This document shows positions 1 through 64,000 of a stretch of DNA of 64,000 bases, one piece after another. The stretch lies in assembly GCA_025357755.1 (NCBI GenBank), contig JANXOP010000395.1, positions 1 to 64,000 of the forward strand, given 5' to 3'. The stretch is from Kofleriaceae bacterium (lineage in GTDB: Bacteria; Myxococcota_A; Polyangia; Haliangiales; Haliangiaceae). Under the pieces are notes generated by a model. That model saw nothing but the letters and a program-made list of their open reading frames with translations, had not been told where the DNA came from and did no database searches. The position numbers and the translations under genes are program-made. Within the stretch, counting starts at the first letter, position 1, and each line of letters begins with the position of its first letter.

Positions 1-141
1 GCGAGACGTGAAGCCAGCGCGTCTCGTGAGCGAAGAGATCGAGGTCACGGAGACGCGTGTTGCGACCCGACAAATCACGTCAATGACAAAGCGCATGCAG
101 CGAAGGAAATCGCCTGGTGGAGCTCTTCCCGAGTCACACAC

Positions 142-158
142 TGTCCGTTTTTCGGACA
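142..158. other. Conserved hairpin in repeat copy 1
   Basis: TGTCCG and CGGACA form a 6-bp stem around a TTTTT loop. In copy 2 the stem is kept (extended to 7 bp) while the loop differs, which suggests the stem itself was maintained. Confidence 0.5.
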
Positions 159-187
159 CTAATACTGTCGATCGCGTTCACGAGAAC

Positions 188-201
188 GCCCCACGTGGGG
201 C
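188..201. other. CACGTG-centred palindrome in repeat copy 1
   Basis: GCCCCACGTGGGGC is a perfect 14-bp palindrome. Its core is retained in copy 2 as CCCCACGTGGGG. Candidate protein-binding site; function unknown. Confidence 0.45.
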
Positions 202-975
202 GCGACCACGTCGCTTTTTCGATGGCGCGCTTTCGATCTGGTACGGCGCGTCGCCGACAGAACGATCTACAAGACGAGGGCCTGCCCCAAGCGCCTCGAA
301 CGAAGCATCGCCGCAAACATCGACGACCCGCCGCTTGTTGCGAGGCAGTGCTCCGGTCGAGCAACGGTCCGAGTGATGCCGCACCGCGCAGCACCTGCGA
401 TCGACGGACATCAACGGCCCCATGCGACATCGTGCGCCGCGGTCGGACTGCCGCCGATGATGATTGCTGGTGAGCTCGCACGCAGACGTCCTGCACTTCG
501 CGTCGCCGACAAACGTATCCAATGCCGCGCGCGAAACGCGACGAACCGAGACCGCGAACATCGACGAGCCGCCGGCTGCGAGGCCGAGCTGCGGTCGACC
601 GGCGGTCCGAGTGATGCCGCGCGGCACGTGCGATCGACGAACATCGACGGCCCCCGTGGGACATCGAGCGCCGTCGTCGCGGACTGCGGCCGATGCACAT
701 CACGTCGCCGACGAATGGATCAAAGACGCCACGCGAACACGAGCCCAGCCCATCGACGTGACGCCATCGTCGGCCGCGATGGCCGTGACCTTGCGGCCGT
801 CGATGTACGCTCGGCCTGCTCGAACCCAGTCGGCGAGGGCCTTCGAGGCATCGAGCTGCTCGGGTCGCGGGCTACGACGCACGGGGCGGATGGACTGACC
901 GGCCTTGGTTCGAGCTACGGCCGGCCACTCCGTAGATCGGTCGTCAAGCGTGGATCACAGGCCGTGCGATCCTGT

Positions 976-1551
976 TCAGGTCTTCGCGACGAGCATCATA
1001 CTCGGGCGGTTCGGCCGCTTCGTCAGTACGAGGCGCGCGTTCGAACGCAGCGCGAGCTCCGGCATCTCGGCGAACCACGCGAGCGCCAGCTCGGCGTCTT
1101 CGATCAAGCACAGCCGCTCGACCAAGATGAGGTCGCAGAGCTTGAGCAGCTTCATGTCGTGGGTCACGGCGGCGACCTCGCGCAGCACGCGGAGCGTATC
1201 GAGGCCGTGGCGAAGACCGAGCAAGGTCATCCGATACGAACGCTCGGTCCGGATCAGGCGATCGAAGACGTAGTGCCGCGCGTTCGAGAAGGCGAGCGCG
1301 ACCGCGTGGGCGAGGCGAAGCGCGACGGGCTGGCGATGGCCGATCAGCTTCTCGATGACGATCTCGACCTCGTCGGCGTGATCCGCGATCGCGAGCAGGG
1401 CGCGCGCCGGAGGCACATCCCCGAGGCGACCTGCCTCTCGGCGGGTGTGGATGCGAGCGTCGTGTTCAGCTTGTGCGAGCTCACGGCTGAGCTTATCGCG
1501 AAGCTGGATGCGAGGGTCGACGGCCATGGTCGACGACACTGCAGTGGTCAT
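976..1551 (-). CDS. Conserved-looking hypothetical protein, 191 aa
   Basis: I do not recognise the family. The product is soluble and mainly alpha-helical, with no signal peptide or membrane segment. An Arg/Leu-rich central region (YRMTLLGLRHGLDTLRVL) is followed by a Leu-rich helix and a basic C-terminus (LTKRPNRPSMMLVAKT). Codon use matches neighbouring real genes. Two starts are possible: ATG at 1551, or ATG at 1527 (MAVDPRIQ); neither has a clear Shine-Dalgarno. It reads in the same direction as the genes upstream but is 88 nt from the FHA gene. Its stop codon abuts the right end of repeat copy 1. The pattern of short helices with paired hydrophobics might suit a four-helix bundle, but that is a guess. 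Confidence 0.6.
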   Translation of the reverse strand: MTTAVSSTMAVDPRIQLRDKLSRELAQAEHDARIHTRREAGRLGDVPPARALLAIADHADEVEIVIEKLIGHRQPVALRLAHAVALAFSNARHYVFDRLIRTERSYRMTLLGLRHGLDTLRVLREVAAVTHDMKLLKLCDLILVERLCLIEDAELALAWFAEMPELALRSNARLVLTKRPNRPSMMLVAKT

Positions 1552-1639
1552 GCCGTCGCGGGCGCTCGCCGTGAGGGCTGCGCGGCCCGCGCGACGTCTC
1601 GATCGTGCGCCGCTGTCACGCCGCGCAGCGCCGCGCCAC

Positions 1640-2449
1640 CTAGCGCAGTGCGAGTCCGATGATGCCAGCGGCCGCGCAGATCGCGACCAGGATCGCGATC
1701 ACGAACACGCCCCGCCTACCGGTCGGCTTCGCTGCCAGGGAGCTCACCGTCAGTGGGGTCGCCACGGGTGTCGGTGGCGTCGCCACCTCCGCGCCAGGTG
1801 CGCCGAGATGAGCCTCGGCAGGATCGCGATAGCGCAAGGCCAGGCTGCCGAGCTCGAGCAGCATCCCGCTGCGCAACTCGAGTCCATCCGTCGCGGGCAG
1901 CACGTGACCCTCGAGCCGCGTGCCGTTCTTGGAGCCGAGGTCGACCGCGCTCGTGCCGTCCCAGCTGCGTCGGATCTCGAGGTGCCGCTTGGAGAGATCT
2001 GGATCGTCGAAGATCCACTGCGCGTCGTCACCGCGGCCGATCACGTAGATCGCGTCCGGCGGTGGCAAGTTGCGCACCGCGCCCGCGTGCGGTCCGCGCT
2101 CGACCGTGAGCGACGGCGCCGAGCTCGCGCCGAGGAGGCCGCGCACGAGCTCGCGCGCGAGGCTCTCGGTGCGTTGCGGTGGTGAAGCGAGCGAGCCTGG
2201 CGGCGCGACCGCCACGCGCACGCGATAGCCACCGATGGAGAACGTGTAGCCTTCGCCGACCACGCCCGTCTGGTCCGCGCACCGCCACGTGCCCGCAGCG
2301 GTGTCGACGATCACGTGCTCGGCGCGCGCCGCGGCCGCGGGCAAGCGGATCCGCGCCTGGGCCGCGCTGCCGATCACGAACACCGGATCGCTGACATCGA
2401 TCGCGGGCAGCGCGGGCCTGCCCTCTTCGCTCACCTCGACCCGCAGCAC
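1640..2449 (-). CDS. FHA-domain protein with C-terminal membrane anchor
   Basis: FHA domains bind phosphothreonine peptides, usually products of Hanks-type kinases. Residues about 135-207 are a canonical FHA with IGRG, SKRHLEI and DLGSKNGT, covering the phosphopeptide-binding Arg, Ser/His and Asn positions. Residues about 22-82 look like a second, degenerate FHA fold lacking the SxxH and NG signatures. A Pro/Thr-rich linker leads to one hydrophobic helix at about 247-268, so the protein is probably tail-anchored with its FHA domains in the cytoplasm. The next gene, a lytic transglycosylase, starts upstream only 5 nt away, so the two are likely cotranscribed. The family is plausible in kinase-rich myxobacteria; the partner kinase is not identified. 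Confidence 0.85.
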   Translation of the reverse strand: MLRVEVSEEGRPALPAIDVSDPVFVIGSAAQARIRLPAAAARAEHVIVDTAAGTWRCADQTGVVGEGYTFSIGGYRVRVAVAPPGSLASPPQRTESLARELVRGLLGASSAPSLTVERGPHAGAVRNLPPPDAIYVIGRGDDAQWIFDDPDLSKRHLEIRRSWDGTSAVDLGSKNGTRLEGHVLPATDGLELRSGMLLELGSLALRYRDPAEAHLGAPGAEVATPPTPVATPLTVSSLAAKPTGRRGVFVIAILVAICAAAGIIGLALR

Positions 2450-2454
2450 TTCAG

Positions 2455-3120
2455 TTACCGGGCTCGTTGTTCTTCGGCTTTGTACTTGTAGTAACGGTCG
2501 AGGACCATCTTCAAGTACTGCCGCGTGTACGCGTACGGCGGCACGGTGTAGCCGTACTTCGCGAGCGAGCCGAGGCCCGCGTGATAGCCCGCGATCGTGA
2601 GCACGAGATCGCCGTCGACGCGATTCGCGAGCCAGCGCAACAACCGCGTCCCGGTCATGATGTTCGTGCGCGGATCGAAGACGTCGCCCTGGGTACCCAT
2701 GTCGATATACACGTCGGGGTGAACCTGCATGAGGCCCTTGCAGTCCATCGACGACACGACCTTCGGATCGTAATCACTCTCCGCGCTGATCACGGCGCGG
2801 ATCAACGGCACCGGAATCTTGTAGAGCGCGGACGCTTCGAAGATGAACTGGTCGTAGCGATGAAACCGCTCCGGCGAGTTGTCATTCGAAGATACCTTGT
2901 CGCATCTCGGACAGCTGCCGCGTCGAGCGGACGCCTTCGAGCCCGAAGGCGCCGGGCTCTCGAGGACCTTCTTCCAGCTGCCGCCACGGCTCGGCTTCAT
3001 GTTCGTGAAGTGCGTGACGCCATCGGGATCCGTGAACGAGTAGATATCTGCGCGCACCTGGGACGCGAAGCCCAAGACGATCAGCGTGACGATCAGCTGA
3101 TGCAGCGACACCTGACGCAC
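2455..3120 (-). CDS. Lytic transglycosylase (SLT family) with N-terminal DUF4124-like segment
   Basis: Exported murein hydrolase expected to cleave the MurNAc-GlcNAc bond, giving 1,6-anhydro-muropeptides in the periplasm. A signal peptide (about residues 1-24, ending QVRA) precedes a DUF4124-like segment (IYSFTDPDGVTHFTN). A CPRC pair follows at 70-73. The SLT domain begins near residue 90. Catalytic Glu is E114 in SAESDYDP, followed by CKGLMQVHPDV. The usual AAYNAG motif is AGYHAGLGSLAKYG here, with His in place of Asn; PPYAYTRQYLKMV closes the fold. The length (221 aa) suits small MltC/Slt-like enzymes. It sits just upstream of the FHA protein gene and downstream of two PilT-like ATPases, so a role in making room for an envelope machine is possible but unproven. 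Confidence 0.9.
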   Translation of the reverse strand: MRQVSLHQLIVTLIVLGFASQVRADIYSFTDPDGVTHFTNMKPSRGGSWKKVLESPAPSGSKASARRGSCPRCDKVSSNDNSPERFHRYDQFIFEASALYKIPVPLIRAVISAESDYDPKVVSSMDCKGLMQVHPDVYIDMGTQGDVFDPRTNIMTGTRLLRWLANRVDGDLVLTIAGYHAGLGSLAKYGYTVPPYAYTRQYLKMVLDRYYKYKAEEQRAR

Positions 3121-3204
3121 CCGATAATTTTAGCCCACGCGCGCGGCGCGGACACCAGTTTCGATCGACTTGCCTAATTGGCAAGCCAGGCGCGTGCAGC
3201 GTGC

Positions 3205-4275
3205 TCAGGCGTGCACGGGCGCGACGTTCGGAAAGGCCTTCGCGAAGTTCTCCTTGTCGGTCGCCTTCTCCATCGCATCGCTCGCCTTGACCGTACCGGC
3301 CTTGACGAGCTTCTCGAGGCAGTAGTCCATGGTCTGCATGCCATCGGCCATGCCGGCCTGGATGAAGCTCGGAATCTGCTGGGTCTTGCCCTCGCGGATC
3401 AGCGACGCGAGCGCGAGGCTGCCGAGCAGGATCTCGTGCGCGGCGACGCGGCCGCCGCCCTCTTTAGGGAGCAGCTGCTGCGCGACCACACCGGCGAGCG
3501 AATCGGCGAGCAGGCCGCGGATCTGTGGCTGTTGCTCGGCCGGGAACGCGTTGACGTAACGATCGATGGTCGCCGACGCCGAGTTGGTGTGTACGGTCGC
3601 GTAGATCAAGATGCCGAAGCTCGCGAGCTGGAGCGCGGCCTTCATGGTCTCGGAGCCGCGTAGCTCGCCGACCAGGATCACGTCGGCGTTCTCGCGCCCG
3701 GCGGAGCGGATCGCATCGAGGAACGAGGGCACGTGCTCGCCGACCTCCTTGTGCGTGATGAGGCACTTCCGGGGCTGGTGCACGAACTCGACAGGATCCT
3801 CGATCGTGAGGATGTGACCCGATCGGGTCTTGTTGATGTGATCGATCATCGCGGCGAGCGTGGTCGATTTACCGGACCCGGTCGGCCCGGTGACCAGCAC
3901 GAGGCCGGCCTTGAGATCGGCGAGCTTGCGAATGCCGGCCGGGACCCCGAGCTCGTCGAGCCCGAGGATCTTCGTCGGAATCGCGCGAAACACCGCGCCG
4001 ACCCCGGACAGCTTCTTCAAGTAGTTCGCGCGAAACCGCGACCTGGTGCCGTGCGCGTGCGCGAAGTCGAGATCGCCCGTCTCCTCGAACTGCTTCTTCT
4101 GATGCGGATTGACGAGCGTCATCAACATCGCGTGGATCTCGGCGCTCGACAGCGGCTTGTCACCATCGGCGACGAGCTCGCCGCGCACGCGCAGCATCGG
4201 CGGATAGTTCGGCGTGAGGTGTAGATCGGAGGCGCCGCGGTCGAGCAGGCGATCGAACAAGGTCTCGATGTTCAC
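3205..4275 (-). CDS. PilT-like retraction ATPase, paralogue A (356 aa)
   Basis: Secretion-superfamily hexameric ATPase of the PilT type, cytoplasmic, expected to power depolymerisation of a type IV pilus-like filament. It has the PilT N-domain (1-100), Walker A GPTGSGKS at 130-137, Asp box (HILTIEDPVEF), Walker B (DVILVGELR, about 198-206) and the C-terminal LIREGKTQQIPS motif. The His box is altered: the usual ETGHLV segment reads SFGILI, losing the first His, while the second His (TVHT) remains. ATG overlaps the stop of the longer upstream paralogue by 4 nt, so the two should be made together and may form a mixed ring. No other pilus genes are nearby. Confidence 0.88.
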   Translation of the reverse strand: MNIETLFDRLLDRGASDLHLTPNYPPMLRVRGELVADGDKPLSSAEIHAMLMTLVNPHQKKQFEETGDLDFAHAHGTRSRFRANYLKKLSGVGAVFRAIPTKILGLDELGVPAGIRKLADLKAGLVLVTGPTGSGKSTTLAAMIDHINKTRSGHILTIEDPVEFVHQPRKCLITHKEVGEHVPSFLDAIRSAGRENADVILVGELRGSETMKAALQLASFGILIYATVHTNSASATIDRYVNAFPAEQQPQIRGLLADSLAGVVAQQLLPKEGGGRVAAHEILLGSLALASLIREGKTQQIPSFIQAGMADGMQTMDYCLEKLVKAGTVKASDAMEKATDKENFAKAFPNVAPVHA

Positions 4276-6044
4276 GCGTCACCATCCTTCTTGCCGCTGA
4301 AGAACGCGCCGAGCCGACCCTTGACGCCAGCTGCGGGCGGCGGTGCAACCGCGGGCGCCGGCCCCTTGATCTGACCCGCCATCTGATTCTTCGCCTCGGC
4401 GTACTCCATCGCGGTGTCCTGCGTGATCTTGTTCGTGCGCACGAGCTCGGCGAGCGACTCGTCGAAGCGGATCATGCCGAACGCACGACCGCGCTGCATG
4501 AGGTTGGGGAGTTGATAGAGTTTGTCGTCGCGGATCAACACGGCGAGCGGCAACACGCCGGTGACGAGCTCGATCGCCGGCACCACGCCACCCCCGATCG
4601 CGGGGATCAGCTTCTGCGCGACGACCGCGCGCAGCGCACCTGCGATCGAGGCGCGGACCTGGCTATGATCTTCTGGCGGGAACATGTCGATCAAGCGATC
4701 GAGGGTCTTGGCGGCCGAGGGCGTGCTCATCGTCGCGATCACGAGGTGACCAGTCTCGGCCGCGGTGAGTGCGATCTCGACGGTCTCGCGATCACGCAAT
4801 TCGCCGATCACGATGACATCTGGATCCTCGCGCAGCGAAGCCTTCAACGCGGCGGCGAAGCTCTTCGTATGCTTGCCGGCCTCGCGCTGCGAGACCACCG
4901 CCATCTTGCGCGGGTGCTCGATCTCGATCGGATCCTCGACGGTGAGGATGTGATGCGCGCGCGAGCTGTTGACGAGATCGACGAGCGCCGCGAGCGTCGA
5001 GGTCTTACCGTGACCGCTCGGCCCGGCGATCACCACGAAGCCTTGGTGATGCTGGACGACCTTCTGGAGCTCCTTGGGCAGGCCGAGCTCCTCGAGGGTG
5101 CGCGGCTTGTCGAACGCGAGCCGGAAGGTGCCCTTGTAGCCGACCTGGTGCCGCGAGATGTTCGCGCGCAAGCGCCCCCCACCCGGCGCATCGATCGCGA
5201 GATCGACGTAGCCGACCGCCTCCAACCGCGCCTTGTCTTCGGGGCCGAGCAGCGGCAGGAGCAGCGCTTCGGCTTGTTCGGCGGTCAGCGGCGAGGCGCC
5301 CGGTTCGACCGGCACGAGCTCGTTGTTCGTGCGAACGAGGATCAACCGATTGCCCGAGATGTGGAGGTCACTTGCCTTGGCCGCGCGAGCGAGCGCGACG
5401 TAGTGCGCGAACGTGCCCCTGGGCGCCGTGACCGGGGCCGCGCTCGAGGGAGCGACCGCGACCGGCTTGGGCGGCGGCGGTTCTAGCTCCAGCGACGGGG
5501 TGTCGTGCTCGAGCTCGAGACCGGCGAGCGGCGCATACGGCGCAGGAGGCGCTGCCGGTTTTCCGGCAGGCTTACCGAACGAGATCGCCGGTCCGGCCGG
5601 TGCCCGCAGCGACGCAGCGGGCGCCGGATCGGGCTCCAGATCAGGCACCGAATCGAGTCCCAACTCTGGTGCATCCAACTCGAGCGAGAGCTCGTGCGCG
5701 GGGACCTTCATCGGCGGCTGGTTCGTCGCCGGCCGCGGGCGCGCCGCGCCCTTCTCGAGGCGGACGACGATCTCCTGTCCTCGACGACCCGTCCGCACGC
5801 GCAAGCGGCGCTTGCCGACGTCGAGGTCGGTCGGCTCCGTCGAGCCATCGCCATGCGGGATGAGCGGACCGAGCTCGCTGCCCTCGACGAACGCCCACAA
5901 CATCGCGGTGGTCAGCGGCCGCGCCGTCAGGTTGACGTATGCGCCTTTCTGTCGCATCGCGATCGGCCGTCCGACGGCGATCACGATTTCGCTGACACCA
6001 TCTTTGTCTAGGTACGAAAGGATTTGCTCGAGCTGACTGCTCAC
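4272..6044 (-). CDS. PilT/PilU-like ATPase, paralogue B with long N-terminal extension (590 aa)
   Basis: Same superfamily as the downstream partner but over 200 residues longer. Residues 1-100 look like a degenerate extra copy of the PilT N-domain. Residues 110-210 are a Pro/Ala/acidic linker, and a normal PilT N-domain (ASDLHISGNR) begins near 215. Walker A is GPSGHGKT (about 338-345), Asp box HILTVEDPIEIEH, Walker B DVIVIGELRD. In the His box the first His is kept (ETGHLV), but the second motif reads TMSTPSA instead of TLHT, the mirror image of the change in paralogue A. The tail after residue 555 is Pro/Ala-rich and basic. The start lies 42 nt from the divergent nadB start. The architecture suggests a regulatory or structural partner, though this is inferred. 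Confidence 0.85.
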   Translation of the reverse strand: MSSQLEQILSYLDKDGVSEIVIAVGRPIAMRQKGAYVNLTARPLTTAMLWAFVEGSELGPLIPHGDGSTEPTDLDVGKRRLRVRTGRRGQEIVVRLEKGAARPRPATNQPPMKVPAHELSLELDAPELGLDSVPDLEPDPAPAASLRAPAGPAISFGKPAGKPAAPPAPYAPLAGLELEHDTPSLELEPPPPKPVAVAPSSAAPVTAPRGTFAHYVALARAAKASDLHISGNRLILVRTNNELVPVEPGASPLTAEQAEALLLPLLGPEDKARLEAVGYVDLAIDAPGGGRLRANISRHQVGYKGTFRLAFDKPRTLEELGLPKELQKVVQHHQGFVVIAGPSGHGKTSTLAALVDLVNSSRAHHILTVEDPIEIEHPRKMAVVSQREAGKHTKSFAAALKASLREDPDVIVIGELRDRETVEIALTAAETGHLVIATMSTPSAAKTLDRLIDMFPPEDHSQVRASIAGALRAVVAQKLIPAIGGGVVPAIELVTGVLPLAVLIRDDKLYQLPNLMQRGRAFGMIRFDESLAELVRTNKITQDTAMEYAEAKNQMAGQIKGPAPAVAPPPAAGVKGRLGAFFSGKKDGDA

Positions 6045-6086
6045 GTGGTCTCCATCTTACAGCGTCTAGCGGTATGGTGCGGCGGC

Positions 6087-7676
6087 ATGACCGCGCTCGA
6101 GACCGACTACCTCGTCATCGGATCTGGCATCGCTGGGTTGAACTTCGCGTTGCTGGCGGCCGCGCACGGCAAGGTCACGGTCATCACGAAGAAGAAGCCG
6201 ACCGATACGAACACCAACTGGGCCCAGGGCGGAGTCGCCGCGGTGCTCGCGAGCGACGATAGCTTCGAGACCCACATCAACGACACGCTGATCGCAGGGG
6301 ATGGGCTGTGCGACAGGGAGGTCGTCGAGCTCTGCGTCCACGATGGCCCGAACCAGGTCCAGCGCCTGCTCGACCTCGGGGTTCGGCTCGATCGCGATGC
6401 GACCGGCAACCTCGATCTCGGCAAAGAGGGCGCGCACAGCAAGCACCGCGTCGTGCACTGGGAAGACATCACCGGTCGCGAGATCCAGCGCGCGTTGCTC
6501 TCGGCCGTCGAGTCGCACCCGAACATCACGATCCTCGAGGAGCACATCGGCGTCGATCTGTTGTCGATGGCGAAGTACGGCGGCGATCCGGCGTGCTTCG
6601 GCGCGTACGTCCTCGATCGCACGACCGGCGAAGTCAAGACGATCACCGCGCGGGCGACCGTGCTCGCGAGCGGCGGCACCGGCAAGGTCTACATCTACAC
6701 CTCGAACCCGGACGTCGCGACCGGCGACGGTATCGCGATGGCCTACCGGCTCGGCGCGACCTGCGGTGATCTCGAGTTCACGCAGTTCCACCCGACGGTC
6801 CTCTACCACCCGCACGCCGGCACGTTCCTGATCTCGGAGGCACTGCGCGGTGAAGGCGGCGTGCTGCGGCTCGGCAACGGCGAGTCGTTCATGGAGAAGT
6901 ACGATCCGCGCGGGTCGCTCGCCTCGCGCGATATCGTCGCGCGCGCGATCGATAACGAGCTCAAGAAGTCCGGCGCCGATTCGGTGTTTCTCGACATGAC
7001 CGCGCTCGACCCGGAGTTCACCAAGCACCGGTTTCCGAACATCTACGAGCACTGCATGGCGCTCGGGATCGACATGACCAAGCAAGGTATTCCGGTGGTG
7101 CCCGCCGCGCACTATCAGTGCGGCGGCATCAAGACCGACGTCGACGGCGCGACCACGATCAAGGGCCTCTACGCGATCGGCGAGTGCGCGATGACCGGGC
7201 TCCACGGCGCGAACCGGCTCGCCTCGAACTCGCTACTCGAGGGCATGGTGTTCTCCCACCGCGCCGCCGCCGCCGTGCGCGAGATCGAGCGCCATGCGCC
7301 TTCGCAGATCCAACCGTGGTCGAGCGGCAACGCGACCGATTCGAATGACGCGATCGTCGTGGCGCTCAACTGGGAAGAAGTTCGCCGCTTCATGTGGTCG
7401 TACGTTGGCATCGTCCGGTCGAACAAGCGGCTCGAGCGGGCGCGCCATCGTATCGAGACGATCCGCGACGAGATTCGCGAGTACTACGTCGACTTCAAGA
7501 TCACGAGCGATCTGATCGAGCTCCGCAACCTCGCCTTGGTCGCGCACCTCATGATCGAGTGTGCCCGCCGGCGCAAGGAATCGCGCGGCATTCACTTCTC
7601 GCTCGATTACCCCGAGAAGCTGCCCGAAGCCCGTCACACCGAAATTCAGCTGACCGACGGCCCACGCAGCCTCTGA
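6087..7676 (+). CDS. nadB: L-aspartate oxidase
   Basis: FAD enzyme of the first step of de novo NAD synthesis, oxidising L-aspartate to iminoaspartate, which quinolinate synthase (NadA) then uses. The dinucleotide fold starts at once (DYLVIGSGIAGLNFALLAA), followed by NWAQGGVAAVL, HSKHRVVHWED, GGTGKVY and the FAD/substrate-site signature HGANRLASNSLLEGMVFS. A C-terminal helical domain contains NKRLERARHRI. About 529 aa, the normal family size. I chose ATG at 6087 because the upstream in-frame extension (from 6024) is not NadB-like and overlaps the divergent pilT-like gene. nadA and nadC are not in the window. A strong terminator lies about 200 nt downstream. Confidence 0.96.
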   Translation: MTALETDYLVIGSGIAGLNFALLAAAHGKVTVITKKKPTDTNTNWAQGGVAAVLASDDSFETHINDTLIAGDGLCDREVVELCVHDGPNQVQRLLDLGVRLDRDATGNLDLGKEGAHSKHRVVHWEDITGREIQRALLSAVESHPNITILEEHIGVDLLSMAKYGGDPACFGAYVLDRTTGEVKTITARATVLASGGTGKVYIYTSNPDVATGDGIAMAYRLGATCGDLEFTQFHPTVLYHPHAGTFLISEALRGEGGVLRLGNGESFMEKYDPRGSLASRDIVARAIDNELKKSGADSVFLDMTALDPEFTKHRFPNIYEHCMALGIDMTKQGIPVVPAAHYQCGGIKTDVDGATTIKGLYAIGECAMTGLHGANRLASNSLLEGMVFSHRAAAAVREIERHAPSQIQPWSSGNATDSNDAIVVALNWEEVRRFMWSYVGIVRSNKRLERARHRIETIRDEIREYYVDFKITSDLIELRNLALVAHLMIECARRRKESRGIHFSLDYPEKLPEARHTEIQLTDGPRSL

Positions 7677-7692
7677 GCGGTCTCGACCTCGC

Positions 7693-7826
7693 GGTGAGGT
7701 AGGCAAGACACCCCGGCGTGTGAACGCGGGTTGACTGTGGTGTCGTTAGCGACGGCGCTGCGCCTACTTACGGCCCTGCCTTCCTGGTTACGAGCTGGCA
7801 TCGCAGTCGCAATACCGATCCTCACC
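7693..7826 (+). ncRNA. Possible structured RNA in the nadB 3' region
   Basis: Between the nadB stop and a strong terminator, about 200 nt contain nested pairings. GGTGAGG (7693-7699) can pair with CCTCACC (7820-7826). Inside, GACACC pairs with GGTGTC around a GC-rich hairpin, and GCGAC pairs with GTCGC around a GGCGCTGCGCC hairpin. No match to tRNA, RNase P, tmRNA or SRP RNA landmarks was seen, and a 6S-like identity could not be shown. It may be a small RNA, a leader of the lipoprotein gene, or ordinary 3' UTR. Confidence 0.25.
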
Positions 7827-7872
7827 AACCTCTAGCTGCCGGATCTTGACGGACGGCCACGCAGCTCGGGGG

Positions 7873-7910
7873 GCCACCGAAGCATTCCGCTTCGGTGGCT
7901 TTATTTTTTC
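7873..7910 (+). terminator. Strong rho-independent terminator
   Basis: GCCACCGAAGC (7873-7883) and GCTTCGGTGGC (7889-7899) form a perfect 11-bp stem with loop ATTCC. The tract TTTATTTTTTC follows. It ends transcription from nadB or from a separate small RNA, 20 nt before the next gene. Confidence 0.92.
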
Positions 7911-7929
7911 GGCACGTTATTGTCAACGC

Positions 7930-8667
7930 GTGAAGAGCCGGGCGCGGCAGGCGCAACGATTGGTGCAGGTGCTGGCGGTGACCTACGCGTGTGCCGCTTG
8001 CGGAGGTCCCGGTGGGCCGGCCTCGCCAGCGGCCGATGGCGTGCGCGAGTACGTCAAGGCGTTGCACTCGAACGATCCGCACGACGCGTACGACCTGCTT
8101 GCCTCCGACGTGAAGAAGAAGCTCAGCTACGACGAGTTCGCGTTGCAGTGGAAGCAGTCGCAAGAGGAACGGACGTGGCAGGCCAAGGTCCTCGAGGATT
8201 CGCTCAAGGGCAATCCCGATGTCGGCGAGCGCGCCCTCGTCAGCTTCTCGGATGGCAAGCTCGTCCAGCTCCAGCGCGAGGGTAAGACCTGGCGGCTGGA
8301 GTCCGAGCTCGTGGCGCGCTCGCGCGCGAAACAACCGCGCGATGCGATCCGGCTGTTCGCCGATGCGGTCGCCGCGAAGGACGTGCCCGGGGCCCTGAAC
8401 ATGCTCACGCAGCGCCGGCGGGATGGCCTGCAGAAGCAAGTCGAGGGCTTCATCGCCGGCCTCGGCAAGCACATCAACGGCTCGCTCGAGACGCTCGGTG
8501 ATCGCGCCGAGCTGCGCTGGGACGAGAATGGCATCCGCTACCGCATCGTGCTTCGCAAAGAAGAAGACGAGTGGCGCGTCGACGATATCTATATCCGGCC
8601 AGCGCCGAAGACCGAAGACGACGCCAAAGATGGCGGCGCCGAGACCGCGGTCCCCGAAGACTTCTAA
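7930..8667 (+). CDS. Lipoprotein with two NTF2-like (DUF4878-type) domains
   Basis: Predicted exported lipoprotein of about 245 aa. The best start is GTG at 7930, giving a basic N-terminus and a hydrophobic core ending TYACAACGG. Cys in either YAC or AAC could be the lipidated residue. Two similar alpha+beta modules follow: one opening VREYVKALHSNDPHDAYDLL, the other AIRLFADAVAAKDVPGALN. Both resemble small NTF2-like domains that often bind ligands or stabilise envelope complexes. A reading frame extends upstream to 7846, but that part overlaps the terminator and is unlikely to be translated. The gene is convergent with the kinase gene. Specific function unknown. Confidence 0.75.
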   Translation: MKSRARQAQRLVQVLAVTYACAACGGPGGPASPAADGVREYVKALHSNDPHDAYDLLASDVKKKLSYDEFALQWKQSQEERTWQAKVLEDSLKGNPDVGERALVSFSDGKLVQLQREGKTWRLESELVARSRAKQPRDAIRLFADAVAAKDVPGALNMLTQRRRDGLQKQVEGFIAGLGKHINGSLETLGDRAELRWDENGIRYRIVLRKEEDEWRVDDIYIRPAPKTEDDAKDGGAETAVPEDF

Positions 8668-8701
8668 CTCGGCTGCCGGAGAGCAAGTCCCGGCCTGCGA
8701 G

Positions 8702-9868
8702 CTACGCCTTCTTGCGACCGAAGAACGGCAAGCGGTGGCGCAGCCCACGCAGCTTGTCGAGCGTGCTGCCCGATGGCGGCGTGTTCGTGTTCGAAGCCGG
8801 CATGATTTTCGGCGCGAGCTCGATCCGCGGCGTGTCGTCGGCGCCGACCATCTGCGCGACGGGCGTCGCCGACGATGGATCGCCCGTGAGCACGCCGAGG
8901 CCCATACCCTCGCGCGCTTCTTCGACGGTCTTCGCGAGCACGGTGTGGAGGTCCTTGCGAAGCTGGACCTTCTTGAGCGTGGTGCCGATCTGACGAGCCA
9001 TCTCGCGCGCCGAGGGAAACCGCGCATCGGTGCTCGGCGCGAGGGCGCGTTGAATGATCGTGACGAACGGCGCCGGCACGTCGGGTCGTAGCGGTCGCAG
9101 TGGTTGCACCATGCAATCGCGGAGACGCGTGTACGTCTCGTAGTCGGTGGTGCCGTCGAACAACTTGCGACCGACGAGCGCCTCCCAGAGGACCGAGCCG
9201 CAGGCGAATTGATCGCTCGCCGGAATCGGTCGACCACCCGCCACGATCTCGGGTGCGAGGTACGACATCTTGCCCTTGACGATACCGGTCTCGGTCGTCT
9301 CTTGCGGACGATCGTTCGCGAGGGCGAGCCCGAAATCGATCAGCTTCACCATGCCGCGCGTCGTCAACAGTACATTGTGCGGCGAGACATCGCGATGGAC
9401 GACCGGCAGCGAGCGACCATCAGGACCGACCCGCTCGTGCGCAGCCGCGAGCCCGCGCAAGATACCGACGCCGACCGCGGCGACGAGCTCCCATCGCGTG
9501 GGCTCGCTGCGCTGCGCGTGCCAGCGGATCCAGGTGCCGAGATCGACGCCGTCGATCCACTCGAGCACCATGTAGTAGTTCCCGCGGTCGTGGACGAAGT
9601 CGTGGACCTCGGCAACGTTCGGAGACTGCAGCATCGAACCGAGCCGCGCTTCTTCCACGAACATCGCGACGTAGGAAGGTTGGACCGCGAGGTTCTGGTG
9701 CATCTGCTTCACGGCGACATCTCGGACGAACCCCGAGTCACCACGAACGCGTCCGCGCCAGACATCCGCCATGCCGCCTCGCCCTGCTACTTCGATGAGC
9801 TCGTAGCGGCCGCCGATGATCATCCCGGGTCGGGGCTCCTCGGCCATCTCGCGTACATCTTGACACAA
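8702..9868 (-). CDS. Hanks-type Ser/Thr protein kinase
   Basis: Cytoplasmic eukaryotic-like kinase that phosphorylates Ser/Thr on partner proteins, probably including FHA-domain targets. Kinase core is about residues 20-290: glycine loop GRGGMADVW, ATP Lys K54 (VAVKQM), catalytic loop HRDVSPHN with D160, DFG at 178-180, and APE in SYLAPEIVAGG. All catalytic residues are present and the Arg-Asp pair implies activation-loop phosphorylation. The HRDVSPxN variant is common in myxobacterial kinases. The C-terminal 100 residues are a Pro/Thr-rich tail ending in a basic patch (FFGRKKA), with no transmembrane helix, so it should be soluble. Start could be ATG at 9868 or 9847. It is divergent from the SirB1-like gene. 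Confidence 0.93.
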   Translation of the reverse strand: MCQDVREMAEEPRPGMIIGGRYELIEVAGRGGMADVWRGRVRGDSGFVRDVAVKQMHQNLAVQPSYVAMFVEEARLGSMLQSPNVAEVHDFVHDRGNYYMVLEWIDGVDLGTWIRWHAQRSEPTRWELVAAVGVGILRGLAAAHERVGPDGRSLPVVHRDVSPHNVLLTTRGMVKLIDFGLALANDRPQETTETGIVKGKMSYLAPEIVAGGRPIPASDQFACGSVLWEALVGRKLFDGTTDYETYTRLRDCMVQPLRPLRPDVPAPFVTIIQRALAPSTDARFPSAREMARQIGTTLKKVQLRKDLHTVLAKTVEEAREGMGLGVLTGDPSSATPVAQMVGADDTPRIELAPKIMPASNTNTPPSGSTLDKLRGLRHRLPFFGRKKA

Positions 9869-9955
9869 GATGCTCGTGAACGGAGGCGGCAGGGTGGCGA
9901 CGGTGGCGACGAGCGGGTGGCCGCGTGCGGGCGCATCGATGCTAATCTAGAGGGC

Positions 9956-10675
9956 ATGGAGTCCAGCCCGGGCCTCGCCCGGTTTGCTGAAGTGGTAGCC
10001 CGTGACGAGCTCGCACTCGATCACGCCGCGCTGCTCATCGGCGCGTGGGACTTTCCGCAACGCGATCTCGAGGGCTATCGCGCGTCGCTCGACGACATCG
10101 CGAAGCAGGTCGCTCCGGATGTCGCCGCCGCTGACAACAGTCCTGACCGCGCCAAGGTGATCGCGAGCTGGTTGTTCACGCGGCTCGGGTACGCGGGCAA
10201 CACCGATGACTATTACGACCCGCGTAACTCGTTCCTGTGCGAGGTCATCGATCGCAAGCGCGGTATTCCGATCTCGTTGTCGGTGCTCTACCTCGAGGTC
10301 GCGCGTCGGGTCGGTGTGCTCGCGCAGGGCGTGAACTTTCCAGGGCACTTCTTGGTGCGCGTCGCGACCGAGGATACCTGGCTGTTCCTCGATCCATACA
10401 ACCACGGCGCCCAGCTCACGCCCGCGGATCTCGAGGCGCTCTTGCGCAAGACCACCACCCCGACCGCGGTGCTCGAGCCGAGCGTGATCGCCGCGGCAAG
10501 CAAGCGTCAGATCGTCGCGCGCATGCTCGTCAACCTCGCCGGGATCTACGGGCGCAACGGTGATCTGCCACGCTCGCTCGACGTGCTCGAACGGCTCGCG
10601 ATCCTCGAGCCGATGAATCCGCGGATCGCGCGCGACCTCGCCCAGCTTCGTGAACGCGTCACTGCCCTGAACTGA
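9956..10675 (+). CDS. SirB1-family transglutaminase-like/TPR protein
   Basis: About 239 aa. Residues about 55-165 match the SirB1 transglutaminase-like fold (DDYYDPRNSFLCEVIDRKRG, ISLSVLYLEVARRVG, NFPGHFLVR, FLDPYNHG). The C-terminus carries TPR-like helices (NLAGIYGRNGDLPRSLDVLE, AILEPMNPRIARDLAQ). SirB1 proteins have no settled biochemical role. ATG at 9956 was chosen because the family homology begins right after it, and an upstream extension would run antisense to the kinase gene. The next gene, an Fe-S protein, starts 7 nt after the stop, so the two form an operon. Confidence 0.88.
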   Translation: MESSPGLARFAEVVARDELALDHAALLIGAWDFPQRDLEGYRASLDDIAKQVAPDVAAADNSPDRAKVIASWLFTRLGYAGNTDDYYDPRNSFLCEVIDRKRGIPISLSVLYLEVARRVGVLAQGVNFPGHFLVRVATEDTWLFLDPYNHGAQLTPADLEALLRKTTTPTAVLEPSVIAAASKRQIVARMLVNLAGIYGRNGDLPRSLDVLERLAILEPMNPRIARDLAQLRERVTALN

Positions 10676-10682
10676 GTACCCG

Positions 10683-11822
10683 ATGTCTGATTTCTCCGCG
10701 GACGCTGTCGCCAAGCAGCTCGACTACTGCACCTTCTGCCCGAAGATGTGCCGGCACGCATGCCCGGTCTCGACGGCGAGCGGGCGCGAAACACACATCC
10801 CGCAGGTCAAGATGGATCGCCTGAACCAGCTCCGCCTCGGGCGTGGCAGCTGGACGGCCGAGTCGACCGATCCACTATGGGCATGCACGGGTTGTCGCCA
10901 TTGCACCGCGTACTGCGATCACGGCAACGAGCCCGGCCTGGTGCTGCTCTCGGGCCGCGCGGCCGCCGTGGAGCGAGGCGTGCCGCATCCGGCGCTCGTC
11001 GGGTATTCGGAGCGCTTCCGCGCGCGCGAGAAGCGGTTGAGTGCGCAGCTGCAGAGCTCGTTCGGCGACCGGCTCGCGACCGAGGGCGAGCTCGGCTACT
11101 GGCCCGGCTGCGACGCGATCGACAAGGGCAGCGCTGACATCGCCGCGGCCCTCGCGGTGTTCGATCGCACGGGCCTCGAGCACGTCAAGATCGTCGAGGC
11201 ACCGCAGGCGTGCGCCGGCTATCCCCTGCTCGCAGCCGGCCATCGCGATCTCTTCCGCTGGCATGCCGGTCGCGTCGCGGCTGCGATGCGCGGGTTCAAG
11301 AAGGTCGCGATGAACTGCAGCGCGTGCTTGTTCGCGGTGCGCGAGCAGTACGCCGCCGAGGGCGTGCAGGTCAGCGCCGAGGTCGTCGCCGTGGCCGACG
11401 TGCTCGCACCCGCGGCCGCGAACCTCGCGTGTCAGATGCAGCGCAAGAGCGTCTACTATCACGACCCCTGCTATCACGCGCGCTACAACGACGTGATCGA
11501 GTCGCCGCGCAAGGCGCTGTCCCAGCTCGTCGAGGTTCGCGAGCTCGGCTGGTCCAAGGGCGATACCGAGTGCTGCGGCGGCGGCGGGCTGTTGCCCAAG
11601 ACGATGCCGCTCGTAGCCGATCAGATGAGCAAGCGCCGGCTCGCCGAGGTCCACGCCGCCGGCGGTGGCATGGTCGTCACGTCGTGCGCGACCTGCGCGT
11701 TCATGTTGAAGCGCAATGCACCCGCGTCGGTCGAGGTCGTCGATCTCGCGACCGCGATGGCGATGCTCTCGCAGACGCCGTTCACGCCGCCGCCGGGCGG
11801 CGACGTCGACGCCGACGACTAG
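10683..11822 (+). CDS. (Fe-S)-binding CCG-domain oxidoreductase subunit (GlpC/HdrD-like)
   Basis: Cytoplasmic electron-transfer protein of the heterodisulfide-reductase D/GlpC type. The N-terminus carries two ferredoxin-like [4Fe-4S] motifs: [13 protein letters not shown] (residues 16-28) and [14 protein letters not shown]. Two cysteine-rich CCG modules follow: one spans CAGYP and NCSACLF, the other [16 protein letters not shown] and SCATC. Length (379 aa) fits the family. No flavoprotein or membrane partner is adjacent. The only operon partner is the SirB1-like gene 7 nt upstream, an unusual pairing that gives no clear substrate. Expected to pass electrons between a dehydrogenase and a quinone or thiol acceptor; the specific reaction is unknown. 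Confidence 0.85.
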
Positions 11823-11837
11823 CGAAGGACATCTCGC

Positions 11838-12743
11838 TCACGAGCGACCGGTGCCGGCGTGCGCTTCTCGATACGCGCTCGGCGACATACCGTTGATCCG
11901 GCGAAACGCCGCCGTGAAGGCCGGCGCGGATCGGAACCCGACCTCGCGCGCGATCGCCTCGATCTTGGTCGCGTGCTGGACGAGCAGCGCCTCCGCCGCC
12001 TGGACCCGGACACGCGCGAGCTCCGCGCTGAACTTGGTCCCGCACTCCGAGATCCGGCGCTGGAGTGATCGCGTGCTGACCACGAGCGCGGCCGCGACCC
12101 GGTCGAGCGTGGCGTGTTGCAGATCGAGTGCGAGCGCCGCATGAAGCTTGCGCACGAGCTCGGGTTGCGTGAACGAAGCGTACAGCTCCTCGAGCGCGTG
12201 ACGATCCGCGGCAGGGACCGCCAGGAACGCGTAGGCCTCCCGCCGCGATGCACACAGCTTCGCGTCGAATCGTGGCAGCACCCAGTCGTGAAACAGCCCC
12301 GCGATCGCGGCTCCGGCGAGTCCGTCCGTGGGTCGTACGACCGCGAGCCGACGGGTGCGTGCGGCGAGGACGTCGGCGAACTGCGTGACGAACGACGAGA
12401 CGTATCCGAAAACGCTACGGTCGACCACCTCGACATCCGACATGTCGTGGAGCAGGTCGTACGGGGCAACCAGCGCCGCGTGGGTCGGCAACCCGAAGAG
12501 CGCCATCGCGAAGGCCTGATCGCGGAGGTCCAAGGGGCTTCGGTGCGCGGCACCAAAGCGCTGTGGTGACTGAACCCACACCATGAACGATTTTCCCTCG
12601 ATGACGCCTCCGATCGGGTCACCCAAGAATTCCGCCTGTGTTCGCCGCTGCACCGGGGGTGGATGGTACGTGGCCAGCGACCCGAAGCAAAGGTAGCCGG
12701 ATGTGTGTACGCCAACTGGCGTCGCGAACCCGCCAATGCACAT
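11838..12743 (-). CDS. AraC-family transcriptional regulator
   Basis: DNA-binding regulator of about 301 aa. The C-terminal 90 residues contain two helix-turn-helix motifs: LDRVAAALVVSTRSLQRRI and KIEAIAREVGFRSAPAFTAA followed by FRRINGMSPSAYRE, the classic AraC signature. The N-terminal sensor domain starts around LGDPIGGVIEGKSFMVW and resembles ligand-independent AraC regulators that interpret phospho-partner or small-molecule input; I cannot name the ligand. The true start may lie downstream of ATG 12743, as the first 25 residues look non-homologous. It converges on the Fe-S gene (15-nt gap) and is divergent from the large repeat protein, which it might control. Confidence 0.85.
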   Translation of the reverse strand: MCIGGFATPVGVHTSGYLCFGSLATYHPPPVQRRTQAEFLGDPIGGVIEGKSFMVWVQSPQRFGAAHRSPLDLRDQAFAMALFGLPTHAALVAPYDLLHDMSDVEVVDRSVFGYVSSFVTQFADVLAARTRRLAVVRPTDGLAGAAIAGLFHDWVLPRFDAKLCASRREAYAFLAVPAADRHALEELYASFTQPELVRKLHAALALDLQHATLDRVAAALVVSTRSLQRRISECGTKFSAELARVRVQAAEALLVQHATKIEAIAREVGFRSAPAFTAAFRRINGMSPSAYREAHAGTGRS

Positions 12744-12795
12744 TCGGCTCGCGATGTTCTTCCCATTTTCAGGGGCTGCTACCGTATCAGGGAGT

Positions 12796-15372
12796 ATGCG
12801 CGACGCTCAGCGGGACCCGCAGGTAGGTGCCCCCGAAGCTACGACCGAGACGGCCGATGCTGCCGGGCCGGAGGCGCGCGGGCTCGAGCAGTTCCGGCAG
12901 ATCGTGATGAGCCGAGACGTTCCGGTGATCGCGAAGTACCTGCGCGATGCAAAGCAGCCGCGACCGCTGATCGAGCAGCTCGTGCAGTGGACGAGCAACA
13001 GCTTCGTCCAGCAGGTCCTCGCGACGAAACCCGAACCGTCGCTGTGGCAACGGATCAGCTCGGTCGAGGATGGTCATCACCAGCTGGTCAATGTTTCGAA
13101 GGATGCATCGGCGACGGCCGCGACCACCGATGATCCCGCGCCCTCTTCGATGCAAGCGGCCGTGGTCGATCCGCGCGCGGCCAAGGTGCGCGACGCGGCG
13201 ACGGCGGTGATCGGCACGGGCGAGCACTCGCTCGGCGAGAAATCTTTTTCAGGCGCCGGCACTCTCGCGAGCACGGACAAGACGATCGAACACGCGCACG
13301 CGATCTCGACCGCGGGGGCCAAGGTCGGCGAGAGCTCGACGGCGGCAAGCGGAACAGCTTCGGCGAGCGTCGATGGCATGAAGGTCGGCGGCAACGCGAA
13401 TGCATCCGTGCAGGTCTTCGGCGGTCAGGCGGCGATCCACTCGAAGCCGATGACCCACGAGCTCCTCGGCGAGACCGTCAGCGCTCAGTTCTCGGTCGGC
13501 GTCGACGCGCAGGTGTTCGCGGAGGCGAAGGGCCAGCTCGGCATGGAGGTCGGCTGGACCGGCCTCGGAGCGCACGCTCACCTCTCTGGCCTCGGCAACT
13601 CCGCGGTCAACCTCACCGGGGCCGCGAGCCTCCAGTGGTCGAAACGCTCGCCCGCGGAGTACGCCGCAAAGATCGCGCAGTACCCGACCTGGCGCACCAC
13701 GCTCGCGCGGTTGCTACCTCCGTGGCTGATCCAGACGGTGCCCGACGCCAAGCTCACGAGCTGGCTGACCTCGCTCGTCGAGCTCGTGATCGCGGGCGGC
13801 GGAGGCGATGCGGTCGTCCTCGGAGCCAGTACGAGCGCGGGCGCGCGAGGCGCACTCGGGTTACCCGAGGTCTCGTTCGAGGGCGGCTCGCTCCACACCA
13901 AGGGTAGCGGCGGGCTGACGTTCGGCGGGTCGTCGATGAATGTCGACCTCGAGCTCGGGAAGGCGCGCGGCCTCGAGCTAATGTCCGTACTCGCGTTCCG
14001 TGGCACGACCGGGTTGCTCGAAAAGATCGCGCCGTCGGTGAAGCTGCCAGAGTTCTTGCGCGAGCGGCTGGGCGCGAGCTCGGACGCGATGCCGAACCAC
14101 GCGACGCAGGACGACCACGCGCATGCGAAACCTGCCGACGCCACGCATCGTGACGCTCCGGGTGCGGCTGCGACGCCGAGCACGTTCCGCGACAAGGTCG
14201 GGAAGCTCGACAAGAACGGCAACAACAGCCTCGTCAACTGGTCGCACGACCCGGATGGCGCGAGCGCTGCCGCGAACACCAAGGGTGAAGGTCACGATTT
14301 CACCATCACGAAGGCCAAGGGCGCGACCGCGGAGACCCACACCGGCGATGCCGCTCGCGCACGTCACGCCGAGTACTCCGCCCAAGACCAAGCGGAGGCC
14401 GCGGTGCCCGTCGCCGGGAAAGCCGGCAAGGTCAAGGACCTCGCGGCCAAGGCCCTCGGTGACGGCGAGAAGCAGCTCGGGCACAAAGAGACCTCGACCT
14501 CGGTTCGCGCGGTCGACCGCACGAACGTCGCGTTCGGAACCGAGCGCATCGTGCACGGCGACGTCAACGGCCGCGCCCTCGAGCTCGAGGCAGGCGCGGG
14601 TGGCGATCTCGGCATCTCCGCCGACAAGCTGCGCGTCGGTGGCAACGCCCACGCGTCGGCCTATCTCGTCGGTGCGCAGGTCCAGCTCGCCACCCCCGAT
14701 ATCGCGCTCGAAATGTTCGGCGAGCGCGTCACGGGCAAGTTCAATTTCGGCGTCGATGCCGGCGTGTTCGCCGAAGCGAACGGCAACGTCAACGTCGATG
14801 TCGGCTTCAAGGGCGGAGCGATCAGCGCGGATGTGTCTGGCTTCGTCGGCGCGAAGGCCGGCCTCACCGCGAACGCCGCGCTCACGTGGTCGCGCAAGTC
14901 GGCGCAGCAGTACGCGGATCAGATCGTGAAGAGCGGCAACTGGCGCGCGCTGCTCGCGGGCTACCTCCCAGCGTCGGCGCTCGAACACATGCCTGACAAG
15001 AAGCTCCACGCGTGGATGGAGAAGCTGGTCTCGCTGATCATGCACGGCGACGCCGGAGATGCGCTCGTGCTCGGTGCCTCGGCCCGGGCTGAAGGTTCGA
15101 TCGGCGTCGGTGCGGCCGGTGCGCTCTCGGCAGGCTTCCGTGGTGGCGTGATGCACGTGCATGGCCGCGGTGGCCTCTCGTTCGGACTCGGCGCGGGTGC
15201 GAACGTCGACCTCGCACTCGGACTCACCGATGGCATGGCCCTGCTCGGCATCCTCACGATGCGCGGCGCGACCGAGCTCCCGAACATGCTCCGGCCCGGC
15301 GTCTCGATCCGCGAGCACGTCAAGCCGTACGTCGGCCGCGTCGAGGCACCCACGCCGAAGAGTGACGGCTAA
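12796..15372 (+). CDS. Large protein with two similar ~280-residue Gly/Ala-rich repeats
   Basis: I do not recognise the family. The product has 858 aa and no signal peptide. A helical N-terminal region (residues 1-120, with LEQFRQIVMSRDVPVIAKYL) precedes repeat 1 (about 128-405), a hydrophilic His/Asp-rich linker (to 540) and repeat 2 (about 544-826). Each repeat holds KVGGNANAS/RVGGNAHASAY, then FSVGVDAQVFAEA/FNFGVDAGVFAEA, an SLQWSKRS/LTWSRKSAQQYA helix, GDAVVLGAS/GDALVLGAS, a GG-rich segment and GLELMSVLAFRG/GMALLGILTMRG. Alternating small residues and long amphipathic stretches recall pore-forming or secreted effector proteins, but no catalytic motif is visible. ATG at 12796 is preferred; the closest SD-like sequence (AGGGAG) is unusually near. 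It is divergent from an AraC regulator. Confidence 0.7.
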   Translation: MRDAQRDPQVGAPEATTETADAAGPEARGLEQFRQIVMSRDVPVIAKYLRDAKQPRPLIEQLVQWTSNSFVQQVLATKPEPSLWQRISSVEDGHHQLVNVSKDASATAATTDDPAPSSMQAAVVDPRAAKVRDAATAVIGTGEHSLGEKSFSGAGTLASTDKTIEHAHAISTAGAKVGESSTAASGTASASVDGMKVGGNANASVQVFGGQAAIHSKPMTHELLGETVSAQFSVGVDAQVFAEAKGQLGMEVGWTGLGAHAHLSGLGNSAVNLTGAASLQWSKRSPAEYAAKIAQYPTWRTTLARLLPPWLIQTVPDAKLTSWLTSLVELVIAGGGGDAVVLGASTSAGARGALGLPEVSFEGGSLHTKGSGGLTFGGSSMNVDLELGKARGLELMSVLAFRGTTGLLEKIAPSVKLPEFLRERLGASSDAMPNHATQDDHAHAKPADATHRDAPGAAATPSTFRDKVGKLDKNGNNSLVNWSHDPDGASAAANTKGEGHDFTITKAKGATAETHTGDAARARHAEYSAQDQAEAAVPVAGKAGKVKDLAAKALGDGEKQLGHKETSTSVRAVDRTNVAFGTERIVHGDVNGRALELEAGAGGDLGISADKLRVGGNAHASAYLVGAQVQLATPDIALEMFGERVTGKFNFGVDAGVFAEANGNVNVDVGFKGGAISADVSGFVGAKAGLTANAALTWSRKSAQQYADQIVKSGNWRALLAGYLPASALEHMPDKKLHAWMEKLVSLIMHGDAGDALVLGASARAEGSIGVGAAGALSAGFRGGVMHVHGRGGLSFGLGAGANVDLALGLTDGMALLGILTMRGATELPNMLRPGVSIREHVKPYVGRVEAPTPKSDG

Positions 15373-15384
15373 CGGCTCGATTCG

Positions 15385-15412
15385 TCGACCACGTGGTCGA
15401 GCACGTGCTCGA
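15385..15412. promoter_or_regulatory. Two overlapping 16-bp CACGTG palindromes
   Basis: TCGACCACGTGGTCGA (15385-15400) and TCGAGCACGTGCTCGA (15397-15412) are both perfect palindromes sharing TCGA. Their CACGTG centres are 12 bp apart. They lie 13 nt after the stop of the repeat protein, between convergent genes, so a terminator or a protein-binding site is more likely than a promoter. No T-tract follows either strand. Confidence 0.45.
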
Positions 15413-15490
15413 TCTCGAACAGAGGTGCGCGCTCACCGAGTCTCGTTCGTCTGCATCGCCTGAATCGGATCGATTGCAGCGAGCACTGCG

Positions 15491-16120
15491 TTAGCGGGTC
15501 GTCGGTTCGCTCGCGGCGTCCGCGTACCACGCGCGCATCGCGGGCAGTGCGAGCACGGTCTCGACATACGTTTGGTTCACGGGCGCGAGCTCGACCGCGA
15601 ACGTCTGAAACCGCGTGACGACCGGCGCGTACATCGCATCGGCGATCGTGAACGTACCGAACAAGAACGGCCCACCACTCGCGGCGAGCGCGGTCGACCA
15701 CACCTCCTCGATCCGAGCGATATCGGCGAGTGACTCCGGCGTGCGTCCCTGCCCCGAGCGATCCGCGCCGAGATCCATCGACATGTGCGTGCGCAGGGCC
15801 GCGAAACCCGAATGCATCTCCGAGGCGATCGATCGGGCACGGGCCCGCGCGCCGCGTTCGTCGGGCCACAGCCCCGCGGTCGGGTAGAGCTCGGCGACGT
15901 ACTCGCAGATCGCGAGCGAATCGAAGATCACCTGATCGCCATCGTGGAGCACGGGCACGCGACCCGACGGGCTGATCGCGGCGATGTGCGCCCTGGTATC
16001 TTTTTGATCGAGCAGGATCGTCTTGGTCGTGAGCTCGGCACCGGCGTGCACGAGCGCGAGGTAGGGCCGGAGCGACCAGGACGAGTACCGCTTGCTACCG
16101 ACGTAGAGGGTGAGCGCCAT
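15491..16120 (-). CDS. Glutathione S-transferase family protein
   Basis: Cytosolic GST-fold enzyme of 209 aa. The thioredoxin-like N-domain (1-75) has the likely catalytic Ser in YSSWSLRPYLAL, the cis-Pro loop GRVPVLHD, and the Glu/Asp-Ser glutathione contact FDSLAICEYVAE. The all-helical C-domain carries the N-capping motif FTIADAMYAPVVTRF. This pattern resembles zeta-type and related serine GSTs. ATG at 16120 is chosen; GTG at 16129 would add three residues. The gene follows the REC/DUF4388-like gene by 15 nt from this start, so the two may be cotranscribed by read-through. A glutamate-cysteine ligase for glutathione synthesis is encoded about 6 kb away. Confidence 0.88.
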   Translation of the reverse strand: MALTLYVGSKRYSSWSLRPYLALVHAGAELTTKTILLDQKDTRAHIAAISPSGRVPVLHDGDQVIFDSLAICEYVAELYPTAGLWPDERGARARARSIASEMHSGFAALRTHMSMDLGADRSGQGRTPESLADIARIEEVWSTALAASGGPFLFGTFTIADAMYAPVVTRFQTFAVELAPVNQTYVETVLALPAMRAWYADAASEPTTR

Positions 16121-16135
16121 GCAGGCCACCCTAGC

Positions 16136-19100
16136 TCAGTGCGGCTTCTTTTTTCGGCCGAACACGCGGTCCCAGAACTTCGGCGGCTCGTAGCCCTCGT
16201 CGAGATCGTCGAACGATTCGAGCTTCGGCGCCGCGGCCGTGTGGTTCTCCTTCGCGTTGAAGAAGGCCTCCTCGTCGACCGTGAACTCGACCGCATCCTT
16301 GCGGATCTGGCTGACGATCATCTCCCTCGACGAGGTAGCAGCGTCACCCTTCGATGGCGCAGCGGGAGCGCCGGACGCCTTCGACGTGGCCGCAGCGATC
16401 GCCGCGTGAGCCGCCGCGAGATCGGCGACGAGCGCACTCTGCTCGGCGGCAGTCGGTTCGGGCTTCGGTTCGGGCTTCGGTTCGGCGGGCTTCGCAGCGA
16501 CGGGCTCGGCGGTAAGCTTCGCGACGACCGCATCCGCTCCAGGCGCGTCACGCTCTGGTTCCGCGCGCACGAACGCGGTGGTCGCGACTTCGTCGGCCGA
16601 CTCGCCAACGTCAGCGTCACCGGAGCGATCGAACTTCGAATCGAGCGCGGAGGGCACGCTGGGCTTGGCGGCGAGCACAGCGGGCTTCACGGGTTCGGGC
16701 TCGGGCTCGATCAGGATCGACGGGCCCTGCGTGACCTCGGCCTGCGGCTTGAACGACTTGCTGATCTCGCCTGTGGTTTGCTTGACTGGCGGGCCATCGT
16801 GCTCGGGGCCGGCACGGCGCGGTCGCGGCGTGATCTCGACGATCGTGGCCGTCGGATTCGGCGTGCCGGCCGGCGGTGCGTCCGCGGTCGGCGTCACACT
16901 CGCCTCGAGCTCGGTGAGCTCGCGATTCGTCGGCTTGACCGAGCCGGCGCGCGGTTGTTCGCGCACGAGCACCTGCGGCGTCGTCGTGATCGTCGCGGTG
17001 TCGGCAGCGCCGACGACCGTCATCGTGTCGGCGACCGTCACGGTCGCCGTCGAGGTTTCGGAGACCAGCACCGGAGCGGTGATGATCACGCGCGTCGATC
17101 CGCGATCGGCGTGCCCCACCGGCTCCGCGATCGGCGTCGCGATCATCGAGGCAGCCGCGAGGTCACCGCGGGCTGCGCTCTCGGCTTCGATTCGCTTCAC
17201 GTCGGCGGCAGCCTTGACGCGTGCGGCGTAGACCTTCGCTTCTTCAGCTGCGTTCTTGCGCGTGGTTTGCGCGAGCTCGCGCTGATCGGCTTCGTCTTTT
17301 AGCGCGCGATCGATACGCATCTTCTCGACGGATTCGCGCACGCGAGCCTGTGCATCGTCGCGGAATCGCGCGGCCTCGGCATCGGCCTTCGCATCGGCGT
17401 CGGCCTTGGCCTTGGCATCGGCGTCCGCTTTCACCTTGGCATCGGCGTCGGCTTTCGCCGTGGCATCGGCGTCGGCTTTCGCCGTGGCATCGGCGTCGGC
17501 TTTCGCCTTGGCATCGGCGTCGGCTTTCGCCTTGGCATCGGCGTCGGCTTTCGCCTTTGCATCGGCGTCCGCTTTCGCCTTGGCTTCTACGTCGGCGTCG
17601 GCCTTCGCCTTCGCATCCGCGTCGGCCTTCGCCTTGGCTTCTACGTCGGCGTCGGCCTTCAGCTTCGCCTCCGCGTCGGCCTTCGCATCTGCGTCGGCCT
17701 TCAGCTTCACATCGGCGTCGGCCTTCGCCTTCGCATCCGCGTCGGCCTTCGCCTTCGCATCCGCGTCGGCCTTCGCCTTGGCGTCCGCCGTTGGTTGGCC
17801 GGGCTTATCGGTATCGGCGTCGGAGAGCTCCTGCTTGACCTTCGCATCGCCGTCGATCTTGGTCTTGGCAGACCACTCCTTGGCCTCCCAATCGTCGCCC
17901 TCTTCGCGCACGACCACCGACGGCTCGATCCCGATCTCCGTCGGGAAGATCCGATCGCGCTTGCCGGTGTCCATCAACGCTTCGAGCTTCTCGCGTGCCT
18001 TGTCGCGCGAGGCGACATCGATCTCGCCGTGCGCCGCGGCAGCTGGCACGACCCCGGCGAGCTGCCCCACCTCCGCACCGATCGAACGCGGGACGAGCGA
18101 GACCCAATCGATCTCGTCGGGTTTCGCGTCGGTCGCAGACTTCACGATCGGGGTGCCGGTCGGCGGCGTGCGGGTCTTTTTGCCGCGCTTGCCCTTCTTG
18201 AACTTGGGCTTGCTCTGGCGCGAGACCGGACCGCTATCGATCACCGACGTGCGCTCGACCACCTGGTCGCGGGTCTCGCTGCCGACCAACCACTCTTCGA
18301 TCGCGAGGACCGCGCGCCAGCTGGGCTTCGGCCGCGACTCGGCGATCTGCCTCAACAGTCCAATCTCGAGCGCCTTCTGCGCCACCCGCAGCGTCTCGAA
18401 CACGCGATAGGGCGAATCCTCGAGGATATCGGCGAGCACGCGATGGCCGTCGAACATCCGGAGCACGCCGTAGACCTCGGTCGGAATCTGCTTGCCGAGG
18501 CCCTGCACGCGCTGCTGGTCTTGCTCGAGCACCATCGACGGCGAGAGCAACTCGGCACTCTCGCGCACACCCTCGAGGAAGCGCTCGGCGTCCTTGAAGA
18601 GCTCCTCGGGAGTCATCGGAATCTGCGCGCGCCGAACGATGTCCTCGTACGCGAAATCGAACCGCGCATCCGTCCACAGGAGCAACTGGTGGAAGGCCGC
18701 CTGGCCGTGGATCAAGCCGACCTGGGCCGAGGTGACCTCGCCGCGATAGAACCGGATCTCGCCGCGCCTCAACCCGCGAACGAGCGTGAGCACGGCGCTG
18801 CGACCGAGCGCACACAACGCGCGCACGAGCGTGTACACACCGGTGGTCTCCGCGAGCGAGCCGACCAGGTGATCGCGCCGATCGTGCGTCACGTTGCGCA
18901 AGATCCGACCGATCGTGACGACGTCGCGCAGGTAGACCGGATGAGCGAGCACCGCGTCGGCACCCGCCGCGAGCAGCTCGGCGCGCGACCCGTGCCCGGT
19001 GAACACGATCGGGACATCCGCGTTGCCGGCGACGAGCAGCTCTCGGGCACGCTTGATCAGGTCGATCGCGGCACCCGCGCTCCCACCGACCAGCGCGAGC

Positions 19101-19267
19101 GCTGGGATGTCGCCATTGGGGAGGCCGAGCTCGAGCTTTGTGAGGTCCGCGGGGATCGCCGGAACGACCGTTTGGATACCCTCGCGCTCGAAGCCGAGCT
19201 GGACCTGACGCCTCGCCCGCGCATCGGGGTCGAGCACGACGACTTTCGAAGGTCCGGATGCCGACAT
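16136..19267 (-). CDS. REC-like + DUF4388-like protein with long KADADA repeat tract
   Basis: 1043 aa, cytoplasmic. Residues 1-130 form a receiver-like domain (VVVLDPDARARRQVQLGF); the phospho-acceptor region reads ALALVGGSAG, without a clear Asp, so it is probably a pseudo-receiver. Residues about 135-330 resemble DUF4388/PATAN domains, which mediate protein-protein signalling in myxobacteria (YTLVRALCALGRSAVLTL, GEIRFYRGEV). Residues about 492-632 are an Ala/Lys/Asp tract built on KADADAKA, predicted as a long charged single helix. A Pro/Val/Thr-rich region follows, and a C-terminal motif ends FWDRVFGRKKKPH. The start is 8 nt from the divergent sigma-54 activator, so shared control is likely. 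Antisense frames over this gene are artefacts of its composition. Confidence 0.82.
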   Translation of the reverse strand: MSASGPSKVVVLDPDARARRQVQLGFEREGIQTVVPAIPADLTKLELGLPNGDIPALALVGGSAGAAIDLIKRARELLVAGNADVPIVFTGHGSRAELLAAGADAVLAHPVYLRDVVTIGRILRNVTHDRRDHLVGSLAETTGVYTLVRALCALGRSAVLTLVRGLRRGEIRFYRGEVTSAQVGLIHGQAAFHQLLLWTDARFDFAYEDIVRRAQIPMTPEELFKDAERFLEGVRESAELLSPSMVLEQDQQRVQGLGKQIPTEVYGVLRMFDGHRVLADILEDSPYRVFETLRVAQKALEIGLLRQIAESRPKPSWRAVLAIEEWLVGSETRDQVVERTSVIDSGPVSRQSKPKFKKGKRGKKTRTPPTGTPIVKSATDAKPDEIDWVSLVPRSIGAEVGQLAGVVPAAAAHGEIDVASRDKAREKLEALMDTGKRDRIFPTEIGIEPSVVVREEGDDWEAKEWSAKTKIDGDAKVKQELSDADTDKPGQPTADAKAKADADAKAKADADAKAKADADVKLKADADAKADAEAKLKADADVEAKAKADADAKAKADADVEAKAKADADAKAKADADAKAKADADAKAKADADATAKADADATAKADADAKVKADADAKAKADADAKADAEAARFRDDAQARVRESVEKMRIDRALKDEADQRELAQTTRKNAAEEAKVYAARVKAAADVKRIEAESAARGDLAAASMIATPIAEPVGHADRGSTRVIITAPVLVSETSTATVTVADTMTVVGAADTATITTTPQVLVREQPRAGSVKPTNRELTELEASVTPTADAPPAGTPNPTATIVEITPRPRRAGPEHDGPPVKQTTGEISKSFKPQAEVTQGPSILIEPEPEPVKPAVLAAKPSVPSALDSKFDRSGDADVGESADEVATTAFVRAEPERDAPGADAVVAKLTAEPVAAKPAEPKPEPKPEPTAAEQSALVADLAAAHAAIAAATSKASGAPAAPSKGDAATSSREMIVSQIRKDAVEFTVDEEAFFNAKENHTAAAPKLESFDDLDEGYEPPKFWDRVFGRKKKPH
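17383..17790 (-). repeat. Tandem coding repeat (KADADA tract)
   Basis: About 400 bp of near-identical units with 18-nt and 24-nt periods, mostly GCATCGGCGTCGGC plus GCCTTG/GCTTTC on the plus strand. It encodes the charged helix of the 1043-aa protein. All units keep frame, so this is a coding minisatellite whose length can change by slippage, not a CRISPR array. Confidence 0.9.
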
Positions 19268-19275
19268 GCGCGAAG

Positions 19276-21240
19276 ATGCAGTATAAACCGTTGGAAGGGT
19301 TTAGCTGCTTGATCGTTCTAGAGATTCAGCAGGGCACCGCCGATCAAAAGGTCCATCGCGTCACTGGCGCGACCCTGACGATCGGCCGTTCTCCTGCCAG
19401 CACCGTGGTGGTGACCGATTATCACCTGTCGGGCGATCACGCGCAGATCACCCAGATCGGTGACCACTACGTGTTCCGCGATCTGCGGTCCACGAATGGT
19501 TCTGCCGTCGAGCGCGCTGGCAAACGCATCGCGATCGACGCGAGTGCGCGGTGGGAGCTAGCCCTCGCCGATGGTGACGTCTTGATGCTCGGCAACCGCA
19601 ACGATCCGGTGAAGATCTCGGTGCGGATCGGTGACGAGGTCGAGGATAATCTGGGGGATCGCCTGATCGCGTCGCGCTCGATCATGGACCTGCCCCAGGT
19701 CACCGACGCGATCGACGGCGAGCCCGCCGAAGCGCTCCGGGTCTACAAGGCGCTCCAGCCGCTCGGCGCCCGCCTCGAGCCAGCCGAGGTGATCGACGCG
19801 ATCGTCGCCGCCACGTTCGATCTGCTCCCGCGCGCGACCCACGTCGCGATCTTGTTGCGCTCGGAGAGCGACAAAGACCGGTTCTCGCTCGCGGTCTCAC
19901 GCCAGCGCCCTGGTTCACCCGCGCCCACGCCGGGTGGTCCCGATCCGGTGCGTGCGAGCCGCGCGGTGCTGCGTCGCGTCTTCGCCGACCGCGCCGCGGT
20001 GCTCACCGCGAACGCACAAGAAGAGCTCTCGACGAGCGAATCGATCATGGGCGGCCGGATCCTGTCGATGATGGCGATGCCCCTCTGGCGCGGAGACGAC
20101 ATCATCGGCCTGGTCCAGGCCGACAACCGCTCGTCGGTCAACATGTTCACCGATCGCGATCTCGAGGTCTCGCTGCTCCTCGGTTCGCAGGCCGCGCTCG
20201 CGCTCGACAACGCCACGCTCGTCGCTCGCTTGCGGGTCGCCGAGGAGAAAGCGCGCGGCGAGAACGTCTACCTCAAGCGCCGCTCCACGCCGATCAAGTT
20301 CGACAACATCATCGGCGATTCGCCGGCGATGAAGGCGGTGTTCAACCAGCTCGAGAAGGTCATCGATACGCGCGCGACCGTGTGCATCGAAGGCGAGACC
20401 GGCACCGGCAAGGAGCTGATCGCCTCGGCGATCCACTACCAATCGGGGCGGCGCGACAAGATGTTCGTCGCGCAGAACTGCGCCGCCCTCCCCGAGAACC
20501 TGCTCGAGAGCGAGCTGTTCGGGCACAAGCGCGGCGCGTTCACGAGCGCGGACAGCGACAAGAAGGGCCTGTTCGAGATCGCGGATGGCGGCACCTTGTT
20601 CCTCGACGAGATGGGCGAGATGCCGATGACGCTGCAGGCCAAGCTGCTGCGCGTCCTTCAAGAGAACACGATCCGCCCCGTCGGTGCGACCGCCGAGAAG
20701 CAGGTCGATGTTCGCATCATCTGCGCCACCAATCGCGATCTCAACGCGGAGGTCGAGAAGGGTCGGTTCCGCCAGGATCTCTACTACCGGCTGATGGTGT
20801 TCCCGATCAAGCTGCCGCCGCTGCGCGAGCGACGCGAAGATATCCCACAGCTCGCGGCACACTTTCTCAAGCGCTATGCCGAGGAGTATCGCGTGGAGTT
20901 GCCGGGCCTGACACCCGATGCGAGCGATGCGCTCACGACCTACAACTGGCCGGGCAATATCCGCGAGCTCGAGAACGAAGTGCAGCGGATCGTGATCCAG
21001 GCCGAGTCAGGCCACTACATCGAAGCGACCGACCTCTCGCCGCGCCTGCGTAAGATCGAAGGCACCGTCACGCGGATCGCACCGAAGCAAGGCACGCTCA
21101 AAGAGATGATGGAGCAGGTCGAGCGTTGGCTGATCGCGGAGGCGCTGCGCGATCACAACAACAACAAGACCAAGACCGCGGCGACGCTCGGCATCACCCG
21201 CGAGGGTCTGCACAAGAAGCTCGCCAAGTTCGGCGTCTAG
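19276..21240 (+). CDS. Sigma-54-type activator with FHA and GAF domains
   Basis: Transcription activator of about 654 aa. FHA domain (residues about 10-105): [27 protein letters not shown] domain about 150-310. AAA+ domain about 335-575: Walker A GETGTGKE, sensor/Walker [14 protein letters not shown], arginine region and [17 protein letters not shown]. Fis-type HTH at the C-terminus ([21 protein letters not shown]). The sigma-54 contact loop reads GAFTSA rather than GAFTGA, a change at a position important for sigma-54 engagement, though such variants exist in myxobacteria. The FHA input suggests control by a Ser/Thr kinase. ATG at 19276 is favoured over 19258, which would overlap the divergent REC/DUF4388-like gene. 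Confidence 0.9.
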
Positions 21241-21251
21241 CCGAGCCCGCG

Positions 21252-21863
21252 TTACTTCGCGGCCCAGATCACTTCGGCGCCGCCGCGTTCGCTCGAGAAC
21301 CGCAGGCGGATCGAGTGGACGCTCGTGCCGAGCACGGCCGTCGTCCTCGGAAACCGCGCGACGTACGCGGTCGCGAAGTCACCGTATGCGGGGAACTCGG
21401 CCTTGAGGATGTACGCCGGGCGCTTGTCCTTCACGATCTCGAGCGGCTCGATCTCCTTGCCGGTGTCGTCGACGAGCGCGACGTGCCAGACGCTCTTCTT
21501 GCCGCGATCGAGGTCGTTCTCGCGGCGATCCCACGTCGTGAACAACAGCTCGACCTCGTACGGGCCCGCCATATCGGCCTGGGCTTGCGCGAACACCGCT
21601 TCGCGCGCGGTGCCATCGAGGCCGCGGTGCTCGGCATCGCGTGCGGCATGCGCCGCGCGCCAGTCGGGAGACTTGAACACCGCGTCGAGCGAGAGCGCTT
21701 CCTGAAAATCGCCACGCATCGTGGTGTGGCGAGTCCAGGCACTCGTGGTGTCCACGTAGTCGGGCGCGGTTTGCGGCCAGCCTTCGTCGAGGCGTACGGC
21801 CGTTGCGCCACCGGCGCAGGCAGTCAGGAGGGCCGAAGTACAAAGAGCGACGACAGACTTCAT
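21252..21863 (-). CDS. Lipoprotein of unknown function
   Basis: 203-aa exported protein. MKSVVALCTSALLTACAGG gives a type II signal peptide with lipobox LTAC. The mature part is charged, with two predicted helices (EALSLDAVFKSPDWRAAHAA; GTAREAVFAQAQADM) followed by a beta-rich region (YEVELLFTTWDRREND, SVWHVALVDDTGKEIEPLEI, SIRLRFSSERGG). I do not recognise the family. ATG at 21863 overlaps the pyrE stop by one base (TAATG), so translation is coupled to pyrE. It converges on the sigma-54 activator with an 11-nt gap. The link with pyrimidine synthesis may be only positional. Confidence 0.8.
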   Translation of the reverse strand: MKSVVALCTSALLTACAGGATAVRLDEGWPQTAPDYVDTTSAWTRHTTMRGDFQEALSLDAVFKSPDWRAAHAARDAEHRGLDGTAREAVFAQAQADMAGPYEVELLFTTWDRRENDLDRGKKSVWHVALVDDTGKEIEPLEIVKDKRPAYILKAEFPAYGDFATAYVARFPRTTAVLGTSVHSIRLRFSSERGGAEVIWAAK

Positions 21864-22501
21864 TATGATTCCGGAAGGAAATCGCGCTTCGTGAACAGCG
21901 TCGTCAGCGGCGCCTCGGCGGTCACCGCCTCGTAGCCACCTTCCAGGCGATCGACGAGGCCGATCGCGTGGAGGACGGTGAAGCCCGCGAGCCGCGATCG
22001 CTCGATCGCGCGCAGCGTGGAGGCCCCGGTGGTGACGACGTCTTCGAGGATGACCACCGGCGCGCCCGCGGCGAGCTTGGTGCTCTCGACCCACTGGTTC
22101 GTGCCGTGGCCCTTGGGCTCCTTGCGCACGATGAACGTGGCGCGGGGCACTCCGGCCTGGAAGCCGAGCACGCTGGTCGCGGTGGCGAGGGGATCGGCAC
22201 CGAGCGTCAAGCCGCCGACCGCGACCGCGGTAGGTGCGAGCTCCTCGATCAGTTGATGGAACAGGTCACCGATCAGCGCAGCGCCCTCGGCGTCGAAGCT
22301 GACCTGTTTGCAGTCGATGTAAAAGTTCGATTTGAGGCCCGAGGACAGCGTGACCTCACGCTCTTGGAACGAGCGCTCGCGCAGCAATTCGAGCAACCGA
22401 GCGCGTTTCTCGGCGAATCCGGGGCGCCCAGAGAGCTTATCGAGCAACACACCGTGCACGGACGCGACGCTACCACACGCGATTGACGCAAGGGAGATCA
22501 C
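21863..22501 (-). CDS. pyrE: Orotate phosphoribosyltransferase
   Basis: Transfers phosphoribose from PRPP to orotate, giving OMP in the penultimate step of UMP synthesis; cytosolic dimer. The family signatures are LSSGLKSNFYIDCKQVSF in the N-terminal part, GGLTLGADPLATA in the core and the PRPP-binding loop VVILEDVVTTGAST. The catalytic Lys/Arg loop is RKEPKGHG. 212 aa from ATG at 22501; homology begins around residue 25, so a downstream GTG (VHGVLLDKL) is also possible. pyrF and the other pyr genes are absent. It is divergent from the glutamate-cysteine ligase gene (22-nt gap). Confidence 0.95.
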   Translation of the reverse strand: MISLASIACGSVASVHGVLLDKLSGRPGFAEKRARLLELLRERSFQEREVTLSSGLKSNFYIDCKQVSFDAEGAALIGDLFHQLIEELAPTAVAVGGLTLGADPLATATSVLGFQAGVPRATFIVRKEPKGHGTNQWVESTKLAAGAPVVILEDVVTTGASTLRAIERSRLAGFTVLHAIGLVDRLEGGYEAVTAEAPLTTLFTKRDFLPES

Positions 22502-22523
22502 CCACTAAGGTCCACCAACTCGC

Positions 22524-23870
22524 GTGCACCTCGTCGACGAACACGATGCCGTTCCCGTTCGCACGTTCGACGAGCTGCGGGAGTATTTCGCCACCGCGGG
22601 TAAGCCCGCCTCTGCCTGGCGCGTTGGCACGGAGCACGAGCTGATCGGCGTGATCCGCGCCACCGGGGAGGCGCCTCCCTACGAGGGCCCCCACGGGATC
22701 GGCGCGCTGCTCGCGAAGTTCGCCGCGAACAGCGGTTCGCCGGTGCTCGAGCACGGCCACGCGATCGCGCTCGCCCGCGACGACGCGCAGCTGACGATCG
22801 AGCCCGGGGGCCAGTTCGAGCTCGCCGGTCGCCCGGTCCGCGACGATCTGGTGTTCGCCGCGGATCTCGCGGCGCACGTCGAGGAGCTCGCCGCTGCGTC
22901 CCAGGAGCTCGGCCTCGCGTGGCTCTCGATCGGCCTGCGGCCGTTCGGCACGCGCGCCGACATCCCGTTCATGCCGAAGGAGCGCTACGACGTGATGCGC
23001 GCCTACATGCCGACCGTCGGCACGCGCGGCCTCGAGATGATGATGCGCACCGCGACCGTGCAGGTCAATCTCGACTTCGCCGACGAAGCCGACGCGGCGG
23101 CGAAGATGCGCTGCCTGTACTCGGTCACGCCGATCCTGACCGCGCTCTACGCGGCCTCCCCGATCGTCGACGAGAAGATCTCGGGCTATCAGACCTATCG
23201 CGCGTGGATCTGGCGAGACACCGATAACCAGCGCGCCGGGCTGGTGCCGTTCGTCTTCGATCGCGACGACATCTTCACGGCGTACACCGAGTGGGCGCTC
23301 GACGTGCCGCTCTACTTCGTCTACCGCCACGGGTATCAGCGTGTCCCGGCCGGGCTCACGTTCCGCCAGTTCATGGCGAACGGGTGGAATGGAGAGCACG
23401 CGACGCGTGCCGACTGGGCACTCCACCTCTCGACGCTGTTCCCCGAGGGTCGGCTCAAGAAGTTCATCGAAGTTCGCGGCTGCGATTGCGGCTCGATGCC
23501 GATGAACGCCGCGCTCGCGCCCCTGATGCGGGGCCTGCTCTACGACCCCAGCGCGCGCACCGCCGCGACGGAGCTCACGGCCACGCTGAGCTACGCCGAG
23601 CGCCAGGCGATCGCCGACGCGGTGCCGCGCCAAGGCTTCGCGACGAAGGCCGGCGCTCACACGCTCGGCGAGCTCGCGAAGGAGCTCGTGAAGATCGCGC
23701 AAGACGGGCTCGCGCGCGTGGCGCCGACCGCGCTGCCGTTGATGGAGCCCCTCGAGTCGATCGCGACCTCGGGCCGCACGCAGGCCGATCGCATCATCGA
23801 GATCTGGCAGCAGCACGCAGGCGATCGGCCGGCGCTGATTCGCGCGCTCGCGCATCCCGGCCTCGCGTAA
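22524..23870 (+). CDS. gshA: Glutamate-cysteine ligase, GCS2 (plant/alphaproteobacterial) type
   Basis: ATP-dependent enzyme that joins L-glutamate and L-cysteine to make gamma-glutamylcysteine, the first step of glutathione synthesis. Seen in the sequence: VGTEHELIG near residue 35 (glutamate/metal-binding strand), IEPGGQFELAG, RTATVQVNLDFADE, and FIEVRGCDCG near residue 315. These place it in the GCS2 group found in plants and alphaproteobacteria. 448 aa is typical. Start is GTG at 22524. Glutathione synthetase is not in the window, but two GST-fold genes are (15491 and 49588), so thiol chemistry is likely glutathione-based. Confidence 0.93.
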   Translation: MHLVDEHDAVPVRTFDELREYFATAGKPASAWRVGTEHELIGVIRATGEAPPYEGPHGIGALLAKFAANSGSPVLEHGHAIALARDDAQLTIEPGGQFELAGRPVRDDLVFAADLAAHVEELAAASQELGLAWLSIGLRPFGTRADIPFMPKERYDVMRAYMPTVGTRGLEMMMRTATVQVNLDFADEADAAAKMRCLYSVTPILTALYAASPIVDEKISGYQTYRAWIWRDTDNQRAGLVPFVFDRDDIFTAYTEWALDVPLYFVYRHGYQRVPAGLTFRQFMANGWNGEHATRADWALHLSTLFPEGRLKKFIEVRGCDCGSMPMNAALAPLMRGLLYDPSARTAATELTATLSYAERQAIADAVPRQGFATKAGAHTLGELAKELVKIAQDGLARVAPTALPLMEPLESIATSGRTQADRIIEIWQQHAGDRPALIRALAHPGLA

Positions 23871-24288
23871 CTAAACCGAATCGCGCCGGTCGAGTCGGGC
23901 TCTTGAGCGCGGTCAGCACTCGCCGAGCGCGCCGTCGCCAGAGTCCGAATCGCGCAGGTCGAGGACCATACGAACCGGGCGAGTGCTTCTCCACAGAGAA
24001 GATGAACGGTTCGATCGATGCGGACCCTTGGCGGACTTGGCGACTTGGCGGTGAATCCGGCGACAAGACGAGCGATCGGACCTGACCAAGAGCCGCGAAG
24101 GCCGGGACGTGGCGCGGCACGAGTTGCAGATCAACCGCTCAAAACCACTGTGGGGATCCGGTACGGGTCCCAAGACCCTCGCCGTGCTCGGTCAGCGCAG
24201 CACTGGTTTTTTCGGCTCGAGGGCGTGCGTTCTCGACGACGATTCGATGGCGCAAGAACTTCGTTTCGAGCTGCGTGGCGAAGGCGTT
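23871..24288. other. Intergenic spacer with iterated CTTGGCG motif
   Basis: No credible gene. A short iteration, CTTGGCGGACTTGGCGAC and a further CTTGGCGG, occupies 24027-24051. The rest is G+C-rich and lacks coding signs. It leads directly into repeat copy 2 and separates a housekeeping block from accessory DNA. Confidence 0.6.
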
Positions 24289-24430
24289 GCGAGACGTGAA
24301 GCCAGTGCGTCTCGTGAGCGAAGAGATCGAGGTCGCGGAGACGCGTGTTGCGACCCGACAAATCACGTCAATGACAAATCGCATGCAGCGAGGGGAATCG
24401 TCTAGCGGAGATCTTCCCGAGTCACACACA

Positions 24431-24449
24431 CTGTCCGCGTTCCGGACAG
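24431..24449. other. Conserved hairpin in repeat copy 2
   Basis: CTGTCCG and CGGACAG form a 7-bp stem around CGTTC. It corresponds to the hairpin at 142-158, with a different loop and one extra pair. Confidence 0.5.
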
Positions 24450-24479
24450 CGTTGCACTCGATCGCGTTCACGAGAACGC

Positions 24480-24491
24480 CCCCACGTGGGG
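24480..24491. other. CACGTG palindrome in repeat copy 2
   Basis: CCCCACGTGGGG, the counterpart of the palindrome at 188-201 in copy 1. Confidence 0.45.
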
Positions 24492-25397
24492 CGCGCCCAG
24501 GTCGCTGCTTCGATGGCGCTCTTTCGATCGGGTACGGCCTGTCGTGGACAAAACGATCTAAAAGACGAGGACCTGCCCCAAGCGCCTCGAACGAGCGTAG
24601 TCGCGAACAGCGATGACCCGCCGCTGACTGCGAGGCGGTGCTGCGGTCGACCGACGGTCCGAGTGATGCTGCGCCGCGCAGCGCATGCGAGCGAAGGACG
24701 TTAACGGCCCGTGGGACATCGAGCGCCGCGGTCGAACTGCGGTCGATGATGGTCGCGCGAGAGCTCGCACGCAGACGTCCAGCACGTCGCGTCGCCGACG
24801 AACCTATCGAATGCCGCGCGTGCAACACGATAAATTGAGACCGCGAACATCGACGAGCCGCGGGTTGCTGCGTGGCCGTGCTGCGGTCGATCGAAGGTCC
24901 GAGTGATGCCGCGCCGCGCCGCACGTGCGATCGACGAACATCGACGACCCCCGTGGGACGTCGAGCGCCGTGGTCGGACTGCGGCCGATGATGATCACGG
25001 GCTCGCAGACGTCCTGCGACGGTCCGAGTGATGCCGAGCCGCACATGCGATCGACGAACATCAACGGCGCCGGTGGGACATCGAGGGCCGCGGTCGCGCT
25101 GCGCCCGACACATCAGGTCGCCGACGAACGGATCAAATACGTCACGCGAAACGCGACGAACCGAGACCGCGAACACGAGCTCAGCCCATCGACGTGACGC
25201 CATCCTCACCGCGATGGCCGTGACCTTGCGGCCGTCGATGTTGCGCTCGGCCCAGGTCGGCGAGGTCATTCTAGGGATCGAGTCGCGGAAGACGCGGGGC
25301 GGATAGCCTGACCGGCGTCGGTTCGAGCCACGATCGAGCGACGATGACCCTCCGGTGATCGGTCGTCCAAGCGTGGATCGCAAGACGCGCGATCCTG

Positions 25398-25562
25398 CTA
25401 CGAAAATACGCTCGCGGTCTCCTGTGATTTCGAAGCCTCGAGCTCGACGTCGAAGCCGAGACGTTCGAGACGTCGCACGAGGTTGTCGGCGGTTCGAGTG
25501 CGGTCGATGTTGTCGAGGCACGCGATGCCGTGGTCCTGGTAAGGACGTCGACACCCGCACAA
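25398..25562 (-). pseudogene. Transposase C-terminal fragment (IS remnant)
   Basis: The minus strand reads PYQDHGIACLDNIDRTR and then TADNLVRRLERLGFDVELEA before a stop at 25398. This resembles the C-terminal tail of several bacterial transposases (YxDxG followed by an LVRRLExLGFxVxLE helix). Everything N-terminal to it is missing: the PilZ gene ends at 25588. There is no complete transposase, and no terminal inverted repeats were found. The exact IS family cannot be fixed from so short a tail. Confidence 0.45.
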
Positions 25563-25587
25563 GTTTTCACCTCTGTTTCGCGCGGGT

Positions 25588-28500
25588 CTATTTCTCGTCA
25601 TCGTCGAAGTCGATCAGCACACCGCCATCGTCCTCGCTGTCCGCGCGCGGCGTCGGGGTCGACGGCGTCGGGCGTTTGGCAGCGGGAACTGGTGGCGCGG
25701 CGGTGCCACGCTTGTTCGGCTGACCGCGACGCTTCGGCGTGCGGTTCGGACGATCGCCCGCCGCGGCGCGCTGCGCGAGCTCGCGCTGGACGACGGCGCG
25801 CGCCTGCGCCGAGGGCAGGTTCGTCGGAGGATCCGAGGGCGCGCGTTCCGGAGGCATCCCCGGGAGACCCGGGATGGCGGTGCTCGCGCGCCGCGCGCGC
25901 TGGCGCGCACCCGGGACTTCGAGATGATCGAGATCGACGTCGAGCGTCGACAGCGCGCTCTCGAGATCATCGATCGTCGGGGTCGCTTGCGGCGGCGCTT
26001 GCGACGGCTCCGCGAACCCGTGCGGCTCGTCGAAATCGATCGAATCGGCTGGCGGTGCATCGGGCGCATAGCGCGCGGTCGCACGTACCCGCGACTCCGG
26101 GCGTGCGGGCGTCTGCGTCGCGAACTGATGAGGATCGTCGAACTCGAGCGCCGCATCGAGGCCCGGCGGCTCGGCAAACGCGGGTGGCGTGTACGCGAGG
26201 CTCTCGGCGAACGTGTATTCGCTCGGCGCGTTGAACGCATCGGGATCCGGCATCGGCGGCTCCGTAGGCACGCCCTCGTCGTCATCGCCGAGATCGAGCT
26301 GCGATGCGAAATCGAAGTCGTCGTCGCCAGCTACCGGCAACGGAGTCGCCGCACGACGCTTGATCACCGCGCGCGTCGGCGTGCGCACGACTGGCGTTGC
26401 GGCCGTGCGCGGCGGGGCGGCCGCGCGCGGCGGGGCGCTCGACCTCGTGCTCGGCGGTCGTGCATCGTCGCTCCCGATCCGCGTCACCGGATCGAGCATG
26501 CCGCCGAAGGGTCGGCGCTTCGCGCCCGAGCCTTCGGTTGGCGGCTCGACCGCTTGCACCGGGCCCGTCGGATGAGTCGGCTGAGCGGGCGGCGTGTACT
26601 GCTGCGGACCGGTGCTGTAGGCCGGATCGGCGACGTACGGTGTTTCGGGTGGCGCGTAGTAGCCCTGGTCCTGCGCGGCGTACGCCTGCTGGACGGCACT
26701 CGCGGAGTACGCGGCAGCCTGCGCGGCGTACGCAGGATCGTCGGAATCCTGTGTTGCGTACGGATCGGCGTGCGCGGGTCCGGCCGTCGCGTACCCAGGA
26801 TCGGTGTACGCCGGATCTCGATCGGCGTACGCCGGATCTCGATCGGCATAGGCGGTCTCGGGCGCGGCGTCGCCGGGCACGTCTCCGGCCGCTCGCACCG
26901 CGTAGGCCGGATCTGGATCGGCGTACGCCGGATCTGGATCCGCGTAGGCCGGATCGTGCGCGGCGTATTCGGGTGGTTGCGTCGCGTACGCGGGGTCCGC
27001 GTAGGCCTGCGGGTCCGCGTAAGCCTGCGGGTCTTGCGCTTCGTAAGCCTGCTGCGCGTACGCCGGGTCCGCATCGCCGTACGCGCGTAGATCCAGCTCG
27101 GGCGTCGGAGGTTCGTGCGGCGCGTACTCCGCGGGCGGCGCATAGGCGGGCGCGTGGTCCGAGCTCTCGCGCTCGCCATTCGAGATCAAGAGGTCTGCAT
27201 CGTTCGCATCGGCCTCGGCGAGCACGTCGAGATCCGAGATCTCTTCGTCGTCGAGTTGGGCCTGCGCTTCCGGAACCTCGGCGAGCTCGGCCTCGTACGC
27301 TGCTGCTGCCGCGCGGATCGACGCCGCGAGCTCGTTGTCGTCGGACTCGGCATCCGCGAGCTGGCGATCGACGGCCTCGGCGAGATGGATCTGATCCGCG
27401 ATCGGTGCGCCACCGAGCCGCGAATCGAGGTGACCGGCGACCTGGCCGATCTGCGTGCTCTCGCCCGGTAGCTCCTCGAGATCGTCGGGATCGAGCTCGT
27501 CGATGCTGTCCTCGCCCATCGGCGCCGCGGTGATCGCGACGCCGGTCTGGATCCGCGCCGCGTCGAGCGCGCGCTCGAACGAATCGAGCTCGGGATCCGC
27601 AGCGAGAGGCACGTTCGTAACGCCGGTCTCGACGCGCGCGGCGTCGAGCGCGCTCGCAAACGAATCGAGCTCGTCGTCGACGATCAGCGCGGGCGGCGCC
27701 GTCTTCGCGCGCTCACGCGGTGGCTCGGCCACGGGTGCGGCCTCGGCAACGATCGGCGCGGCGACGATGACCTCGGGTGACGGAAGCGTCGACCCGCGCG
27801 GTGGCGGCGGCGGCGCCGTGGCATGTCGCTCGCGCGGCTCCGGAACCTCCGGCGGTGCGGGCGCGATCGCCTCGCCGATCACCGTGCTCGCCTGGATGAA
27901 TGATGGCCGGCGCGCGGGCCCAGACTCGACGACGACCGGCGCCGATTCGATCACGAGCTGATCCGCGGCAACCGACGGGCCCGACTCGGACGCAGCATCA
28001 CCCGCGAGAGCGATCGCATCGGGCACACCTTCGACGGGCGTCGCGACATCGACGAGCGAAGGATCTTCGGGGACCGGCGATGACGGCCTCACCGTCGAGA
28101 GCTCGGCCGTCCCGATCGCCGAGACCTCGGCGACGATCCGGTTGCGCTTGCGGATCGCGGCACCACCGAGTGATCGCGCGAGCTCGGCGGAGGCGGCCTC
28201 GATCGAGATCTCGACGACCGCGCCGTCTGCGTGCTCGCGCAACGCGGCGAGCTCTTCATCGAGATCACTCGAGCCCGCGAGCGCGCGCGCGCGCAGCAAC
28301 GCGGCTTCGACATCGACGTGCTCGTCGAGGCCGGGCATGGTCGCCGCGGCCACCGGACCCGAGAGCTCTGCCGCGCGCGCGATGAGATCGGTCAACCGCG
28401 GTCGCTTCGCGCGCACGGGCTCGGGCGCGAGCGCCACCGCACTCGGTCGCGTCGTCGCGGATCGCGCGACGGCCATCGGTCCCGACGTCGGCCGCGGCGC

Positions 28501-29115
28501 GGTCAGCACCTGGGTGCTCGCAGGTGCCGGCGTCGGTCGGATCGGCGGATCGGTCACCGCGGTATCGGGCACACCGATGCCCGGGTGGGTCTTCGGCGTG
28601 GCAGGCGCCTTCTTCTTCGGCGGTGGTGCCGCCAGGATCGGCGCGCTATCTGGCACCGCCATCGCGGCGCTCACGATCGCGCCGGTGTCCGCGCGCGGCT
28701 GAGTCTCGACGTCGCCGCGTCGCGCACTCTCGACATCCTCTGGCATCGGGATCGCGACATCGGCGAGGCCCATCGCGCGGCGCCGCTCGATCATCCGGAT
28801 GATCACTTCGCGCGCCTCGCGCGTGACGCGCATCAGCTCGATCGCCATACCAAACGCCGCACGTGGGTTCGCCGGATCCGGTGCCTTCGTCGCCTTCACC
28901 CGACCGAGGCCGACCAGCACGGGCTGATCGTTCGCGAGCCTCAACTCGAACTTGATCTCGGTCCCGATCGGCTGCAGCGACTTGGTCGGGATGAACAGAC
29001 CTGACTTGCCCACGTTCGGCGCGAACCGCTGCACCATCGCATCGACATCGTCGTAGCGCAGCTTGATCCGGAGCACGACCGGGGGTCGCGCGCCGCTAGG
29101 GTCATCGGCAGGCAT
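25588..29115 (-). CDS. PilZ-like (TIGR02266-type) protein with very long disordered tail
   Basis: 1175 aa. Residues about 12-112 match the myxobacterial PilZ-like domain: LRIKLRYDDVDAMVQRFAPN, VGKSGLFIPTKSLQPIGTE and FGMAIELM. PilZ domains bind cyclic-di-GMP or act as ligand-free adaptors; the usual RxxxR motif is not obvious here, so ligand binding is doubtful. The rest is low complexity: Ala/Pro-rich, then acidic, then about residues 678-825 with repeats of YADPAYADPDPAYA type, then Pro-rich, ending in a basic stretch (RTPKRRGQPNKRGTA) and an acidic tail (DFDDDEK). Probably a scaffold or polar-localisation protein. It lies downstream of the alaS cluster; a 146-nt gap allows its own promoter. 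Confidence 0.8.
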   Translation of the reverse strand: MPADDPSGARPPVVLRIKLRYDDVDAMVQRFAPNVGKSGLFIPTKSLQPIGTEIKFELRLANDQPVLVGLGRVKATKAPDPANPRAAFGMAIELMRVTREAREVIIRMIERRRAMGLADVAIPMPEDVESARRGDVETQPRADTGAIVSAAMAVPDSAPILAAPPPKKKAPATPKTHPGIGVPDTAVTDPPIRPTPAPASTQVLTAPRPTSGPMAVARSATTRPSAVALAPEPVRAKRPRLTDLIARAAELSGPVAAATMPGLDEHVDVEAALLRARALAGSSDLDEELAALREHADGAVVEISIEAASAELARSLGGAAIRKRNRIVAEVSAIGTAELSTVRPSSPVPEDPSLVDVATPVEGVPDAIALAGDAASESGPSVAADQLVIESAPVVVESGPARRPSFIQASTVIGEAIAPAPPEVPEPRERHATAPPPPPRGSTLPSPEVIVAAPIVAEAAPVAEPPRERAKTAPPALIVDDELDSFASALDAARVETGVTNVPLAADPELDSFERALDAARIQTGVAITAAPMGEDSIDELDPDDLEELPGESTQIGQVAGHLDSRLGGAPIADQIHLAEAVDRQLADAESDDNELAASIRAAAAAYEAELAEVPEAQAQLDDEEISDLDVLAEADANDADLLISNGERESSDHAPAYAPPAEYAPHEPPTPELDLRAYGDADPAYAQQAYEAQDPQAYADPQAYADPAYATQPPEYAAHDPAYADPDPAYADPDPAYAVRAAGDVPGDAAPETAYADRDPAYADRDPAYTDPGYATAGPAHADPYATQDSDDPAYAAQAAAYSASAVQQAYAAQDQGYYAPPETPYVADPAYSTGPQQYTPPAQPTHPTGPVQAVEPPTEGSGAKRRPFGGMLDPVTRIGSDDARPPSTRSSAPPRAAAPPRTAATPVVRTPTRAVIKRRAATPLPVAGDDDFDFASQLDLGDDDEGVPTEPPMPDPDAFNAPSEYTFAESLAYTPPAFAEPPGLDAALEFDDPHQFATQTPARPESRVRATARYAPDAPPADSIDFDEPHGFAEPSQAPPQATPTIDDLESALSTLDVDLDHLEVPGARQRARRASTAIPGLPGMPPERAPSDPPTNLPSAQARAVVQRELAQRAAAGDRPNRTPKRRGQPNKRGTAAPPVPAAKRPTPSTPTPRADSEDDGGVLIDFDDDEK

Positions 29116-29262
29116 AGTGGGCCTCGCTCCAGGCCGACGCTAAGTATCCCGCTCCTCGTGGGACCACGTCAAACCTTGTCACGTCTTCACGTCGCCTTCC
29201 GCCGGCTTCGCCGAAGACGCCCGATCTGGCCGGGCTTGCCTCGCGCCGTGGCGGCTGTACTT

Positions 29263-29856
29263 CTACAGCGCGTCGATGAGGGCGGTCACCGCGTCGGTGA
29301 TCGGGTCGCCATACGGCGAGCGCTGGACGCTGAGGATCGGGTTGCCCCCTGCGCTGATCTGGAGCGAGCACGAGATGCCTTCGGGCACGGCGTTGACCTG
29401 CTTGAAGGGACCGCCACGCAGCACCTTGTCGACATCGGCCTCGACCGTCGCGAGACGCGTGGCACCGAGCCGGGTCACGGTCGGCGGCGGGGGAGACCAT
29501 TCCGGCGTGCCCGCCGCTCGAGGTCCCGACGTGTCGGGGTACGTGTACGCCAGGATCGTCTCGGTCTTCGCACCCAGATCGACGGTCACTTCGCGGAGGT
29601 TTCCACCTTTGCTGAACGGCAGGTTGCTGTGACTGCAGATGTGCTTGACGACGTAGGGGCCCGAGGGTGGCTTGGCATCGACGAGCGCCGCATCGTGCGT
29701 GTTGCCACCGCTCGCGTCGCTCGCATCGCTCGCATCGCTCGCGTTCTTCGTGTCCTTCGCGACGGTCTTGACGACCGTCTGCTGGGGCGTCCCGCTATCG
29801 CATGCTGCGAGCACCACGAACACGACAAGCACGACGAGCACGAGTGAGAACTTCAT
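29263..29856 (-). CDS. Lipoprotein with ASD repeats
   Basis: 197-aa exported lipoprotein: a very hydrophobic signal peptide ends in lipobox VLAAC. A short low-complexity linker, NASDASDASDASGG, is encoded by 9-bp tandem repeats. The mature domain contains four Cys-poor beta-strands (VKHICSHSNLPFSKGGNLRE; ATVEADVDKVLRGGPFKQ; GISCSLQISAGGNPILSV), with Cys in HICSHS and ISCSL that could pair. I do not recognise the family. ATG directly follows the alaS stop codon (TAGATG), so the two genes are cotranscribed, but no functional tie to alanylation is evident. Confidence 0.8.
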   Translation of the reverse strand: MKFSLVLVVLVVFVVLAACDSGTPQQTVVKTVAKDTKNASDASDASDASGGNTHDAALVDAKPPSGPYVVKHICSHSNLPFSKGGNLREVTVDLGAKTETILAYTYPDTSGPRAAGTPEWSPPPPTVTRLGATRLATVEADVDKVLRGGPFKQVNAVPEGISCSLQISAGGNPILSVQRSPYGDPITDAVTALIDAL

Positions 29857-32532
29857 CTAGATGCGAGCCTCGACCCACGCGCGCGCCGCCGCGAGCGCGG
29901 CCGGGACCGCGGCGGCGTCCTTGCCACCACCTTGCGCCATGTCGTTGCGACCACCAGCCTTGCCGCCGAGGAGCGCGGCGACTTCACCGAGCAGCTTGCC
30001 GGCCGGGACGCGCTCGGCGAGATCCTTGGTCACCATCGCGACGAGCCGGATCTCCGCGCCACCCATGCCCGCGAGCACGACCACGCCCGAGCCGAGCTTG
30101 TCCTTCAACTGATCGCCCGTGTCACGCAGCACCTTCGCGTCGTCGGTATCGACCGCCGCGGCAAGGACCTTCACGCCCTTGACGATCACGGTCTCCGCCA
30201 TCAGGTCGCGGGCACCCCCGCCCGAGGCCAGCTTGCCCTTGAGCTTCTCGATCTCGCGATCGGTGGTCTTGGCGTCGGCGAGCACCTTCTCGACGCGCGC
30301 TGCGACCCCGAACAGCTGGGCCTTGAGGCCGAGCTCCGACGCGGTCTTCGCGAGCTCGTCCTCGAGCTTGCGGAGATAGTCGAACGCGCCGACGCCGGTC
30401 ACCGCCTCGATCCGGCGCACACCTTGGGCGACGCCTGCTTCCGAGAGGATCTTGAACAGGCCGATGTCACCCGCGCGTCGCACGTGCGTGCCGCCGCAGA
30501 ACTCCAGCGATTCGTTGCCGATGCTGACGACGCGCACGGTGTCGCCGTACTTCTCGCCGAACATCGCGACCGCGCCGCGCTCCTTCGCTTGGTCGATCGG
30601 CAGGACGTCGATCTTGCTCTCGGCATTCGAACGGATGTCCGCGTTGACGAGATCCTCGACCCGGCGCTTCTCGGCATCGGTGAGCGGCGAGAAGTGCGCG
30701 AAGTCGAACCGCAACCGATCGGGCGCGACGAGCGAGCCCTTCTGCGCGACGTGATTGCCGAGCACGTGCTTGAGCGCGTGATTCAACAGGTGGGTCGCCG
30801 AGTGGTTCGCGCGCACGCGCTCGCGACGCTCGTCATCGACCTCGAACTTCACCTTGTCGCCGACGCGGATCGAGCCGGTCGCTACTTCGCCGATCAACAC
30901 GAACATGTCGCCGGCCGGCTTCTCGGTCTCGTCGATCCGGATCTTGGCGTTCGCGCTGATCACGAGCCCGGCGTCTCCGATCTGACCGCCGGACTGGGCG
31001 TAGAACGGGGTCTGATCGAACACGAGCGCGACATCCGCTCCGGCATCGGCTTTGTCGACGCGCTGGCCGCCGACGATGATCGCCTGGACCGCGCCCTCCC
31101 CGCTCGTGCCGCGGCCCTCGTAGCCGAGGAACTTCGTCGAGCCGAGCTCGCTCGCGAGCTGCTTGAAGATCGTCTCGACCGCGGTGTCATCGATCTTGAA
31201 CTTGCTCTTGGCCTTGGCGGCATCGAGCTCCGCCGTGAAGCCTGCGTCGTCGGTCGTGAGCCCGTTCTCTTCGGCGATGATCTTCGTGAGATCGGCCGGG
31301 AAGCCGAACGTGTCGTACATCGAGAACACGGTCTTGCCTGGAATCTGACCGCCGCCTGCCTTCTTGAGCTGAGCGATCTCGCCCTTCAAGCGCTCCTCAC
31401 CACGCTGGAGTGTCGCGCGGAATCGGGTCTCCTCTTCGACCGCGACCTTCTGGATCACCGTCGAGCGCTCGCGCAGCTCCGGATACGCCTCTGCCATCAC
31501 GTCGATGACCTTCGCGCAGACCTCGGCCATGAACGGCCGGTCGAGCTTGAGGTGCTGCTCGCCGTGGCGCACCGCGCGCCGGAAGATCCGGCGCAGCGTG
31601 TACTCGCGCTCACCCTTGTCGGGGAAGACGCCATCCGCGATCAGGAACGACGTGCAGCGCGCGTGATCCGCGATCACGCGCATCGCGGTATCGGTCGCGC
31701 TGTTGCCCGCGCCGTATTCGATCTTGGCGATCTCGGCGACGCGCTGGATGATCGGTACGAACAGATCGGTGTCGTAGTTCGAGCGCACGCCCTGGACGAC
31801 CGAGGTCACGCGCTCGAGGCCCGCGCCGGTATCGACCGACGGAGCGGGCAGCGTGTGCAGCTTGCCGCCGACCTCGCGGCGCTCGAACTGCATGAACACC
31901 AGATTCCAGATCTCGAGCCAGCCCTTCCAGCTCGCCGGCGCGGTGGTCGGCCAGTTCGAGCCGGTCGCGTCGAAGTTGAAGTGGATCTCGGTGCACGGCC
32001 CCATCGGGCCGGTCTCGCCCATCTGCCAGAAGTTGTCCTTCTTGCCGAGGCCGATGATCCGGTCGTCGCCAAAGCCAGTGACCTTCTTCCAGATCGCGCG
32101 CGCTTCATCGTCGGCCGCGATGCCCGGCAGCTCCGGATCGCCGCCGTAGACGGTGACTACCAGACGCGATGCATCGATCGCGTAGACCTTGGTCAGGAGC
32201 TCCCAGGCGAACGCGATGGCGTCCTCCTTGAAGTAGTCGCCGAACGAGAAGTTGCCGAGCATCTCGAAGAACGTGTGATGGCGCGGGGTTTTACCGACCT
32301 CGTCGAGATCGTTGTGCTTGCCACCGGCACGCACGCACTTTTGCGACGAGGTCGCGCGCTTGTACGAGCGGGTCTCGGCGCCGGTGAACAGGTCCTTGAA
32401 CTGGTTCATGCCGGCGTTGGTGAACAACAACGTCGGGTCGTTCTGCGGAACGAGCGAGCTCGAACCCACCACCTGGTGGCCCTGCTTCTTGAAGAATTCG
32501 AGGAACGTACGGCGGACGTCTGCGGCCTGCAT
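29857..32532 (-). CDS. alaS: Alanyl-tRNA synthetase
   Basis: Class II synthetase that charges tRNA-Ala and edits misacylated Ser/Gly. Motif 1 lies near TLLFTNAGMNQFKDLFTG. The catalytic core carries KCVRAGGKHNDLDEVG and HHTFFEMLGNFSFGDYFK. The editing domain has HSATHLLNHAL (zinc His pair) and later CGGTHVRRAGDIG. The C-Ala domain closes the protein. About 891 aa from ATG at 32532, the usual size; ATG at 32565 would add 11 residues and overlap the upstream gene. MQAADVRRTFLEFFKKQGH is the canonical N-terminus. Cotranscribed with an upstream exported protein and the downstream lipoprotein. Confidence 0.97.
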   Translation of the reverse strand: MQAADVRRTFLEFFKKQGHQVVGSSSLVPQNDPTLLFTNAGMNQFKDLFTGAETRSYKRATSSQKCVRAGGKHNDLDEVGKTPRHHTFFEMLGNFSFGDYFKEDAIAFAWELLTKVYAIDASRLVVTVYGGDPELPGIAADDEARAIWKKVTGFGDDRIIGLGKKDNFWQMGETGPMGPCTEIHFNFDATGSNWPTTAPASWKGWLEIWNLVFMQFERREVGGKLHTLPAPSVDTGAGLERVTSVVQGVRSNYDTDLFVPIIQRVAEIAKIEYGAGNSATDTAMRVIADHARCTSFLIADGVFPDKGEREYTLRRIFRRAVRHGEQHLKLDRPFMAEVCAKVIDVMAEAYPELRERSTVIQKVAVEEETRFRATLQRGEERLKGEIAQLKKAGGGQIPGKTVFSMYDTFGFPADLTKIIAEENGLTTDDAGFTAELDAAKAKSKFKIDDTAVETIFKQLASELGSTKFLGYEGRGTSGEGAVQAIIVGGQRVDKADAGADVALVFDQTPFYAQSGGQIGDAGLVISANAKIRIDETEKPAGDMFVLIGEVATGSIRVGDKVKFEVDDERRERVRANHSATHLLNHALKHVLGNHVAQKGSLVAPDRLRFDFAHFSPLTDAEKRRVEDLVNADIRSNAESKIDVLPIDQAKERGAVAMFGEKYGDTVRVVSIGNESLEFCGGTHVRRAGDIGLFKILSEAGVAQGVRRIEAVTGVGAFDYLRKLEDELAKTASELGLKAQLFGVAARVEKVLADAKTTDREIEKLKGKLASGGGARDLMAETVIVKGVKVLAAAVDTDDAKVLRDTGDQLKDKLGSGVVVLAGMGGAEIRLVAMVTKDLAERVPAGKLLGEVAALLGGKAGGRNDMAQGGGKDAAAVPAALAAARAWVEARI

Positions 32533-32557
32533 AGCGACCGCAGGTGTACCACCCAAA

Positions 32558-33220
32558 TCAGCCATTCACGAGCGCACGTGCGAGGTCGGGATACGCCATC
32601 AAGCGCGTCGTGGCCTCGTCGAGATCCGCGGCCGCGTGCTTCTTCAAGAACGCCTCGGTGGCCGCGTAGTCCTTGCGCAGCTTCGCGTCTTCTTGCTCGT
32701 ACGCTCGCGGGCTCGGACGATCGGGCATGAACCCCGGCTCCTGGATCCGATCGATCTCCTCGATCGTGAGCCCCGAGGTCAGCATCCAGTCGAGCAAGGG
32801 ACCGGTGGTGACGTCGAGCAGGCGAATGTTGATGTTGGTCTTGCCCGTCTCGTCGACGAGCGCGGCGTGGTTGTCGAGCGCGATCATCGTCGCCGCCGCG
32901 CAGATGTGACCCGTGGCATCGCGCCACACGTTGAGCGGGCCGGTGCGATAGGTGTTGTGCGGATAGACACCGGTCGTGACGTACGTGTGGAGCGACGCGA
33001 GGTTGTGAGCGCGACGCTTCACGAGCGCGGCGCGGACATTCTCGCGGGTCGGCATCCACAGGACATCGACGGGGACCTCCGAGGGGAGCTCCGAGGCCCG
33101 ATCCGGCTCCACCGCGCGGACGGGCGGCTTCGCAAACCCGCCCGCCGAGGCGGTCAGCGAGGTCAGCGAGGTCAGCGAGGTCGAAAGAACGAGGGCCAAG
33201 GCAGCGAGTCGAGTCAGCAT
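32558..33220 (-). CDS. Exported protein of unknown function, 220 aa
   Basis: ATG at 33220 has a good Shine-Dalgarno (AGGAG, 8 nt upstream). The signal peptide MLTRLAALALVLSTSLTSL ends at SAGG; its SLTSLTSLT part comes from 9-bp tandem repeats. The mature domain shows VPVDVLWMPTRENVRAALV, HNTYRTGPLNVWRDATGHIC and NINIRLLDVTTGPLLDWML. This is soluble periplasmic material with one Cys. I do not recognise the family. The gene is 25 nt upstream of alaS and in the same direction. Confidence 0.75.
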   Translation of the reverse strand: MLTRLAALALVLSTSLTSLTSLTASAGGFAKPPVRAVEPDRASELPSEVPVDVLWMPTRENVRAALVKRRAHNLASLHTYVTTGVYPHNTYRTGPLNVWRDATGHICAAATMIALDNHAALVDETGKTNINIRLLDVTTGPLLDWMLTSGLTIEEIDRIQEPGFMPDRPSPRAYEQEDAKLRKDYAATEAFLKKHAAADLDEATTRLMAYPDLARALVNG

Positions 33221-33286
33221 TTCAAATCTCCTGAGAGCTGAAACGCCCACGCTCGCCGACCGGTCTGTAAGGCTCTTGTAAGCCCC

Positions 33287-34837
33287 CTAGAACGCGTAGC
33301 CGATCGAGGCCGTGGCGCCGTAGTAGAGGTCCTTGGCACCCTTCACGTCCTGCGTCGTCGGGTCGCCGTCGCGCGTGTTCGATTCGGACTTCGAGTCGCC
33401 CTTGAACGTCATGCTGATCGTCTCGTAACGAACGAGCGCGCGCACGAACAGGTTCTTGGTCAGCGTGTAATCGACGCCGAGGTTCGCTTCGTACCCCGTC
33501 ACGGTCGCCGGGCCGTAACCCGACGAGGTCGACGCCTGGATGCCACCGGTGTTCGTCACGAGCATGAAGCCGACATCGGCGTCGACCGCGAGCGGACCGG
33601 CGAGCTGGTAGCGCAAGAACGCCTTGGGCTCGGCCATCTTGTAGCCCACGTTCGGAACGTCGGTCGCCTTGCCGCCGGCGAAGGTCGGCTCGAGGTTGAA
33701 CTGCTGAAAGGAGTACAGCAGCCGACCCCCGACGAGGAGGCTGGGGCTGACCGGATAGCGGAGCACGGCACCGACGCTGAACCGCGCCTCGGTGGTGTTG
33801 ATGCTCGCCGTCTTGAGCGTCATCGTCGCGTCGTCGGTGTAGCTCTTCTTCGAGTTGATGTAGATGACCTTGTCGTACATGAGCTCGATGCCGAGCCCGG
33901 TGAGGATGCCGCGGTTCTTGTGCGAGAACGCGTACGGATAGACGGTGACATCCATGATGCCGCCCGGCACGGGCACCGATTGGTTGTAGCCAGACGGCGC
34001 GTTCGTGAGCGCGTCGACCTTCGTGAACGTGAGCTTGCGCGCGATGAACGACATGCCGATCGTGAAATCGACCGCGCGGTTCTGCGGGAGCAGCGCTTCG
34101 TCCGCCGAGAGAGGAGCAAGCTCGACCGACGCGTTGACATCACCGCCACCTTCGCCACCACCACCCTCGCCACTGGCCCCCTCCCTCGCCGCGACGCGCT
34201 TTTCGCACTTCTTGAGCTTCTTGCCCTTGAGGCCCTTGCACTCGTCGAGGGGCTCGGCTTTGACCTCGGGATCCTTCTCCGGATCCTTCTTCTTCACCTC
34301 GGGCTCGGGATCCTTCTTCACTTCAGGATCTTTCTTCACCTCGGGTTCGGCGTCCCCTCCACCCGCGTCGAGACCGTCGATCGCCGGGATCAGGCTGCCC
34401 TTGAGATCCTTCTTCGCCTTCTTGCCGAGCTTCGCGCTCTTGGCTGTCGTCACGATCTCTTCGCCGACGACCTCACCGCTCGAGCCCGCGCGGAGCTTCA
34501 ACTTGAGCGTGTAGCCGTCGTCGGTCTTTTCGACCTTGCCCCACACCACACCGTCGAGCTTGAGCTTCTTCGCGACCTTCTTGACGTTCTTGGTGTTCGG
34601 CGCTTTCGCATCGAGCTCCTCGGCCGTGCCGTTGTACTTGTCGGTGTTGACGACCGTGTTGTCGGCCTCGAGCAGCTTGACGACATCGTCGTGAAACTTC
34701 TCGCCATCGGGCCCCTTGAAGTCGAGGACCACGATCTTCTTCTTGCCGGCACTGGCGACCCCGGCAAGGGCCACCAGCACCAAGGCGATTAGCGCCAGAA
34801 GCTTACTTTTCGAAGTGTTCGATTTCGAAGTCGTCAT
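33287..34837 (-). CDS. Outer-membrane beta-barrel protein with lysine-rich periplasmic region
   Basis: Start is ATG 34837, giving a signal peptide (MTTSKSNTSKSKLLALIALV, ending VASAG). Residues about 30-150 form a small soluble domain (KIVVLDFKGPDGEKFHDDVV, VAKKLKLDGVVWGKVE), followed by a Lys/Glu/Pro-rich linker with DPEVKK repeats, a CKGLKGKKLKKCEKR pair, a Gly-rich hinge and a C-terminal beta-barrel of about 240 residues with alternating strands ending in YGATASIGYAF. The terminal Phe is the usual recognition signal for the barrel-assembly machine. The soluble part resembles proteins that report glycan or lipid export, but I would not assign a function. Its start overlaps the upstream pilT gene by 35 nt. 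Confidence 0.78.
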   Translation of the reverse strand: MTTSKSNTSKSKLLALIALVLVALAGVASAGKKKIVVLDFKGPDGEKFHDDVVKLLEADNTVVNTDKYNGTAEELDAKAPNTKNVKKVAKKLKLDGVVWGKVEKTDDGYTLKLKLRAGSSGEVVGEEIVTTAKSAKLGKKAKKDLKGSLIPAIDGLDAGGGDAEPEVKKDPEVKKDPEPEVKKKDPEKDPEVKAEPLDECKGLKGKKLKKCEKRVAAREGASGEGGGGEGGGDVNASVELAPLSADEALLPQNRAVDFTIGMSFIARKLTFTKVDALTNAPSGYNQSVPVPGGIMDVTVYPYAFSHKNRGILTGLGIELMYDKVIYINSKKSYTDDATMTLKTASINTTEARFSVGAVLRYPVSPSLLVGGRLLYSFQQFNLEPTFAGGKATDVPNVGYKMAEPKAFLRYQLAGPLAVDADVGFMLVTNTGGIQASTSSGYGPATVTGYEANLGVDYTLTKNLFVRALVRYETISMTFKGDSKSESNTRDGDPTTQDVKGAKDLYYGATASIGYAF

Positions 34838-35963
34838 TGGTGGTGGCTGCTCCCTTCTCGGACGGAGTCCACGAGCGCTCGGCACTTCCCGAGACGCCGC
34901 GGAACAGTAGTGCAAAATCGGAAGGGCTCGTCGAGTGCTTCATGGCCTCGTCGTAGGTGACGAGGCGTTGCTTCACGAGCGCTGCGAGACTCTGGTCGAA
35001 CGAGACCATGCCGTACGGGTGGAGTCCTTCGGCGATCGCGTCTTTGATCTCGCGCGTGCGGACCGGGTCCTCGATCATCTCGCGAACCCGCTCGGTGTTC
35101 ACCATGATCTCGAGTGCGGGGACCATGCCCTTGCCATCGGCGCGCGGCAGCAGGCGCTGCGAGACGACGCCCTTCAACACGCTCGCGAGCGTGAGCCGGG
35201 CTTGTTGCTGCTGATGCGTGGGGAACATCGAGATGATGCGCGAGACGGTCTCCGTCGCATCGACCGTGTGGAGCGTCGAGAGCACGAGGTGACCGGTTTC
35301 GGCCGCGGTCATCGCGATCTGCGCGGTCTCGAAGTCGCGCATCTCGCCGACGAGGATCACGTCGGGATCTTGGCGAAGCGCGGCGCGTAACGCGCGCGCG
35401 AACGACATCGTATCGAACCCGATCTCGCGCTGGTTCAACACCGAGCGCTTGTCGCGGAACGTGTATTCGATCGGGTCCTCGATCGTGACGATGTGATAGG
35501 CCTCTTGCGTGTTGACGTAATCGATCATCGCCGCGAGCGTGGTCGACTTGCCCGAGCCGGTCGCGCCCGTGATCAGGATGACGCCACGGTTGTGGTTCAT
35601 CAGATCGAGGACCGCTTGTGGCAGGTTGAGGCTCTGGAACGGCGGCACCTCGGGCGGGATGAGCCGCATGACCATGCCGATCGAGCCGCGCTGCTGGAAC
35701 ATGTTCACGCGGTACCGCACGCCATCGGGGGTGCCGTACGCGAGATCGATATCGAGGTTAGTCTCGAAGTCCTCGCGTTGGCGGTCGTTCATCATATGGA
35801 CGGCGAACTGCGCGATCGCTTCACGGGTCAACGCCGGCACATCGCGCACGGTTCGAAGGTCGCCCTTGATCCGGAAGATGGGCGGGAGCCCAGCCTTCAG
35901 ATGGACGTCGGAGGCCCCGAGCTGACGAGCCGCCGTCAGCACCCGATCGAGGATCTGACTCAT
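34803..35963 (-). CDS. pilT: PilT retraction ATPase, canonical copy
   Basis: Type IV pilus retraction motor, a cytoplasmic hexameric ATPase that removes pilin subunits and drives twitching-type motility. Both halves of the family are intact: N-domain ASDVHLKAGLPP, Walker A GATGSGKST, Asp box HIVTIEDPIEY, Walker B DVILVGEMRD, and a complete His box (ETGHLVLSTLHTVDATE), unlike the pair at 3205-6044. 386 aa, slightly long, with a disordered tail after residue 355. The tail-coding end overlaps the start of the beta-barrel gene, suggesting coupled expression. No pil structural genes are adjacent. Confidence 0.92.
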   Translation of the reverse strand: MSQILDRVLTAARQLGASDVHLKAGLPPIFRIKGDLRTVRDVPALTREAIAQFAVHMMNDRQREDFETNLDIDLAYGTPDGVRYRVNMFQQRGSIGMVMRLIPPEVPPFQSLNLPQAVLDLMNHNRGVILITGATGSGKSTTLAAMIDYVNTQEAYHIVTIEDPIEYTFRDKRSVLNQREIGFDTMSFARALRAALRQDPDVILVGEMRDFETAQIAMTAAETGHLVLSTLHTVDATETVSRIISMFPTHQQQQARLTLASVLKGVVSQRLLPRADGKGMVPALEIMVNTERVREMIEDPVRTREIKDAIAEGLHPYGMVSFDQSLAALVKQRLVTYDEAMKHSTSPSDFALLFRGVSGSAERSWTPSEKGAATTNDDFEIEHFEK

Positions 35964-36054
35964 TCCCAGGATCTAAGTTAACACACCAAGTCGTCTCGAT
36001 CCCGCGTCGTCGATTCGTCGAATCGGTCGAACGTGAGTTACGCTCTCCAGCGGG

Positions 36055-37104
36055 ATGCATTGCCCGAGCTGCGGCACCGAGAATGTGCCGGATTCCCGGT
36101 TCTGCGGCACATGTGGCGCGAAACTAACGCCCGCTGTCGTCAGTCGAGTTGCGCCTACAGCGAAGATCCCCGACGACGCGCCATTTCCGCCGCCGGTCGG
36201 TGACGGATCGCGACCTTCATCGCTAGCGCCTCATAACAATTACAATTCGGGACCTCCGAGCATTCCGCCGAATGCGAACTACCAGGCGCAGCCGGCGAGC
36301 ATCCCGCCGAATACCTATATAGCGCCGCAGTACGGCACGGGTCCGGCGAGTGTCCCACCGCAAAATCATGGACCGGCGACGCCTCACCTGCATGCCGACC
36401 CGCGGCCCGCGAGCATCCCGCCGAATGCCTATCGAGCCCCGGGCTACGCGCGCGAACCTTCGGTCTCGATGCCCGTGCCCGCGTCGTCGCGCTGGGGCTT
36501 GATCCTGTTCTTGTTGGTGCTCGACGTCGGGCTCGCCAGTGCCGGCGCGTGGCTGTTGCAAAAAGGGCTCGCGAAGCCCGAAACAGCGACGGAACCGCGC
36601 GACCCGAAAGCCACGCCTGCAAGTGCGGCGAGCGTCGGCAGCTCGGCCGCTGTGACGGCCGCCGCACCGCAACCCGGGCTCGCCGCCAGCGTCACCGCGA
36701 TCGCGCAGACCGCGCCCGCCGACACCGCACCCGCGCCGGTGCCGCCGGTGCCGCCCGTGCCGCCCGTGATCGCAAAAAAGCCGGTCGCGAAGGCCAAGGG
36801 CGGATCGCCCGAAGACCCCTACGACGCGAAGGCGGCGCTGCCCGGAGAGGTCGAGCTCGCCTCGGCGCGCTCGAAGGACGACCTCGCGAAGTGTCAGACC
36901 ACCGAGGAGGACGCTCCGCACGGACGGATCGACATCGCCTTCACGATCGAGCACGACGGCAGCGTCGCCCGGGTCAATGCGACCAAGGACACCACCGGCT
37001 CGCGGACGCTGGCCCCCTGCCTGATCTCCGTGATCCGGCAATGGGCGTTCGCGAGCCACCCTGCGAACTCCACCAATTTCGTGCGGCCGTTCATCTATAA
37101 CTAA
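36055..37104 (+). CDS. Zinc-ribbon/transmembrane protein with AgmX/PglI-type C-domain
   Basis: 349 aa. The N-terminus is a zinc ribbon: CPSCGTEN and FCGTCGAK give four Cys. Residues 30-140 are Pro/Ser/Asn-rich with three or four PxSIPPN repeats. One transmembrane helix sits at about 147-167 (WGLILFLLVLDVGLASAGAW). A second Pro/Ala linker (PVPPVPPVPPV) follows. The C-terminal domain (about 265-349) is TonB-C/AgmX-like: CQTTEEDAPHGRIDIAFTIE, then CLISVIRQWAF. Such proteins occur in myxobacterial gliding and glycan export systems; the topology puts the zinc ribbon in the cytoplasm and the C-domain outside. The tandem-REC gene starts 8 nt later, so an operon is likely. Confidence 0.82.
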   Translation: MHCPSCGTENVPDSRFCGTCGAKLTPAVVSRVAPTAKIPDDAPFPPPVGDGSRPSSLAPHNNYNSGPPSIPPNANYQAQPASIPPNTYIAPQYGTGPASVPPQNHGPATPHLHADPRPASIPPNAYRAPGYAREPSVSMPVPASSRWGLILFLLVLDVGLASAGAWLLQKGLAKPETATEPRDPKATPASAASVGSSAAVTAAAPQPGLAASVTAIAQTAPADTAPAPVPPVPPVPPVIAKKPVAKAKGGSPEDPYDAKAALPGEVELASARSKDDLAKCQTTEEDAPHGRIDIAFTIEHDGSVARVNATKDTTGSRTLAPCLISVIRQWAFASHPANSTNFVRPFIYN

Positions 37105-37112
37105 GTGCGCTC

Positions 37113-38165
37113 ATGACCGAAACCTCCGGCTTCCGCAGCGTCCACTCGGGCGCGCACACTCACCTCGTCGGAGTCGAAGTCCTCGTGCTCGACGCCGACA
37201 AGGGCGTGCACGATGGCATCGCTCAGTTGCTCTCCGAAGCGAGCTTGCACGTCACCTGCGTCCAGGACGCGGCGCGCGCGCTCGCGCTGGTGGAGCGGCA
37301 ATTCTTCTCGGTCGCGCTGGTCGATATCGATACGACGACGCCGCGAGAAGGGATCGCGACGATCAGCGCGATCAAGCAGGCGTCACCGACCACGATGGTG
37401 ATCGCGATGACGCCGCGCCGCTCCTACGACGATGCGGTCGATGCGGTGCGCGCGGGCGCGGTCGATCTGATCTTGAAGGCGCCGGAATCGGTCGCGTACC
37501 TCAAGGAGCGCGTGCTCGCGGCCGCCGGCATGTCGGTCGGCAAGCGCGAGGTCGACACCGTGCTCGACGAGATTCGCGGCGTGCACGAAGAGTTCTTGCA
37601 GCGCTTCATGGAGACCGAGCGGCGTGCGATCGATCTCGCGGATCAAGTCGCGGGGCGCAACGCGCAGCACGTCCAGGAGCTCGACGAGCTCCGCGTGTTG
37701 GTGGTCGATGAAGTCGATGATTTCGTCACCGCGATCGAAGAGGCCAAGCCGAAGGGCTTCACGTTCACGCACGCCACGTCGGGTGGTGAAGGCCTGGACC
37801 GGATCAGCGGCGGCGCGTTCCACTACGCGATGGTCGCCGAGGATGTCAGCGACCTACCGGCGATGACGATCGCGCGGACGATCCGCAACCAGCATCCGGA
37901 TACGGTCGTGCTCACGTTCCTGGGCCCGGCGGAGAACGGGCACGTCGATCTGGTCGAGACCCACGGCAAACGAACGATCGTCAGCCCGTTCAAAGAAGCG
38001 AGCTCGTTGATCGCGCGCCTGGGAGACCTCGCCGAGGCCTGGCGGGCCAAGGCTCGGGAGCGCCGCTACACGACCGCATTTCGGGAGCGCCACTACGACT
38101 TTTTGCGGCGTTACGTGGAGCTGAAGACCAAGATCGATCGCGCGATCACCGACGGTCCGGGGTAG
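37113..38165 (+). CDS. Tandem receiver-domain regulator
   Basis: 350 aa, cytoplasmic. REC 1 (about 20-140) has acidic residues in VLVLDADKG, acceptor Asp in ALVDIDTTTP and Lys in DLILKAPES. A helical linker (EVDTVLDEIRGVHEEFLQRF) leads to REC 2 (about 194-305), which reads VLVVDEVDDF but has AMVAEDVSDLP at the acceptor site, so the normal Asp is doubtful. A C-terminal coiled helix (ERRYTTAFRERHYDFLRR) could dimerise. There is no DNA-binding or enzyme domain, so it is a signalling relay or adaptor. It follows the zinc-ribbon/AgmX gene by 8 nt and probably works with it. Confidence 0.82.
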   Translation: MTETSGFRSVHSGAHTHLVGVEVLVLDADKGVHDGIAQLLSEASLHVTCVQDAARALALVERQFFSVALVDIDTTTPREGIATISAIKQASPTTMVIAMTPRRSYDDAVDAVRAGAVDLILKAPESVAYLKERVLAAAGMSVGKREVDTVLDEIRGVHEEFLQRFMETERRAIDLADQVAGRNAQHVQELDELRVLVVDEVDDFVTAIEEAKPKGFTFTHATSGGEGLDRISGGAFHYAMVAEDVSDLPAMTIARTIRNQHPDTVVLTFLGPAENGHVDLVETHGKRTIVSPFKEASSLIARLGDLAEAWRAKARERRYTTAFRERHYDFLRRYVELKTKIDRAITDGPG

Positions 38166-38237
38166 CAAGTCGGGGCTGGGTCCCTCCGCCCAGCATTGGC
38201 GAAGGCGGGCGTCAGACGGTAGGGGTAAGGTCCGTCC

Positions 38238-39194
38238 GTGGCCCAGCCGCGCACGGTCGTCGTCGTCAACCCGAATTCCCAGGGCGGAAAGCTTGGGAAG
38301 CGCTGGCCCGTGCTCGCGGATACGCTGCAGCGCGCGTTTCCCTTCGACGATGTTCAGACGAATGCCCCGGGCCATGCGACCGAGCTGGTGCGCGATGCGC
38401 TGCGGGCTGGCGCCGAGCGGATCGTCGCGATCGGGGGCGACGGCACCGTCAACGAAGTGATCAACGGGTTCTTCGAGAATGGCGTCGCGATCTCGAATGC
38501 GAGCTTCGCGCTGGTCCCGTTCGGCACCGGTGGCGATTTCCGGCGCTCGATCGAGATGCCGACCGCAGCGGGTGAGGCTGCCGCAGTGATCGCGGCGAAC
38601 CACACGCGACTGATCGATGTCGGCAAGCTCGAGCTGACCCCGATGAACGGGGCGACGGATGGCTCGCGCGTCGTGCGGATGTTCGCGAACATCGCGTCGT
38701 TCGGCGTGTCGGGCGTCGTCGATCGGCTGGTCAACGAGAGCGGCAAGAAGCTCGGGCGGATGTCGTTCATGCTCGCGACCGCGCGCGCCACGTGGTCGTA
38801 CAAGAACCAGCGCGTCCAGCTGATCTTCGACGGTGACGTGCACAGCCGCGTCGAGGCCACCATCAACACGGTCGCGATCGCGAATGGCAAGTACTTCGGC
38901 GGTGCGATGAAGATCGCGCCGAACGCCGAGCTCGACGACGGCAAGTTCGATGTCGTCGCGCTGGGGGATCTGGGGTTTGCCGATCTGCTCAAGAGCGGAA
39001 CGCGGATCTACAAGGGCACGCACCTCACGATGGCCAAGGTCAGCGAGCGGCGCGCGCGCGTCGTCGAGGCCGAGCCGATCGACCCTGCCGCCGTGGTCGA
39101 GCTCGATGTCGATGGCGAGCCCCTCGGCAAGTTGCCGGCGCGATTCGAGATCGTGCCCGCGGCCGTGCGGGTCGTCGTTCCGGGCGGCCCGTAA
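38238..39194 (+). CDS. Diacylglycerol kinase/lipid kinase family protein
   Basis: YegS/DgkB/sphingosine-kinase family, 318 aa, GTG start with an AAGG Shine-Dalgarno. It should phosphorylate a diacylglycerol or related lipid using ATP. Seen: VVVVNPNSQGGKLGKR, the nucleotide/catalytic motif IGGDGTVNEVINGF, PFGTGGDFRRS, and the C-terminal beta-rich domain with LDDGKFDVVAL (Asp/Gly motif). Substrate not predictable. Its stop (TAATG) overlaps the recC start by one base, so it sits at the head of the RecBCD operon, an odd partner for a DNA-repair nuclease. It may simply be cotranscribed. Confidence 0.88.
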   Translation: MAQPRTVVVVNPNSQGGKLGKRWPVLADTLQRAFPFDDVQTNAPGHATELVRDALRAGAERIVAIGGDGTVNEVINGFFENGVAISNASFALVPFGTGGDFRRSIEMPTAAGEAAAVIAANHTRLIDVGKLELTPMNGATDGSRVVRMFANIASFGVSGVVDRLVNESGKKLGRMSFMLATARATWSYKNQRVQLIFDGDVHSRVEATINTVAIANGKYFGGAMKIAPNAELDDGKFDVVALGDLGFADLLKSGTRIYKGTHLTMAKVSERRARVVEAEPIDPAAVVELDVDGEPLGKLPARFEIVPAAVRVVVPGGP

Positions 39195-42100
39195 TGCTGC
39201 GCGCGGTCCACGGTAATCGCGTCGAGGCGTTACTCGAGGCGATGCTCGCAGCATTGCCGCCAGCCGATCCGTTCACACCCTCGACGATCGTCGTCGGTGG
39301 TCACCTCGCCGCGCGCTGGTTGAAGCGCGAGATCGCGCTGTCGCGAGGCATCGCGGCCGGCCTGGATCTCGTCACGTTCGACGCGTTCGTCGAGCGGACG
39401 TGGACGGGCCAGGATCGCGTGGCCGGCATCGATCGCGCCCAGCTCGCAGCGGCGCTGGCGTCGGTGCTCGCGGATGGGCGATACGTCGGTGGGCTCGCGC
39501 CGGTCGCGGCGTATCTCGGCGCCGCACCCGCACCGGGTGATCGCGCTGGCCCGCGGCGCGTGCAGCTCGCGGAACACCTCGCGAGGCTCGTGTGGCAGTA
39601 CACCGCGACCCGGCCGGACTGGATGGCGGCGTTCAGCGTCGGCAAGCCGCCGCCGGAGCTCGCCGAGGACGGCACCGCGCGGTGGCAAGCCGCGCTCGTC
39701 GGTGAAGCGCTCGCGAGGTTGGCGCGCGCTCACGGTTCGCCGCGCGTGCCGATTCCGATGCTGCCGTGGGCGCGGCGGCGGGCCGGGTTGCAGGCGCCGA
39801 AGCTGGCAGCACCGATCAGCGTGTTCGGGATCTCGTATCTCGTGCGCTCGCAGCTCGAGGCGTTGACCGATCTGAGCCAGCAGTCGGACGTCACGGTGTA
39901 CCTGCTCGATCCGTGCGAGCAGCTCTGGGACGACGTCTCGAGTCGCACGCGCGCGGTGGTCGGCGAGGATCCGTTGCTGTTGTCGTTGTGGGGGCGCGCC
40001 GTCCGAGACTCGCTCGGCGCGCTGGTCGAGCGCACCGGTGGCGATATCGAGGACGCGTTCGTGGCGCCGCCGATCGTGACGGGCCTCGATCAGATGCTCG
40101 CGGACGTGCGCCAGCGCAAGCCCCCCGAGGTGGTCGCGCTCTGCGACGGCGAGGTCGCGCCTCGCGCCGGGGTCGAGGTGATCGCGGCGCCGAGCGAACG
40201 TCGCGAGCTCGAGACGATCGCGGCGCGGTTTCGCGCGCACCTCGATGCCGATAAGACCCTTCGCGCGCACGATCTCGCGGTGTGGATCGCCGGCGAGCCC
40301 GAGCACTATCTCGCGCAAGCTAGCTCGGCCTTCGAAGCGGTCGGCGTGCCGTGCCATCTGATCGATGCTCCGCTCGATGATCGCGGCCGGATCGGCGAGG
40401 CCGTGCTCGCGCTGCTCGAGCTGCCGACCTGCGAGATGACCCGCAGCGACCTCCTCCGCGTGATGACCCACCCCGCGGTGCTCGCCGGTCATCCGCACGT
40501 CGACCTCGTGGACTGGGTGCGCTGGACCGAGCGGCTCGGCATCGTGCACGGCGCCGATGCGCAGGCGCATGCCGGCACCTACCTCGAACACCACAAAGAC
40601 AAGTTCCACTGGGATCAAGGCGTGCGTCGGCTCGCGCTCGGCGCGTACATGGTGGGCGCGAATCGCGGCCCGGCGAAGATCGGCGATCTCCTGGTCGCGC
40701 CCGAGGAGGTGCGGCCCGACCAGCTCGCGAGCGCGGCAACGTATGCGCTGCTCGTGCGATCGCTGTGCGCAGATGCGGCGTGGCTCGCGACGCACGAGGC
40801 AACCCTGGCACGATGGGCCGAGCTGTTCGTCGGACTCGTGGATGCATACCTGGAGCGCGGTGGTAGCGACAAGACCGGCGCCGAGACCTCGCGCGATATC
40901 GAGCGCGTGCGATCGATGCTCGCGGGGATCGCGTTCGTCGATCTCGATGCGAGGCGCGTCGGGTTTCGCGAGGCGCGCGAGCACGCGGTGCGGCGGCTGG
41001 TCGGTGCGCGCGCGGATCGTGGCGAGCCGCTCGCGGCCGGCGTGATGATCGCGCCGCTGCGCCCGCATCGCGCGGTGCCGTTCCGGATCGTCGCCGTGGT
41101 CGGCTTGGCCGAGGGCGAATTCCCGGCGCAGAACCAGCCGAGCCCGCTCGATCTGCGACGCGAGATCCGCGCCGGCGATGTCGCGCCACGCGATCGCGAT
41201 CGCCATGCATTCTTCGAGGTCGTGCTCGGCGCGCGCGAAGCGCTGTACCTGTCGTACATCGCGGCCGAGCCCAAGAGCGGCCAGGCGCTCGGGCCGTCCT
41301 CGGTCGTGATGGAGCTCGGTGACGCACTCGCGCCGTACCTCGGACAGACCTCGAGTCGCGCCGCGCTCGAAGCACTCACCGTGCGCGAGCCCTTGCATCG
41401 CTGGAGCGGCACCGAGGGGAGCGGCACCGAGAGGAGAGGCACCGAGGGGAGAGGCACCGAGGGGTTCGCGCGCGAGCGCTGGGCCGTACGCGTGCGCGAT
41501 GCGGCGCGCGCCCACCTGCGCGCGAACCAGCATCCGATCCCTGATGCCGATGGCATGCTGGCGTTGCTCGGGCATCCCACGCTCGCTCCGCTGCGCGCCG
41601 AGCTCGGCATCGTCGACATGCTGCCGCACGCGCCTGCGGCACCGGCACGGCGCCAGCTCTCGATCGCGAACCTTCGCGCGTTCCTCGAATCGCCGGTCCA
41701 GGCGTGGGCGCAAGCGGTGCTCGATCTCGACGAGCTACCGGACGACGCCGCGCTCGATCACAGCGACGAGCCGTTCCACGTCGAGCGCCCGGCGCGCGCG
41801 GTGCTGTTGCGCGAGGTGCTCGCGGCACACCTGCACGATCCGAGCGGCGACCTCGGCGGGCGGTACGACGCCGTGGTCGCGGACATGGAGCTGCGCGGGC
41901 AATTCCCCGTCGGCGTTTTCGGCGAAGCGGCGCGCGCCGTCGATCTGCGCACGCTCGCGCGCTGGCGCACCGAGCTCGGCTTGATCGAGGTCGGCGCGGC
42001 GACCCGGATCGGCTTCGGGCGATCGATGTCGGAGACCGCGGAGCTGATGCCAGCTCTCGAGCTCGAGCTCGAGCCCGGGCGCGTGATCCGGCTGGTCGGC

Positions 42101-42595
42101 TCGACCGAGATCTTGCTTCGCAAGGGAGATCGCGCGACCTCGGTCATCCCGATGATCGGCGAAGCAACCAAGACCTCGCGGCACCACCTGCGGGGCGCGC
42201 TCGATCACGTGGTGCTCGCGGCGGCTGGCATCGCGGCCAACGGGCACGAGCACATCCTGTTGCATCCGGTCGGGACCGCGCGCCGCGTGGTCCACGAGCC
42301 GTGGACGCAGACCGATGCACGCGCGTACTTGATCGAGCTCGTGCGCGACCTCCTGGATCGGTCGCACGGCTACATCCTGCCGTTCGACGTGCTGCGCCGC
42401 TCGCTCGGTGCCCGCGATCCGTGGGGGCACAGCCCGCAACGCGATCCGACCGGCGGCCTGGGCTACGGCCCGATCGCGAAGCCGTACGGGTTGGAGCTCC
42501 CCGCCGAGCTCGCGGCGTTCGCGAAGTCGCGCCTCGGCCCGCTCGCCGAGCGGATGACCGGTGACGTGTCGTTCAAAGCGGAGGATGCGCCATGA
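39194..42595 (+). CDS. recC: Exodeoxyribonuclease V gamma subunit (RecC)
   Basis: Structural, Chi-recognising subunit of RecBCD, 1133 aa. It has an SF1 helicase-like fold without working nucleotide motifs, plus an inactive nuclease-like C-terminus. Signatures: PFTPSTIVVGGHLAARWLKR at the N-terminus, GLDLVTFDAFVERTW, FGISYLVRSQLEAL, VIAAPSERRELETIAARFRA, and FRIVAVVGLAEGEFPAQNQP. Near residues 739-757 is a local insertion of GTEGRGTEG type encoded by 15-bp repeats. No Walker A is seen, as expected. The gene order recC-recB-recD with 4-nt overlaps supports the assignment. Chi sequence unknown for this lineage. Confidence 0.92.
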   Translation: MLRAVHGNRVEALLEAMLAALPPADPFTPSTIVVGGHLAARWLKREIALSRGIAAGLDLVTFDAFVERTWTGQDRVAGIDRAQLAAALASVLADGRYVGGLAPVAAYLGAAPAPGDRAGPRRVQLAEHLARLVWQYTATRPDWMAAFSVGKPPPELAEDGTARWQAALVGEALARLARAHGSPRVPIPMLPWARRRAGLQAPKLAAPISVFGISYLVRSQLEALTDLSQQSDVTVYLLDPCEQLWDDVSSRTRAVVGEDPLLLSLWGRAVRDSLGALVERTGGDIEDAFVAPPIVTGLDQMLADVRQRKPPEVVALCDGEVAPRAGVEVIAAPSERRELETIAARFRAHLDADKTLRAHDLAVWIAGEPEHYLAQASSAFEAVGVPCHLIDAPLDDRGRIGEAVLALLELPTCEMTRSDLLRVMTHPAVLAGHPHVDLVDWVRWTERLGIVHGADAQAHAGTYLEHHKDKFHWDQGVRRLALGAYMVGANRGPAKIGDLLVAPEEVRPDQLASAATYALLVRSLCADAAWLATHEATLARWAELFVGLVDAYLERGGSDKTGAETSRDIERVRSMLAGIAFVDLDARRVGFREAREHAVRRLVGARADRGEPLAAGVMIAPLRPHRAVPFRIVAVVGLAEGEFPAQNQPSPLDLRREIRAGDVAPRDRDRHAFFEVVLGAREALYLSYIAAEPKSGQALGPSSVVMELGDALAPYLGQTSSRAALEALTVREPLHRWSGTEGSGTERRGTEGRGTEGFARERWAVRVRDAARAHLRANQHPIPDADGMLALLGHPTLAPLRAELGIVDMLPHAPAAPARRQLSIANLRAFLESPVQAWAQAVLDLDELPDDAALDHSDEPFHVERPARAVLLREVLAAHLHDPSGDLGGRYDAVVADMELRGQFPVGVFGEAARAVDLRTLARWRTELGLIEVGAATRIGFGRSMSETAELMPALELELEPGRVIRLVGSTEILLRKGDRATSVIPMIGEATKTSRHHLRGALDHVVLAAAGIAANGHEHILLHPVGTARRVVHEPWTQTDARAYLIELVRDLLDRSHGYILPFDVLRRSLGARDPWGHSPQRDPTGGLGYGPIAKPYGLELPAELAAFAKSRLGPLAERMTGDVSFKAEDAP

Positions 42596-45500
42596 CCAAG
42601 GTCGCGCGCCCGGCGTCGCTGCCCGCGACCACCGATCGGTTCGTCGTCGTCGAGGCGTCGGCCGGTACCGGCAAGACGTACTTCCTCGAGCATCGCGTCG
42701 TCGATCTCGTCCTCGCCGGTGCCGAGCTCGGCCAGATCCTGCTCGTCACGTTCACCGACAAGGCGGTCGCCGAGTTGCGCTTGCGGATCCGCGATCTGCT
42801 CGACCGGCTCGCACGCACCCCGAGCGTGAGCGACGCGAGCGATGCGCCCACCACGTGGGAGATCGACGACGCCGCGCGCAAGCGGCTGCGCGACGCGGTC
42901 ACCGCATTCGACTACGCACCGATCTTCACGATCCACGGCTTTTGCTATCGCGTGCTCGTCGAGGACGCGTTCGCGGCGCAACGCTTGTTCGAGCAGACCC
43001 AGGTCGCCGACGAGGTCGCCTTCGATGCGGCGTTCACGGCGCTCTTGCGCGAGAAGTTCGCGAACATCGCGCCCGATCGCGATCTCCTCGCCGCGTATCT
43101 CACGCGCGGCGATACCGTCGACAAGTTGCGCACGTTGCTGCTCGCATGCGCGCGCAAAGACGCCCCGCCGCGGATCGCGTACACGCCGGATGCCGCCGCG
43201 CAGCTCGGGCTCGCCCTGCGCACGGTGTTCGGCACGCCGGCTGCGCGCGAGGCGCTGATCGACAAGGTCGCATTCAAGGGCAACGACAAGCGCAACGGCC
43301 CGAACTGGGTCGAACAGATCGGGCAGGCCGTCGAGGAATGGGATGGTTCGGCCGCGAGCGTGTTCGCGTTGTGCGATGCGATCCGCAAGAACAAGAAGAC
43401 CGAGCCCGGCGACAAGTTGCTCGCACGCGTCGTGAAGGTGCCCCAGCTCGCGCCGATCGCGATGGTGTTGAAGAGCGCGCTCGCGATGACCTCGCTCGAC
43501 GAAGTGGTCGCGGCCGTGATGCTGCCGCAAGTGCTCGAGCGGATCAGCAGCGACAAGGCCGAGAACGGCATGTTCGACTACAACGACATGCTCTCGCTCG
43601 TGCGCGAGGCGCTGCACGGCCCGCGCGGTGGCGACCTCGCACAGCGGCTGCGCGAGCGCACGCCGTGGGTGATGATCGACGAGTTCCAGGACACCGATCC
43701 CGTGCAGTGGGACATCTTCCGCACGGTCTGGATGGACGATGCGGCGAAGGGCCTCACGATCGTCGGCGATCCGAAGCAGGCGATCTATGGATTTCGCGGC
43801 GCGGACGTCGCGACGTACATCGGCGCGCGCGACGAGCTGCTCGCGAACGGCGCGACCCGCGTCGATCTCGACGTCAACCGGCGCTCGACCGCGCCCATGG
43901 TCGAGGCGGTCAACAAGATCCTGCTCGCGGATGGGATCTCGCCGCTGCTGGATCAGGCGATCCGCTACGACCACCCGGTCTCGGCGACGGGCGAGATCGA
44001 GATGAGCGGCTCGCGGCCGCCGATCACGGTGTTCCAGTTGACCGGTCAAGGGCGGCGCGAGGAGAGCCGGCAGGCGCTGGCGATGGCGATCGGGCTCGAG
44101 ATCGAAGCGCTGCGCACCACGCCACCGGTGTGGACGAGCCGCGGGACCCAACCCGCGTTCACGCTCGGTCACTGCATGGTCTTGACCCGCACCAATAGCG
44201 ACAGCGATGGCGTCGCGCAGGCTCTGCGCGCGCGTGGCCTCGCGTGTGCGCTCGTCGAAGGCGACCGGCTGTTCGAGACCCGCGAGGCGCACGAGCTCGC
44301 GGATGTCCTCGCGGCGGTCGCGGCACCGCGCGATCGCTCGGCGCGGATGCGCGCATTGCGGACGCGCTACTTCGATGTCCCGTGGACGGACCTCATGCGC
44401 GTCGTCGATGCGCCGGATCACCATCCGCTGATCGCGCGCCTGTTCGATTGGGCGGCGCTCGCGAGCCGGCGCGCGTACGAGGCCCTGTTCCGTCGCCTGG
44501 TCGAAGACAGTCGCTACACCGAGCGGGCCCTCGTGCTCGGCGGCGGCGAGCGCGCGGTGATCAATACGTGGCACCTGCTCGAGCTGTTGCTCGAAGAGGT
44601 CGCGCGTGCGCGCTGCGATCTGCACGAGCTCGTCACGCAACTGCGGCGATGGATCACCGATGGCAGCGAGCTGCCCGATGATCGCGATGTCCAGCGCGCC
44701 GAGACCGATAGCGATGCGGTGCGGATCCTGACCGTGCACAAGGCGAAGGGCCTCGAGGCACCGTACGTGTTCTTGTACGGCGCGGCGAGCCCTCCGCGCG
44801 CGTCGTCGGTCCACACCGTGCGCGAAGCCTCGGGGCGGACGCTCGTCGTCGGTCCGCAAGACGAGTCGATCCAGAAGCAGCTCGTCGCCGATGCCGATGC
44901 CGAGAACCAGCGGCTCGCGTACGTCGCGCTCACGCGGGCGAAGGTCCGGATGTACGTGCCACGGTATCCCGACGATACGGTCGATCCGCGCTCGATGTAC
45001 TGGTCGATCCAGCGCTGCATGGCGCCGCTCGCGCTGCGCAAAGATCCGCTGTTCGAGCTCCGAGATGTCGCGCTCGGCACGCCACCCGCACCTGCCGCAC
45101 CCCCGGATGCGCTGGCAGGGTTCGAACCGCCCGTGCCGCCCGTGGTGAACGAGCTCGTACCGATCCAAGGTGCGCGCGCCGGGCTCGCGATGCTGTCCTA
45201 CACGCGCCTCGGCAAGGAGCTCGATGCCGCGGCGATCGAGCCGGGCGAGCTGCCCGTCGCGATCGATCCAGCCGAGTTCGATGCCGAGCCTGCGAGCCAC
45301 ATCGTCGTCGGGTTCGACGAGCTGCCTCCCGGGATCGATTCCGGCCTCTTGCTCCACGATCTGCTCGAGCAAGCCGATCTCGCGCTCGCCAAGAGGCTGC
45401 CGCTGCTCGCGTGGGCTGCGGAGCCGAGCGTGATCGAGATGATCGAGAGCTGCGCGCGCGAGCGTGGCATCCCGCCGATGTTCCACGCCCACGCGGCGCG

Positions 45501-45936
45501 GGTCGTTCATCGCACGTTGACCGAGCCCCTCGCCGTGGTCGGGCGCGATCCCTTGCCAGCGCTGGTCGACGCTGCCGCGTTCGCACGCGAAGTCGAATTT
45601 GTTTATCCAATTCCCGGCGCGGCCACGCGCGGCCTGGTCAAGGGCTACATCGATGCGCTCGTCGCCTGGGACGACCAGCTCTGGGTGCTCGACTACAAGA
45701 GCGACGTGCTCCCCGGCGATCCGGTCCACTCGGCCGCGGATCACGCGCGATCGCACTACGCGATCCAGCAGCGCTTGTACGCGCTCGCGGCGGACCGCAT
45801 GCGCGGAGACCGGCAGGTCGCAGGGATGCTATTCGCTTTTATTCGCTACGGTGTCGTGGTCGCGATGCCCACCGACGACGGCAAGCTCGCCGATTGGACG
45901 TCCTGGCTCGCGCAGCTCCGCACGGAGGCCTCATGA
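42592..45936 (+). CDS. recB: Exodeoxyribonuclease V beta subunit (RecB helicase/nuclease)
   Basis: 1114 aa SF1A helicase fused to a PD-(D/E)XK nuclease: unwinds double-strand ends 3'-5' and degrades or nicks DNA until Chi. Walker A ASAGTGKT (residues about 23-30), motif Ia LVTFTDKAVAELR, DExx box MIDEFQDTD, motif III GDPKQAIYGFRGADV, motif V/VI VHKAKGLEAPYVF and YVALTRAK. The nuclease lies near the C-terminus: GLVKGYIDALV, then VLDYKSD (catalytic Asp/Lys) and YAIQQRLYALA. ATG overlaps the recC stop by 4 nt, and recD follows with the same overlap, so the subunits are made stoichiometrically. Confidence 0.95.
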   Translation: MTKVARPASLPATTDRFVVVEASAGTGKTYFLEHRVVDLVLAGAELGQILLVTFTDKAVAELRLRIRDLLDRLARTPSVSDASDAPTTWEIDDAARKRLRDAVTAFDYAPIFTIHGFCYRVLVEDAFAAQRLFEQTQVADEVAFDAAFTALLREKFANIAPDRDLLAAYLTRGDTVDKLRTLLLACARKDAPPRIAYTPDAAAQLGLALRTVFGTPAAREALIDKVAFKGNDKRNGPNWVEQIGQAVEEWDGSAASVFALCDAIRKNKKTEPGDKLLARVVKVPQLAPIAMVLKSALAMTSLDEVVAAVMLPQVLERISSDKAENGMFDYNDMLSLVREALHGPRGGDLAQRLRERTPWVMIDEFQDTDPVQWDIFRTVWMDDAAKGLTIVGDPKQAIYGFRGADVATYIGARDELLANGATRVDLDVNRRSTAPMVEAVNKILLADGISPLLDQAIRYDHPVSATGEIEMSGSRPPITVFQLTGQGRREESRQALAMAIGLEIEALRTTPPVWTSRGTQPAFTLGHCMVLTRTNSDSDGVAQALRARGLACALVEGDRLFETREAHELADVLAAVAAPRDRSARMRALRTRYFDVPWTDLMRVVDAPDHHPLIARLFDWAALASRRAYEALFRRLVEDSRYTERALVLGGGERAVINTWHLLELLLEEVARARCDLHELVTQLRRWITDGSELPDDRDVQRAETDSDAVRILTVHKAKGLEAPYVFLYGAASPPRASSVHTVREASGRTLVVGPQDESIQKQLVADADAENQRLAYVALTRAKVRMYVPRYPDDTVDPRSMYWSIQRCMAPLALRKDPLFELRDVALGTPPAPAAPPDALAGFEPPVPPVVNELVPIQGARAGLAMLSYTRLGKELDAAAIEPGELPVAIDPAEFDAEPASHIVVGFDELPPGIDSGLLLHDLLEQADLALAKRLPLLAWAAEPSVIEMIESCARERGIPPMFHAHAARVVHRTLTEPLAVVGRDPLPALVDAAAFAREVEFVYPIPGAATRGLVKGYIDALVAWDDQLWVLDYKSDVLPGDPVHSAADHARSHYAIQQRLYALAADRMRGDRQVAGMLFAFIRYGVVVAMPTDDGKLADWTSWLAQLRTEAS

Positions 45937-47927
45937 GTGCTCTGCATCCTCGCGGCACGTTGCGCGCACGCTTCGAAGGCACCGAACAAGATGCGGTGTT
46001 TCGCCGCCTCGGCCTCGGCGCGCGCGCCTGCGACCTGGGCGATGAAGGTCTCTACCTCGCCGAGGAGATCGTGGCCGCCGACAAGTGGTTCGGGGGGTCC
46101 GATCCCGAAGCGCTCGGCATCCTGGTGCTCGCGCTCATGATCGCGCAGCGCCAAGGCTCGAGCCGGCTGCCTCTCGATCCCTCACCGAAGGGACAGCTGC
46201 GTCAGCTCGTCAGCGAGATCCTTCACATCGCGGGTCACGACGGCGACGCCACGCGGATCCTCAAGCGAATCTCGTCGCTCACCGCGGCTCCGAGCTTCAA
46301 CTCCGTGATCGGTATCGGCGAGGCGCGCCTCCCGCTGATCGTCGACGACAAGTGCCTCTACACCGAGCGTGCGCGCTACCTCGAAGGTCGCGTCGCCGTG
46401 CGCCTCGCCGAGCGCCTCAGCTATGTCGCACCGAGCGCCGCACCCGATAACCTGCGCTTCCTCGCGGCAGCAACGCGCAAGACAGCCATCGTCGCGCCGG
46501 TGTCGCCGGTACGCGTCCTCGCGCCCGTGCTCGCAATCGACGCGACCGTCGAGCCCAAGCTCACCGAAGAGCAGCGTCGTGCCGTCGAGCTCGCGATCAG
46601 CGGCAAGCTCTCCGTCGTCACGGGCGGCCCTGGCACCGGCAAGACGCTCGTCGCCGCCGCGATCGTGCGCGGCTTCCAGCGCATGGGCATCACCGAAGTC
46701 GCCCTCGCCGCTCCCACCGGCAAAGCCGCCAACCGCTTGAGTGAAGTCATCGCGCGCGAGCTCGGCGAAGGTGGCCACGTCCCGGTCGCCCAAACCCTCC
46801 ACCGCCTCCTCGGATATCGCGGCCACGGCTTCGCCCATCACGCGCGCAGCCCCCTCCCGATCGGGGCCCTGATCGTCGATGAAGCCTCGATGATCGATCT
46901 CGAGCTCGTCGATGCCCTCCTCGATGCCCTCCCCGCCTCCGCGCCGCTCGTCTTGATCGGCGACGCCCACCAGCTCCCCGCGGTCGACGCCGGCCGGATC
47001 CTCGCCGATCTCGCCGATCCAGAGGGTGCCGCGTACGCGCGCGTCGCGATGCTCCACCACAGCCATCGCATGGACGCCGCCGACCCGCGTGGTCGCCAGG
47101 TCCTCGAAGCTGCCCAGGCGATCCATCGCGGCGAAGGTGCCGCTCTCTTCACCGCCAAGTCCCCGCTCGCCGCACCGCGCACGCCCGGCACCCTCACCTT
47201 CTCCGGTGTCGAGTGGGTCGACGCCGCGCGCGGCGCCGAAGTCGCACGCCAGACCACCGCGACCGTCTGGCACCACTTCGGTGGTCCCAAGGCCCAGGCG
47301 ATTGCGAACGACACCGTCTTCGAGTTCGTCGACGGCACCATCGTCGCCGACCAGGCCGCTGCCCTCGACGACCTCTGGCACCAGATCGGTCGCGCTCGCA
47401 TCCTCACCGCGACCCGCGGCCTCCCGACCGGCGCTCGCGCCCTCAACGCCCACCTCCACGAGCTCGCGCTCGACAACATGACCATCACCGGCAAGCCCGA
47501 GTTTGTCCCCGGCGAACCCGTCATGATCACCGCGAATGACTATCAGCGCGGCCTCTTCAATGGCGACCAAGGCATCATCATCCGCGCCGACGAGGGCACC
47601 GGTCACCACCGCTACCGCGCCGTCTTCCGCATCGGCACGCGCCTCGTCCCTTTCGCGATCGAGGCCCTGCGCGATCGCCTCGAGCTCGCGTGGGCGCTCA
47701 CGATCCACAAGAGCCAAGGCAGCGAGCTCGAGGCCGTCGCGATCATGCTCCCCGAAGACGACCTCCCTCTCGTCACCCGCGAGCTGCTCTACACCGGCAT
47801 CACGCGCGCGCGCTACTCGGTCGTCCTGTGCGGAACCCGCGCGGCCATCATCAAGGGCGCCGCTCGCGTCGCCCTCCGCCACTCCGGGCTCGCCGATCGC
47901 ATTCGCGCTACCTTGTCAGCCACGTGA
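45933..47927 (+). CDS. recD: Exodeoxyribonuclease V alpha subunit (RecD)
   Basis: 5'-3' SF1B helicase of RecBCD, 664 aa. ATG at 45933 overlaps the recB stop (ATGA). N-terminal domain as in RecD, then Walker A VTGGPGTGKT (residues about 225-234), motif Ia LAAPTGKAANRL, Walker B LIVDEASMIDLELV, motif III LIGDAHQLPAV, and C-terminal UvrD-like motifs NDYQRGLFNGDQG and ALTIHKSQGSELE, LLYTGITRAR. All helicase motifs are intact. The gene is followed by a small Cys-rich gene with a GTGA overlap, so the block recC-recB-recD plus the small gene is one translational unit. Confidence 0.96.
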   Translation: MSALHPRGTLRARFEGTEQDAVFRRLGLGARACDLGDEGLYLAEEIVAADKWFGGSDPEALGILVLALMIAQRQGSSRLPLDPSPKGQLRQLVSEILHIAGHDGDATRILKRISSLTAAPSFNSVIGIGEARLPLIVDDKCLYTERARYLEGRVAVRLAERLSYVAPSAAPDNLRFLAAATRKTAIVAPVSPVRVLAPVLAIDATVEPKLTEEQRRAVELAISGKLSVVTGGPGTGKTLVAAAIVRGFQRMGITEVALAAPTGKAANRLSEVIARELGEGGHVPVAQTLHRLLGYRGHGFAHHARSPLPIGALIVDEASMIDLELVDALLDALPASAPLVLIGDAHQLPAVDAGRILADLADPEGAAYARVAMLHHSHRMDAADPRGRQVLEAAQAIHRGEGAALFTAKSPLAAPRTPGTLTFSGVEWVDAARGAEVARQTTATVWHHFGGPKAQAIANDTVFEFVDGTIVADQAAALDDLWHQIGRARILTATRGLPTGARALNAHLHELALDNMTITGKPEFVPGEPVMITANDYQRGLFNGDQGIIIRADEGTGHHRYRAVFRIGTRLVPFAIEALRDRLELAWALTIHKSQGSELEAVAIMLPEDDLPLVTRELLYTGITRARYSVVLCGTRAAIIKGAARVALRHSGLADRIRATLSAT

Positions 47928-48118
47928 CCGCAGTCGACTGCCCGCACACCGATCGCCGCGAAGGCCTCTGCACCGCCTGCGGCGACTGTCTGCACGAGGT
48001 CATCTTGAACGGCGCCTGCTTCATCTGCGGTACGACGGACCTCGATCCGATCGCGCTCTCGCCGAAGAAGCTGCCCGCGCTCATTCCTGCGGATCAGCTC
48101 GCGCGCAAGAAGTCGTAG
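47924..48118 (+). CDS. Small Cys-rich (zinc-ribbon-like) protein, 64 aa
   Basis: GTG start overlaps the recD stop by 4 nt (GTGA). The reading frame holds CPHTDRREGLCTACGDCLHE and CFICGTTD: six Cys and two His, in an arrangement compatible with one or two zinc sites. The C-terminus is basic (QLARKKS). A plain zinc-binding accessory role is likely, perhaps DNA contact or protein stability. It could be a RecBCD accessory factor or an independent protein that profits from the operon; nothing in the sequence decides. The tight overlap and the clean Cys pattern make it a real gene. Confidence 0.7.
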   Translation: MTAVDCPHTDRREGLCTACGDCLHEVILNGACFICGTTDLDPIALSPKKLPALIPADQLARKKS

Positions 48119-48310
48119 GTTCGATCGCTGGTCGGGGCGCGCGCAGCGCAGGCTCGGGACCGCCGAAAACGAGAACACCCCACGGCCGCGTCGTTGCCTC
48201 GATGGCGGCGCTCCTTCGAGCGACCGCCCGTGGAACGTTGCCGATCGCGCGCCCCGAACACGTGAGTGCGGCGGACGTCGTGATGCCGAGGTTGCCGGTT
48301 CGGCTCGTCG

Positions 48311-49591
48311 TCAGGATCCGCGCGCGCGGTTCTTCTTCGCACCGTGATGCGCGAGCGTGCGATCGATCGTGAGCAAGAACGCGCGGATCGATTTATCGAG
48401 TGCGGGCTTCGGCGTGTCTTCGATCTGGGTGTGAGACACGCCTGGACTCGACATCGCGAACACCATCGCGGTCGGCACGATCGCCGCCATCTCGGCCGCA
48501 TCGTGGAGCGGCCCCGACGGGAGCTCCGGCGCACTGCCCGAGACCTCCTTGACGGCATCGCGCACGAAGCCCATCAAGGTCTCGTCGAACGGACGTGGCG
48601 TGATGCTGATCAGCGGGCTCCAGCTGACCTTGACGAGATGCTTCTTCGCGGCGGCCTTCGCGGCGGCCTTTGCATCGGCGAGCATCTTCCGGAGCACCTT
48701 GCCATCGAGTGCGCGCAGGTCGATCGAGATCTCCGTCGAGCCAGGCACCGCGGTAACGAAGTTCGGTTCGACCTTCACCACGCCACAGGTGGCGACGACG
48801 CGCGTGCGCGGTGTCTTCCCGGAGTATTCGATGCTGATCGCACGACACGCGAGCGCGAACTCCGCGGCCGCGAGGAAGGCGTCCTTGCGCAAGTGGATCG
48901 GCGCCGCACCCGAATGCGCCGCCTGCCCGACAAACTTCAAGGTGTAGCGCTCGACCCCCATCGTCCCGAGCACGACACCGACCGGCTTACCGATCTCCTG
49001 AAGGACCGGACCCTGTTCGATGTGGAGCTCGAGGTACGCGACCGCATCGAGCTTCTGGAAGTACTTCGCGGCGGTCATCATGCCGGCGAGCGTGATGCCG
49101 TTCTCGGCGAGCGCGTCGGGGAGCTTCACACCCGCTCGATCGACGAGGTGCGCGAGCTCGCCCTTCGCATCGAGCGCCCCTGCCGAGGCTGCCGAACCCG
49201 TGAGGCTTCGCCCGAACCGCGCGCCTTCTTCATCGGCCCAATCGACGAGGTGGATCGTGAGCGCTGGCGTGCCGTGCTCCATGACCACGCGCAGGGCTTC
49301 GAGCCCGGCGAGCACCCCGAGACACCCGTCGAGCCAACCGCCGCCCGGAACCGAATCGAGGTGGCTGCCGAGCACCAAGCTCTTCGACGAGGCACCCTTC
49401 ACGGTCGCCCACAGATTGCCTGCGCCGTCGCGCTCTGGCGTGATGCCGAGCTCGGCGAGCTTGCCGGTGAACCACTCGCGCGTCTTGCGCCAGGTCGGGC
49501 CCCACGCGACCCGCTGCGCTCCGCGCTTGTCGGAGGTGAGTGCAGCGAGCTCTTCGAGATCGGCGATGACGCGAGCAGAGGATCTATTCAT
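48311..49591 (-). CDS. M20-family amidohydrolase (hydantoinase/carbamoylase type)
   Basis: Zinc-dependent hydrolase of about 426 aa, from the group that includes allantoate amidohydrolase, N-carbamoyl-L-amino acid hydrolase and beta-ureidopropionase. Metal-site motifs: GSHLDSVPGGGWLDG (His/Asp), DWADEEGARFG (Glu), LELHIEQGPVL and the lid-domain QAAHSGAAPIHLRKDA. C-terminal HDAAEMA and VSHTQIED carry the last metal ligand. The exact substrate is not predictable. ATG at 49591 overlaps the stop of the upstream GST-like gene by 4 nt. An upstream in-frame extension is rejected because it overlaps that gene. Confidence 0.9.
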   Translation of the reverse strand: MNRSSARVIADLEELAALTSDKRGAQRVAWGPTWRKTREWFTGKLAELGITPERDGAGNLWATVKGASSKSLVLGSHLDSVPGGGWLDGCLGVLAGLEALRVVMEHGTPALTIHLVDWADEEGARFGRSLTGSAASAGALDAKGELAHLVDRAGVKLPDALAENGITLAGMMTAAKYFQKLDAVAYLELHIEQGPVLQEIGKPVGVVLGTMGVERYTLKFVGQAAHSGAAPIHLRKDAFLAAAEFALACRAISIEYSGKTPRTRVVATCGVVKVEPNFVTAVPGSTEISIDLRALDGKVLRKMLADAKAAAKAAAKKHLVKVSWSPLISITPRPFDETLMGFVRDAVKEVSGSAPELPSGPLHDAAEMAAIVPTAMVFAMSSPGVSHTQIEDTPKPALDKSIRAFLLTIDRTLAHHGAKKNRARGS

Positions 49592-50271
49592 GAGGCGTAC
49601 GTCGAACGGAGGTAGCGCACGATATCCCGCGATTCGAACATCTGGGTCTGGGTATTCGGATCTTCGAGATACGGAACCTGAACTTTGCCGGCGCGCTCGA
49701 GCAATGCAGGCCGGCTCGGACTCTCGCGACCCACGTTGTGGAGGACGTACGAGAGCTCGAGCTCGCACAGCACCTCGCGCACGCGGCGCGCGTACGGAGA
49801 GCCCTCGAACGACCACAACTCGAGCGGCTTTGCGGGCGCCTTGCTCGGCCGTGCGCTCCCACCATTGCCCGCACGGACGAGCGAGGCCAAGCTCGAGGTC
49901 GCCGTCGTGACCGGCCCCAGCCGGAGCCCGAGCGGCGCCGGTCCCGTGCCGTAGTGGTTGTAGAGGTGCGCGACGATCGCATCGGACTCGTACAGCACCG
50001 CATCGTGGTTCTTATCGACGAGCAGCGGAAACTGCGGCTTGCCGCCGAGCGCGCTTGCTTCGGGGCGAAACCGCGCACCACCGTGTGGCGACGGTTTCAC
50101 GAGGACCTCGAGATCGAGCATCGTGAGGGCCTCGCGCACCTTGCGGCAAAACGGGCAGGCCTCGAAGTCGTAGAGCTCGAGCTGGACGACGGGCCGGGGC
50201 CCGATCGCACCTACGCGGAAGCCCGACGGAAACCTGACTGCACTCGCGATCGTGGATGGAACGATGAACAT
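49588..50271 (-). CDS. Tandem thioredoxin-fold (GST N-domain/glutaredoxin-like) protein
   Basis: 227 aa with two similar thioredoxin-fold domains. Domain 1 (about 31-110): LELYDFEACPFCRKVREAL with a CxxC active site, FPLLVDKN (cis-Pro) and LYESDAIVAHL. Domain 2 (about 150-225): LELWSFEGSPYARRVREVL, where CxxC is replaced by SxxA, VPYLEDPNT and MFESRDIVRYL. So one domain keeps a redox centre and the other keeps only the glutathione-binding fold. A helical GST C-domain is absent. Similar double-domain proteins occur in plants and cyanobacteria. Translationally coupled to the downstream amidohydrolase. Confidence 0.85.
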   Translation of the reverse strand: MFIVPSTIASAVRFPSGFRVGAIGPRPVVQLELYDFEACPFCRKVREALTMLDLEVLVKPSPHGGARFRPEASALGGKPQFPLLVDKNHDAVLYESDAIVAHLYNHYGTGPAPLGLRLGPVTTATSSLASLVRAGNGGSARPSKAPAKPLELWSFEGSPYARRVREVLCELELSYVLHNVGRESPSRPALLERAGKVQVPYLEDPNTQTQMFESRDIVRYLRSTYAS

Positions 50272-50310
50272 GCGTTTGTCCTGACAATGCCCTGCGCGAC
50301 CACCGCTGAC

Positions 50311-51207
50311 TCAGGCGTTGGCTCCCTCGCGGTCAACCGCGATGCCCATCGCGTTCATGCCCTTGTCGACGAAGACGGTCGCGCCCGTGATGCCGCTCGC
50401 GAGCGGGCTGCACAAGAACGCCGCGGTCGTGCCGACTTCGCGCGCCGTGATCGCTTCGGTCAGAGGTGCGTTGCGCTTGGCATAGTCGACCATCTGGTCG
50501 ATGAAGCCGATCGCGGACGCGGCACGCGACGCATACGCTCCGGCCGAGATCACGTTGACGCGATGACCCCACTTGCGACCGGCTTCGAACGCGAGCGTCC
50601 GGGTGTCGGACTCGAGCGCCGCTTTGGCCGACGACATACCGCCCCCATAGCCCGGAATCACCCGCTCGCTCGCCATGTACGTGAGCGACACGAACGCGCC
50701 GTTCGGGCGCATCACCGGGCCGAAGTGCTGGACCATCGAGACCATGGAGTACGCCGAAGCCGAGACCGCCGAGAGGTACCCCTTGCGCGAGGTCTCGAGC
50801 ATCGGCTTCTTCACTTCACTTCCGTTCGCGAGCGAATGGACGACGATATCGATCGGGCCCGCGGCCGCGACCTGCGCGGCGAGGCCACTGATCGTGAAGT
50901 CGCCATTGTCGCGATAGCGCCGGCTATCGCGGAGCTCGGCTGGAACATCTTCCATCTTGTCGAACTCGGCATCGAGCGCATAGACGTGCGCGAGCTCGAA
51001 CTTGCCACCGCTGGCGAGCTGCATGGATTCGTCGAACTTGCCGCGCGCGAGCAGCGTCTTGAAGATGCCGAGGGCCGGCGGCCAGCCCGCGATCGACACC
51101 GTGGCGCCCGCTTCTGCGAGTGCTTTTGCGATCGCGAAGCCCAGGCCGACGTCGTCAGCGACACCCGCGACGAGCGCGTGTTTGCCGGTCAGATCGATGC
51201 TCAACAT
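50311..51207 (-). CDS. fabI: Enoyl-[acyl-carrier-protein] reductase (FabI, plant-like)
   Basis: NADH-dependent last reduction of each fatty-acid elongation cycle, acting on trans-2-enoyl-ACP. SDR fold: [20 protein letters not shown] (cofactor loop), [15 protein letters not shown], and active site with [20 protein letters not shown] (Tyr and Lys of the Y-x6-x-K type). An insertion around residues 45-80 ([16 protein letters not shown]) marks the longer, plant/cyanobacterial-like form. Start ATG at 51207 fits the family; ATGs at 51219 and 51249 are in frame. The gene precedes the tandem thioredoxin-fold gene by about 40 nt. Confidence 0.95.
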
Positions 51208-51310
51208 GGAGCCGGTCATCTCGCGAATTCGCGGGGTTGGCAAGAGCACGTGGCCGTCGCGGCCCGGATCCTCCTGCGTCGGCCTCCGAATCGTGCGCTA
51301 AGCTCGCAGC

Positions 51311-52309
51311 GTGCGACAACGATTGATGCGCGCGGCAGCGCGCGGTGCGATGGCAACCGGCTGGTTCGTGAGGCTCGTGGGTCGTAAGCGCCAAAAGGGC
51401 GGCGACAGCAAGCTCGATCCGCAGGTCGCCGCGGCGCTCGAGTTCGAGCGGATCGCGAAGCTTCCCGCCCTGGATTCGATGGAGCCGGCGGCCGCGCGGC
51501 GCTACGCCGAGCAGGGGATGTCGCCGCTCGAGGTCGAGCCGATCGCGATGGCCGAGGTGATCGATGCGCCCGCGGGCGGCGTGCCGGTGAGGAGCTACGT
51601 GCCGCACGATGCAGGCCCGCACTGGATCGTCTACTTCCACGGTGGCGGCGGCGTGATCGGTTCGGTCAACGCCTCGGACGCGACGACGCGCTACATCGCC
51701 GAGCGGACGAAATGCACGGTCGCCTCCGTCGAATATCGGCTCGGTCCAGAGCACAAACATCCTGCGGCGATCGAGGACGCATGCGCTGCCTACGCCGCCC
51801 TCGTTGCTCGGCTTCCAGCAGGCGCGAAGGTCGCCGTCGCTGGCGATAGCTTCGGTGGCTTTCTCGCGGCGCATGTCGAGCACTGGGCACCCGCGCATGG
51901 AGTCCGCAGGCCGGACGTCCAGTGCTTGATCTATCCGGTCGTCGATCTGCGGTTGGTCTCGCCGTCGATCGAGCGGCTCGGCACGGGCTACCTGCTCACC
52001 AAATCGATCGTCCACTGGATGATCGGCCACTACATGCACGACGACGATAGCCGGGAGGATGCCTCGCCGTGGTTCTGGACGGACCTGCAGGGCTCGGCTC
52101 CCGCGATCGTCGCGACGGCGGGCTACGATCCGCTCGTCGACGAGGGAGATGGATGGGCGGAGCGACTGTTGGCCGCCGGGACGCCGGTTCGCCACCGCCG
52201 GTCCCCCTCGCTCGTCCACGGCTACCTATCGCTGGCCGGTGCGGTGACTGCCGCGCGCCGAGCGACCGATGAGGTTTGCAGCGATTTAGTGCAGTTACTG
52301 GCGGTCTGA
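51311..52309 (+). CDS. Alpha/beta-hydrolase esterase, hormone-sensitive-lipase family
   Basis: Serine hydrolase of 332 aa (GTG start at 51311). Oxyanion-hole motif HGGGGVIGS; nucleophile Ser in AVAGDSFGGFLA; catalytic Asp in GYDPLVDEGDGWA; catalytic His in LVHGYLSLAGA. The HSL-group loop after the oxyanion hole reads NASDATTRYIAERT. Likely a carboxylesterase or lipase of short-chain esters; the exact substrate is unknown. There is no signal peptide. It is divergent from fabI (about 100 nt), which allows a shared control region. The next gene starts 12 nt after its stop. Confidence 0.92.
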   Translation: MRQRLMRAAARGAMATGWFVRLVGRKRQKGGDSKLDPQVAAALEFERIAKLPALDSMEPAAARRYAEQGMSPLEVEPIAMAEVIDAPAGGVPVRSYVPHDAGPHWIVYFHGGGGVIGSVNASDATTRYIAERTKCTVASVEYRLGPEHKHPAAIEDACAAYAALVARLPAGAKVAVAGDSFGGFLAAHVEHWAPAHGVRRPDVQCLIYPVVDLRLVSPSIERLGTGYLLTKSIVHWMIGHYMHDDDSREDASPWFWTDLQGSAPAIVATAGYDPLVDEGDGWAERLLAAGTPVRHRRSPSLVHGYLSLAGAVTAARRATDEVCSDLVQLLAV

Positions 52310-52321
52310 TACGATCTCGGC

Positions 52322-53755
52322 GTGCACGTTCTGATCGCGGTCGCTGACGTCGGATCGGGGGTGCAGCTCGAAGAGGCCCTCAATCGCGCCGGCGTGTCCG
52401 CGAAGTGGGACGCGTCGCAGACCGACGGTCCCTCCAACGCGCCGACCTGCGAGGTCGTGCTGCTCGATGCCGACTATCTCGGTGCGCGACTCGCCGAGGT
52501 CGCGAATGCCTGGCGCGACCACCTCATGGTGCCCGGCGTGGTCGCGATCGGCAACTCGAACGATGCGCGCGCGTACGCGCCACGCGCGCGCGTGACGCTG
52601 CTCTCGACGAGCGCGAAGACCACGACGCTAACGACCGCCATCGCCGAAGCCGCGAAACTCCGGCTCGCGACTGGCATGCGGTGGGCGGTGATGCGCGCTG
52701 CACTCCGCTTGCCGCCGATCGAGAACACGATCGAGCAGTGGCCCGCGACGCTGCTCCACGCCCGCAGCGTCGATCTCGAGGTCGCGCGATCAGCGCTGCG
52801 CTGGCATGTCCAGCACTACGCGACGCCGACGTTGCTCCTCGAACAGCTCTATCAGGAGCGCATCCTCACCGTGCCCGAGCTCGAGACGATCGCGCACGCG
52901 GATGGCACCAAGACGGTCCAGACGCTCGTCAAGACCGGTCCGCTCGACCCATCGAAGACCGCGAAGCTACTCTGGATGCTCACCTCGCTCGGCGCGATCG
53001 TCGTCACGCCCGAGGTTCACGATCCGGTCACGCCAGCGCGGCGCTCGCTCGACGAGATTCGCAAGCATCTGCGCGCACGCGTGAACCGCCTCGAGCGATC
53101 GACCTACTTCGATGTCCTCGAGATCACGCCGCTCGCCGAGTATGCCGAGATCGAGGCTTCGTATCGCCTGCTCGGTTCGCGCTACTCGCCGCAGGCGTTG
53201 CAGCGCTACGATCTTGCCGAGCTCGTCAATCACATCAAGGCGACCTGGGACTTGATCGAGAAGGCGCGCACCGTGCTCGTCGACGACGCGCACCGCGGCC
53301 GCTACACCGATTACCTGCGCCAGCACCTCGCGACGCTGCGCACCGAGTGGGCGATCGACACGCGCGACTCGCAAGCCGCAGCCGCCGCGTTCATGGTGGG
53401 CCAGGCCGCGCTCGGTGAAGGTGATGCGCACAAAGCGATGGGGCACTTCGCGAAGGCCGCACGCCTTCATGCCGGCCACCCCGACTACGAAGCGACGCTC
53501 GCGTGGGTGAGATTCCGGGTCCAGGTTGCCTCGGGACGCGATCCGAAGGAGATGGCGATCCTCGAGCGCAAGGCGGTCGAGGGCTACCTGGTTGGTTGCA
53601 GACCCTGGCCGCGCGCCCTCGTCGCACTCGCCCTGCTCTGCTCGGCAGGGGGCGACGCGGATTCGGCCCGCTGGCACCTCGCGATCGCGTTGTCGATCGA
53701 TCCGAATGTCCCGGCTGCCGCACAGCTCGCCCAGCGGCTAGGCTTACGCAAATGA
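52322..53755 (+). CDS. REC-like / degenerate J-domain / TPR protein
   Basis: 477 aa, cytoplasmic, GTG start. Residues 1-110 look like a receiver fold (HVLIAVADVGSGVQLEEAL, VVLLDADYLG). Residues about 150-235 resemble a winged-helix or DUF4388-like module. Residues about 265-335 align with a DnaJ J-domain (YFDVLEITPLAEYAEIEASY, then DAHRGRYTDYL), but the HPD tripeptide needed for Hsp70 stimulation is replaced by RYSPQ, so it is a J-like scaffold. The C-terminus is TPR-like (AAFMVGQAALGEGDAHKAM; SARWHLAIALSIDPN). Such architectures are typical of myxobacterial signalling proteins. The next gene starts inside its stop codon (ATGA). Confidence 0.82.
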   Translation: MHVLIAVADVGSGVQLEEALNRAGVSAKWDASQTDGPSNAPTCEVVLLDADYLGARLAEVANAWRDHLMVPGVVAIGNSNDARAYAPRARVTLLSTSAKTTTLTTAIAEAAKLRLATGMRWAVMRAALRLPPIENTIEQWPATLLHARSVDLEVARSALRWHVQHYATPTLLLEQLYQERILTVPELETIAHADGTKTVQTLVKTGPLDPSKTAKLLWMLTSLGAIVVTPEVHDPVTPARRSLDEIRKHLRARVNRLERSTYFDVLEITPLAEYAEIEASYRLLGSRYSPQALQRYDLAELVNHIKATWDLIEKARTVLVDDAHRGRYTDYLRQHLATLRTEWAIDTRDSQAAAAAFMVGQAALGEGDAHKAMGHFAKAARLHAGHPDYEATLAWVRFRVQVASGRDPKEMAILERKAVEGYLVGCRPWPRALVALALLCSAGGDADSARWHLAIALSIDPNVPAAAQLAQRLGLRK

Positions 53756-54198
53756 AGTGGCTGTTGCTCCTCGCCCTCGCCTCCTGTCAGCAGGACAAGC
53801 CAGCCACGCCTCCTGGCAAGCTCGAGCTGATCGACGCGCCGAAGACCACCGATGTCGCCCCGCTGATCGCCAAGGAAGTCGCGCGCGCGACCGCGGATCA
53901 CAAGCACCTGCTTGTCTATCTCGGTGCGACCTGGTGCGAGCCGTGCGTGAAGTTTCACGAGGCCGCGAAGGCGGGCATCCTCGATCAAGCGTTCGGCGAC
54001 ATCCGGATGCTCGTGTTCGATGCCGATCGCGACAACGAGGCGCTCGAGCGCGCGGGCTACAAGTACGACCTCGTCCCGCTGTTCGCGTTGCCCGGTGTAG
54101 ATGGGCACGCGACCGGCAAGCAGATCCAGGGCTCGGTGAAAGGCTCGAACTACGTCCAGGAAATCACGCCGCGCTTGCGGTCGTTGGTCGACGGGTGA
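53752..54198 (+). CDS. Thioredoxin-fold lipoprotein
   Basis: 148 aa. A short lipoprotein signal peptide, MKWLLLLALASCQQDKP, has lipobox LASC. The mature domain is a DsbD-gamma/thioredoxin-like fold with the redox motif ATWCEPCVKFHEAA (WCxxC), followed by DIRMLVFDADRDNEALERAG and a cis-Pro region LVPLFALPGVDG. Periplasmic or outer-membrane-attached thiol oxidoreductase, perhaps supplying electrons to a cytochrome or Dsb system. It is coupled upstream to the REC/J/TPR gene (ATGA overlap) and downstream to the GAF-Fis gene (GTGA overlap). Confidence 0.88.
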   Translation: MKWLLLLALASCQQDKPATPPGKLELIDAPKTTDVAPLIAKEVARATADHKHLLVYLGATWCEPCVKFHEAAKAGILDQAFGDIRMLVFDADRDNEALERAGYKYDLVPLFALPGVDGHATGKQIQGSVKGSNYVQEITPRLRSLVDG

Positions 54199-54569
54199 CC
54201 CCCAACGAGATCGAAGATCGGCTGCACGCCGCCAAGCCGGGCTCGATCGAAGCCGAGCTCGTCGCGATCGCACTCGAAGAGACCGGTGCCGAGCACGGAG
54301 CCCTGTTCGTCTGGGACAAGGAGGCGGGCGGGCTCGCGCTGGTCCATCACGTCGTCGGCGGGCTCACGGTCACGCTGCCGCGCGTCGTCCGCAAGCAGGG
54401 CGGCGAGCGTGCGGGCGTGGCGCTCCATGTCTACGAGACCGACGTGCTCGCGAAGCACGCCGGCAATGTCGAGGTCGCCGCCCGCGCGGCCGGCATCAAC
54501 AAGGTCACGATGTATCGCCTGCTCAAGCGCCGGGGGCTGCACCTCGGACGCACGGTGAGATCGAACTAG
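54195..54569 (+). CDS. Small GAF-like / Fis-type HTH protein, 124 aa
   Basis: GTG start overlaps the thioredoxin stop by 4 nt. Residues 1-70 look like a shortened GAF domain (AELVAIALEETGAEHGALFVW, LALVHHVVGGLTVTLP). The C-terminus is a Fis-type helix-turn-helix: NVEVAARAAGINKVTMYRLL followed by KRRGLHLGR. The central AAA+ domain of sigma-54 activators is missing, so it cannot activate sigma-54 by itself. Possible roles are a repressor, a DNA-binding adaptor or a decoy for related activators. Convergent with the DUF1508 lipoprotein. Confidence 0.75.
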   Translation: MTPNEIEDRLHAAKPGSIEAELVAIALEETGAEHGALFVWDKEAGGLALVHHVVGGLTVTLPRVVRKQGGERAGVALHVYETDVLAKHAGNVEVAARAAGINKVTMYRLLKRRGLHLGRTVRSN

Positions 54570-54601
54570 CGAGCTGACCTCCGGACGCCGAAACGCGCAA
54601 A

Positions 54602-54630
54602 CCCGAGCTGACTTTCGAGGTCAGCTCGGG
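54602..54630. terminator. Bidirectional terminator between convergent genes
   Basis: CCCGAGCTGAC (54602-54612) and GTCAGCTCGGG (54620-54630) form a perfect 11-bp stem with loop TTTCGAG. T-rich runs are short on both sides. Its placement between convergent genes suits termination in both directions. Confidence 0.75.
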
Positions 54631-54666
54631 CTCGCGCAATTTCAAGTCAGGTGGATCCGAAGACGC

Positions 54667-55440
54667 TTAGAGGACCGAGAGCTTCGCGAGCGTCGTCTGG
54701 ACCGACGCGATGCCCGAGGTCGCGGCCGACTTCGTGGTGTACATCTGGCTGACGCCGACGATCTGGCCGTTGTCGGCCGTCAGAGTGAAGTAGAAGCGAC
54801 CATCGGTCGCCGTGAGGATCGCGAAGTTCGTGGCGGTCGTCGCCGCGTCCTGCACCGCGAACGCGCCGTTCCAGGCAGCGGCGGGCGTGGTGTACGACTC
54901 GGACGAGAGCACGACCTGGCCGTTCTGCGCGAACACGTTGAAGCGGAACTGGTTGGTCGAGCCGGCTTCGACCTGAACGCGCGCGCCGGCCGTGTTGGCT
55001 TCTTGCTTGTCGAGGTATGTCGTCACGGCCTTGACGCACGAGGTGACCGCGCGGGTCGCGTTCGACTTGCTCGCGTAGGTCTGCGAGAACGAGATGATCT
55101 CGTTGTTACCCGCGACGAGGTGCAGCAGGTAGCCGCCGCTCGCGCCCTGGACGACCTTGTACTGCGCGTTGTCGACGCCGTTGTTCTCGACCGACAGCAC
55201 GCCATTGAGCGCGCCGGTGCGGCTCGTGTACGACTCCGAGGTCAGGAGGATCGCGCCGTTGCCCGCCTTGAGGTGGAAGTGCCAACCATCGGCCGACTGC
55301 CAGAGGTCGAACTTGCCAGCGGCAGTCGAGTTGGAGTCGGCATCGGAGACCTCGTCTTCGCCGGTGGTGGCGCAGCCGACAGCAGCGGTCGTGGCAAGAG
55401 CGAGAACGAGAACCGTGATAAGCGAGTTGAGTTTGCGCAT
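54667..55440 (-). CDS. Lipoprotein with four DUF1508 (YegP-like) repeats
   Basis: 257 aa. Signal peptide MRKLNSLITVLVLALATTAA with lipobox VGC, then an acidic linker. Four copies of the YegP/DUF1508 fold follow: repeats with FHLKAGNGAILLTSESYTSR, LLHLVAGNNEIISFSQTYAS, FRFNVFAQNGQVVLSSESYT and FYFTLTADNGQIVGVSQMYT. Each has the GxI/VxxS..Y core typical of the family, whose function is unclear (stress or surface association is suggested for some). A near-consensus promoter ends about 14 nt before the ATG, leaving almost no room for a Shine-Dalgarno. The gene lies between the terminator and the six-gene membrane operon. Confidence 0.9.
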   Translation of the reverse strand: MRKLNSLITVLVLALATTAAVGCATTGEDEVSDADSNSTAAGKFDLWQSADGWHFHLKAGNGAILLTSESYTSRTGALNGVLSVENNGVDNAQYKVVQGASGGYLLHLVAGNNEIISFSQTYASKSNATRAVTSCVKAVTTYLDKQEANTAGARVQVEAGSTNQFRFNVFAQNGQVVLSSESYTTPAAAWNGAFAVQDAATTATNFAILTATDGRFYFTLTADNGQIVGVSQMYTTKSAATSGIASVQTTLAKLSVL

Positions 55441-55454
55441 CGTGCTGGTGCCCT

Positions 55455-55483
55455 ATTACAAGAGCGGGACCAATGTAGGACAA
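55455..55483 (-). promoter_or_regulatory. Predicted sigma-70-like promoter for the DUF1508 lipoprotein
   Basis: On the minus strand TTGTCC (55478-55483) and TGTAAT (55455-55460) are separated by 17 nt, close to the consensus -35 and -10. Transcription should begin about 55447-55449, only about 8 nt upstream of the ATG, suggesting a leaderless or nearly leaderless mRNA. Confidence 0.6.
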
Positions 55484-55542
55484 GGTAACCAGCTGAGATC
55501 TATAGGGTGCCGATCCAGGCTAAACCGGTTATCGGCTACTAA

Positions 55543-55560
55543 AGTTGCATCTAAGCAACT
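55543..55560 (-). terminator. Weak stem-loop after the membrane operon
   Basis: AGTTGC and GCAACT pair around ATCTAA just past the permease stop codon. AT-rich surroundings but no clear T-run, so it may only be a partial terminator. Confidence 0.3.
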
Positions 55561-55569
55561 AAAGTTGTC

Positions 55570-57057
55570 CTAATCGTATCTGAGGCCTTCCACCGGTGTG
55601 AGCGCCGCCGCGCCCTGCGATGGAAACAACGTCGCGACCAAGCTGATGACGATCGTGATGCCGGCGACCAGCAGCACCTCGAGGAACCGGACATCGATTG
55701 GCAAGCGATCGATCAAGTAGACCTTCGGATCGAGGTGGTAGCCGTACGAGCTCACCGCGTAGCACGCCGTGAGACCGATCCCGACGCCGAGGATCGTACC
55801 GACGCCGCCGATCGCGAGCCCGAGCACGAGGAACACGCGGGACACGCCCGCGGAGGTCGAGCCCATCGATTTGAGGATCGCGATCTCGCGGGTCTTGTCG
55901 GTGACCATCATGGTCAGCGCCGAGACCATGTTCACGGTCGCCACGATGATGATGAGCGTGAGGATGATCACGAGCGCGAGCTTCTGAAAGTTCAGCGCCG
56001 TGAACAGGTTGTGGTTGAGCTCGTACCAATCCTGGACCTGGTACGGCGGACCGCCGAGCGCCTTCTCGAGATGCGCCGCGATCTTCTCGGCGCGGTCGAC
56101 ATCCTTCACCTTCATCTCGACGCCCATCACTTGATCGCCACGACCGACGAGCTCCTGGGTGTCGTGGAGCGCGGTGTACATGAGGCGACGGTCGTACTCG
56201 TCGAAGCCGCTGTAGAAGATGCCGACGACGTGGAACTTGCGCGTGCGCGGTGCAGAGGACTTCGCGCGCCAGGTATCGAAATCGATATTCGAGAGCGGCA
56301 CGACGATCGTGACCTCGTCGCCGAGCTTGGCCTTGAGCTTGTGCGCGAGCTCCTTGCCCATGATGATCGGAGGAAGCTCGCCTTCCTTGGGAAGGATGCC
56401 GAGCGCGTCGATCGCGCCGCCCGGTACTTGCTCGATCATGTGGCTCTCGAGATCGAGGACGCCGCGCACGAGCTTCGGATCGATGCCCTTGACGGCGACG
56501 CCCGAGAGCTCGCCTTTACCACGGGTCACGAGCATCTCGGCGAAGATGAACGGCTGGACCGCGAGCACATCCGGATCGATGTTCTTCGCGGTCTCCATCA
56601 CGTCGCGATACTCGGCGAACGTGGCCTGCGACTTGAGCACGATGACGTGCGCGTTGACGCCGAGCACCTTGTCGCGGAACTGCTGCTGGAAACCGGTGGT
56701 CACCGCGAGCACGATCGTGAGGGCAGCGACACCGAGTACGACGCCGAGCACCGACACGCTCGTGAACACCGAGAACGTCGCGAGCAGCGTGCACACCGAA
56801 GCCGCGATCAGGCCGAGCATCAGGAGGCCCACCCCGATCGAGCCGGTCTCACTCGAGCTCACCATCAAGACGACGCCGATCAGCGCGACGACCGCCGAGA
56901 CGACCGCCGCGACGATCATCGTGCGGTCTTTGCGCCCACCATAGAGGTAGCGAAACGCGATCCGGACCTCGTACGGCATCCGCGCGATGTACGTGGCAAA
57001 CCAGACGAGGAGCACGGCCCCTAGACCGACGAGCGAAGCAGCAGCCCAGGTAGGCAT
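55570..57057 (-). CDS. LolC/LolE-like ABC permease (FtsX family)
   Basis: 495 aa, inner membrane. The C-terminal part is a classic FtsX domain: NMVSALTMMVTDKTREIAIL with KSMGSTSAGVSRVF, VLGVGIGLTACYAVSSYGYH, and the C-terminal PSQGAAALTPVEGLRYD. A MacB/LolE-type periplasmic domain lies at about 125-340. The N-terminal region has extra hydrophobic segments compared with typical LolC/E (about 410 aa). In E. coli this family extracts lipoproteins with a LolD ATPase, but no ATPase gene is adjacent. ATG at 57057 is favoured because it has a GAGG Shine-Dalgarno and lies 7 nt from the preceding gene; ATG at 56979 (MPYEVRIAFRYLY) would give the family-typical N-terminus. It is the last gene of a six-gene operon. 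Confidence 0.88.
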   Translation of the reverse strand: MPTWAAASLVGLGAVLLVWFATYIARMPYEVRIAFRYLYGGRKDRTMIVAAVVSAVVALIGVVLMVSSSETGSIGVGLLMLGLIAASVCTLLATFSVFTSVSVLGVVLGVAALTIVLAVTTGFQQQFRDKVLGVNAHVIVLKSQATFAEYRDVMETAKNIDPDVLAVQPFIFAEMLVTRGKGELSGVAVKGIDPKLVRGVLDLESHMIEQVPGGAIDALGILPKEGELPPIIMGKELAHKLKAKLGDEVTIVVPLSNIDFDTWRAKSSAPRTRKFHVVGIFYSGFDEYDRRLMYTALHDTQELVGRGDQVMGVEMKVKDVDRAEKIAAHLEKALGGPPYQVQDWYELNHNLFTALNFQKLALVIILTLIIIVATVNMVSALTMMVTDKTREIAILKSMGSTSAGVSRVFLVLGLAIGGVGTILGVGIGLTACYAVSSYGYHLDPKVYLIDRLPIDVRFLEVLLVAGITIVISLVATLFPSQGAAALTPVEGLRYD

Positions 57058-57064
57058 TTCGGCC

Positions 57065-58045
57065 TCAGCTTGCCTCGCCAGGGGTCGCGATGCCAGCTCC
57101 GTGTCTCGGCTTGTGGCGCTCCCAGAACCAGATTCCAGCGACGATGATCACGGCCGAGACGATCGCGGCCAGCTCGCCGTGGATCTGGGCGGCATCGGCG
57201 GGGCTCACGAAGTTGCCGCGGACGTCTTGGGCCCGAGCGATCGCGAGTGCGATCCGGCCCTGGACCGTGTAGCCGAAGCTCGCGCCGAACCCGATCATGA
57301 GGATCCATACGCCGACGCGCGAGACCCGCCCGATGGCGCCCGTGTGGGCGATCGAGAAGTAGAAGTAGAGCAGGCCGGTCAGCAACGCCACGAGGAGCAA
57401 CACGGAGCTGACGACACCGAACCAGTCGACCTGGTTGCGCTCGACCGCGGCCCGCGCCTCCGCGCCGACCAGCGCCCCACGCTCGTCCGCGAGGTCGGTA
57501 CGTTCGGCCGCTGTGAGGCTCGGGCGCGACCATGCGTCGTCGAGGCTCGTGAACGGATGATCGGTGCGCTCGAGGACGAGCTTCGCGGCGATCGCCGGCG
57601 ACACGCCGGGGACCTGCGACAGCTCGTTTGGTTCGGCACTGTTGAGATCGATCCGGTCGACGATCAGCGAGCGCGATGCGGTCTTGATCTGATCACCAAG
57701 ATCCGAGCCCACGAGCGCGGTCACCGATTGGCCCGCGTACAGCGCGACCACGAACGCGAGCGGGAACCGACCGAGCCACGCGAGCCTGCGCGACGCCAGC
57801 TTGATGAACATGAACGCGATCAGCAGCGCCGGCACGAGGTCCCACGGCGACATAGGGTGATCGATCTTGAGCCAGAAGTTGTTCTTGAACTGGACCACGA
57901 CGACGTAGCCGATCGAGATGCCGATGAAGAGGTGCTCGGCGAACTTGTAGAACGGGTTGTCGCCGTACAAGAACGAGAGGATCGCCATCGTCAGGAAGAT
58001 GCCGACCCATGCGCCGAGGACATCCATCGGAGCGAGCGCGGTCAT
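57065..58045 (-). CDS. Polytopic membrane protein with internal helix-hairpin-helix domain
   Basis: 326 aa. Predicted membrane helices at about 10-28, 35-53, 68-83, 94-112, 211-232, 243-261 and 294-308. Between the fourth and fifth lies a soluble segment with RIDLNSAEPNELSQVPGVSP (131-150) and a second hairpin (to 170), closely resembling the ComEA-type helix-hairpin-helix found in DNA- or protein-binding modules. The N-terminal motif GDNPFYKFAEHLFIGISIGY is the most conserved-looking part. The HhH may bind DNA or act as a protein-interaction module. ATG overlaps the stop of the upstream gene by 4 nt. Family unnamed to me. Confidence 0.75.
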   Translation of the reverse strand: MTALAPMDVLGAWVGIFLTMAILSFLYGDNPFYKFAEHLFIGISIGYVVVVQFKNNFWLKIDHPMSPWDLVPALLIAFMFIKLASRRLAWLGRFPLAFVVALYAGQSVTALVGSDLGDQIKTASRSLIVDRIDLNSAEPNELSQVPGVSPAIAAKLVLERTDHPFTSLDDAWSRPSLTAAERTDLADERGALVGAEARAAVERNQVDWFGVVSSVLLLVALLTGLLYFYFSIAHTGAIGRVSRVGVWILMIGFGASFGYTVQGRIALAIARAQDVRGNFVSPADAAQIHGELAAIVSAVIIVAGIWFWERHKPRHGAGIATPGEAS

Positions 58046-58938
58046 GGCTGTACGGGCTTCCGGGCCTTGCGGCGGCGGCTCGCGAAGTACGCGATGTTGC
58101 CGAGCACGATCGCGATGATGACGACGCCGTGACCGGTGTTGAGGACGTCTGCACCTTGCACGCCGATGCTCGGGCGACCGACGAGGATCTCGTATTCTGC
58201 CGAGCCCGCGAGGCCCGCGACGATGCCGAGCAACTGCCCCGCCTGGTAGTAGGGCGCGAGGTCGGTGACCGAGACCGCGGTGGTCACCGCGACCATTCGC
58301 AGGTTGTAGCGATTCTGCGCGAACTGCGTGTACTCCTTCGCGCCCGGTGCGCCGGCGGAGACGAGCACCATCAACTTGAAATCGGCGAGGCCGTGGATGT
58401 TCTTCATCCACGGGATCGAGTCGTACGGCGTGCCATCGTCGGTGACCCCCCCGAACACGTGCGGTAGATCCGCACCCATGCCGAGGATCACGTTCTGCTT
58501 GCCCTCGCGAAAGCCGAGGTAGACGTAGTCCTCGTTGCGCACGTATGCGCGATCCGGTGCGCCGGTGTAGCCGGGCGTACCCGCCGGCGCGATCGCGGTC
58601 TCGACCGTGTCGCGGATCCAGCGCTCGACGAGCGGCGGTGCCTGGTACCACAGCGTGGTGATCGCGAGCTTCACGCCCTTCCGCTTCAACTGCAGGATCA
58701 CGGCGCGGTAGTAGGGCTCGAGCTCCGCGGTCGATGCGGGCTCGAGATCGAGCGAGATGAACACGACGTCGCCCGCGTGGAGCTCCTCGACCGCATTGAA
58801 CGCGGCCTTCGTCATCGGCCGCGCCTTGATCGGAAATCCGAGCGGCAGATAGAGAGGGACCACGATCGCGAGCCCCATGATCAGAAAGATCCAGCGGCGA
58901 TCGAAGCGCTGCAGCTTGTCACTCCAGTGGGACATCAC
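58042..58938 (-). CDS. Membrane protein with large soluble alpha/beta domain
   Basis: 298 aa with one N-terminal helix (about 16-34) and one C-terminal helix (about 270-288, GHGVVIIAIVLGNIAYF). The domain between is alpha/beta: VVFISLDLEPASTAELEPYY, LKRKGVKLAITTLWYQAP, EDYVYLGFREGKQNVI, DFKLMVLVSAG and YYQAGQLLGIVAGLAGSAEY. Similar proteins are widespread in environmental bacteria, but I know of no function. It overlaps both neighbours by 4 nt, so it is a core member of the operon. A role in envelope assembly is inferred from context only. Confidence 0.7.
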   Translation of the reverse strand: MMSHWSDKLQRFDRRWIFLIMGLAIVVPLYLPLGFPIKARPMTKAAFNAVEELHAGDVVFISLDLEPASTAELEPYYRAVILQLKRKGVKLAITTLWYQAPPLVERWIRDTVETAIAPAGTPGYTGAPDRAYVRNEDYVYLGFREGKQNVILGMGADLPHVFGGVTDDGTPYDSIPWMKNIHGLADFKLMVLVSAGAPGAKEYTQFAQNRYNLRMVAVTTAVSVTDLAPYYQAGQLLGIVAGLAGSAEYEILVGRPSIGVQGADVLNTGHGVVIIAIVLGNIAYFASRRRKARKPVQP

Positions 58939-59855
58939 TCACCTCCGAGGTGAGAGCGTTCGATGCCCAAGATCACGCGCAAGCCCGTCGCGATCGCGCC
59001 GACCGCGGCGCCCATGATGATCGCCCGGCGGCTGCCGTTCGAGAGCACGTCGAGGATCCAGTCCGCGAGGTGCGGCAGCGACGTGGTGAGCCAGCGGCCG
59101 ATCGGCGCTTGCGCGAGCAGCACGATGATCGCCGAGGTCAGCAACAGCGCCGCATCGAGGTTGCGCGCGCGGAACGCGCGGAAGGCGGCCGAGGCGACGA
59201 AGAACGCGAGCAGCGCGAACATCGTCGCGTTGCACGGGCCGTACACGTGGTCGTAGAACCACGTCCGCACGCGCCCGTTCGCGCCCCACCCCATCTGCGG
59301 ATCCGCCGCGACGATCGCGACATCGCCAGCGACGAGCCGGAGCTTGGTCTCGAAGACGTCGTAGCCGACCGCACGCCGGCTCGCCTTGATCGCGAGCGCG
59401 CCAGGCGCGACCTCGACACACCCGCACGCGGGCAGCTTGTCGGAGGTCACGGTCACGGGGCCGATCGAGATCACGACATCGGCGGGCGCGGTCACCAGCA
59501 CGCGTGCCTTGCCCTCGCGATAGAGTCCCGGATTCGGCGCGAGCTTCATCGCGTAGCCTGGTTCGCGCGTCGTGCCGGTGATCGAGCGCCACGGCAACCC
59601 GACGAGCGTCATCGCCGCGGCCGATGCGAGCAGCACGACCTTGTAGCCCCAGTCCTCTTCGCGCCGCCGGATCTTCGGCCACGTCACCTGCACGAGGTTG
59701 ATGCCACCGACGACATACGCCGCCGCGGCGACGAGCCCACCCCACTCGAGCACGTGGCCCGAGATCTCCCGCACCGCGTAGTGCGGGATGAAGTACTCGA
59801 CGACCATGTAACAGCCGACGAGCATGCCGAGCGCGACCGGGAGCGTGTTCTTCAC
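58935..59855 (-). CDS. Integral membrane protein, six predicted helices
   Basis: 306 aa, GTG start overlapping the upstream stop by 4 nt. Predicted helices at about 5-23, 36-60, 73-89, 198-215, 220-236 and 278-297. A soluble beta-rich domain (about 95-190) contains GKARVLVTAPADVVISIGP, a CGC pair (DKLPACGCVEVAPG) and a Trp-rich end, placed between helices 3 and 4. Family not recognised. The conserved-looking GC pair and the Tyr-rich motif YDHVYGPCNATMFALL may form contacts within the complex. Same operon as its neighbours. Confidence 0.65.
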   Translation of the reverse strand: MKNTLPVALGMLVGCYMVVEYFIPHYAVREISGHVLEWGGLVAAAAYVVGGINLVQVTWPKIRRREEDWGYKVVLLASAAAMTLVGLPWRSITGTTREPGYAMKLAPNPGLYREGKARVLVTAPADVVISIGPVTVTSDKLPACGCVEVAPGALAIKASRRAVGYDVFETKLRLVAGDVAIVAADPQMGWGANGRVRTWFYDHVYGPCNATMFALLAFFVASAAFRAFRARNLDAALLLTSAIIVLLAQAPIGRWLTTSLPHLADWILDVLSNGSRRAIIMGAAVGAIATGLRVILGIERSHLGGE

Positions 59856-61186
59856 GGCACCACCTCCTCGATCGAGAACCGCGTGAAGGGATACCAGCCC
59901 TGGCTCGCCATCGTGGCGCACACCGTGAAGCCGACGACGAGGAGCGCGATCACGACCTTCATCACGTCGCCGGCCTTCAGTAGCGCGAGCTGGTTCGGCT
60001 CGCGCGTGAGGTACGCGCTGCACGCGAACAGCTCTTCGCCCATCAGCGTGAAGTCGCACGCCGAGATGAAGAAGGGCAACTGCGTGAGCTCGCCAGTCCC
60101 CGCGATCTGCACCGCGCCGGTGAGAAAGCCGGTCTCGGCGAGCAGCAGCGACTCGGCGTAGAACCGCCCGAAGTAGATGTTCGTCGCGGGGCGCTCGCGC
60201 AGGATCATGCCGTTGACGCCGGCAGCGAACGCGAACTGGTCGCTCGTCACGAACATCACGTTCTCTGGCCGGTGCGCATCGGCGCGGCCCGCATTCGCAT
60301 AGCCCTGCCGCACCACCTCCTCGGCGATCACCATCGTCAGTGGATACGCATTCGCGACGCGCAGCTCGGTCTCGTACTCCGCCGTGATCTTCGCGACGTG
60401 ACCGAGGATCAACAGCGAGGCGATGGTCTGGATATCCTGGGTCTCCTCGACGCCGGTGACGTACAGCACCGGGCGACCCATCTCCGTCGATCGACCGACC
60501 GCATCCTCGATCGCATCGACGCCGGCGAGCCGGCGGACGAACAGCTCCTTCCTCCGTGCGAGCCACGTGTAGAAGCCGAGCGCGCCCGCGATGATCAGGA
60601 TCAGCGCGAGGTGGAACCAGCGATGGCGATCGAACAGCGCGGGACGTGGCTGGATCGTCCAGGTCTCGATCGCCTCGCCCGGAAACGAGCTGTAGGTATC
60701 CGGCGCAGCGCCGCGCAGCGCCGGAATGAAGATGTAGATGTAGCCAGTCCCGGGCGAGACCTCGTCGACGTAGAGCTCGGGATGATCGCCATCCGAAGAG
60801 GTGACCACCGTCCAGCGCCCGAGGCGTGCGCCTGCCACGAGCGGCGTGGTCGCCGCATCGATCGCAGCGACGGCCTCCTTGGTCTCGCCGAGAAATTGCG
60901 GCCCGAGCACCGCCCCACTCGGCGTGATCCGCACCGGCCGACCCTTGTCGGGATGCTCGCCGAACTCGACCTCGCGGCGCAGGACGAGCACCGCCCCGGG
61001 GACCTCGTGATCGCGCTTCCACGACAGGCCGACGTGCTTGCCATCGGCTGCGATGCCGCGCCCGCCGAACCAATCCTGGTCGTAGAACACCCCGATCTCC
61101 CACGCCGTCTTGTCGGGATTCTGCTCGACGAGATCGGCGCGCGCGGTCGCGGTCAGTGCGAGCAATACGATCAACGCCTTCTTCAT
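59852..61186 (-). CDS. Membrane protein, DUF6754-like
   Basis: 444 aa. Signal peptide (MKKALIVLLALTATARA), periplasmic domain about 18-190 (beta-rich), helix at about 196-216 (FHLALILIIAGALGFYTWL), a cytoplasmic region with GRPVLYVTGVEETQDIQTIA, HVAKITAEYETELRVANAYP, FVTSDQFAFAAGVNGMILRE and FGRFYAESLLLAETG, then a helix at about 407-427. The cytoplasmic part reminds me of DUF6754 proteins, found in several phyla without a known role; this is from memory. It overlaps the next gene by GTGA and the previous one by ATGA. Probably the central scaffold of the operon product. Confidence 0.7.
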   Translation of the reverse strand: MKKALIVLLALTATARADLVEQNPDKTAWEIGVFYDQDWFGGRGIAADGKHVGLSWKRDHEVPGAVLVLRREVEFGEHPDKGRPVRITPSGAVLGPQFLGETKEAVAAIDAATTPLVAGARLGRWTVVTSSDGDHPELYVDEVSPGTGYIYIFIPALRGAAPDTYSSFPGEAIETWTIQPRPALFDRHRWFHLALILIIAGALGFYTWLARRKELFVRRLAGVDAIEDAVGRSTEMGRPVLYVTGVEETQDIQTIASLLILGHVAKITAEYETELRVANAYPLTMVIAEEVVRQGYANAGRADAHRPENVMFVTSDQFAFAAGVNGMILRERPATNIYFGRFYAESLLLAETGFLTGAVQIAGTGELTQLPFFISACDFTLMGEELFACSAYLTREPNQLALLKAGDVMKVVIALLVVGFTVCATMASQGWYPFTRFSIEEVVP

Positions 61187-62292
61187 CGCTCGATCACTTC
61201 GACGTTCGCGCGCGGCAGGATCAAGATCTCGCCTCCGAGATCGACTTCGACGACCCGAGCCTTGGTCTCCGTCGGCATCACCGCGAGCTCGACCGGCAAC
61301 GAGATCACGGTGCCGATCTTGCCGAAGTGGGGCGCGCGGATCGCGCGCACCGGCGCACCGACCTCGAGGCCGTGGACCGCGAGCGGTTCGCCGGTCCCGA
61401 ACGCGCCTGGCACCACGATCTCGGGCCGGATCACGCCGGCGCGGATCTGGGTCGCGCCGTTGACGCTCGCGAGCTTGCCCTCGAGGCTCTGCAACAACTC
61501 GAACGTCGCACGCGCCATCGCGATGTCGCCGAAGCCCTCGGTCACGATCAAGGTCGTCGCGAGCTCCTCGTTACCCGTGACCGCCACGCCGACGTCGTAG
61601 CCGAGCAGCTCGCGGACATCTTGATACGCGAACCCGCCGCACACGATCGCCGCGACCTCGAGCTCGACCGCCCGGCGTAGCGCCGCGAGGCTCGCGCGCC
61701 CGCCGCCGATCACGACCTTGCCGCGATGCGCTTCGCTCAGATCCGCGGGTTCGAGCACATGCTCGCGGCTCTTCGCGACCATCATGATCGGCGCCTGGCG
61801 CTCGCCGGCGAGGCCGAAGATGCCCTGCACGAGCGCCGCACGCGTCTCGATCACGACGCCCTCGCCCGCCATCACCTCGACGACGGTCCCGTCGACGTAT
61901 GCGGTCACCTCGACGGGCCGCGGGGGCTCGCGAAAGATCGCCATGCCGGTCACCGAGGACAAGGCTTCGAACGTTCCCTCGACCGGTGCCTCGACCTGCG
62001 ACGAGAACAAGCCGAACAAGCCCTTCGCGCGCGCGATGACCTCGCCCTTTTTCACGACAGCGCCGACCGCGACGATCAACTTCTGCTCGACCTCGTCCGC
62101 CATCACGCCGAGCTTGCTCGCGACGTTCGTCAAGACGACGTTGCCTGGTAACTCGGTCCGCGCGACGACGTCCGCGGCCTTGACCTGGGCGCCGACCTCG
62201 ACGACGACCGTGCCTTCGAGCGGCAGCCTCCGGTATTTCTTGACCAGCGCGCTGCGCGTCACGGTCAGACCAGGAGTGTACGCGTCGCCCAT
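61183..62292 (-). CDS. Cytoplasmic barrel-sandwich/KOW-like protein, first gene of the membrane operon
   Basis: 369 aa, no membrane helix. The N-terminal half has two lipoyl/biotinyl-like barrel-sandwich repeats (VEVGAQVKAADVVARTELPG; VGAVVKKGEVIARAKGLFG) lacking the Lys-centred MKM attachment motif, so it is not obviously modified. A central part reads GKVVIGGGRASLAALRRAVE and IVCGGFAYQDVRELLGYDVG. The C-terminus resembles a KOW/SH3-like fold (APVRAIRAPHFGKIGTVISL, then ILILPRANVEVIE). Such modules usually bind nucleic acids or partner proteins. ATG at 62292 is divergent (43 nt) from the LRR gene. It starts the six-gene operon and may be its cytoplasmic adaptor. Confidence 0.72.
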   Translation of the reverse strand: MGDAYTPGLTVTRSALVKKYRRLPLEGTVVVEVGAQVKAADVVARTELPGNVVLTNVASKLGVMADEVEQKLIVAVGAVVKKGEVIARAKGLFGLFSSQVEAPVEGTFEALSSVTGMAIFREPPRPVEVTAYVDGTVVEVMAGEGVVIETRAALVQGIFGLAGERQAPIMMVAKSREHVLEPADLSEAHRGKVVIGGGRASLAALRRAVELEVAAIVCGGFAYQDVRELLGYDVGVAVTGNEELATTLIVTEGFGDIAMARATFELLQSLEGKLASVNGATQIRAGVIRPEIVVPGAFGTGEPLAVHGLEVGAPVRAIRAPHFGKIGTVISLPVELAVMPTETKARVVEVDLGGEILILPRANVEVIER

Positions 62293-62335
62293 CAGCGGTC
62301 AGACAATACACCGTCGACCCGGTATCGTTACGGTC

Positions 62336-64000
62336 GTGAGCCCCGAGTACGAGAAGGTTCGTGCCGCGATCGCCGATCGCGCGAAGGCGCGCCACACGTT
62401 CGCGCTCGCCGAGATCTGCGCGTCGCTCGCGACGGCAACCGGGATGATCGACGGCGTCGAGACGGTCCGGTTGGCGGGCCGGATGGCGTTGCTCCAGCTG
62501 GCCCTCGTCGAGCTACGCAGGTTCCTCGAGCCGATGAGAAGCGACACGGCCGAACAGGTCCTCCGGCTCGTCGACCACGCCAAGCTTCCGGTCGCGCTCG
62601 CGCCTCGCCACCGCGAGCGCCATGCCGAAACCGTGCGCATCATCCGCGAGCAGCTCGCGACCTGCGATCCCATGGAGCTCGTGAACAGGGCGCACGATCT
62701 GCGCGGTCGCGTGTTCAGGATCTGCGAGCGCCAGCTCGACGCCGGTGCGCCCGAACGCGCCGACCTCGCGGAGACCGCACTCGCGCGGATTCGCGCGCTC
62801 GTGCCCACGCTCGCGGGCCTCGAAGGTCAGGCCGTGATCGCGCGAATCCGCCGGCTCTCGCTGCCGATCGAGGTCGCTGCCAAGGCGGCAGAGCTCGTCA
62901 CCCAGCTCCAGCTCGAAGCGCTCGCACTCGATCGCGTCGACGAACCGCGCAATCCAGCGCTCGAAGCTGCGATCGTCGAGGACTGCGCGAATCCGGCACC
63001 GTACGCCGTGCTCGGCGATTTCTTGCAGGCGCATCAGCATCCGCGCGGCGAGCTCGTCGCGCTCCAGTTACGTGCCGAGAGCGACCCCGCATTTCAGAGT
63101 ACGGCCGACGCCTTTCTTGCCGCTCACGCGGACGTCCTGCTCGGCTCGCTCGCCGCCCATCAGCACACGCGTGAACATCCAGCTCGCGCTTCGTTCGTGT
63201 GGCGGCGGGGCTTCATCGATCGCCTCGTCCTCGCCTTCGACGAGGACGGCTCCGGAGCCGCCGATCCCACACCGCTCGCGCATCTCCTCGATCGTGCGCT
63301 CGTGCATCCATCGGGTCGGTTTATTCGGAGTGTCACGGTCGGGCTGAGCCGCGACAACGACGCCACGCTCGACGATCTGATCGAGCGTCTCGCCCGCATG
63401 CCGCACCTGCGCGAGATCTTCCTCGGCGACTTCGACCCGTTCGAGAGCCAGGTCTCCGAGTATCGGATCGGCGATGTCGCGCCGCTATGGAGGATCCCGA
63501 CCTTGCGCGAGCTCCATCTGCGTGGCGGGGTATTCACGCTCGGAACGATCTCGCATCCCACACTCGAGCGCGCGGTATTCGAGACCGCCGGACTCGAAGA
63601 GCCCAGCGCACTCGCGATCGCCACCGCGACGTGGCCGAAGCTGCGCCACCTCGATCTCTGGTACGGCGATCCACACCTCGGCCCCGCCGACGCCCTCACC
63701 TCGGTCCGGGTGTTGCTGTCGCGTCGCGATCTGCCCGCGCTCTCGCACCTCGGGCTCAAGAACGCGAGCTTCGCCAACGAGCTGCCGCCACTCCTCGCGA
63801 GCTCACCGCTCGCTCCTCAGCTCCGCGAGCTCGATCTCGGTCACGGCACGCTGTCCGACCTGGGCGTCAAGGGCTTGATCGAGCACCGCGCCGCGTTCGC
63901 CAAGCTCGAGTCCCTCGACGTGTCGAACAACTATCTCGACGAAGCGACGCTCGCCGCCTTGCGCACCGCGTTTCCGACCGTGATCTCGAGCGAGCAGCGA
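62336..64000 (+). CDS. TIGR02996/leucine-rich-repeat protein (C-terminus beyond window)
   Basis: The frame opened by GTG at 62336 stays open for 555 codons to the window end, so the protein is partial. Residues 1-210 are helical (LALVELRRFLEPMRSDTAEQ). The segment from about residue 219, NPAPYAVLGDFLQAHQHPRG followed by ELVALQL, is the TIGR02996 repeat-companion motif. After about residue 360 leucine-rich repeats appear (MPHLREIFLGDFDPFE, PTLRELHLRGGVFTL, LPALSHLGLKNASFANELPP, LESLDVSNNYLDEATLAAL). These proteins are frequent in myxobacteria and planctomycetes and may bind proteins. Divergent from the membrane operon; no signal peptide. Confidence 0.82.
   Translation, partial: MSPEYEKVRAAIADRAKARHTFALAEICASLATATGMIDGVETVRLAGRMALLQLALVELRRFLEPMRSDTAEQVLRLVDHAKLPVALAPRHRERHAETVRIIREQLATCDPMELVNRAHDLRGRVFRICERQLDAGAPERADLAETALARIRALVPTLAGLEGQAVIARIRRLSLPIEVAAKAAELVTQLQLEALALDRVDEPRNPALEAAIVEDCANPAPYAVLGDFLQAHQHPRGELVALQLRAESDPAFQSTADAFLAAHADVLLGSLAAHQHTREHPARASFVWRRGFIDRLVLAFDEDGSGAADPTPLAHLLDRALVHPSGRFIRSVTVGLSRDNDATLDDLIERLARMPHLREIFLGDFDPFESQVSEYRIGDVAPLWRIPTLRELHLRGGVFTLGTISHPTLERAVFETAGLEEPSALAIATATWPKLRHLDLWYGDPHLGPADALTSVRVLLSRRDLPALSHLGLKNASFANELPPLLASSPLAPQLRELDLGHGTLSDLGVKGLIEHRAAFAKLESLDVSNNYLDEATLAALRTAFPTVISSEQR

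Follow-up and report, generated by a model that had tools for sequence, protein, structure and literature searches.

Five of the six genes in a cluster of the 64,000-nucleotide stretch analysed here (the window) apparently belong to a deeply conserved bacterial membrane machine of eight parts that seems to be undescribed, and the system occurs intact in myxobacteria and in almost every genome sampled from two further phyla. With a probability of roughly 40%, we read g1 to g5 as most of a single multi-protein machine of the inner membrane, in which a partner ATPase, acting with g1, would drive envelope export or assembly. The initial annotation had treated the six genes as one operon unit; g1 to g5 stand as members of the system, g6 does not, and the window holds only part of the whole.

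The six open reading frames were all recovered on the minus strand at the positions first assigned to them. From profile matches and the family alignment, g1 (61183..62292, 369 aa) is a soluble protein with a barrel-sandwich-hybrid region, an alpha/beta middle and a KOW-like C-terminus. It is followed by g2 (59852..61186, 444 aa), with a signal sequence, an FnIII-like extracytoplasmic domain, a TM segment, a cytoplasmic Rossmann-like DUF6754 domain (residues 182-424, 59915..60643, from the PF20539 match and the core alignment) and a second TM segment; by g3 (58935..59855, 306 aa), a polytopic membrane protein as judged from hydropathy and its homologues in cassettes; and by g4 (58042..58938), for which AlphaFold2 and charge suggest a Rossmann-like domain, predicted to be extracytoplasmic, between two TM segments. 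Further along, g5 (57065..58045) is a polytopic membrane protein with a SFLYKDNPFYKFAEH motif and, in Kofleriaceae, an inserted helix-hairpin-helix domain (residues 131-173, 57527..57655; PF12836, E=4.8e-8), and g6 (55570..57057) is a LolC/E-family permease. Four consecutive 4-nt overlaps had been described between g1 and g5, of which three hold: g1/g2 and g4/g5 are clear (both ATGA), and g2/g3 has a GTG start with a good ribosome-binding site, GAGGAGG. The fourth, g3/g4, is uncertain, as it requires translation of g4 to begin at GTG 58938; the codon after it, ATG 58935, gives a 1-nt overlap (TGATG) with better spacing from GGAGG and is by these signals the more likely start. Likewise, the 7-nt gap reported between g5 and the permease holds if g6 starts at its first ATG, 57057, but in its homologues from loci L021, L022 and L043 the first residue corresponds to M27 (about 56979), and a start there would widen the gap to about 85 nt. 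It may be noted that gene overlaps by themselves are ordinary in a compact operon; unlike these, the conserved g2-g3-g4-g5 order is far beyond chance.

Clustering of the homologues across genomes, which the initial annotation had named as the test of its reading, is strong: rather than being scattered, g2-g3-g4-g5 form one collinear cassette with 110 complete copies in many phyla, the median intergenic gaps being 15, 4 and 8.5 nt for g2/g3, g3/g4 and g4/g5, respectively, and the order is kept in the Myxococcota loci having enough sequence. Three more partners are found upstream in most loci, namely X1, X2 and a long ASKHA ATPase of the MutL/GlmL family; none of the three is encoded within the window. 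In most loci for which sequence was available, the ATPase gene is the immediate upstream neighbour of g1; in this genome the two are 14 kb apart, with the ATPase gene upstream and beyond the window. Of the genomes sampled, 76 of 80 from the WOR-3 phylum and 136 of 151 from the Armatimonadota phylum carry DUF6754, and this near-universal presence suggests a core cell function. Among 284 Myxococcota genomes, 14 carry g1, 16 carry DUF6754 and 13 carry both (P=8e-19, kinship ignored). In Armatimonadota the ATPase, g1 and the cassette are far apart in the genome yet co-occur, with g1 in 45 and the MutL-type gene in all 46 of 46 DUF6754-positive genomes, as against the MutL-type gene in 4 of 15 DUF6754-negative ones (P=3e-9, kinship ignored). 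DUF6754 is present in 1 to 6 copies per genome and g1 in 48 of 50 genomes, usually as one full-length copy (the two genomes with no g1 match are possibly incomplete assemblies), which suggests one ATPase-adaptor pair with several cores; solo g2 copies also occur. A plasmid search gave no match. Genes for glycine cleavage, enoyl-CoA hydratase, TonB receptor/PorV-like proteins and GlmU/Prs/RecO recur beside the cassette only within related lineages and were not used as functional hints. Two carriers of the system, Fimbriimonas ginsengisoli and Chthonomonas calidirosea, are in culture, so that bench study is possible; in the latter X1-X2-g2-g3-g4-g5 is intact, and its genome is reported to have dispersed biosynthetic operons (PMC4959169). 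The literature searched held no description of DUF6754, PF20539, the operon, its partners or the ATPase, and a search for GlmL returned mismatch-repair MutL papers only. To this extent the earlier proposal is supported, in that g1 would be the cytoplasmic partner of a complex in the membrane that the literature searched does not describe; the export or quality-control role proposed with it remains putative.

The partner ATPase is about 620 aa long with an extra C-terminal domain and matches PF13941 at 414 and 424 bits, its best NCBIfam relatives being GlmL and the ornithine-degradation protein Or-4. The ASKHA phosphate-1, phosphate-2 and adenosine motifs (ATDCGSTTTKAILI, DIGGATTD and GSGGVLSHAPRR) are kept in at least 90% of 38 sequences; judging by these intact motifs, the partner is an ATPase of ASKHA type, with hydrolysis predicted. 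Given these relatives, the MutL-type protein might belong to a system at the membrane that chaperones or reactivates an enzyme, the role proposed for GlmL towards B12-dependent glutamate mutase. We find this quite improbable, as the protein scores far under the GlmL equivalog (217.5 against 475 bits) and Or-4 (206 against 600 bits) cut-offs and also below the GlmL-family one (158.7 against 204.05 bits), is about 150 aa longer, and has no mutase gene recurring in the cassette neighbourhoods, while the conserved membrane partners would be left unexplained.

The first 115 residues of g1 show weak similarity to RnfC_N, biotin-lipoyl and NqrA_N domains, with weak RnfC_N and NQRA_N matches also in the family profile search, a score of 13.6 bits against the RnfC model (cut-off 245.95) and a weak KOW/SPT5 match among solved structures searched by sequence. 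Were g1 an RnfC/NqrA-type cytoplasmic subunit and g3 and g5, both of which have conserved charged residues, the membrane subunits, the set would be an ion- or redox-coupled complex. That is very improbable given that the RnfC_N score lies under its cut-off (18.6 against 25.6 bits), that no Cys is conserved at 90% or more across 35 g1 sequences and none is conserved in g3, g4 and g5, that the cassettes contain no Rnf/Nqr partner gene, and that such a complex would not need an ATPase partner.

The membrane proteins had been called uncharacterised; g3 and g4 exceed no Pfam or NCBIfam cut-off, but g2 is a strong member of the named family PF20539 (DUF6754; E=1.9e-100, 335.7 bits against a curated cut-off of 27 bits) with 62% mean column identity in the core alignment of 11 Myxococcota sequences. 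Homologues of g3 are found in every complete cassette and its relatives have 5-6 predicted TM segments; the copy studied here bears an extra lineage-specific beta-rich insert, and the HhH insert of g5 is not present in most of its homologues (compare the 217 aa g5 of L080). The topology of g2 and g4 was derived from hydropathy and the positive-inside rule, the N- and C-terminal ends of g4 both being positively charged. This predicts a large domain on either membrane face, with DUF6754 in the cytoplasm and the g4 domain and the g2 ectodomain outside. Armatimonadota g2 proteins are mostly without the ectodomain (short open frames), and it is therefore not essential. Among solved structures searched by sequence, the g2 family profile matched FnIII domains only, and DUF6754 and g4 gave no significant match. 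The AlphaFold2 models have pLDDT >90 in the g2 core and 93.7 for g4 (pTM 0.89). In Foldseek against PDB, the g2 model had no match at E<=1e-3, the weak best matches of DUF6754 including a USP-type protein (E=4.7e-3), and g4 had SDR-type Rossmann matches whose TM-scores did not exceed about 0.3 and which we judge to be generic. On these models, both proteins have generic Rossmann-like matches and no specific structural relative, and such matches fit binding or sensing equally well as transport. The two Rossmann-like domains were also considered as paralogues, their strand and helix order being alike, and this was dropped as profile comparison gave no support.

A signalling or sensing complex, with DUF6754 as the binding site for a nucleotide or metabolite, the ectodomain as a sensor of the state of the envelope and the ASKHA protein as a nucleotide-dependent switch, would suit the Rossmann-like folds predicted on both membrane sides, the USP-type match, the variable ectodomain with several copies per genome and the response-regulator gene beside g1 in four related Armatimonadota loci. 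We consider it unlikely, because the conserved set lacks kinase, HAMP, receiver and DNA-binding domains, the response regulator adjoins g1 in just 4 of 14 loci, and the spread through two phyla speaks for a core function.

The permease had been counted as a system member, but among 96 loci it adjoins the cassette only in L021, L022/L044, L035 and L043, where it follows g5 in four related lineages and is duplicated in one of them; in L129 there is one weak FtsX-type match 4 kb downstream. As annotated, no LolD-type ABC ATPase lies beside g6, nor beside its L022 and L043 homologues, and the LolD of this genome is at a separate locus with another LolCE and a BamA-type gene. Comparison of the loci places g6 as a local neighbour specific to Kofleriaceae-type genomes, not a system component. 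A Lol-type lipoprotein sorting variant, with g6 as permease and g1-g5 as accessory factors, draws on the superfamily of g6 and its position after g5. For the whole system it is largely refuted, with a very slight chance left, by the lack of a permease beside other cassettes, the separate LolCE-LolD locus and the g6 score against TIGR02212 (lolCE), which at 313.4 bits is below the cut-off of 362.45.

The most likely function, we infer, is an ATP-driven machine for envelope transport or assembly, and the conserved order, the unlinked co-occurrence and the intact ATPase motifs together support a single machine. The membrane core would consist of g2-g5, normally with the small proteins X1 and X2, and the cytosolic pair of the long ATPase and the adaptor g1. 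This pair would dock on DUF6754, ATP binding and hydrolysis would alter the DUF6754 conformation, and the change would pass via g3 and g5 to the g4 domain and the g2 ectodomain, so that a component of the envelope would be exported or assembled. A single pair may serve one or several cores with differing g2 ectodomains. It is a more tentative suggestion, on which we lean to doubt, that this is a new class of transmembrane machine, powered by an ASKHA protein and not of ABC, AAA+ or SecA type, core to the envelope of whole phyla and with interchangeable cores on one cytosolic unit. That a multi-gene membrane system keeps its order in many phyla, and is present almost throughout at least two of them, suggests a core envelope process undescribed in the literature found, and if an ASKHA ATPase does drive a transmembrane machine, it would be a new way to power transport or assembly.

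Compared with known entries, Pfam PF20539 is a lone domain of unknown function, whereas here DUF6754 stands within an operon with partners and an ATPase. GlmL/MutL (PF13941) belongs to the same ASKHA fold family as the partner ATPase and has the ATP motifs in common with it, but is about 460 aa long and mutase-linked, the partner being longer and linked to a membrane cassette. LolCDE is approached only through the adjoining g6, the core here having no ABC ATPase. With RnfC/NqrA the likeness is weak and confined to the N-terminal barrel-sandwich domain, and g1 differs in having no Fe-S site. MreBCD/RodZ and PilMNOP are actin-fold (ASKHA) platforms, in which a cytosolic ASKHA protein works with membrane proteins having extracytoplasmic domains. 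The likeness of the ATPase and membrane cassette to these may serve as a working analogy; no sequence relation was found, and the system described here differs from them in having Rossmann-like domains predicted on both membrane faces.

All six open reading frames proposed in the initial annotation for the operon at 55570-62292 were confirmed on the complementary strand, namely g1 (61183-62292), g2 (59852-61186), g3 (58935-59855), g4 (58042-58938), g5 (57065-58045) and g6 (55570-57057). Three of the four claimed 4-nt overlaps are plain, while that of g3 and g4 depends on the start codon, being 4 nt with GTG or 1 nt with a neighbouring ATG that is better spaced from GGAGG. The claimed 7-nt gap before g6 would become ~85 nt if this gene begins, as it may, at M27, where its homologues start. 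The host genome is an 8.6-Mb draft in 450 contigs and the nearest relatives are Kofleriaceae-type Myxococcota.

The g2 protein matches DUF6754 (PF20539) at 335.7 bits, and its family profile also hits FnIII domains on the N-terminal side of the first membrane helix. A helix-hairpin-helix insert is present in g5, and g6 belongs to the LolC/E superfamily of permeases. For g1 the only matches are weak ones to barrel-sandwich domains, and family-profile search gave no family above cut-off for g3 and g4. Hydropathy and charge predict five or six membrane helices in g3 and mostly four or five in g5, with the FnIII part of g2 and the g4 domain outside and DUF6754 inside. AlphaFold2 models of g4 (pLDDT 93.7, pTM 0.89) and g2 (pLDDT 80.8, pTM 0.69; DUF6754 core >90) each have a Rossmann-like alpha/beta domain with a membrane helix on either side; Foldseek returned no specific structural relative of either, and profile comparison does not support homology between them. 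The Kofleriaceae g3 has a beta-rich insert, PEGA-type-like by eye, that is missing in most other phyla. Downstream of g6 lies a lipoprotein-like ORF (54667-55440, complementary strand) with repeats that may resemble YegP/UPF0339. Elsewhere (L022:13075-15939), two nearly identical LolC/E-family permease genes follow the cassette in tandem.

DUF6754 is present in 16 of 284 Myxococcota genomes, where g2-g3-g4-g5 are collinear on every contig long enough, in 76 of 80 WOR-3 genomes and in 136 of 151 Armatimonadota genomes. A scan of genome contigs gave at least 566 confirmed matches, and 79 loci were kept from among the matches listed. These come from Zixibacteria, Cloacimonadota, WOR-3/Stahlbacteria, Fermentibacteria, Eisenbacteria and Latescibacterota, and from Riflebacteria, Gemmatimonadota, Armatimonadota, Coatesbacteria, a Phycisphaerae MAG and others. 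The gene order is identical in nearly all kept loci, often with two or three tandem copies. On a FastTree phylogeny of 110 complete cassettes (midpoint root, read by topology without support values), the window cassette clusters with other Kofleriaceae-type and Myxococcota/Deltaproteobacteria cassettes, and the duplication is old because tandem copies of several genomes fall in separate deep clades. Among variant loci, L084:10926-14017 is a degenerate second cassette (g2- to g5-like, most conserved motifs gone) directly after an intact g2; L098:10568-11746 and L111:9683-10768 are solo DUF6754 genes with the ectodomain and without adjoining g3-g5; and L140:8530-10187, of an Armatimonadota-phylum genome, has one g3-g4-g5 set preceded by a tandem pair of DUF6754 genes, its g2 being without the ectodomain.

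Neighbour-ORF clustering and HMMs gave the usual order X1-X2-MutL/GlmL-type ATPase-g1-g2-g3-g4-g5, where X1 (~135 aa, two membrane helices) and X2 (~110 aa) had no match in family-profile search and the ATPase family retains all ASKHA motifs. In the window's genome the C-terminal part of the ATPase (G000:C402:75977-77488, complementary strand, as g1) lies 13.7 kb upstream of g1 and is cut by the contig end, so the ancestral operon appears to be split here; the N-terminal part, preceded by X1 and X2, lies at the C249 contig end. ATPase and g1 are likewise apart, by ~10 kb, in genome G047. The 13.7-kb stretch (L124:2060-13968) is an apparent insertion or rearrangement; its genes are mostly on the forward strand and by eye include an SDR/multifunctional beta-oxidation-type enzyme, a thiolase-like protein, an MFS transporter and a TetR-type regulator.

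The partners also co-occur without linkage. Among Myxococcota, 13 of 14 g1-positive genomes are DUF6754-positive (P=8e-19, which ignores shared ancestry). In the Armatimonadota phylum X1-X2-g2-g3-g4-g5 stand in order at 14 of 15 loci fetched (L138 being recognisable no further than g3), and neither ATPase nor g1 adjoins the cassette at any of the 15. Yet in DUF6754-positive genomes of this phylum g1 is found elsewhere in 45 of 46 and the ATPase in 46 of 46, against PF13941 above cut-off in only 4 of 15 DUF6754-negative genomes (P=3e-9, again ignoring shared ancestry). Two carriers are cultured, Fimbriimonas ginsengisoli Gsoil 348 (G525:C1; chromosome 5,231,762, PMC4072686) and Chthonomonas calidirosea T49 (G433:C1; chromosome 3,437,861, PMC4959169). 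The former has the ATPase at 4.42 Mb, g1 at 5.06 Mb and the cassette at 5.07 Mb, three separate sites. The latter is reported to have dispersed its histidine, tryptophan and purine genes (PMC4959169) and still keeps X1-X2-g2-g3-g4-g5 together (L130), which suggests strong selection for their joint production.

In the genomes of cassette loci, g1 is found in 48 of 50, usually as one full-length copy, with 1 to 6 DUF6754 copies in each of the 50; in three single-chromosome genomes the DUF6754:g1 ratio is 5:1 (G305), 6:1 (G327) and 2:1 (G331). Since cores outnumber g1, this suggests that one ATPase-g1 power unit would be common to several membrane cores. In the simplest model the cytosolic ATPase-g1 pair would act via DUF6754 on the membrane core, whose outer domains would handle a candidate envelope client; the main rival to such envelope transport or assembly is that the system serves in sensing. 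Second divergent g1 copies occur in G293, G306, G317, G321 and G328 (e.g. G321:C17:43368-44249). Their open frames span ~900-1050 aa, with several of the matches running across a stop, and they may represent an ATPase-g1 paralogue pair that is fused or in frame.

On comparison with known systems, the Lol system was ruled out, the permease being lineage-specific and below cut-off with LolD at a separate locus, as were Rnf/Nqr (scores below cut-off, no conserved Cys) and GlmL proper for the ATPase (below equivalog and family cut-offs). No description of the system was found in a search of open-licence papers, though one is possible elsewhere. Membership was found only in the Pfam domain DUF6754 and the PF13941 superfamily, and on this literature search and these failed membership tests we therefore judge the system to be new, with its function predicted.
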